A DNA stretch of 22,726 bases from a virus. Every line of letters starts with the position of its first letter. The stretch's first letter is position 1. The stretch lies in IMG/VR virus record IMGVR_UViG_3300025030_001109, positions 1 through 22,726 of that record; one strand, given 5' to 3'. A program made the position numbers and the translations under genes. Below the pieces are notes generated by a model. It did no database searches, was not told the DNA's origin, and worked only from the letters and a program-made list of their open reading frames with translations. Shown piece after piece: positions 1-22,726 of this stretch.

Positions 1-37
1 AAATAACGCTTTTGTCATGAAAAATGTAAAAATATAT

Positions 38-90
38 AAAAATAACTAGGTAGGAGATATATTAAACTCTAATCTTACCTAGTTATTTTT
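38..90. terminator. Strong bidirectional terminator hairpin
   Basis: A perfect 15-bp inverted repeat (38-52 with 76-90, AAAAATAACTAGGTA and its complement) with a 23-base loop ends in T runs on both strands. It closes the tail transcription unit from the right and could also stop a transcript from the left. Confidence 0.75.
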
Positions 91-120
91 ATATTACTAT
101 TATAAATTGATTATAAATAT

Positions 121-146
121 AAAAAAAATATACAATTACTATGTAT
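121..146 (-). terminator. Terminator hairpin with eight-base U tract
   Basis: On the minus strand ATACA (146-142) pairs with TGTAT (134-130), followed after one base by eight Ts (128-121). The stem is short and AT-only, so it probably works together with the stronger hairpin at 38-90. The rest of 1-204 holds no credible gene. Confidence 0.45.
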
Positions 147-204
147 TAAATATCTAATTATCTACTATATGAATAACCGAACTCTCGCACCTTCATTAAT
201 TGTC

Positions 205-438
205 TTATTCGTATTCAGGTTCAATCCAAGGTTCCGGTGGATACGTCTGAACAATTACGCCGTCCATGCTGTTGAAATAGTCTAAATCTGCCTGAGTGAG
301 TTGTGTTTCGTCATACCGGGATAGTCTGCGACCGTATATATCCACTTTAGGATCGCCAAGTATTTGACCACTAGGCAATGGTACTTCTGTGCTCTCAAAA
401 CTTTCCAAGCTTGGCCAAATGATATAATAAAATATCAT
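205..438 (-). CDS. Small protein at the end of the tail operon, 77 aa, unknown function
   Basis: Coupled to the LamG gene by an ATGA overlap. It has a hydrophobic start (MIFYYIIWPSLESF) too short for a clear membrane segment, then PLPSGQILGDPKVDIYGRRLSRYDETQLTQADLDYFNSMDG and an acidic, Pro-rich end (PPEPWIEPEYE). The position directly after a receptor-binding protein and the acidic tail fit a fibre assembly chaperone or accessory subunit, but there is no recognised motif. Composition matches the G+C-rich block. Confidence 0.65.
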   Translation of the reverse strand: MIFYYIIWPSLESFESTEVPLPSGQILGDPKVDIYGRRLSRYDETQLTQADLDYFNSMDGVIVQTYPPEPWIEPEYE

Positions 439-1154
439 GGTAAAATAACACCTCTTTGTTTTAAAATTTTTTTAATAACTCTGTGCTGTTTTTGCACCAT
501 GCTATTACTAAGAAACTTTGAATATATAAGCATATAATACAACGTACCAACCCAAAACGGAGCACCGTTTGTCTGTGCACCAACACGGCACCCTACGACA
601 GTAGAGGGGTTAGCAGCCGATATGTGCCCGTATAATTCCTTATCAATAATCATTTTTCCCTTATCGAAAAACTTACTATACCCATAGGCAAAAACATGTA
701 GTTTATATAAATCAAACGAACCTGCCGCTTTTGCTAATTGCGTTACTGTTGTCGGCCCAATATTTAAGCACCCTCTCATATATTTCAAGTATGGACTTAA
801 GTTTGTTGATATGCCAGGAGAGGCATTAAGAAGTAGTCTGTCCGTAGCACTAACTGCTGAACCCAAAATACTCCCACCACTAGCAATCCCGGCAGTAATA
901 ATTGTAAAATCATTTTGGACTGACAAAGCGTTTTTGATTGTGTCGGGCAAGGTTATGTAATCATCATAAAAATCTATTCCAAAAGGCGTTCTTGTTGGTT
1001 TATTTCCACCAATACCAAAAGTTCCGTGATTGCCGTTTCCCGAATAATCAATTAGGGTATCGCCTAATTCATCACAACGGTACTCCGCAAGTAGGTCATC
1101 TCTGTTTATACCCTCTAGGCCTCTTATCATTGGTGGGGTGGTTAGAATTTTCAT
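435..1154 (-). CDS. LamG/concanavalin-like lectin domain protein, 239 aa
   Basis: The N-terminal half has the classical start of a LamG-type jelly-roll: DDLLAEYRCDELGDTLIDYSGNGNHG, then FGIDFYDDYITLP and NDFTIITAG. The C-terminal half (GTLYYMLIYSKFLSNSMVQKQHRVIKKILKQRG) matches the usual end of such domains in phage proteins, where a helix follows the last strand (IYNRALSDAEI type). These domains bind glycans on the host surface. The ATG has no strong ribosome binding site apart from AGGTGG at about -10. The stop overlaps the start of the 77-aa gene as ATGA. G+C-richer than the rest of the window. Confidence 0.75.
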   Translation of the reverse strand: MKILTTPPMIRGLEGINRDDLLAEYRCDELGDTLIDYSGNGNHGTFGIGGNKPTRTPFGIDFYDDYITLPDTIKNALSVQNDFTIITAGIASGGSILGSAVSATDRLLLNASPGISTNLSPYLKYMRGCLNIGPTTVTQLAKAAGSFDLYKLHVFAYGYSKFFDKGKMIIDKELYGHISAANPSTVVGCRVGAQTNGAPFWVGTLYYMLIYSKFLSNSMVQKQHRVIKKILKQRGVILP

Positions 1155-1165
1155 ATTAGCACCAC

Positions 1166-1957
1166 CTAATATAGTTCCACATCAATATTTACTGTGGTTC
1201 CTTCACCAGATATTAAATCGACCAAAACAATTAAATTGCGTACTGAATTAACATCTATCACTACTACTTGATTAAGTGGTTGACCGCTTATACCACCTAA
1301 AAGAGTTATTGATTGTGCCTCCACAGCGTACCAATCATCCGAAGTGTCGTTTTTACGGAAAAACGGTATTATACTAACAGAAGGCGCAGAGCGTAAATCC
1401 GTTAGAATTGGTTTCACGTAAATGTAAGCCTTTGTTTTTCCTACACAGGAAATCGCCCCTATACTACCAAAAACATAAGCATTATTCGCTATAAAAAATA
1501 CTGCCGTACTTGCTAGGCCAGTGCCAACAACCTGCACGTTTACAATTCCTGCTGAACCACCTGCACCAACTGTACCAACAGCCGTAATAGCACAACCCGT
1601 TTCCCTCTGCGTCTCAGTTACTCTTACTACCCATAACGGGGCGGTAGTTGCCGTAGAAAGAAAAATATCATAGTGTTCTGCACCTGCGGATTGCGGAATA
1701 GTTATATCTATACTTTTATTTACTGTAGGCGTAACAGTCACCAAAGCAGATACGCCAGCGGAACCGTAGGAATTTCCTGGAGCAACACCGATACCATGAC
1801 TGACAGCAGTTAACGTTCCTGCTGTTACTGAATCTGCGGCGGTTATAGTAATTACAGGCACTTTATCCGCTGTAGTTATCGCTGTTCTATGCGCAATAAC
1901 CGAACCTCTACTACCAGTTAGTTGAGCATTGACATTACCTACTATTTTTAAAGTCAT
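1166..1957 (-). CDS. Tail appendage protein with fibronectin-like domain, 263 aa
   Basis: Ala, Thr, Val and Gly rich, all-beta in appearance. Residues 30-130 look fibronectin-like (PVITITAADSVTAGTLTAVSHGIG, HYDIFLSTATTAPLWVVRVTETQRETGCAITAVG). Residues 140-263 form a second beta domain with VYVKP-like strands (KAYIYVKPILTDLRSAPSVSIIPFFRKNDTSDDWYAVE) that may be a distant form of the 108/110-aa fold. The ATG follows AGGATGTG. Base composition is clearly richer in G+C than the genes upstream, shared with the next two genes, which suggests they came as one block. Probably part of a host-binding appendage. Confidence 0.7.
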   Translation of the reverse strand: MTLKIVGNVNAQLTGSRGSVIAHRTAITTADKVPVITITAADSVTAGTLTAVSHGIGVAPGNSYGSAGVSALVTVTPTVNKSIDITIPQSAGAEHYDIFLSTATTAPLWVVRVTETQRETGCAITAVGTVGAGGSAGIVNVQVVGTGLASTAVFFIANNAYVFGSIGAISCVGKTKAYIYVKPILTDLRSAPSVSIIPFFRKNDTSDDWYAVEAQSITLLGGISGQPLNQVVVIDVNSVRNLIVLVDLISGEGTTVNIDVELY

Positions 1958-1978
1958 ATATTATCACATCCTTATTCA

Positions 1979-2305
1979 CTAAATTATTGCATGTGCTGTA
2001 ACAGACACATTCCCATTAGCAATAGCACTAATTTTAGCTTTAAAATAAACTAAAGCTGCAATATCAATTGAAAATAATCCAACAGATATTGTTGATGTTA
2101 TAAATGGTAAACTATTTGACATTTTTGATCCTTCAATTAAATCATAATTAACACCATCAATACTCCCATAAAATTCTACTGTAAATGAAGTTGATGTTCC
2201 GCTTATTGATAAACCTAATTCTTTTGCTTCTTTAATGTTTATAATTTTCCCGTCTGATATAGTTGTCGTAGCGTCATGTAGAACACTATATATTAAACTT
2301 GCCAT
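1979..2305 (-). CDS. Small tail beta-sandwich protein, 108 aa
   Basis: A paralogue of the 110-aa protein at 15095-15427 and of the last domain of the 338-aa protein: FTVEFYGSIDGVNYDLIEGS and ISVGLFSIDIAALVYFKAKISAI align with FLVQFEGSLDGINWYLL and VSGLFQVDLSGLHRLRCKINSI. The ATG follows AAAGGAAGTG. It is AT-rich like the body of the window, whereas the next gene downstream is much richer in G+C, so a recombination junction lies near 1960-1980. Structural role in the appendage inferred. Confidence 0.72.
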   Translation of the reverse strand: MASLIYSVLHDATTTISDGKIINIKEAKELGLSISGTSTSFTVEFYGSIDGVNYDLIEGSKMSNSLPFITSTISVGLFSIDIAALVYFKAKISAIANGNVSVTAHAII

Positions 2306-2342
2306 ATTATTATTTCACTTCCTTTATAAAAATTTGTAAATA

Positions 2343-2370
2343 TTAAGTAAAGTAATATTACTCTACTTAA
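2343..2370 (-). terminator. 28-bp near-perfect palindrome after the collar fibre gene
   Basis: TTAAGTA G AGTAAT and its complement ATTACT T TACTTAA form a self-complementary stretch with one G-U pair in RNA. TATTTACAAATTTTTA follows on the minus strand. It is likely a terminator or RNA stabiliser; as DNA the palindrome could also bind a dimeric protein. Confidence 0.5.
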
Positions 2371-2397
2371 TTGAATAAATCGAATGATTGATTAGGT

Positions 2398-3861
2398 TTA
2401 ATATTTTATTATATACAATAACGTAATATATGGATTCATAATATTAAACGCAGTATTTCCACCTTCTGAACTATTTGTTCCTGATGGTGTACCTGCTGAA
2501 ACACTACTTGTATTGTTTGTTGTATCAGTTTCGTTATCTGCTACATATTCATCGTCACCTAGTACAGTATTCGAGGCTACTTCTTGATCATTATACCCAT
2601 CTCTTGTATAATTATGGGCATGACTAGGCAACGCATTACCTGTAAAAGTATGAGTGTGTGAGGGCATTTCACTCGTTGTAATTTGATGTGTCTTTGCTCC
2701 CCCAGTTTCACCTATAGAATCAAATTCAATCTGTGTTGCATCATAACCAACTGGCACTCTCCCTTTAAAATTTGGCAAATTAAAGGTAGTAGAACCATTA
2801 CCTACACCATATGTTGTGCCAATTATATTAAATAAACTAGCATATGTTGTTCTTGATATTGTTGATCCATCGCAAAGATGATAACCAGAAGGAGCAATTA
2901 AACCAGCAAACATTTGAACCGAACCTATCACAACTCCACTATTAGCTACAGCAGAAGGAGCAAATAAAGTTGCAAATGCATTATCAATTTGTATTGCAGT
3001 GTTAGTTCCTTTTAAAACAATAATTCTACCAACAAGCATTGCATTTGTAGCAATTACTTGAGGAATATCAGGAGTAGAACAATATTTTGCTTGATCTAAA
3101 CTAGCATCTTCATCACAAAGAAACAAATGTATTCTAGCAGATAGTATATCAGAACGACACATGCAACGATAAACCCATATTACAGCATATTTCCCATCTG
3201 TTAAAGTTGCAAGTGTACCAGTACCCGGATCATATTTATCATTTGGATATTGAGTTATGACACTATGCGAAAATGTTCCATTGCCATTATTAATCCATAA
3301 ATATGTTGTATCTATGCTAGAAATTACTTCTGGTAATTCACCTCTATAAAATCCTTGCCATGCTTTACCAGTAGTTATTTTAACATTTCTAGTTTCTATT
3401 TCCGCTAAATCAAACCCATTTATTCTTTCAAATCTTCTTGTCTCAGTAATTCGTCTAAGATTTTTATTAGTCGCTCCAAGCCCAGGTTCGTCCCAATCAA
3501 TTACAGATATATTATCACCTATTCTGGCAATTGTATATACAGGCATAATACTAGACCAATCAATAAGTGATAAATCTAAAATTATTTCATATTGAGGATT
3601 CCCATTATTATATTTAGCAACAAGATAATTTGTTATATTATCAATTATAGGTAAAGTTATTTCTAAAATTGTATGTTCTGTAATAACTCCTGTATAATCA
3701 GAATCATGATAAAATCTAAATTTTCCTTGTCCTACGGCTATAGTACCCAAACCAGTATTGTAAATTATTGTTGGTTTTACCACTGTCCCAGAAGATATAT
3801 ATAAATTTGAACCACTACTTCCTACACTAGTTCCTCTATTATTACTTCCAATATAAGGCAT
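2398..3861 (-). CDS. Phage tail-collar fibre protein, 487 aa
   Basis: The C-terminal part (about 318-487) is a tail-collar domain: VIGSVQMFAGLIAPSGYHLCDG, TTYASLFNIIGTTYG, GNGSTTFNLPNFKGRVPVGYD, followed by GGAKTHQITTSEMPSHTHTFTG with His pairs that in related fibres bind metal. It ends with the typical FNIMNPYITLLYIIKY. The N-terminal part is a beta region (GQGKFRFYHDSDYTGVITEHTI) of the kind that joins such fibres to the baseplate. The ATG follows GGAGGAGTG. The domain is found in host-recognition fibres of many tailed phages. No catalytic residues are seen. The best-supported structural gene of the window. Confidence 0.88.
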   Translation of the reverse strand: MPYIGSNNRGTSVGSSGSNLYISSGTVVKPTIIYNTGLGTIAVGQGKFRFYHDSDYTGVITEHTILEITLPIIDNITNYLVAKYNNGNPQYEIILDLSLIDWSSIMPVYTIARIGDNISVIDWDEPGLGATNKNLRRITETRRFERINGFDLAEIETRNVKITTGKAWQGFYRGELPEVISSIDTTYLWINNGNGTFSHSVITQYPNDKYDPGTGTLATLTDGKYAVIWVYRCMCRSDILSARIHLFLCDEDASLDQAKYCSTPDIPQVIATNAMLVGRIIVLKGTNTAIQIDNAFATLFAPSAVANSGVVIGSVQMFAGLIAPSGYHLCDGSTISRTTYASLFNIIGTTYGVGNGSTTFNLPNFKGRVPVGYDATQIEFDSIGETGGAKTHQITTSEMPSHTHTFTGNALPSHAHNYTRDGYNDQEVASNTVLGDDEYVADNETDTTNNTSSVSAGTPSGTNSSEGGNTAFNIMNPYITLLYIIKY

Positions 3862-3878
3862 TTATTTCACTCCTCCTT

Positions 3879-4214
3879 TTAAACCACACAAATAAATTCA
3901 AATATACTGTTTGCCAAACTACCAACTTTGAATGAACTTAAAAGCATTTCATTTTCAAGCCCATTACTTATACTATCTTGGCATTTTAATCTGCTATTTG
4001 AATTGTTGTTTAGATCAAAATTTATATCGCTTCCGATTGGAGTGAAAATAAATACCCTTGCTACAGTTGTATCACCAGTTCTTGGGTCTTCTAAATAAAA
4101 TACCTGATTGTCTATGCCTGTAGTAATTTGATTTATTAACTCATTAAAACTAAAATTATCATTAGACCTTAATATAGCACCACAATAATGTGTTCCTGCA
4201 TAAAAATTACTCAT
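3879..4214 (-). CDS. Small protein, 111 aa, unknown function
   Basis: The ATG has GAGAGGTGG upstream. The protein has no membrane segment or signal peptide. It looks mixed alpha/beta, with FSFNELINQITTGIDNQVFYLEDPRTGDTTVARVFIFTPIG followed by an Asn-rich stretch (DLNNNSNSRL) and ending IFEFICVV. It is followed after 17 bases by the tail-collar fibre, so it is probably co-expressed with it and may be an appendage or assembly factor. I do not recognise a family. Confidence 0.65.
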   Translation of the reverse strand: MSNFYAGTHYCGAILRSNDNFSFNELINQITTGIDNQVFYLEDPRTGDTTVARVFIFTPIGSDINFDLNNNSNSRLKCQDSISNGLENEMLLSSFKVGSLANSIFEFICVV

Positions 4215-4240
4215 TTATAAACCACCTCTCAATTAAAATT

Positions 4241-4269
4241 AAATACGTTTTTATTTTTATAACGTATTT
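4241..4269 (-). repeat. 9-bp inverted repeat in the leader of the 111-aa gene
   Basis: AAATACGTT and AACGTATTT flank an eleven-base AT-rich centre. It stands between the terminator at 4319 and the ribosome binding site of the 111-aa gene, so it may be a second terminator or a leader hairpin. The rest of the 140-base gap holds no reading frame. Confidence 0.5.
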
Positions 4270-4318
4270 TTAGTTCATTCCTTTCTTTAATTATTTTTGA
4301 GAGGGTAGGGTGAGAAAA

Positions 4319-4346
4319 GGGAAGAGAATAGTTATAATCTCTCCCC
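4319..4346 (-). terminator. Rho-independent terminator after the XhlA-like gene
   Basis: GGGGAGAGA and TCTCTTCCC form a 9-bp stem (one G-U pair) with a ten-base loop, followed on the minus strand by TTTTC. It lies nine bases after the stop codon region of the 144-aa gene. Confidence 0.7.
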
Positions 4347-4354
4347 AAATTTAA

Positions 4355-4789
4355 TTATTTTATATATTGTGATATATAATATATGATTCCACCAGAAATT
4401 AAAATTGGAATTACGGATTCTTTAACATATATTAAAAAATCAAACTTACTTCGACCATCAATTTTATCTACTTTATTTTCAAGACTTGCAACACGATCAC
4501 TTGTGTCTTTAGTTTCATTGTTTAATATATTTAAATTATCGTTTATTTTTCCGAGAGTCTCAGAAACAGACACATTAAATTTTGCTTGTTCTTTTTGTAA
4601 CACTTTAAGTTCTATAAGTGTTTCTTTAATACTAGATAAATCTTCCACTTTCTCTTGAATATTTTCAATTTTTGTTTGTATTTGAATAATTTTTTCTGAA
4701 TGAGAGTTAACTTCTTTGTAAATTTCTTCCATTATATTATTCACCGCACTTTCGTCATATATTTCTCCATTACTTTCATTAGTTTTCAT
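4355..4789 (-). CDS. XhlA-like coiled-coil protein with C-terminal membrane anchor, 144 aa
   Basis: A long heptad-like coiled coil spans residues 15-115 (HSEKIIQIQTKIENIQEKVEDLSSIKETL, then NDNLNILNNETKDTSDRVASLENKVDKIDGR). It is followed by one C-terminal hydrophobic segment (about 121-141, VKESVIPILISGGIIYYISQY). This is the layout of the XhlA/haemolysin family that accompanies holins in Bacillus phages; it is somewhat longer than the usual 70-90 residues. It has no enzyme motif. Position after the fibres and before a terminator fits a lysis-associated gene, but no holin or endolysin is visible in the window, so membrane anchoring of another structure is possible. Its ribosome binding site is in a hairpin (4790-4807). 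Confidence 0.6.
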   Translation of the reverse strand: MKTNESNGEIYDESAVNNIMEEIYKEVNSHSEKIIQIQTKIENIQEKVEDLSSIKETLIELKVLQKEQAKFNVSVSETLGKINDNLNILNNETKDTSDRVASLENKVDKIDGRSKFDFLIYVKESVIPILISGGIIYYISQYIK

Positions 4790-4807
4790 GGAGTTTTATA
4801 TCACTCC
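4790..4807 (-). promoter_or_regulatory. Ribosome binding site of the XhlA-like gene inside a short hairpin
   Basis: GGAGT (4807-4803) pairs with ACTCC (4794-4790) immediately before the ATG, with an eight-base loop. The usual start distance seen in neighbouring leaders (GGAGTGATATAA then start) is lengthened by the ACTCC to 14 bases. Translation of this gene would be dampened. Confidence 0.45.
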
Positions 4808-4843
4808 TTTCTTGTTAAGATTTATATTTTTAAATTATAATTT

Positions 4844-6307
4844 TTAACTAATTAAATTATAATCATTCTTAAACATCCATTTATATCCACCTGCCGTTTT
4901 TGCATGAGGAGCTTTTCTACAACATAAAGAAATGGTAGCTTGCTTTATTCCTGTTTGTCTTCCTGCTTCTGTACCACTTTCAAATTCTTTAATAAAATTA
5001 TCATTTAAATCTAATTGAACTACTGACTTACTAAATTTTATTTTTGCAAAATTACTAATTTTTTTACCATTATTATTTTTTATTTTTTTTACATTGTAAT
5101 CACACCAACCTAATTTTACACCTTGTTTTAAATATTTTGAAATGGTGGAATTATGTAATTGCATTATTTCCCCAATTTTCATTGTGTTTTCTACACAATT
5201 ATTCCACAAATCACATGCTACTTTAACCAAACTACTACAAGCATATTCATGACATTGTAACCAATTTATTTTAGATAAATCAAATATATTAGCTAATTCA
5301 CTATTCATAATACTATTCTTTATCCAATCTAAATCTGATTTTCTACAATCAATTTCTATATATTTATATCCATTTTTCTCTGCTAATTCTTTTTTTAATC
5401 TATCGCTTTCTTGTTCTTCTTTTAAAGTTCTTGCACCCGTATTCCCCCAATTGGTTTCTTCATAATGTTGTAAACCATGCATTTCAACCACAATTTTAAA
5501 GCCTTCACATGTAAAATCATATTTTTTATTTTCAGACCATTTTAATTTAGAATTATAAATATAATTAATACCTATTTGATTAAAAAATGAATTCCCTAAT
5601 TTTTCCGGGTAACTAATACCATCACTACAATTTGGACACGATGTTATTCCACTTTTAATACTATCGAATGAGCGTTTAAAAGAATTATTGCATTCTAAGC
5701 ATTTAATTTTAACTTTTTTGGTTGTTCCTTTGTATTCTTCAATTAATTTCATATTCAAATTATTTAATTTAAACCAATTATTCACATTTTGTTTTGCATA
5801 TATATTTTGTAAATGAAATTTTCTAGGGAATATGTCTCTTTTTATAACTCGTGTTTTTACATTGCTATACCAATATCCATCAGGGTCAATTAAAGTTATA
5901 AACGTATTATTTTTTATTATTTCAATTTTTTCTATTATCCAATCTTTTCCTAGTTTTTCATCTACTATATTTCTGATTTCATTTTCTTTAAGTCTAGTTT
6001 GAATTCCATTATCCTTAGTTGCACATTGTAAACAATAATATTTACCATCATTTTTAACAATACGTTTTAAATAATCCTGCCATACTACGTTTTTTAATTT
6101 TTTACCACATCCGTCACATTCTACATCAACTTTGACATTACTATGTTCTGATAAATCTTTAATTTTTACTAATATTTTTGTATGTTCTTTAACACATAAT
6201 TTGCTATTTTTATTTTTATATCTAGGTATTTCATATCCCTTTTCTTCAAAATGTTTAATACTACTTCCATTTAAACCAACCCAAACTTCTGTACTTACCA
6301 ATCCCAA
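4844..6307 (-). CDS. Homing endonuclease of Vsr/EDxHD type with zinc regions, HTH and NUMOD1, 487 aa
   Basis: The order of parts is: an N-terminal module shared with the HNH pseudogene (MGLVSTEVWVGLN), zinc site 1 (C64, C67, C92, C95), zinc site 2 (C203, C206, C224, C227), and a Vsr/PD-(D/E)XK-like nuclease core. The core shows SYPEKLGNSFF (E235), KYDF (D264), VVEMHGLQHY (E275, H277, H281), D302 and YIEIDC, as in the EDxHD family of phage endonucleases related to I-Bth0305I. A helix-turn-helix follows at about 371-400 (IGEIMQLHNSTISKYLKQG) and a NUMOD1-like unit at 426-480. The start is TTG, nine bases after AAGGAG. It is free-standing between the agr-like cassette and the XhlA-like gene; both neighbours are intact, so no intron is implied. 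Confidence 0.8.
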   Translation of the reverse strand: MGLVSTEVWVGLNGSSIKHFEEKGYEIPRYKNKNSKLCVKEHTKILVKIKDLSEHSNVKVDVECDGCGKKLKNVVWQDYLKRIVKNDGKYYCLQCATKDNGIQTRLKENEIRNIVDEKLGKDWIIEKIEIIKNNTFITLIDPDGYWYSNVKTRVIKRDIFPRKFHLQNIYAKQNVNNWFKLNNLNMKLIEEYKGTTKKVKIKCLECNNSFKRSFDSIKSGITSCPNCSDGISYPEKLGNSFFNQIGINYIYNSKLKWSENKKYDFTCEGFKIVVEMHGLQHYEETNWGNTGARTLKEEQESDRLKKELAEKNGYKYIEIDCRKSDLDWIKNSIMNSELANIFDLSKINWLQCHEYACSSLVKVACDLWNNCVENTMKIGEIMQLHNSTISKYLKQGVKLGWCDYNVKKIKNNNGKKISNFAKIKFSKSVVQLDLNDNFIKEFESGTEAGRQTGIKQATISLCCRKAPHAKTAGGYKWMFKNDYNLIS

Positions 6308-6354
6308 TTATATCCACTCCTTGATGTTTTATTGTTTTCCTTGTTTTTTTTAAA

Positions 6355-6427
6355 ATAAAAGAAGAGTGGAGTTACAAGGATATCCACTCTTTTCGATTAA
6401 GATGATCAGTCTTAACCTATCTCTTAT
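6355..6427 (-). ncRNA. Structured leader element C upstream of the Vsr/EDxHD-type endonuclease, or terminator of the agr-like cassette
   Basis: On the minus strand an outer stem (ATAAGAGA with TCTTTTAT, 6427-6420 and 6362-6355) encloses hairpin 1 (TTAAGA/TCTTAA, 7-nt loop) and hairpin 2 (AGAGTGGA/TCCACTCT, 6390-6383 and 6370-6363, 12-nt loop). The loop contains CCUUG, which can pair with CAAGG at 6343-6339 or 6323-6319. This is the same layout as elements A and B but without sequence identity, so the relation is only architectural. Hairpin 2 followed by TCTTTTATTTT would also serve as the terminator of the AgrB-like transcript. Confidence 0.4.
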
Positions 6428-6442
6428 AAAATTTTCTTGCTT

Positions 6443-7006
6443 TTAATTTTTATTTTCTCTCACAGTCAAAGCCGTACCAATCATAGCTAACGATATTGAA
6501 CAACATACTAAATTGCTTACATATGTATCAATAAACACACAAACAGCACCTATACTATAAAACAATAAAAAATAATTTATATAATTATTCCGATAATATT
6601 TATTTTTATATTTCTTTTCATCTTCATCTATTGTCGGTATAAACTTAATTATAAATACAGATGTGAAAATGCTAATAAAAAATACCAACATAGTTTGTTG
6701 GTATAAATACAATGTTAAATATGCTAAAAAACTCATGTAAATCGTGGATAAAAAAGTACAACTCTCCAAACTTTTTGCATGAACTCCCCCACTAAAAATT
6801 CTTAATACTCCGATAATAATCAACACTACTATTGATTGTAATAAACAATTAAGTATAATTCCTAATAATACTGTAAATAATATAATTAGGAATAAACTTA
6901 AATAACTTTTTATCTTATAATCTATTTCGTCATATTGATCATATGTTAATTTTCCACTTTTAATTAACTTGCATAATATATAGTTGCTAATTGTGTCAAA
7001 AAACAT
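6443..7006 (-). CDS. AgrB-family membrane peptidase, 187 aa
   Basis: AgrB proteins are polytopic membrane cysteine endopeptidases that cut and help export and cyclise AgrD peptide precursors. The diagnostic region is seen at residues 69-83: RIFSGGVHAKSLESC, matching R-x-x-x-GG-x-H-A plus a Cys seven residues after the His (H76 and C83, spaced as H77/C84 in Staphylococcus aureus). Hydrophobic segments flank it (about 35-68, 84-103, 106-125, 141-160, 163-182). The length fits the family. The ATG has GGAGTGATTGA upstream. No AgrD-like gene follows it; the only peptide gene nearby lies upstream at 7137-7220. No AgrA response regulator or kinase domain is in the cassette, so signalling would depend on host proteins. 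Start and family are well supported; the substrate is not. Confidence 0.88.
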   Translation of the reverse strand: MFFDTISNYILCKLIKSGKLTYDQYDEIDYKIKSYLSLFLIILFTVLLGIILNCLLQSIVVLIIIGVLRIFSGGVHAKSLESCTFLSTIYMSFLAYLTLYLYQQTMLVFFISIFTSVFIIKFIPTIDEDEKKYKNKYYRNNYINYFLLFYSIGAVCVFIDTYVSNLVCCSISLAMIGTALTVRENKN

Positions 7007-7051
7007 TCAATCACTCCAATACACAAACACAGATACTAACATAACCAAAAA

Positions 7052-7074
7052 GGACTACCCGATATGGATAGCCC
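7052..7074 (-). terminator. Rho-independent terminator between the peptide and agrB-like genes
   Basis: GGGCTATCC and GGGTAGTCC form a 9-bp stem (two G-U pairs) with loop ATATC, directly followed on the minus strand by TTTTTGG. It would end most transcripts after the peptide gene, with partial read-through into agrB-like, giving more peptide than peptidase. Confidence 0.75.
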
Positions 7075-7081
7075 CTATGAT

Positions 7082-7109
7082 TATATTACTTATTACTCAT
7101 TACTCATTA
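7082..7109 (-). repeat. Tandem 7-bp repeats (TAATGAG-type) between peptide and agrB-like genes
   Basis: On the minus strand four units read TAATGAG, TAATGAG, TAATAAG, TAATATA. The units superpose stop and start codons (TAATGA) in changing frames. This may be simple-sequence slippage, or a spot for stop-restart translation between the peptide gene and agrB-like. Confidence 0.5.
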
Positions 7110-7136
7110 TTCAGTTTTTAGTTATTTAGTTGTAGA

Positions 7137-7220
7137 TTACTTTTTTACTTCTTCTTTTTTAGTTTCAGTTTGCTTTTGAGTGTTTACTTTCGCAGGTTTA
7201 CCAAAATAGAAACCACCCAT
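7137..7220 (-). CDS. 27-residue peptide gene next to AgrB-like peptidase, candidate AgrB substrate
   Basis: A very strong ribosome binding site (AAAAAGGAGGTGG, six bases before the ATG) opens a frame of 27 codons. The peptide begins MGGFYFGKPAK and ends with a highly charged tail KKEEVKK; the middle is Gln/Thr rich. Its place, directly before agrB-like, suggests the signal precursor (AgrD role), and the aromatic FYFGKP core followed by a charged tail loosely recalls AgrD cores. However, it has no Cys or Ser for the usual (thio)lactone, lacks the N-terminal amphipathic helix of AgrD, and lacks the usual P-x-E-L tail. It may be an unusual AgrB substrate or an unrelated small peptide. A terminator follows it, so it would be the most abundant product of the transcript. 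Confidence 0.6.
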   Translation of the reverse strand: MGGFYFGKPAKVNTQKQTETKKEEVKK

Positions 7221-7245
7221 AAGAACCACCTCCTTTTTACAAATA

Positions 7246-7267
7246 GTGTGTATTAATACTTACACAC
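7246..7267 (-). repeat. 7-bp inverted repeat upstream of the 27-residue peptide gene
   Basis: GTGTGTA and TACACAC flank an eight-base centre (7253-7260). The repeat lies between the stop of the 148-aa gene and the strong ribosome binding site of the peptide gene. It could be an RNA hairpin setting mRNA stability or a binding site; nothing decides between them. Confidence 0.35.
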
Positions 7268-7274
7268 ATTTATA

Positions 7275-7721
7275 TCATTCCTTTTTTTTTATATATTTTT
7301 TCATTAATATTACTAAATATATTTGAACAAAATATACGGGAAGTGCTAAAATATATTCTTTTATTCCAAAAGAAACTTTAGACAAATCTACATCTAAAAA
7401 TATATTTAATAAAACAACAATTATTACTTCAGTAATTAAAAGAAAAACAAAAAATAAAATAGAAAATTTTAATGTCTTTATTAATTTTACATTTAATACA
7501 ATTGTATAAATTAATGAAGAATACATTATTATAAATAAAAATGGGAAAAATAATTGTGGTATTATATTTCTAAATATTGTATGACATAAAGACAATGATA
7601 AAATTAAAATTATCCATTGTTTTTTAGATATTTTTATATTTACAATTGATACCATAAATAATACTGACATATATGCCGTTAGTAAACTACTAAATATCCA
7701 TGTCATCATTAATTTTTCCAT
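7275..7721 (-). CDS. AgrC-like membrane sensor without a kinase domain, 148 aa
   Basis: About five hydrophobic segments are visible (residues 7-29, 34-52, 54-77, 84-109 and 125-142), ending abruptly in KKYIKKKE. The pattern and size resemble the polytopic N-terminal sensor half of AgrC-type histidine kinases, which bind AgrD-derived peptides; the dimerisation and ATPase domains that should follow are absent, and no downstream fragment of them is present. The start ATG has GAGGAA five bases upstream and lies 32 bases inside the 113-aa gene. Its neighbour two genes on is an AgrB-family peptidase, which supports a peptide-signalling context. Alternatives are a generic membrane immunity protein or a YrvL-like protein. 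The AgrC relation is by topology, not by a catalytic motif, so it is tentative. Confidence 0.55.
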   Translation of the reverse strand: MEKLMMTWIFSSLLTAYMSVLFMVSIVNIKISKKQWIILILSLSLCHTIFRNIIPQLFFPFLFIIMYSSLIYTIVLNVKLIKTLKFSILFFVFLLITEVIIVVLLNIFLDVDLSKVSFGIKEYILALPVYFVQIYLVILMKKYIKKKE

Positions 7722-8031
7722 TTTTATTCCTCACAATCCATAATATCAAATCTGCCCAACAATCTAAACCTTCAAATTTATCTAACAAATGATAATATTC
7801 TTTATACTTAGGATTTAATGCTTTATTACGTTTACTCAATGATAATAAACAACATCTATCAATTTCAACTTTATATGTATCTAATTTATATGTCAATAGT
7901 AAAATATCTTCACCGCTTTTATCAGCCATTATTCTTATATTAATATTATTTGGCTCACATAAAGTATTTTCAATATAGTCTAAATTTTTCTCATTTAAAC
8001 AATTCCTAGAATACCACAGTGAATTTTTCAC
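7690..8031 (-). CDS. Small soluble protein, 113 aa, unknown function
   Basis: The start is GTG, ten bases after AAAGGGT at the end of the 114-aa membrane gene. The protein has no membrane segment. It looks alpha/beta, with INIRIMADKSGEDILLLTYKLDTYKVEIDRCCLLS in the middle and an amphipathic Trp-containing C-terminus (LDKFEGLDCWADLILWIVRNK). It has four Cys residues (C11, C25, and the C59-C60 region) and another near position 91, without a recognisable metal-binding spacing. Its last 32 bases overlap the next gene, suggesting tight coupling. It may be the soluble partner of the 114-aa protein, mirroring the 66-aa and 124-aa pair; this is inference from layout. Confidence 0.62.
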   Translation of the reverse strand: MKNSLWYSRNCLNEKNLDYIENTLCEPNNINIRIMADKSGEDILLLTYKLDTYKVEIDRCCLLSLSKRNKALNPKYKEYYHLLDKFEGLDCWADLILWIVRNKNGKINDDMDI

Positions 8032-8038
8032 AATATAT

Positions 8039-8383
8039 TTAACCCTTTCTTTTAGAAATCTCAGACATAATTAATTGTCTGGTGTTTCTATGAAGTTTTT
8101 CTAAATTGTCCTGGGTTAAATAATTTTCTTGTAATATCATTTGTAGTAATTCTTTTATAATTACATTATCTTTTTTAAGTTGAGTCCCTTGATATGCTAA
8201 AAATATAAACATCCATAAAACCAAACAAAAAAATAAACAGAAGAAAAGAAATTGATCACTTTCAAAAATAAGTCTAGCTTGATAATAATAGTCTCTTCCA
8301 AAATATATAAGACAAATTACAACAATCAAACTAATAATTATAGTTAAATTAAAAACATTAACTATCTTTTTACAATCTTTCAA
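8039..8383 (-). CDS. Two-pass membrane protein, 114 aa, unknown function
   Basis: Hydrophobic segments lie at about residues 9-28 (VFNLTIIISLIVVICLIYFG) and 44-66 (FLFFCLFFCLVLWMFIFLAYQG). They are followed by a charged, probably coiled cytoplasmic region (IIKELLQMILQENYLTQDNLEKLHRNTRQ) ending ISKRKG. This ending resembles that of the 66-aa protein (KNKKKG), including the AAAGGGT that serves the next gene. The start is TTG at 8383, eleven bases after AGGAGG. An ATG at 8390, four bases after it, opens a six-codon frame (MYFERL, stop TAA) that overlaps the TTG; it could be a leader peptide. First gene after the consensus promoter. No family recognised. Confidence 0.65.
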   Translation of the reverse strand: MKDCKKIVNVFNLTIIISLIVVICLIYFGRDYYYQARLIFESDQFLFFCLFFCLVLWMFIFLAYQGTQLKKDNVIIKELLQMILQENYLTQDNLEKLHRNTRQLIMSEISKRKG

Positions 8384-8394
8384 AATACATGAAT

Positions 8395-8433
8395 CCTCCT
8401 TTCTTTTCTTTTATTATATAGTAAGAAAGGAGG
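8395..8433 (-). repeat. 11-bp perfect inverted repeat covering the ribosome binding site
   Basis: CCTCCTTTCTT (minus strand, 8433-8423, inside the promoter spacer) is the exact complement of AAGAAAGGAGG (8405-8395), which contains the ribosome binding site of the 114-aa gene. Only RNA arriving from upstream carries both arms. RNA started at the promoter begins after the first arm. Confidence 0.75.
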
Positions 8434-8441
8434 GATGTCAA
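8413..8441 (-). promoter_or_regulatory. Near-perfect sigma-A promoter of the agr-like cassette
   Basis: TTGACA (8441-8436) and TATAAT (8418-8413) are separated by exactly 17 bases on the minus strand, both matching consensus. The predicted start is near 8406, giving a leader of about 20 bases with AGGAGG. It would drive the 114-aa, 113-aa, 148-aa, 27-aa and AgrB-like genes. A consensus vegetative promoter inside a phage late region is typical of morons, cargo genes expressed independently of the lytic programme. Confidence 0.85.
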
Positions 8442-8466
8442 TATATTTATATTAATATTTTAATAA

Positions 8467-8841
8467 TTATTTTAACAAATCAAAAATACTTTTCTTTTTA
8501 CTAGGTTCAAATTTATGATTTGAAGACACCCATTTTAAAACCTGAAAGTAATTATGGAAATTTCTGGATTCTATATGAAACTTTTCCTTGCCCTTAGGAT
8601 TTTGGCTAAAATTAAAATGCTTGAGATAGAGCAGATCATCTTTTTCTTTATGAAAAACAATATATCGGTTAGCATTATGGCAGATTTCCAATTCATTTGG
8701 AACATCTTCATATAATCCAGTTAATTCATTCCTTTCATATGAATACAATACATTCAATCGCATATTACCAAAGTATTGTTCATTCATCTCTAAAACTGAA
8801 TCTAAATTATCCTTTAATAAATTATGAAAAACTTTATCCAT
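8467..8841 (-). CDS. Small soluble protein, 124 aa, unknown function
   Basis: The start chosen is the ATG at 8841, nine bases after GGGTGA, right behind the 66-aa membrane gene (14 bases downstream of its stop). The open frame extends back to a TTG at 8919, but that part is only an out-of-frame reading of the 66-aa gene and lacks a ribosome binding site. The protein is charged, with a leading helix (KVFHNLLKDNLDSVLEMNEQYFG) and a mixed alpha/beta remainder rich in His and aromatic residues (ICHNANRYIVFHKEKDDLLYLKHFNF), ending in a basic tail (EPSKKKSIFDLLK). No membrane segment or known motif. Possibly a cytoplasmic partner of the 66-aa protein, inferred from coupling only. Confidence 0.6.
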   Translation of the reverse strand: MDKVFHNLLKDNLDSVLEMNEQYFGNMRLNVLYSYERNELTGLYEDVPNELEICHNANRYIVFHKEKDDLLYLKHFNFSQNPKGKEKFHIESRNFHNYFQVLKWVSSNHKFEPSKKKSIFDLLK

Positions 8842-8854
8842 CCATAATCTCAGT

Positions 8855-9055
8855 TCACCCTTTCTTTTTATTTTTGTTTTGTAATAATAACATTTGTTGA
8901 GTTGTTCTTTCTTCTTCAATTAACCAATCAAAATATTTTTGTGTATGTCTTTTTAACAAAAAATATATAATCCATTGATTAAAAATTAACAATACTACTA
9001 ACATAACTAATAATATATTTATCATCCCATAATTTATAGGGCAAAGATAAACCAT
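8855..9055 (-). CDS. Single-pass membrane protein, 66 aa, unknown function
   Basis: One hydrophobic segment (about residues 11-34, MINILLVMLVVLLIFNQWIIYFLL) is followed by a basic-amphipathic cytoplasmic helix that ends QNKNKKKG. The stop overlaps the ribosome binding site of the next gene (AAAGGGTGA). Its own ribosome binding site is poor: GGG lies only two bases before the ATG, and AAGGG is 17 bases away, so a start at 9025 is possible. It is the first gene after the direct repeats at 9107-9143. The architecture (membrane segment plus short helix ending in KKKG, then a soluble partner) recurs in the pair at 8039-8383 and 7690-8031. No family recognised. Confidence 0.6.
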   Translation of the reverse strand: MVYLCPINYGMINILLVMLVVLLIFNQWIIYFLLKRHTQKYFDWLIEEERTTQQMLLLQNKNKKKG

Positions 9056-9106
9056 GCCCGTTTTATTTCAGTCCCTTCTCAATTAATTTTACAATACAAT
9101 TCACCT

Positions 9107-9143
9107 TCATATATGACCGTTTAACCTCGTATATGACCGTTTA
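9107..9143 (-). promoter_or_regulatory. Two direct repeats resembling a LytTR-type (AgrA/ComE family) operator
   Basis: A 17-bp sequence (TCxTATATGACCGTTTA on the plus strand) occurs at 9107-9123 and 9127-9143 with one difference, a 20-bp period. Each copy contains ACCGTTTA, which fits 8 of 9 positions of the LytTR consensus [TA][AC][CA]GTTN[AG][TG]. The LytTR family typically binds two such boxes about two helical turns apart. On the minus strand a possible -10 (TAAAAT, 9091-9086) lies downstream with no good -35, as for an activator-dependent promoter. The box orientation relative to the minus-strand genes is the reverse of the usual one, so assignment to this operon is tentative. Confidence 0.5.
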
Positions 9144-9152
9144 CCAACAATA

Positions 9153-9186
9153 AAATCATAATGAAATGAGCATTTTGTAATGATTT
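9153..9186 (-). terminator. Imperfect terminator hairpin after the 657-aa fibre gene
   Basis: AAATCAT and ATGATTT (7 bp) flank an interior that continues as an imperfect stem, followed on the minus strand by TATTGTTGG. It marks the end of the fibre transcript just before the regulatory repeats of the agr-like cassette. Confidence 0.4.
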
Positions 9187-9195
9187 ATTATTCGA

Positions 9196-11169
9196 TTAAA
9201 TTGAAAATCCTTTGCCACTCATCAACCATCCATCTACCCAATGACTATTTGTATTAGATGCATTATTTCTTGCTCCAATTCCTGTATATCCACCAGTTAT
9301 ATCAATTAAAGCTGTATGTGTATAATCAATTTTAATTGTCCCGTCCCAAGATATTTTTACCTTACCAACAGTTCCTGTATTGTCAACAATAATGCTTACA
9401 TCATGCCATGCATCGTCATCAATTCCAGTTTGTGATATTTCTGCAAGAAGTCCAATTTCATCAAAGTATAAAGGGTTATGTAGCTTAATTTTATCTAATG
9501 ATTCAGAAAATACAACCATCACTCCTGTTGACATCGCATCCATCGTATTTATAAATCCAGCTTCACTTATTGGTGCTCCGTTTGTACCAATATATATCCA
9601 AGTGTTAAGTCCTCCATTCCCTCCACTAGAACGTATTTTTGTTTTCATACTTACATAATTTGGCAAGTTAATATTCCATTGAAGATTACCTTGAACATTT
9701 GTAGAAGTATCAGTTAGTCTTACTATTTTATTTATTGTACTATAAGCAGCAGTATTAGTATAAATATCCATATTGCCATAAGTACCTAACATTGGATACA
9801 TAGAAATAGTTGGATTAGAATTACCATTCCAATAAAGCAACACTTGCTGTGGAGTATTGATCCACGATCTATCACCAGAAATAGTTGATGATAATACCAT
9901 TCCATCTTCAGATGGATTACCCAATATATTTTCTTTTGATTCTACTAAATTGTTTGCTATATATTGTATATAATGTCCTATATTTTCTTCAGTTCCAGAA
10001 ATACTTCTAGGTAGTATAATTCTGTACCATGTGCCATCAGAACCATCAGCATTCACTCCGACATCACCTTCAAATTGTACATCAACACAAAACATTTCAT
10101 AATTTTGGTCTGTATTACCATCTAACATAACATCAACTTTTGTTAACTTACGAACATCATTAAAAGTCACTACTAATTCAAGGAATACCTCTGCTCTATG
10201 ATTTCTTGGTCTACCTACATCTGCCGATGAACTACTTTCATAAAACATACTTCCATCATTAGCCATTGTTAAATTACTGCTACTATATTTACCAGTTGCC
10301 CATGTTAGCATTGTGTTATTAGCATAATTGTTATTCTCATCATAAAATAAAAACCTTTGCATATCAACATTTTCAGAATCAAGCGAATTACCAGAAATAC
10401 GAAGTCTTGCTTTTTTAATTTTTTTCCAACCTAAATCCATTATAAACTCAGGGGTATAAGACTCATTATCAATAATAATCCATTTATAAGAAGTATCTAA
10501 AGATGCTGTAAAATTATATTGCATAGAACCAGATGAAACCATGTCCCGCCATATTCCATCTGCCCCATTAGCATTTGATCCTGCTTCAGATTCTATTTGT
10601 ACAGCTAAAGACATTGCATGATATTTACCAGTATGTGTATTTGTGCCAGCAAATATAAGTCTATCTATTTCTTTAGCTAAACCATCGGCAAAACTTAATG
10701 TAAATTCTACAAATGTTCCATCATAAGTGCTACTTGTAGGTATGTTACATACAGTCCATGGAACATGTTCCCCGTACTCGAAACCAAAATGAGTAATTGT
10801 AGGATTAAGATTATAACTTGAATTAGCCCCTTTTGTAATTACAAAATCTGTTGGATCATCAGTCCAACTTCCTCCTAATGGTTTTACAGAAAAATGACCA
10901 AGCATAGCTTCATTATTAATATCATTCGCAGAAATACGAATTCTAAATTTTTTTATTTTATATCCTTTAAATGATAAAATAGTTGATGGTATTGAAGATA
11001 TAGTTTCGGTTGATTCACTAGCACCTATCTCTATGCCACCAGGAGTCTGAGAATCACCTATCCATAATCTTGGTTTGCCATTGTCATTTGAAACAATAGG
11101 TTCTCCAAACTTTGGTATAATAGATGTACGATTTGATTCTTGCCCTCTTTTAAAAATGATATCAGCCAT
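9196..11169 (-). CDS. Tail fibre with Mtd-like N-terminus and LamG-like C-terminus, 657 aa
   Basis: Residues 3-45 carry the same attachment domain as the 409-aa protein (IIFKRGQESNRTSI, FGEPIV, KPRLWIGDS). Two long beta repeats follow at roughly 60-215 and 225-385, recognisable from YKIKKFRIRISAND / WKKIKKARLRISGNS and from AVQIESEAGSNANGADGIWRDMV / DVQFEGDVGVNADGSDGTWYRII. The last 220 residues (from about 440) form a concanavalin-like jelly-roll (WIYIGTNGAPISEAGF, AWHDVSIIVDNTGTVGKVKISWDG), typical of LamG carbohydrate-binding domains. The gene follows the 409-aa fibre after only 13 bases, so the two are co-transcribed. Likely role: recognition of a host surface glycan. Confidence 0.82.
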   Translation of the reverse strand: MADIIFKRGQESNRTSIIPKFGEPIVSNDNGKPRLWIGDSQTPGGIEIGASESTETISSIPSTILSFKGYKIKKFRIRISANDINNEAMLGHFSVKPLGGSWTDDPTDFVITKGANSSYNLNPTITHFGFEYGEHVPWTVCNIPTSSTYDGTFVEFTLSFADGLAKEIDRLIFAGTNTHTGKYHAMSLAVQIESEAGSNANGADGIWRDMVSSGSMQYNFTASLDTSYKWIIIDNESYTPEFIMDLGWKKIKKARLRISGNSLDSENVDMQRFLFYDENNNYANNTMLTWATGKYSSSNLTMANDGSMFYESSSSADVGRPRNHRAEVFLELVVTFNDVRKLTKVDVMLDGNTDQNYEMFCVDVQFEGDVGVNADGSDGTWYRIILPRSISGTEENIGHYIQYIANNLVESKENILGNPSEDGMVLSSTISGDRSWINTPQQVLLYWNGNSNPTISMYPMLGTYGNMDIYTNTAAYSTINKIVRLTDTSTNVQGNLQWNINLPNYVSMKTKIRSSGGNGGLNTWIYIGTNGAPISEAGFINTMDAMSTGVMVVFSESLDKIKLHNPLYFDEIGLLAEISQTGIDDDAWHDVSIIVDNTGTVGKVKISWDGTIKIDYTHTALIDITGGYTGIGARNNASNTNSHWVDGWLMSGKGFSI

Positions 11170-11182
11170 AATTTACAATCAC

Positions 11183-12412
11183 CTACGATTCATTGGTTAC
11201 ATATGAACCAATTATATTAATAGTAATTAATGATGGTGCAGGTAATCGAATATCTGGAGTTCCAATAAAGACACTAGGAGTCCCAAAAAACACCAATGCA
11301 TATATTGGTACATATTGTGATGCAAATGTACTATTTGCTACAGAAATAATACTATCAGTTCCAACTTTAGTTTTAGGCAATGTATAAGAACCCATCAAAT
11401 ATCTACCTGCCGTGAAATTACTAAGTCCGAATGATAAATTAAAATTAACTTTATCATCAATTCTAGTATAAATTGCTTTATAAAGTTCTGTTGTTGCACC
11501 TGAAATATCAGGGTCTACAGATGTGAATGTAATGGTTGGAACCCAAGAGCCTGTTTCTATTTTATTTAAAACTTTATGTGTTGGGTAAGCATTTAAAAAT
11601 TTACCTCCATTATCAGTTATTGAAATGATATAACTCTCATTTGGTTTTATAGTTAATGAGGTAGTTATAGTATTTGATGTCCCATCTCTTACAAATGCAC
11701 CAGCGAATCCAGTAGGTGTAAGCGTTTTATTAACACCAGAATCAGTATTTGTTAGTCTTACCAAAAAAGTGTCAGTTAAAATATGTGTCGCATTTATAGT
11801 TGCATTTCCTGTACTTTCAAAATGAATTTCGGAATCATTGTGAGATTGGGCAATAGCCAAATTGCTTGCTCCAATATGAACCGTACTTTGTTTACCTCTT
11901 AATTGTTTTTCAACTAAAGTTTGACTGAACATCGGAAAGACATTTAAATATTTCGAGCCTCCGCTATTTGTGACAGTAACAATGTAACTCTCATCATGAG
12001 CTATAGTTAATTCTGATATTGAAGTCATAGTACCGTCACGCATAAATGAGCCAGCAAAATTTGACATAAAAAGATTTCTGTCTTCTCCTGCGTCAGTATT
12101 TACAATGTGAAATCCAAAAGTGTCATCTATAATGTCATTGGCATTTATTGTTAAATTACCTATGCCCTCAAGGTGAATCTCCGCGTCATTATGAGAACTT
12201 AGTATAGCTAAATCAGTTCCTCCAACATGTATTGTTTCCTTTTTATAGCCTGATGACGAACTACTACCTCCTGAAATCAAATTTCCTCCAACCGTAGTTC
12301 CATCTCCAATATAGAATTTTTTATCAGCCCATATTGGTTCACCGTCAGAAGGGGTTATTGTAAGTCTTTCTGCATCCGAGCCTTTACGGAAATTTATTTT
12401 TTGTGCGCACAT
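11183..12412 (-). CDS. Tail fibre with Mtd-like N-terminus and internal duplication, 409 aa
   Basis: Residues 5-45 (INFRKGSDAERLTI, GEPIWADKKFYIGDG) match the short N-terminal domain of phage tropism determinants and fibres (Mtd N-terminal type, with the xFxRGT and GEP..D..K..IGDG pattern). Residues 58-162 and 174-279 are two tandem copies of one beta domain (LAILSSHNDAEIHLEGIGNLTINAN and LAIAQSHNDSEIHFESTGNATINAT; FAGSFMRDGT and FAGAFVRDGT; ESYIVTVTNSGGSKYLN and ESYIISITDNGGKFLN). A C-terminal beta region (GSWVPTITF to the end) is of the kind often found at fibre tips. The ATG is preceded by AAGGAAGGAATG. Role: attachment fibre, inferred. No C-type-lectin variable region or reverse transcriptase is seen. 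Confidence 0.82.
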   Translation of the reverse strand: MCAQKINFRKGSDAERLTITPSDGEPIWADKKFYIGDGTTVGGNLISGGSSSSSGYKKETIHVGGTDLAILSSHNDAEIHLEGIGNLTINANDIIDDTFGFHIVNTDAGEDRNLFMSNFAGSFMRDGTMTSISELTIAHDESYIVTVTNSGGSKYLNVFPMFSQTLVEKQLRGKQSTVHIGASNLAIAQSHNDSEIHFESTGNATINATHILTDTFLVRLTNTDSGVNKTLTPTGFAGAFVRDGTSNTITTSLTIKPNESYIISITDNGGKFLNAYPTHKVLNKIETGSWVPTITFTSVDPDISGATTELYKAIYTRIDDKVNFNLSFGLSNFTAGRYLMGSYTLPKTKVGTDSIISVANSTFASQYVPIYALVFFGTPSVFIGTPDIRLPAPSLITINIIGSYVTNES

Positions 12413-12444
12413 AATTTATAATCATTCCTTCCTTATTATGATTT

Positions 12445-12476
12445 AAAAAGAAGCAGTTATTAAACCACTTCTTTTT
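12445..12476 (-). terminator. Rho-independent terminator overlapping the end of the HNH pseudogene
   Basis: On the minus strand a 14-bp stem (AAAAAGAAGTGGTT with AACTGCTTCTTTTT, two G-U pairs) has a four-base loop TAAT that includes the TAA stop. A short T run is part of the 3' arm. It would isolate the endonuclease gene from the fibre gene downstream. Confidence 0.7.
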
Positions 12477-13554
12477 TATTTTTATTTTTATAACGATATG
12501 TTTTTTGTCTTTTACTTCTATCTTTATTATCATGTATTACATTTGAATGATAATCTTTATTTACTGTGATACCAATATCCAATGTATGTTTGGATAATAC
12601 ATATTGAATTATTTCTTCCCTATTATCATTAATATCTCCAAGCTTATCTCTAGCTTCTTGAACTATATCTGCTAATTCCCATAAATGATGAACTTGTAAA
12701 TTGCGTTTTCCACCTATAAATTGACAAGTAAAATTATCACGTTCCATCACATTAAAACGCCATTGTTTATATTCATCTCTACATCTTATAATGTTGTGAA
12801 TATAACTTACTCCACCCTTCCAGTTTCCATTTTTATTACCAATTAAAAATTCAGTTTCTTTTCTTGTTCTTAACGTTTTTTCTCTTCGTTCATCCGTCCA
12901 AATTTTTCCTATCATCCATGGTCTATATTTTGGTGAATTATCTCTCATTTTTTGTCTTGTTTCTTCTGAATGATTTTTACCTTTCATACCAAGGTCATAA
13001 TCGCTAGGTTTATTAATTGGTATATTATAACGATGTATTAATCTAACAATTGTTTTTTCTGGTATCTTTATTTCATCTGATATTTTTTTAGCACTTTTAA
13101 TGTTTATTACATATTCATTAAAAAGATAGTTTCTAATTGAGTCATAATCATCTACACCAAGGATTTCAAGAAAACGCTTTTTATGAGGTATTTTATTCTT
13201 GCCAGTTTTGTTTGTTATTTTCGGTTTGTTTACTAAAACAATTTCATTTCCAACTTTTATTTTCTTACCTAATTTTATAGCCTTAATGTCATCTAAACAT
13301 TTTCTACAACAATATCTACCATCTTCAAAAACACTTCTTATATAATCTTTATACATCATAGGTTTTAAATAAGGACTTTTACAGTATTCACAATCACACT
13401 TAACATCTACGTATGAAGTGCTTCCACTAGTTAAATCTTCAACTTTTACTTCAAATTCATCTTTCCATTTAGTAAAAATATATTCTTTAGACTCATACCA
13501 TTGCTTATTCCTAACATTTCATTTTACCATTACAGTTTTAGTTATCAATCCCAT
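12460..13554 (-). pseudogene. HNH homing endonuclease interrupted by an in-frame TGA
   Basis: The original start is the ATG at 13554, seven bases after AAAGGAGA. The frame reads MGLITKTVMVK, then TGA (13521-13519), then continues as NVRNKQWYESKEYIF without further stops to 12460. Residues 1-25 align without gaps, across the stop, with the N-terminus of the endonuclease at 4844-6307, so the stop is inside the old coding region. Next come a four-Cys zinc-binding region (VKCDCEYCKS and RYCCRKC), a helix-turn-helix-like region, a NUMOD3-like segment (GKNHSEETRQKMRDNSP) and an HNH domain with QVHHL, then GITVNKDYHSNVIH. The only later start, at 13359, has no ribosome binding site and would lose half the zinc region. 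The CxxC usually next to the HNH His pair is also missing (CQFIGG). Probably a recent single-base inactivation. Confidence 0.8.
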
Positions 13555-13596
13555 ATTCATTCTCCTTTTCTGCATAAAAAGATTTACAAATGGATA

Positions 13597-13624
13597 AAGA
13601 CACTGTAAAGCAGTACAGTGTCTT
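13597..13624 (-). terminator. Hairpin between the 441-aa fibre gene and the HNH pseudogene
   Basis: A perfect 11-bp stem (AAGACACTGTA with TACAGTGTCTT) with a six-base loop CTGCTT lies on the minus strand, followed by TTTATCC. It could terminate the fibre transcript, although the U-tract is short. It stands in the leader of an endonuclease gene, as do the structured elements at the other endonuclease genes, but I see no convincing full match to their fold. Confidence 0.5.
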
Positions 13625-13698
13625 CGTTTTACTCTATATAAGTTTAGAACCTCATACAGAAACCATATTTAATTTTACTTCATTCCTTTACATTAACT

Positions 13699-15024
13699 TT
13701 AGAACGTACCCCCGTCTAACTGGAAATTAAAATCATTGTCTAGTGTACCACCATTTATAATATAAAACTCACTATTATCTTCACTCAATAAACCACCATT
13801 TAAAGATGAAGAATCACTACTATACACATCAGTAATAGCACCGCCACTAACTCCGTAATTAACAACTAAATCTTTACTATCATCACTACTACTCTCACCA
13901 ATTCCACTCAATACATCTTCTAAAGATTTCCATTTACCAGCAGATATATTACTATCAAAAGTTCCAGTTTGAGAACCACTTTCTTGACAAATATAAAGTA
14001 TCCCATTTTTTACTATGGCTTCATTAGTATTCCATGTTTTTTCTTCCCATGTGTCCCAACTAGGAATGTACTCATGATGTTCAAGCCATTGATCCATTGC
14101 AATCCAAGGGATTGTACCATCTACATTTGTTTTAAAACTAAATGGTTCTTCACTTTCATATACTGCAATAATATTAATTCCTTTTATATATGAGACATCT
14201 TGTTTTACATTAATACTTATTTCAGCATTCGCAGGACTAAATGTAGAATAATTAAATGTTTCATCATAAAATAAATGATCACGATCTTCAATATTACGAT
14301 ACAATCGTATTCGGATATGTTTTGTTGCTATTACAGAACCTACTTTAAAATATAATTTATCATATATAAACTGAGAAGTAATTGGTCTATCATATCGTAA
14401 CGTAGTTCCAATCCATTCACCTGATTCATCTGGTTGTATAATTGAACGAAATATTTTTGTTCCTAATTTTGGAGTGCCTACATCTTTTGTTCCATCATCA
14501 TTAAATGGTATTTGTATAGCAAAATATTTTTCGCCCGTTGACTTAGAAGAAATATTTAAATGGTGTCCAACAGAACCAACTGATACATCATTGCTAAAAT
14601 TAATAGTAGCACTACCAGAAGTAAATGAAGCGTCAACCCAAATAGAATCAACTAATTTTTGTATTTTTGTAGTACCATTATCAAGCATAAATCTAACACT
14701 ATCTTCTGTATCTGCATCACCTCGTAAATATATAAAATGAACATCATTAGATGTTGTGACATCTGGTATTTCTATATCTGAAACTTGATGCCATGCATAT
14801 GCTGTAGCACCCAATGGATCATAGAATTTTTCCCAAATAATTTTATCTACGTTTTCACGCAAACGCCGATCTCCATTTAAAGGTGTAACATCATATGTCT
14901 TAAGTAATATTCCAGAATTATCAAAATCTTCTTGACTTGGTAAATAATTAGGAAGATTTGATGGAGTACCACCACCTTCTTGAGCTTTTTTTAATAACGC
15001 CATTATATAATTTCCAGTTTTCAA
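13699..15024 (-). CDS. Tail fibre/appendage protein, 441 aa
   Basis: A large, mostly beta protein. Residues 1-40 are a probable attachment segment (ALLKKAQEGGGTPSNLPNYLPSQEDF). Residues 45-260 hold an Asp/Thr-rich beta region (HFIYLRGDADTEDSVRFML, YFAIQIPFNDDGTKD). Residues 325-365 contain IPSWDTWEEKTWNTNEAIVKNGILYICQ and GTFDSNISAGKWKSL, which resemble the small Trp-rich chitin/carbohydrate-binding modules in phage fibres. The C-terminus is Ser/Gly/Asn rich (SSSLNGGLLSEDNSEFY, NGGTLDNDFNFQLDGGTF). The chosen start is TTG at 15024, nine bases after AGGTGG; an ATG at 15003 lacks a comparable ribosome binding site. Function as a host-binding fibre is inferred. Confidence 0.72.
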   Translation of the reverse strand: MKTGNYIMALLKKAQEGGGTPSNLPNYLPSQEDFDNSGILLKTYDVTPLNGDRRLRENVDKIIWEKFYDPLGATAYAWHQVSDIEIPDVTTSNDVHFIYLRGDADTEDSVRFMLDNGTTKIQKLVDSIWVDASFTSGSATINFSNDVSVGSVGHHLNISSKSTGEKYFAIQIPFNDDGTKDVGTPKLGTKIFRSIIQPDESGEWIGTTLRYDRPITSQFIYDKLYFKVGSVIATKHIRIRLYRNIEDRDHLFYDETFNYSTFSPANAEISINVKQDVSYIKGINIIAVYESEEPFSFKTNVDGTIPWIAMDQWLEHHEYIPSWDTWEEKTWNTNEAIVKNGILYICQESGSQTGTFDSNISAGKWKSLEDVLSGIGESSSDDSKDLVVNYGVSGGAITDVYSSDSSSLNGGLLSEDNSEFYIINGGTLDNDFNFQLDGGTF

Positions 15025-15094
15025 TAGGTATCACCACCTGAAGATTTATTTAATATATATATCATTTAAGTCATTCCTCTCATTAAAAAATTAA

Positions 15095-15427
15095 CTAATT
15101 GACAGCTCTGCCAACTACAGTTATATCGCCAACCGAGATAGAATTAATTTTGCAACGAAGACGATGTAAACCAGATAGATCCACCTGGAAAAGACCAGAG
15201 ACAATAATTTGTGTTAAAGTCCCTAATGTTGATAAATTAATACAATTTAATAAATACCAATTAATACCATCAAGTGATCCTTCAAACTGTACCAAAAATG
15301 TGGCTCCATCATTAATAATTTCTACATCAATTACTTCCATTCCACTTTCTACAACCAATTCTTCTCCGTTCACCGCTGAATCTTCTTTACTATGGAAATA
15401 ATGTATTTTTACAGGGAAATTACCCAT
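15095..15427 (-). CDS. Small tail beta-sandwich protein, 110 aa
   Basis: The protein has the pattern of a compact beta fold with the motif FLVQFEGSLDGINWYLL and a later LFQVDLSGLHRLRCKINSI. It is a paralogue of the 108-aa protein at 1979-2305 (FTVEFYGSIDGVNYDLI and LFSIDIAALVYFKAKISAI) and of the C-terminal domain of the 338-aa protein. The SxDGxNW/Y turn is common in small phage baseplate or appendage domains. The ATG has AAGGGGTGA upstream. It is unlikely to be an enzyme; I infer a structural or carbohydrate-facing role. Confidence 0.75.
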   Translation of the reverse strand: MGNFPVKIHYFHSKEDSAVNGEELVVESGMEVIDVEIINDGATFLVQFEGSLDGINWYLLNCINLSTLGTLTQIIVSGLFQVDLSGLHRLRCKINSISVGDITVVGRAVN

Positions 15428-15456
15428 TTAATTATTCACCCCTTAAAATAAAAACA

Positions 15457-15472
15457 CTCTAATAAAGTAGAG
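15457..15472 (-). terminator. Weak rho-independent terminator after the repeat-protein gene
   Basis: On the minus strand CTCTA/TAGAG forms a short stem with a six-base loop, followed by a U-rich tract TGTTTTTATTTT (to about 15446). It lies between the stop at 15503 and the gene starting at 15427. The stem is only 5-6 bp, so termination would be partial. Confidence 0.45.
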
Positions 15473-15502
15473 CATAATTATTTAAAATATTATTTTATTG
15501 TT

Positions 15503-16519
15503 TTAATCTTTCTCTTTAAATAAGTTTCCTACCATTCTTATTTTATCAAATAAAACAGAATTAAGAGAACATCTGATTTTCTTTAAACCCGTAACATCTA
15601 AATTATGTGTACCTATACTAGTAGGATTATTAATTAAACTTAAATCGCTTGACTTTATAGCCATAATTGGATAAAAATTTTGATCTATTGTGCCTTCAAA
15701 AATTGTCTCAAATGTTGAACCAAATTTTGAATATACTTCAACAAGACAATCTGAATACCCTGTTACATCCAATTCTTCTCCAACTATTGACTCTTCTGAA
15801 TTAAAAAACACAAAGCAAGTTTCCATTTCTTCTTCATCTTCTTCAGCCGTTGCGGATCTCAATATTCTAAGTAGACCAGTAGAAAATTTACTATCGTCAA
15901 TTAATTTTCTTAATGTATCATAATCACTTTCATCCAAAACTACTAATTTCCGTAACGTATCAAAGTTAGCACTGTCTTCCATAATCAACAATCTCAAACT
16001 ATCAAAATCAACAACCTCTGATAAAATTAATGCTCTCAATGAATCAAAATTAATATTCTCATCTATTGCTAACTTTCTCAATGAATCAAATAATTCTTCA
16101 TAATATTTAACAATACTACGATAAGTTTTTCCACTAAAATAACCACCATAAGCAATTTTTCTAAGAGTATCAAAGTTTGTAGTTTCTGATAAAATTAATT
16201 TTCTTAATGTATCTCCATTAATAATTTCATCCAAAGATAGTTTTCTTAAACTGTCACCATTATAAATATCATCTAACAATAATCTTCTCAGTGAATCAAA
16301 ACTATTAATCTCTTCTGACCATGTAAAAAAAGTCATTGTTTCGCCACTATTAATGCAACCATCATCATTTACAATCGCACGATACTCATAGTTAGTTCCC
16401 ATATCCAAATTAGACATATCTAATTCATAATCTTGAGTTACAGTTATTGTTTGTTTAGTAGTTTCAGTCCATGTTGATCCACCTTGTATTTTATATTCAA
16501 AATAAACTTGTGTTGCCAT
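15503..16519 (-). CDS. Fibronectin-like protein with ten 14-residue repeats, 338 aa
   Basis: Residues 1-66 resemble a fibronectin type III domain (EYKIQGGSTWTET, then YEYRAIVNDDG). Residues 75-214 are ten consecutive units of 14 residues with the core D-S/T-L-R-K/R-L. The repeated Asp/Thr falls at 75, 89, 103, 117, 132, 145, 159, 173, 187 and 201, so the register is kept even through a degenerate fifth unit. An acidic linker (AEEDEEEMETC) follows. Residues 235-338 form a small beta domain related to the proteins at 15095-15427 and 1979-2305. No signal peptide is present. The repeats suggest a rod or a multivalent spacer in a tail appendage; similar FDTLRK-type repeats are, from memory, seen in tail proteins of other Bacillota phages. 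Precise function unknown. Confidence 0.75.
   Translation of the reverse strand: MATQVYFEYKIQGGSTWTETTKQTITVTQDYELDMSNLDMGTNYEYRAIVNDDGCINSGETMTFFTWSEEINSFDSLRRLLLDDIYNGDSLRKLSLDEIINGDTLRKLILSETTNFDTLRKIAYGGYFSGKTYRSIVKYYEELFDSLRKLAIDENINFDSLRALILSEVVDFDSLRLLIMEDSANFDTLRKLVVLDESDYDTLRKLIDDSKFSTGLLRILRSATAEEDEEEMETCFVFFNSEESIVGEELDVTGYSDCLVEVYSKFGSTFETIFEGTIDQNFYPIMAIKSSDLSLINNPTSIGTHNLDVTGLKKIRCSLNSVLFDKIRMVGNLFKEKD
15878..16297 (-). repeat. Ten tandem 42-bp coding repeats (14-residue D-S/T-L-R-K-L units)
   Basis: The coding repeats lie inside the 338-aa gene. Eight of the ten units keep the D-S/T-L-R core; the fifth (TYRSIVKYY) is degenerate and offset by one residue, with the next unit restoring register. 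The conserved residue type and spacing over 140 residues argue for a regular structural solenoid or helical array rather than chance similarity. Confidence 0.75.
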
Positions 16520-16535
16520 TTATTTCACCAGCCTT

Positions 16536-17315
16536 TCATAAAGGCATTAATCTTTGATAATTAGGAATATAAGTTTCTGCTAATTGATAATACATGCCCA
16601 AATATTCGTTACGAGCAGTCTGCCAATCTTCATTATTTATTGCTGTTTCACAAATTTTCACACTTTGATATATTTGTTCGTAAATTATATCTGGATTTAT
16701 TTCTTGATTTACCATATTTATAATCTGTCTTGATAATTGATTATACTCTGAAATTAATGCGATATATTCTGGTTCATTAATATAATGTTCTCTCAATAAA
16801 CGCATTGCTGTTAATTCAGAGCAATTATCAGGTAATCCTTTATATCCAACACAAGATGTTGTAAGGTAACAAGAACCTTCTGCGGCATAATGAAATTGAG
16901 ATAATGTGCGACCAGATACAGTATTTAATTTAATGGTGATATCGCCATCCATCGGGCCGCCAAGGAAATTATTTATTTTTATAGCTAGTGTATCATTTTC
17001 ATTAAAAGAAAGTGTTTGATTATACCATATCCATATGACAGGACTCTCTGGATCTTCTGGATCTTCTTGATACGGTCCCCATGCCCAAGTATCTTCATTG
17101 TTTTTAGACCAATTAATAAAGCCAGAATTACCAGTGCATTCCATATATAATACACAATTTGCAGGAATTGTTAATGTGTTAGTAATTACTTCGTCTATTT
17201 CAACACCTGGTTGATTAGTTCCATCAAATGGCAATGTCCAAATTACTGCATTACCATGAAAAGTTATAGATGTTTTTGCTATGTTAGTTGGAGTTAAAGT
17301 TGTGATGATTGACAT
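16536..17315 (-). CDS. Tail appendage protein with beta domain and CFI-box-like C-terminus, 259 aa
   Basis: Residues 20-145 form a beta domain like the second domain of the 370-aa protein (VIWTLPFDG, LTIPANCVLYMECTG, TLAIKINNFLGGPMDGDITIKL). Residues 148-259 match its CFI-box-like end closely: SCYLTTSCVGYKGL (C149, C155), DNCSELTAMRLLREHYIN, then YEQIYQSVKIC and GDWQTAR-type helices. The region 80-95 is rich in Asp, Glu and Pro. The gene sits directly after the 145-aa gene carrying the missing first domain, so the pair looks like a split version of the fused paralogue, or the paralogue like a fusion of the pair. A small 6-bp hairpin (16531-16545) overlaps its stop codon and the ribosome binding site of the next gene. 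Confidence 0.75.
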   Translation of the reverse strand: MSIITTLTPTNIAKTSITFHGNAVIWTLPFDGTNQPGVEIDEVITNTLTIPANCVLYMECTGNSGFINWSKNNEDTWAWGPYQEDPEDPESPVIWIWYNQTLSFNENDTLAIKINNFLGGPMDGDITIKLNTVSGRTLSQFHYAAEGSCYLTTSCVGYKGLPDNCSELTAMRLLREHYINEPEYIALISEYNQLSRQIINMVNQEINPDIIYEQIYQSVKICETAINNEDWQTARNEYLGMYYQLAETYIPNYQRLMPL

Positions 17316-17327
17316 TTAATCAACTCC

Positions 17328-17765
17328 TTACACAGCACCTATGGTCGCTGATAAAGTTACCTTGACTTGCGTTGAGTTAACTGGAACCTCACTTGATTCA
17401 GCCTTAGCTCTTATCCAGAAAATTACATTTGTACTCCCTATCTCACTAGTAAAATCTAAAGGACTTCCATATGCAGATGGTGAACCTGAAGGACTTCCCG
17501 AATCATCTAAAGCTAACTGCCAACGAGTTACATCTCCTGAATCGGTTATAGATACTCTAGCGTGTCTAGAGTTTTCAAGAATTGTCTTATGTCCTGTTGT
17601 GCAACGAATCCCAATTTTTACCCATTCTGATTCAGTAAAACCAGATGCTGGAATCTTAATATATCCAGTTTCTATTGAATTGCTATTATCCCCGCTAGAC
17701 ACAAGAGTTCCCTCAGTGCCTCCAGAAGTAATATCTGTGCCTTTATAAATATTAATTAAAGCCAT
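17328..17765 (-). CDS. Small tail appendage protein, single N-terminal beta domain, 145 aa
   Basis: The entire protein corresponds to the first domain of the 370-aa protein at 21243-22355 and of the 253-aa protein at 19106-19867: IPASGF, IGIRCTTGHKTILENSRHARVSITDSG, WQLALDDSGSP, YGSPLDFTSEIGSTNVIFWIRAKAESSE, then a short C-terminal strand. The ATG is preceded by AAAGGAATG. Only 12 bases separate it from the next gene (16536-17315), which supplies the remaining two domains of the 370-aa paralogue. It therefore probably works together with that neighbour in one appendage. No catalytic residues or membrane segments are seen. Confidence 0.75.
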   Translation of the reverse strand: MALINIYKGTDITSGGTEGTLVSSGDNSNSIETGYIKIPASGFTESEWVKIGIRCTTGHKTILENSRHARVSITDSGDVTRWQLALDDSGSPSGSPSAYGSPLDFTSEIGSTNVIFWIRAKAESSEVPVNSTQVKVTLSATIGAV

Positions 17766-17807
17766 AATTTAAATCATTCCTTTCTTAATATATTTTTTAA
17801 TATGTAA

Positions 17808-18941
17808 TCAAATTACATTTTCTAATAAAGTATCTTCATTATTTTCTTTGTAATACCACTTTAAACCATATGCAGTTTTCTTTTCTCCTCTTGCGGTTTT
17901 ATTAATTGCTTGTTTATATGCATTCTCTTTTGGTCTACTAATAATCTTTGAATTACCATTTTTAATTAAATAATCAACAGCATCTTTAATATCATCAAAA
18001 TCATATCTATTACCATTTTTATCTATGGCATATACTGATATAGAATCTTCTGATCTGTCTACATTATTATTGTTGAGAATATCACTTACAGCTTTTAAAC
18101 AACATTTAAAATATTCAGCAGTTTTATATATTAATCTACAATCAAGATAATAATTAATCACTTCTTCTTCATTTAGATATTTTTTATTTCCATTTTCATC
18201 CCATATGAAACGTGATCGTGTTTTTCTAAGTCTTTCAATATTATTATTATTAAGAATTTTACTTATAGCTTCATGATAGTGCCCAAAATGTTTTACAGTA
18301 TCTTCTATTGATTTACATTCCAAATAATAATTTATTATCTCTTCTTCATCTAAATCATATCTAGTATGACCATCTCTTTTTATATCATTTTTAACAAGAA
18401 TTTTACGAATTGTTTCATCATTAACACCAAAAAACTCTGCTGTTTTAAAAGTTGACCTACAATCTAAATAATATTTAATCACTTCATCATGGTCTAAATC
18501 TTTATTTTTAATACCATTTTTACGTAATATACTATATATTGGACTTATGCTACATCCAAAAAACTCCGCTGTTATATACGCATTTTTACATTTTAAATAA
18601 TGATCAATAACTTCAGATTCATCTAAGTCACAACCCTTATTGCCTCCACCACCTAATGTACTGTTATAACCATTATTATAACTATCATAATAAGCAATCC
18701 ATTTTATTTCTACATCATCTAATTGGTCGATAGAAACTTTTTCAATTTCTTCAATTATAAAATTATCTTTACCATATTTGCGTATTGCACGACAAAAATG
18801 AGTATCTATTCCCATATTTGCATTAGAACAATGTCCTGTCCATCTATAATTTAATGGCTGTACAGTTTGCCCAATATAAACCTTATTATTTATTTTATTA
18901 GTTATCTTATAAATACTACCAAACATTACTTCATCACTCAT
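17808..18941 (-). CDS. GIY-YIG homing endonuclease with four tandem helix-turn-helix repeats, 377 aa
   Basis: The GIY-YIG domain occupies residues 7-100: S9-I10-Y11, Y22-I23-G24, R33, E78 and N93 in the expected order. It is followed by four tandem units of about 40 residues at roughly 105-146, 148-187, 195-236 and 255-296. Each has the pattern LDxxEVIxYYLxCxxxxxTAEFFG, then xxxTIRKILxKNxI, and looks like a helix-turn-helix. A NUMOD1-like unit closes the protein (about 301-366, from VYAIDKNGNRYDF to AYGLKWYY). This array should read an extended DNA target. The ATG at 18941 lies 13 bases after GGAGG, longer than usual; the shared leader with the gene at 21097 suggests about five bases were inserted. 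Free-standing between a tail gene and its paralogue. Confidence 0.88.
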   Translation of the reverse strand: MSDEVMFGSIYKITNKINNKVYIGQTVQPLNYRWTGHCSNANMGIDTHFCRAIRKYGKDNFIIEEIEKVSIDQLDDVEIKWIAYYDSYNNGYNSTLGGGGNKGCDLDESEVIDHYLKCKNAYITAEFFGCSISPIYSILRKNGIKNKDLDHDEVIKYYLDCRSTFKTAEFFGVNDETIRKILVKNDIKRDGHTRYDLDEEEIINYYLECKSIEDTVKHFGHYHEAISKILNNNNIERLRKTRSRFIWDENGNKKYLNEEEVINYYLDCRLIYKTAEYFKCCLKAVSDILNNNNVDRSEDSISVYAIDKNGNRYDFDDIKDAVDYLIKNGNSKIISRPKENAYKQAINKTARGEKKTAYGLKWYYKENNEDTLLENVI

Positions 18942-18972
18942 TTAATACAATCAACCTCCATAAATTTGATTT

Positions 18973-19070
18973 CTCCAAAACTCACATATTTTTACACAAA
19001 TAAAAATAGAAGGGACACAATTGGAGTTTTGTGCATCGTCTAAGACAGCTAATCTCAAACTTACCCTTCT
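18973..19070 (-). ncRNA. Structured leader element B upstream of a GIY-YIG gene (homologue of element A)
   Basis: On the minus strand the outer stem AGAAGGG/CCCTTCT (19070-19064 with 19014-19008) is identical to element A. Hairpin 1 pairs GUUUGAG (19060-19054) with CUUAGAC (19044-19038), and hairpin 2 pairs GCACAA (19034-19029) with UUGUGU (19020-19015). Both stems differ in sequence from A but keep pairing, and loop lengths (9 and 8 nt) are unchanged. The hairpin 2 loop AACUCCAA can pair through CUCCAA with UUGGAG at 18978-18973. In element A the same positions read CUCCGA and UCGGAG, a compensatory change. The preceding stretch GTTTATTTTT and the following TATTTTTATTTG are also conserved. 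Confidence 0.6.
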
Positions 19071-19105
19071 AAAAATAAACTTTTATATTCTGTTTTCAAT
19101 ATTTT

Positions 19106-19867
19106 TTATGTACATGTTACATTAAACTGTGCAATTATTCTTCCATTCTCATCGTTTTCTCTTATTATATGAGTACCAGTAGTTCCAGAATTAGAATATA
19201 ATATTGATACAGCAACCACTTGATCTTTAATAAAACTAAATGTTCTAACATCGTAATTAGAAATCCATATTATCCAACCATTTAATGCATCTCCACCAAC
19301 AGTATAAACTGCAAAAGTTGGCATATCCCCTGTTACAGTATAATATAAAGTACAATCTTCTGGTATTATAATAGACTCAGTTGCTTCTCCTATCCCTTCT
19401 ACTACACTCATGTCAGATATGTTCCAAGTCCAAGGCTGATTACCTACTAAAGCCTGTGCAATTATTTCAATTGAAGTGTCATTAGAAACGCTTTCAGTGG
19501 AATTTGCTTTTGCACGAGTCCAGAATATATAGTTAGTATCAGTTATAATTTCTGTTATGTCTAAAGGTAATCCCCAATCTAGTGGTGTACTTGATGGAGA
19601 ACCACTATTATCTTCAGCTAGTTGCCAATTTGTATTGCCAGAACCATCTAAACTGATCCTAGCGTGACGATTTAAGTCAAAAATAGTTTCTGTTCCTTCA
19701 TCGCAACGTACAGCAAGTTTCACCCAGTTACCATTTGTACTCCCTGTTGCTGGAATAGATATGTGATTTGAATCAACCGGGTTAGAAAAATCATTCTCTG
19801 AAACTATTGTTCCATCAGTTAAGTTTACGGTAGGATTGTCACGATAAATTGCTATATGATAAGCCAA
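19106..19867 (-). CDS. Tail appendage protein, paralogue lacking the CFI-box domain, 253 aa
   Basis: Residues 1-145 match the N-terminal beta domain of the proteins at 21243-22355 and 17328-17765 (IPATGS, LAVRCDEGTETIFDLNRHARISLDG, WQLAEDNSGSP, SSTPLDWGLPLDI, FWTRAKA). Residues 146-253 match the second beta domain of the 370-aa protein (PWTWNISDMSVVEGIGEA, IPEDCTLYYTVTG, FIKDQVVAVSILYSN). The protein stops just where the CFI-box domain starts in the paralogues (RIIAQFNVTCT). The start is TTG with GAGAGGAGTG ten bases upstream, the same leader as at 22355. Its 3' end is followed by structured element B and then a GIY-YIG gene. Probably a phage surface appendage protein. Confidence 0.75.
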   Translation of the reverse strand: MAYHIAIYRDNPTVNLTDGTIVSENDFSNPVDSNHISIPATGSTNGNWVKLAVRCDEGTETIFDLNRHARISLDGSGNTNWQLAEDNSGSPSSTPLDWGLPLDITEIITDTNYIFWTRAKANSTESVSNDTSIEIIAQALVGNQPWTWNISDMSVVEGIGEATESIIIPEDCTLYYTVTGDMPTFAVYTVGGDALNGWIIWISNYDVRTFSFIKDQVVAVSILYSNSGTTGTHIIRENDENGRIIAQFNVTCT

Positions 19868-19906
19868 ATTTATTTCACTCCTCTCAAATTTATTTTTATA
19901 TCTTAA

Positions 19907-21097
19907 TTAAGAAACTTTTTCAAAAATATAACCACCAGTTGATATTTGTTTTCCACAAAGGCAATTACTAATACTTTTATGGTTTAATCCTAATTCATTA
20001 GCGCAATCTACTTGGCTATCATAAATACCTATAAATTTGTTTGTATTTTTTTCATGTACCTCAAATTCATATTTCAAAAATTTTAAACTTTGAGTTTTAT
20101 TACATAATTCATTTAATTTTTCTTCAGAATAATCTTCTTCATAAATAAAAACATATCCTTTTGCAAAATAATGTTTTTTTCTTAAACAACCACTAATATT
20201 AGATGCGTCTATATTTAATTCTTTTGCGCATTCTTGTTGCAAACTAAACTTACCAACAAATTTTTTATCATCTTTTTTATAAACATAAAATGGCTTGGCA
20301 TTTAAGTTTATATTACATAATTCTTTTACTTTATCTTCTGCATATTCATGTTTATATATAAAAATATAATTATTCACAGAATAAGTTTTATCTTTTAAAT
20401 ATTTCCTAATATCACCATCGCTTTTTATATTTATATTTAAATCTATCATGCATTTATTTATTGTGTCATATTCTCCAATAAAATTTTCTGTATATTTTTC
20501 AAAAACTAAAAACGGTTTTGACTCAACCATTTCATAAATTTCTTTTAATTTATCTTCGTTATATTCATCCTTATAAATAAAAATATAACCATTAAACATA
20601 TTTTGTTTACCTTTTAAACACTTACGAATATAACCAGAATAATTTATATCTAAATTTCTACTGCATTCTGATGAATTTATCCATTCTCCTATAAACTCTC
20701 TGTCTTTAAAAACATAAAAAGGTTTTGCTCCTCCAGTAATTGCTAACTTTAATTTCGTTTCATCAGAATGTTTTACACCCAATGGGGAACCTGCCGTTGG
20801 TAAAACATTATAACACTTATTTTTATTATCAAAATAAATATCTAAATAATATTGTTCTCGTTCTATTAACTTATCAACATCTTCTACATATTCTAATACT
20901 TCAAATTTAAAAGTATTAATTCCATATTTATTAAATGCATTTTGTAAATACGGATTTTTATGACAATTTGTCATAAGACTACTAAAATGCTGAGATTTTC
21001 TATTATATAAATTAACTGTACTCCCAACATATAACTTTCCATTAACCAAATTTACAATCTTATAAATACCACTTTTACCCTTTAATTCATCACTCAC
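19907..21097 (-). CDS. GIY-YIG homing endonuclease with four NUMOD1-like repeats, 396 aa
   Basis: A free-standing homing endonuclease that would nick or cut DNA to spread its own gene. The catalytic domain covers residues 1-100: G10-I11-Y12, Y23-V24-G25, a basic R33, candidate metal-binding Glu at 79/81, and N97. A NUMOD3-like segment (GVKHSDETKLKLA) lies at 107-119. Four copies of a NUMOD1-like DNA-binding unit follow at about 125-175, 194-248, 268-320 and 343-394, each with a K/Y-F-x-V-F/Y strand, a FIGE/FVGK turn, a Cys-containing helix and a GYIFIY-type end. The start is GTG, eight bases after GGAGG. The gene lies between two paralogous tail genes and follows structured element A. The leader GGAGGTTGATT and the N-terminus MSDE are shared with the GIY-YIG gene at 17808-18941, although the catalytic domains differ. 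Confidence 0.88.
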   Translation of the reverse strand: MSDELKGKSGIYKIVNLVNGKLYVGSTVNLYNRKSQHFSSLMTNCHKNPYLQNAFNKYGINTFKFEVLEYVEDVDKLIEREQYYLDIYFDNKNKCYNVLPTAGSPLGVKHSDETKLKLAITGGAKPFYVFKDREFIGEWINSSECSRNLDINYSGYIRKCLKGKQNMFNGYIFIYKDEYNEDKLKEIYEMVESKPFLVFEKYTENFIGEYDTINKCMIDLNINIKSDGDIRKYLKDKTYSVNNYIFIYKHEYAEDKVKELCNINLNAKPFYVYKKDDKKFVGKFSLQQECAKELNIDASNISGCLRKKHYFAKGYVFIYEEDYSEEKLNELCNKTQSLKFLKYEFEVHEKNTNKFIGIYDSQVDCANELGLNHKSISNCLCGKQISTGGYIFEKVS

Positions 21098-21121
21098 TTA
21101 ATCAACCTCCGTCTTAATTTT

Positions 21122-21212
21122 CTCCGATAAATAGACAAATAAAAATAGAAGGGGTATCGCAATCGGAGTTTTGCGATTCATTCAGGTTTATAACTCCCGA
21201 ACTTACCCTTCT
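21122..21212 (-). ncRNA. Structured leader element A upstream of a GIY-YIG gene (three-way junction with pseudoknot)
   Basis: Read on the minus strand, an outer stem AGAAGGG/CCCTTCT (21212-21206 with 21153-21147) encloses two hairpins. Hairpin 1 pairs 21202-21196 with 21186-21180 (9-nt loop). Hairpin 2 pairs AUCGCAA with UUGCGAU (21077-type arms at 21177-21171 and 21162-21156; loop AACUCCGA). The loop bases CUCCGA can pair with UCGGAG at 21127-21122, downstream of the outer stem. The same layout with compensating base changes occurs at 18973-19070. A U-rich run follows the outer stem, so it may also act as a terminator. It matches no RNA family I can name. Confidence 0.6.
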
Positions 21213-21242
21213 AAAAATAAACTTTATATTTAATTAAACTTA

Positions 21243-22355
21243 CTACAAAACCATCAACCTAATATAATCCTCTATATAAGTCTCTGCCAACTCATAATAC
21301 ATACTCAAATATTCATCTCTAGCAGTTTGCCAATCTCCACTATTAACTGCATTTTCACAAATCTTAACACTCTGATAAATTTGTTCATAAACCAAACTAG
21401 GATCATCTTCTTGGTCTATAGCTTTAACAATTTGAGAAGCCAATTGATAATATTCTCTAATTAATTCTCTATATTCAGGATCATTAATATAATGCTCTCT
21501 TAATAACCTCATTGCAGTCAACTCAGAACAATCATCCTCTAATCCTTTATATTTAACACATGCTGTAGTAAGATAACAAGCATAAACATACCAATGAAAA
21601 TAAGATAGTTCTTTTCCATTCTCATTATTTAAAAATAGTTTTAAATCCCCACCTATTTCATTCCCAAAAACTCCACCTAAATATATTTGAAAAGTTGAAT
21701 CTTTAGAAACACTTAATGCTTGATGAATCCATTCGAAAGTAGGATCTCCCATATGACCTATTGTTAACTCTTCACCATTTATAATGTATTTAAGAATATA
21801 AGCCGGATTGGTAGCATCTACATTTAACGCATATATAATACAGTCTTCTGGAATTGTTACTATGTTTGAAAAAACTACATTTACATCAGGTTCGGAAATC
21901 ATATCATCTATGTCTAAAGTCCACGGTAATCCTACAAGAGCTTGAGCCACAAGTTTAGTAGTTTTGTCGTTCTCTACGATATCACCCACATCAGTACAGG
22001 CTCTTACCCAAAAAATGTAATTTTTATCATAAATTTTATCAGACACTATATCTAATGGTTGACCCCAATCAGAAGGGGTAGAATTTGGAAAACCATTGAT
22101 ATCACTCGCAAGTTGCCAGCATGTGGATTTTAATCCTTCTAACGTCAGTCTGCAATTTCTGTTTAGGTCATTTATCGTCTGGAGACCTTCATTACACCTT
22201 AAAGCACATTTTTTCCATTCTCCAATTACGCTTTCTGATCCTGTTTCTGGGATAAGGAGAAATCCAGAATCTACTGGCGATGTCCAGTCTTCCGTACTGA
22301 CTAAATCGCCATCAATATCTCCTGTTGGATTTTTATATATTTTAATTGAAGCCAA
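21243..22355 (-). CDS. Tail appendage protein with CFI-box-like C-terminal domain, 370 aa
   Basis: Three parts are visible. Residues 1-140 form a beta domain shared with the proteins at 19106-19867 and 17328-17765 (shared features: IPETGS/IPATGS, the RCNEG/RCDEG motif, DLNRNCRL/DLNRHARI, WQLA followed by SP and ST). Residues 145-255 form a second beta domain beginning PWTLDIDDM and containing an IPEDC motif. Residues 259-370 start with ACYLTTACVKYKGL and resemble the CFI-box C-terminal domain, a helical region of unknown role with a conserved Cys near its start (here C260, C266, C276). The start codon is TTG, supported by GAGAGGAGTG ten bases upstream and by the same leader and TTG in the paralogue at 19867. 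The whole protein equals the two separate proteins at 17328-17765 and 16536-17315 joined together. Likely a phage surface/appendage protein; partner unknown. Confidence 0.75.
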   Translation of the reverse strand: MASIKIYKNPTGDIDGDLVSTEDWTSPVDSGFLLIPETGSESVIGEWKKCALRCNEGLQTINDLNRNCRLTLEGLKSTCWQLASDINGFPNSTPSDWGQPLDIVSDKIYDKNYIFWVRACTDVGDIVENDKTTKLVAQALVGLPWTLDIDDMISEPDVNVVFSNIVTIPEDCIIYALNVDATNPAYILKYIINGEELTIGHMGDPTFEWIHQALSVSKDSTFQIYLGGVFGNEIGGDLKLFLNNENGKELSYFHWYVYACYLTTACVKYKGLEDDCSELTAMRLLREHYINDPEYRELIREYYQLASQIVKAIDQEDDPSLVYEQIYQSVKICENAVNSGDWQTARDEYLSMYYELAETYIEDYIRLMVL

Positions 22356-22382
22356 ATTTATATCACTCCTCTCATAATTAAA

Positions 22383-22673
22383 CTATTTCTTTATTTTAAT
22401 ACTTAACTTCCCCATAATTATTTTAGGCACATCTTTCAGAACGATACTAAATTGCAATATATATCCTTTACTATAAACATACCCATCCAATGTAGTATCA
22501 ACCAAGCAAAAAACTGAATGATCTTCAACTGTTCCTTCTTCATCTTCTTGAATAGTAGTTCCTACATTGTCAACCACCTTGCATGAAACACTCTCTATTA
22601 AAAAACTTTTACCACTTCTACTTTTGACAGACATTCCACATAAACGCTTCTCTCCCTTATATAACTCTATCAT
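22383..22673 (-). CDS. Small phage appendage protein, 96 aa, unknown function
   Basis: The start is an ATG preceded by GGAGG inside the previous gene, with which it overlaps by four bases (ATGA). The protein alternates short polar and hydrophobic stretches, as in an all-beta fold (for example around IELYKGEKRLCGMSV and YILQFSIVLKDVPKIIMG). No signal peptide or membrane segment is seen. The size and the layout, before the large paralogous appendage genes, recall the small Ig-like or BppU-type baseplate proteins of Gram-positive phages, but I do not see a diagnostic motif. The role in a host-binding appendage is inferred from neighbours. Confidence 0.7.
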   Translation of the reverse strand: MIELYKGEKRLCGMSVKSRSGKSFLIESVSCKVVDNVGTTIQEDEEGTVEDHSVFCLVDTTLDGYVYSKGYILQFSIVLKDVPKIIMGKLSIKIKK

Positions 22674-22726
22674 AACCTTTTAACCTCCTCAACTTCAATA
22701 TCAAGAGGAATTTCATACATACATAA
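22670..22726 (-). CDS. 3' end of an upstream gene, probably a tail/baseplate protein (partial)
   Basis: The last 18 codons of an open frame enter from the window edge and read LCMYEIPLDIEVEEVKRL before a TGA. That TGA overlaps the ATG of the next gene as ATGA, an arrangement typical of translationally coupled genes. The GAGGAGG that serves as ribosome binding site of the next gene lies inside these codons. Too little is visible for a family call; a tail or baseplate role is inferred only from position. Confidence 0.6.
   Translation of the reverse strand, partial: LCMYEIPLDIEVEEVKRL

Follow-up and report, generated by a model that had tools for sequence, protein, structure and literature searches.

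An AT-rich, kinase-less agr-type gene unit among phage tail genes as a candidate modifier of host peptide signalling

In a 22,726-nt stretch of viral DNA (the window), we identified a compact unit on the minus strand at 8441-6350 whose AgrB, sensor related to AgrC, promoter match and predicted RNA elements were all recovered computationally, on a contig free of kinase and LytTR matches. We see about an even chance that this unit is an AT-rich moron that is expressed in the lysogen and alters a putative agr-type peptide signalling system of the host, a function that we infer. The cassette is a further variant of a known theme. The original prediction had seen novelty in the missing kinase, a view that has to be given up, since a kinase-less sensor together with AgrB is common in bacteria and was already reported for the phages Davies, Emery and Abouo (PMC3901668, in excerpt). 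What is unusual here is a peptide that is not AgrD-like, the combination of a promoter with a gating hairpin and an end hairpin, and four small proteins without recognised relatives.

AgrB and the stand-alone sensor

The 187-aa product of agrB (6443-7006, minus strand) matches PF04647 with E 2.1e-22 and 79.8 bits (curated cut-off 23). An alignment of 10 AgrB sequences shows no variation at the R, G, H and C of the active-site block, and His76 and Cys83 of the phage protein sit in invariant columns, which we take to be those of the AgrB catalytic residues. The AgrB-family peptidase with an intact His/Cys arrangement noticed earlier is thus confirmed; judged by sequence, the protein is a true AgrB, with predicted peptidase activity on AgrD. 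Among annotated phages, this AgrB found nothing at E 1e-5 and four Brevibacillus records at E 2-9, a clostridial-type AgrB query found nothing at E 0.01, and plasmids gave no AgrB at E 10. An alignment-based search of viral contigs returned 9 loci, of which two belong to the present phage and the other seven represent the Davies/Abouo type; another such search returned 3 loci, all within the same seven contigs.

The gene for the 148-aa membrane protein (7275-7721, minus strand) lies 268 nt ahead of agrB, peptide gene included. Comparison with AgrC sensors by hhalign gave a probability of 92.2, E 5.8e-7 and a score of 41.6 over 132 columns. Shuffling the protein 200 times gave scores of at most 21.1, and among 161 other hydrophobic ORFs, those that are sensor-like and AgrB-adjacent scored at least 32.6, with the next best at 21.1. 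A 44-sequence sensor profile built without the 148-aa protein scored it at 22.0 bits; the best of 5,000 shuffles scored 14.6, and the sequence read in reverse 1.2. A first, 16-sequence profile had reached just 14.2 bits, its bias term being 32. The sensor profile matches the full-length AgrC of one bacterial locus (L038) at 74 bits, and BLASTP with one AgrC sensor half found nothing. The sensor part takes up all 148 aa, and the GHKL kinase domain is absent from the protein. Its fold model (pLDDT 76) has five helices and matched no solved structure in the PDB (best E 2.1); among viral models, it resembled two phage proteins, one 165 aa and the other 158 aa long (probability 1.00 and 0.99, TM 0.60 and 0.59, E 0.028 and 0.14, respectively), a likeness that is only suggestive. 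The two proteins come from the phage records ctOSJ35 and ctGns7. Searched alone against genomes, the protein had matches in 45 of 398 at E <=0.1; 10 of the 20 loci inspected showed no AgrC-type gene, and two of the weaker matches adjoin AgrB.

With a size near 150-170 aa, a sensor part only and a position beside agrB, the protein fits the stand-alone AgrC-sensor family. The alignments make it a protein of AgrC-sensor type, by a remote relation, and one that may bind a ligand. It had been described at the outset as AgrC-sensor-like and kinase-less, with the proviso that it might belong to an unrelated membrane family; the description holds, and its relatives are stand-alone sensors directly adjoining AgrB.

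Such sensors are frequent in Bacillota. In a sample of 30 AgrB loci, 22 had a stand-alone sensor, and 16 of these 22 had no kinase within the stretch taken (about 3.5 kb, or less where a contig ended). In wider stretches around 14 of the 16, a kinase match appeared in 3 and none in 11; the 20 wider regions available had been chosen from the 30 loci in favour of those with a sensor and are unusable for sensor rates. Loci found by searching with the present AgrB gave a stand-alone sensor in 19 of 30, 18 of them with no kinase in the stretch, though the two samples share genomes and are hence overlapping rather than independent, and the counting profile derives from sensors that had been picked by eye in a subset of these loci. 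A separate kinase comes after the stand-alone sensor at some of the loci (e.g. L096, L098, L099, L118, L119 and L121), which makes a role as receptor subunit plausible. Stand-alone AgrC sensors went unnamed in the titles and abstract openings of the literature surveyed.

We also scanned the 98,268-bp (~98 kb) contig that contains the window for a possible signalling partner. Among ORFs of at least 60 aa, a locally built kinase profile had no match at E <=1, the contig being scanned in six pieces such that an ORF spanning a piece border could escape. LytTR was likewise absent from the contig, both with PF04397 and with a local LytTR profile. Contigs of this class are linear and frequently fragments, and a distant kinase or regulator could lie outside.

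Peptide gene, small proteins and transcript structure

The predicted gene for a 27-residue peptide is present (7137-7220, minus strand), with a strong Shine-Dalgarno ahead of its ATG. It adjoins agrB and has its own ribosome-binding site, one of the marks of an AgrD gene. The peptide begins MGGFYFGKPAKV and contains one Pro, has no Cys or Ser for (thio)lactone ring closure, and by eye lacks both an N-terminal amphipathic helix and a C-terminal P-x-x-P. This judgement was made by eye against the AgrD-like peptides of the 30 loci found with the present AgrB, where such a peptide lies near agrB in 26, all 26 of them with Cys/Ser and P-x-x-P. The 27-aa peptide is the sole peptide gene product of the cassette and is unusual in lacking the features that define AgrD. 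A degenerate DNA pattern for its relatives hit 9 viral stretches, two of them the present phage; in the other seven no short peptide gene turned up, five hits lying inside a longer ORF and two having no complete ORF.

Upstream of the sensor gene lie a 113-aa soluble protein with a GTG start (7690-8031, minus strand) and a 114-aa protein with two predicted TM segments (by eye) and a soluble tail (8039-8383, minus strand), and beyond these a 124-aa soluble protein (8467-8841, minus strand) and a 66-aa one-TM protein (8855-9055, minus strand). The original prediction placed two membrane/soluble pairs under a promoter of their own. Both pairs exist, and so does the promoter, a 12/12 consensus match (TTGACA-17-TATAAT) at 8441-8413 on the minus strand; this promoter does not serve the 66-/124-aa pair, which is encoded upstream of it and whose membership in the unit is uncertain. 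The perfect promoter is the only one in the window; shuffled windows had a mean of 0.08, and 7 of 100 had at least one. As a duplication the pairs were rejected: 42 of 2,000 shuffles reached the observed score for the soluble proteins and 190 of 2,000 for the membrane proteins, leaving homology undetectable.

Relatives of the small proteins were scarce. The 113-aa protein had none beyond the present phage in viral contigs, genome contigs and annotated phages, and no DNA-binding or regulator match in family libraries; its fold model (pLDDT 38) is unusable. The 114-aa protein had no relative in annotated phages, the 124-aa protein was found in viral contigs only in the present phage and not in annotated phages, and family libraries held no recognised relative of the 66-aa protein. 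Genome matches were partial: one of 299 genomes for the 113-aa protein (E 0.0026, 56 residues within a 597-aa frame), 7 of 289 for the 114-aa protein (E 0.003-0.009, most in long or interrupted frames) and 3 of 289 for the 124-aa protein (E 0.002-0.007). These weak matches (E <=0.01) lie on contigs different from the listed contigs with AgrB genes, and we take them as chance. The proposed co-occurrence of the small proteins with AgrB elsewhere accordingly found no instance for the 113-, 114- and 124-aa proteins in the sets searched. The N-terminus of the 114-aa protein matches LiaS weakly (E 4.6e-4, 19.5 bits, cut-off 450). This suggested that the 114-aa protein might be a split kinase's N-terminal half. 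Against a profile built from ten kinase ORFs (first 135 residues of each) it scored 12.3; the best of 100 shuffles reached 18.4, and this candidate was dropped.

An inverted repeat across the -10 box (8395-8433, minus strand), whose 5´ arm is at 8433-8423, is predicted to base-pair in read-through RNA with the Shine-Dalgarno ahead of the 114-aa gene. The 86-nt fold has -19 kcal/mol, and one of 200 shuffles was equally stable. In read-through RNA, five of the six Shine-Dalgarno bases have a predicted unpaired probability of 0.00 and the remaining one 0.34; in RNA beginning at 8406 the values are 0.44-0.67, leaving the site partly free. The hairpin is thus predicted to hide the Shine-Dalgarno in read-through RNA and not in promoter-made RNA. 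The same calculation finds the stretch ahead of the 113-aa start likewise fully paired (0.00), so a hidden start would not be unique to the 114-aa gene within the unit. Further along, a weak 7-bp hairpin lies just ahead of the peptide gene (7246-7267, minus strand). A terminator-like hairpin of 11 pairs lies between peptide gene and agrB (7050-7076, minus strand; -26.5 kcal/mol for 76 nt, with 0 of 200 shuffles as stable) and is a possible attenuator that would set peptide output above AgrB output. A terminator-like hairpin with a loop of 12 and a T-rich tail follows agrB on its 3´ side (6350-6390, minus strand; -11.3 kcal/mol, a stability equalled by 2 of 200 shuffles).

The phage and its neighbouring genes

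Two longer IMG/VR contigs carry the same sequence at 100% identity; given this match, the three records are a single phage sampled three times and carry no independent evidence. The phage terminase shares 40% identity with its counterpart in Thomasclavelia phage TR-TP1 and ~34% with those of SPbeta-group phages, and the host probably belongs to Gram-positive-type bacteria. Two integrase-family proteins (Pfam) on the contig make the phage probably temperate. DNA from 6300 to 9200 had no match in annotated phages, Rfam at gathering scores had none between 4000 and 11300, and PADLOC gave no match.

The cassette had been thought to be bordered by lysis-like genes, which does not stand: its direct downstream neighbour is homing-endonuclease-like (NUMOD1, DUF4379), and the 144-aa "lysis-like" gene has weak coiled-coil-type matches only, a holin PHROG at E 0.02 being one among many. 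GC content is 17-24% in the unit's four longer ORFs compared with 32-34% in three tail genes, and 31% in the 27-aa peptide gene. Low GC also occurs outside the unit (25% in the endonuclease-like gene and 25% in the 144-aa gene); being shared with neighbouring genes, it gives the unit no special status.

Possible roles and known systems

We propose that 8441-6350 on the minus strand is a self-contained moron of the same kind as those agr-type loci of Bacillota that carry a stand-alone sensor. Its own promoter would be used by the host-type RNA polymerase, most likely in the lysogen, and in read-through transcripts from the tail genes the first gene (114 aa) would be translated poorly because the hairpin hides its Shine-Dalgarno. 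AgrB in the membrane would cleave a peptide, which could be host AgrD or, as a less typical substrate, the phage-encoded 27-aa peptide, and the 148-aa protein, as a kinase-free AgrC receptor half, would bind the peptide. The bound receptor might give a host-encoded kinase a new input or, as a bare receptor, shield the lysogen, so that agr-type communication of the lysogen would be shifted to the phage's advantage.

A more ambitious possibility is a complete phage communication system, with the 27-aa peptide as a new AgrB substrate that is exported, sensed by the 148-aa receptor and relayed via the 114- and 113-aa proteins, by which the phage would gauge how many neighbouring cells are infected and set the timing of lysis or lysogeny. 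The genes for peptide, receptor and AgrB lie side by side in what looks like a single transcript unit, which also includes the 114- and 113-aa proteins; the peptide gene has a strong ribosome-binding site, and the hairpin after it would favour peptide output over that of AgrB. Phages of the SPbeta group, which are distantly related by terminase, communicate by peptide (arbitrium). We nevertheless consider such a system unlikely, given a peptide with neither Cys/Ser, amphipathic N-terminal helix nor P-x-x-P where 26 of 30 loci have an AgrD-like one, and a 113-aa protein with no DNA-binding or regulator match and a meaningless model (pLDDT 38). A particular form of it, in our view quite improbable, is a kinase-free system of the phage's own: AgrB would process a 27-aa peptide that has no ring and represents a new chemical type, the sensor would signal via the 114-/113-aa proteins without phosphorelay, and translation would come from the unit's own promoter only and not from late read-through. 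If true, lysogens would communicate while dying cells stay silent.

The kinase-free sensor, a contig devoid of kinase and LytTR matches, and a cassette with no recognisable AgrD would also suit decoy or immunity, in which the bare sensor titrates or blocks a peptide of the host or a rival phage and AgrB disposes of or mis-processes host AgrD. In bacteria, however, a kinase-less sensor with AgrB commonly stands beside a normal AgrD, which makes a general pure-decoy role unlikely, and we think this explanation improbable. Yet less credence goes to decay, in which the unit would be what is left of a host agr locus after loss of AgrD and output and would have no function now: canonical AgrD and a known output gene are indeed absent and the sensor is shorter and diverged, but every ORF is open, the AgrB catalytic residues are kept, and a perfect promoter, a predicted gating hairpin and an end hairpin are in place, making decay very unlikely.

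The cassette bears on how kinase-less stand-alone AgrC sensors work, on why phages carry agr parts, and on how a moron inside a late operon is silenced during late transcription; it is also a compact natural construct for testing kinase-free receptor function.

Among known systems, the Bacillota loci with stand-alone sensor and AgrB (and AgrD) resemble the phage unit in a sensor of mostly 150-170 aa that is often kinase-free, and differ in their canonical AgrD-like peptide (26 of 30); the 114-/113-aa partners were not found there. Phage phiCDHM1 also carries AgrB and an AgrC-related gene, but its agr3 cassette has a GHKL kinase without an identified receptor domain, whereas the present phage has a receptor without a kinase (PMC3901668, in excerpt). 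Davies, Emery and Abouo, for which AgrB, AgrD and AgrC-like proteins lacking a kinase were reported in 2014, share AgrB, the kinase-less AgrC-sensor-like membrane protein and an integrase with the present phage (PMC3901668, in excerpt; Emery was compared from the paper only, Davies and Abouo by sequence). Unlike the present phage, which lacks a normal AgrD and a LytTR match, Davies and Abouo encode an AgrD-like peptide of 39 and 42 aa and a LytTR-type protein of 121 and 122 aa, respectively (PF04397 E 9.7e-7 for Abouo, above cut-off, and 0.0074 for Davies, below it). Their sensor is ~220 aa rather than 148 aa, and their cassette lies near the integrase rather than among tail genes.

In LytTR Regulatory Systems a membrane protein works without phosphorelay, a feature that the present sensor may share, though the LytTR regulator is absent from the present contig; by analogy these systems are a possible precedent for the Davies/Abouo type (PMC6193735, in excerpt). 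T4 gene e offers a parallel for the gating: its Shine-Dalgarno is hidden in read-through RNA and freed when the promoter at the 5´ arm fires (PMC3014915, in excerpt). The present case differs in combining a sigma-A-type promoter with a signalling operon and is a folding prediction, but shares with gene e a Shine-Dalgarno predicted to be paired in read-through and freer in promoter-made RNA, with a promoter that overlaps the 5´ arm.

Genomic setting of the cassette

The cassette extends from 8441 to about 6350 on the minus strand and comprises a promoter, genes for three proteins (114 aa, membrane; 113 aa, soluble; 148 aa, sensor-type membrane), the 27-aa peptide gene, a hairpin, agrB and an end hairpin. 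A gene pair encoding 66- and 124-aa proteins lies directly upstream of the promoter. On one side the cassette is flanked by a tail-type gene of 657 aa, identified as such by eye, on the other by a homing-endonuclease-like gene; the 'lysis-like' label originally given to the 144-aa gene beyond the latter was not established by family searches. The GC content of the four longer cassette ORFs is 17–24%, compared with 32–34% in three tail genes, and the adjoining endonuclease-like and 144-aa genes are likewise AT-rich (25% GC). Endonuclease-like genes are interspersed with tail genes at 4844–6307 (called by family search) and at 12460–13359, 17808–18941 and 19907–21097 (called by eye).

The window is an IMG/VR virus record whose 22,726 bases are all contained, at 100% identity, in a 98,268-base contig; a 40,625-base contig is 100% identical to the window across the 10,561 bases compared. 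The large terminase shares 40% identity with its counterpart in Thomasclavelia phage TR-TP1 and about 34% with those of SPbeta-group phages, and two integrase-family proteins are encoded on the 98,268-base contig; the virus is likely a temperate Bacillota phage. Inside the phage, an RRXRR plus HNH protein (contig 82341–83687; 17342–18688 of the contig piece L012) has what we take to be an IscB-like arrangement. Near the contig start, genes on the minus strand at 3916–7665 of the piece L013, oriented opposite to the phage genes, encode an FtsK/SpoIIIE-type ATPase (438 aa) and several small membrane proteins, by eye resembling a plasmid or conjugation-type module.

AgrB and a probable AgrC-type receptor

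The predicted AgrB-family peptidase was confirmed: the 187-aa protein matches PF04647 at 79.8 bits (cut-off 23) and retains both His and Cys in the active-site block, residues invariant among ten aligned AgrB proteins. The 148-aa protein had no match in Pfam, PHROGs or NCBIfam at E up to 1 and, as sole query against 398 Bacillota genomes, returned mostly noise, two weaker matches (E 0.08 and 0.05) being 159- and 170-aa membrane proteins adjoining AgrB genes. A profile of 16 stand-alone sensors, built with the phage protein left out, gave it 14.2 bits (bias term 32; best of 1,000 shuffles, 10.0), and a 44-sequence profile gave 22.0 bits (best of 5,000 shuffles, 14.6; reversed sequence, 1.2). 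Profile-profile alignment gave a probability of 92.2 (E 5.8e-7, 132 columns) and a score of 41.6 versus a maximum of 21.1 for 200 shuffles; among 161 other hydrophobic ORFs, AgrB-adjacent sensor-like proteins scored at least 32.6 and the next one 21.1. The sensor profile also matched the sensor half of a full-length AgrC (74 bits). Given the profile, shuffle and profile-profile comparisons and a structure model with five helices (pLDDT 76), the 148-aa protein is best interpreted as corresponding to AgrC's receptor half, as first proposed.

Kinase-less arrangements in Bacillota

Searches across the 98,268-base contig matched neither a kinase nor LytTR. Within stretches of about 3.5 kb, a stand-alone sensor was present in 22 of 30 Bacillota AgrB loci, 16 of them without a kinase there; wider stretches for 14 of these 16 held a kinase match in three (L096, L113 and L114; weak in L113) and none in 11, some of which stop at a contig end. 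Among 30 loci from the search with the phage AgrB, a set sharing genomes with the first, 19 had a stand-alone sensor, 18 of them without a kinase in the stretch. In other bacterial AgrB loci, a separate kinase follows the stand-alone sensor. A stand-alone sensor with AgrB and no kinase is thus common in Bacillota, and the novelty claimed for the missing kinase therefore falls. We also noted two or three stand-alone AgrC-type sensors next to one AgrB (L097 2747–3821; L113, L154, L161 and L164).

While Bacillota loci mostly carry an AgrD-like peptide near agrB (26 of 30 in the phage-AgrB search, all 26 with Cys or Ser plus P-x-x-P by eye), the phage 27-aa peptide lacks the AgrD features tested. 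In phages Davies (L016 4648–5013) and Abouo (L017 4630–4998), the gene after AgrD, annotated as hypothetical, is LytTR-type by Pfam, with the cut-off exceeded in Abouo only. By eye, similar short proteins occupy the same place in other loci (L027 4580–4930, L028 4720–5115, L100 4441–4776 and L101 4280–4675); genomes with such short proteins include Brevibacillus reuszeri and Paenibacillus flagellatus. Together, a kinase-less sensor, AgrB, AgrD and LytTR would form an agr circuit that works without a kinase.

Promoter, RNA elements and overall reading

Consistent with the proposal of an own promoter, the cassette promoter is the sole perfect sigma-A-type match in the window (shuffles average 0.08). 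It is overlapped by an inverted repeat, which in read-through RNA is predicted to pair with the 114-aa gene's Shine-Dalgarno sequence, leaving five of its six bases with an unpaired probability of 0.00 and the sixth with 0.34; for RNA that begins at 8406, the predicted values are 0.44–0.67. Of eight GGAGG-type sites examined upstream of ORFs on the window's minus strand, this one is predicted to be the most hidden. The sequence ahead of the 113-aa start lacks a GGAGG-type site and is predicted to be equally fully paired, so hiding in itself is not unique to the 114-aa gene. One terminator-like hairpin separates the peptide gene from agrB and could raise peptide relative to AgrB; a second closes the cassette.

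The phage carries an intact, self-contained agr-type unit, and we infer that it alters host agr-type signalling via AgrB and the bare receptor. The 114- and 113-aa proteins, so far without explanation, are the part likeliest to hold something new. Units of this kind are already known, and this one is a novel form that differs in, among other features, the non-AgrD-like peptide and the promoter-overlapping repeat. By folding prediction, the 114-aa gene resembles T4 gene e in its translational gating logic, the latter being a known example of a Shine-Dalgarno sequence hidden in read-through RNA and freed in promoter-made RNA (PMC3014915).
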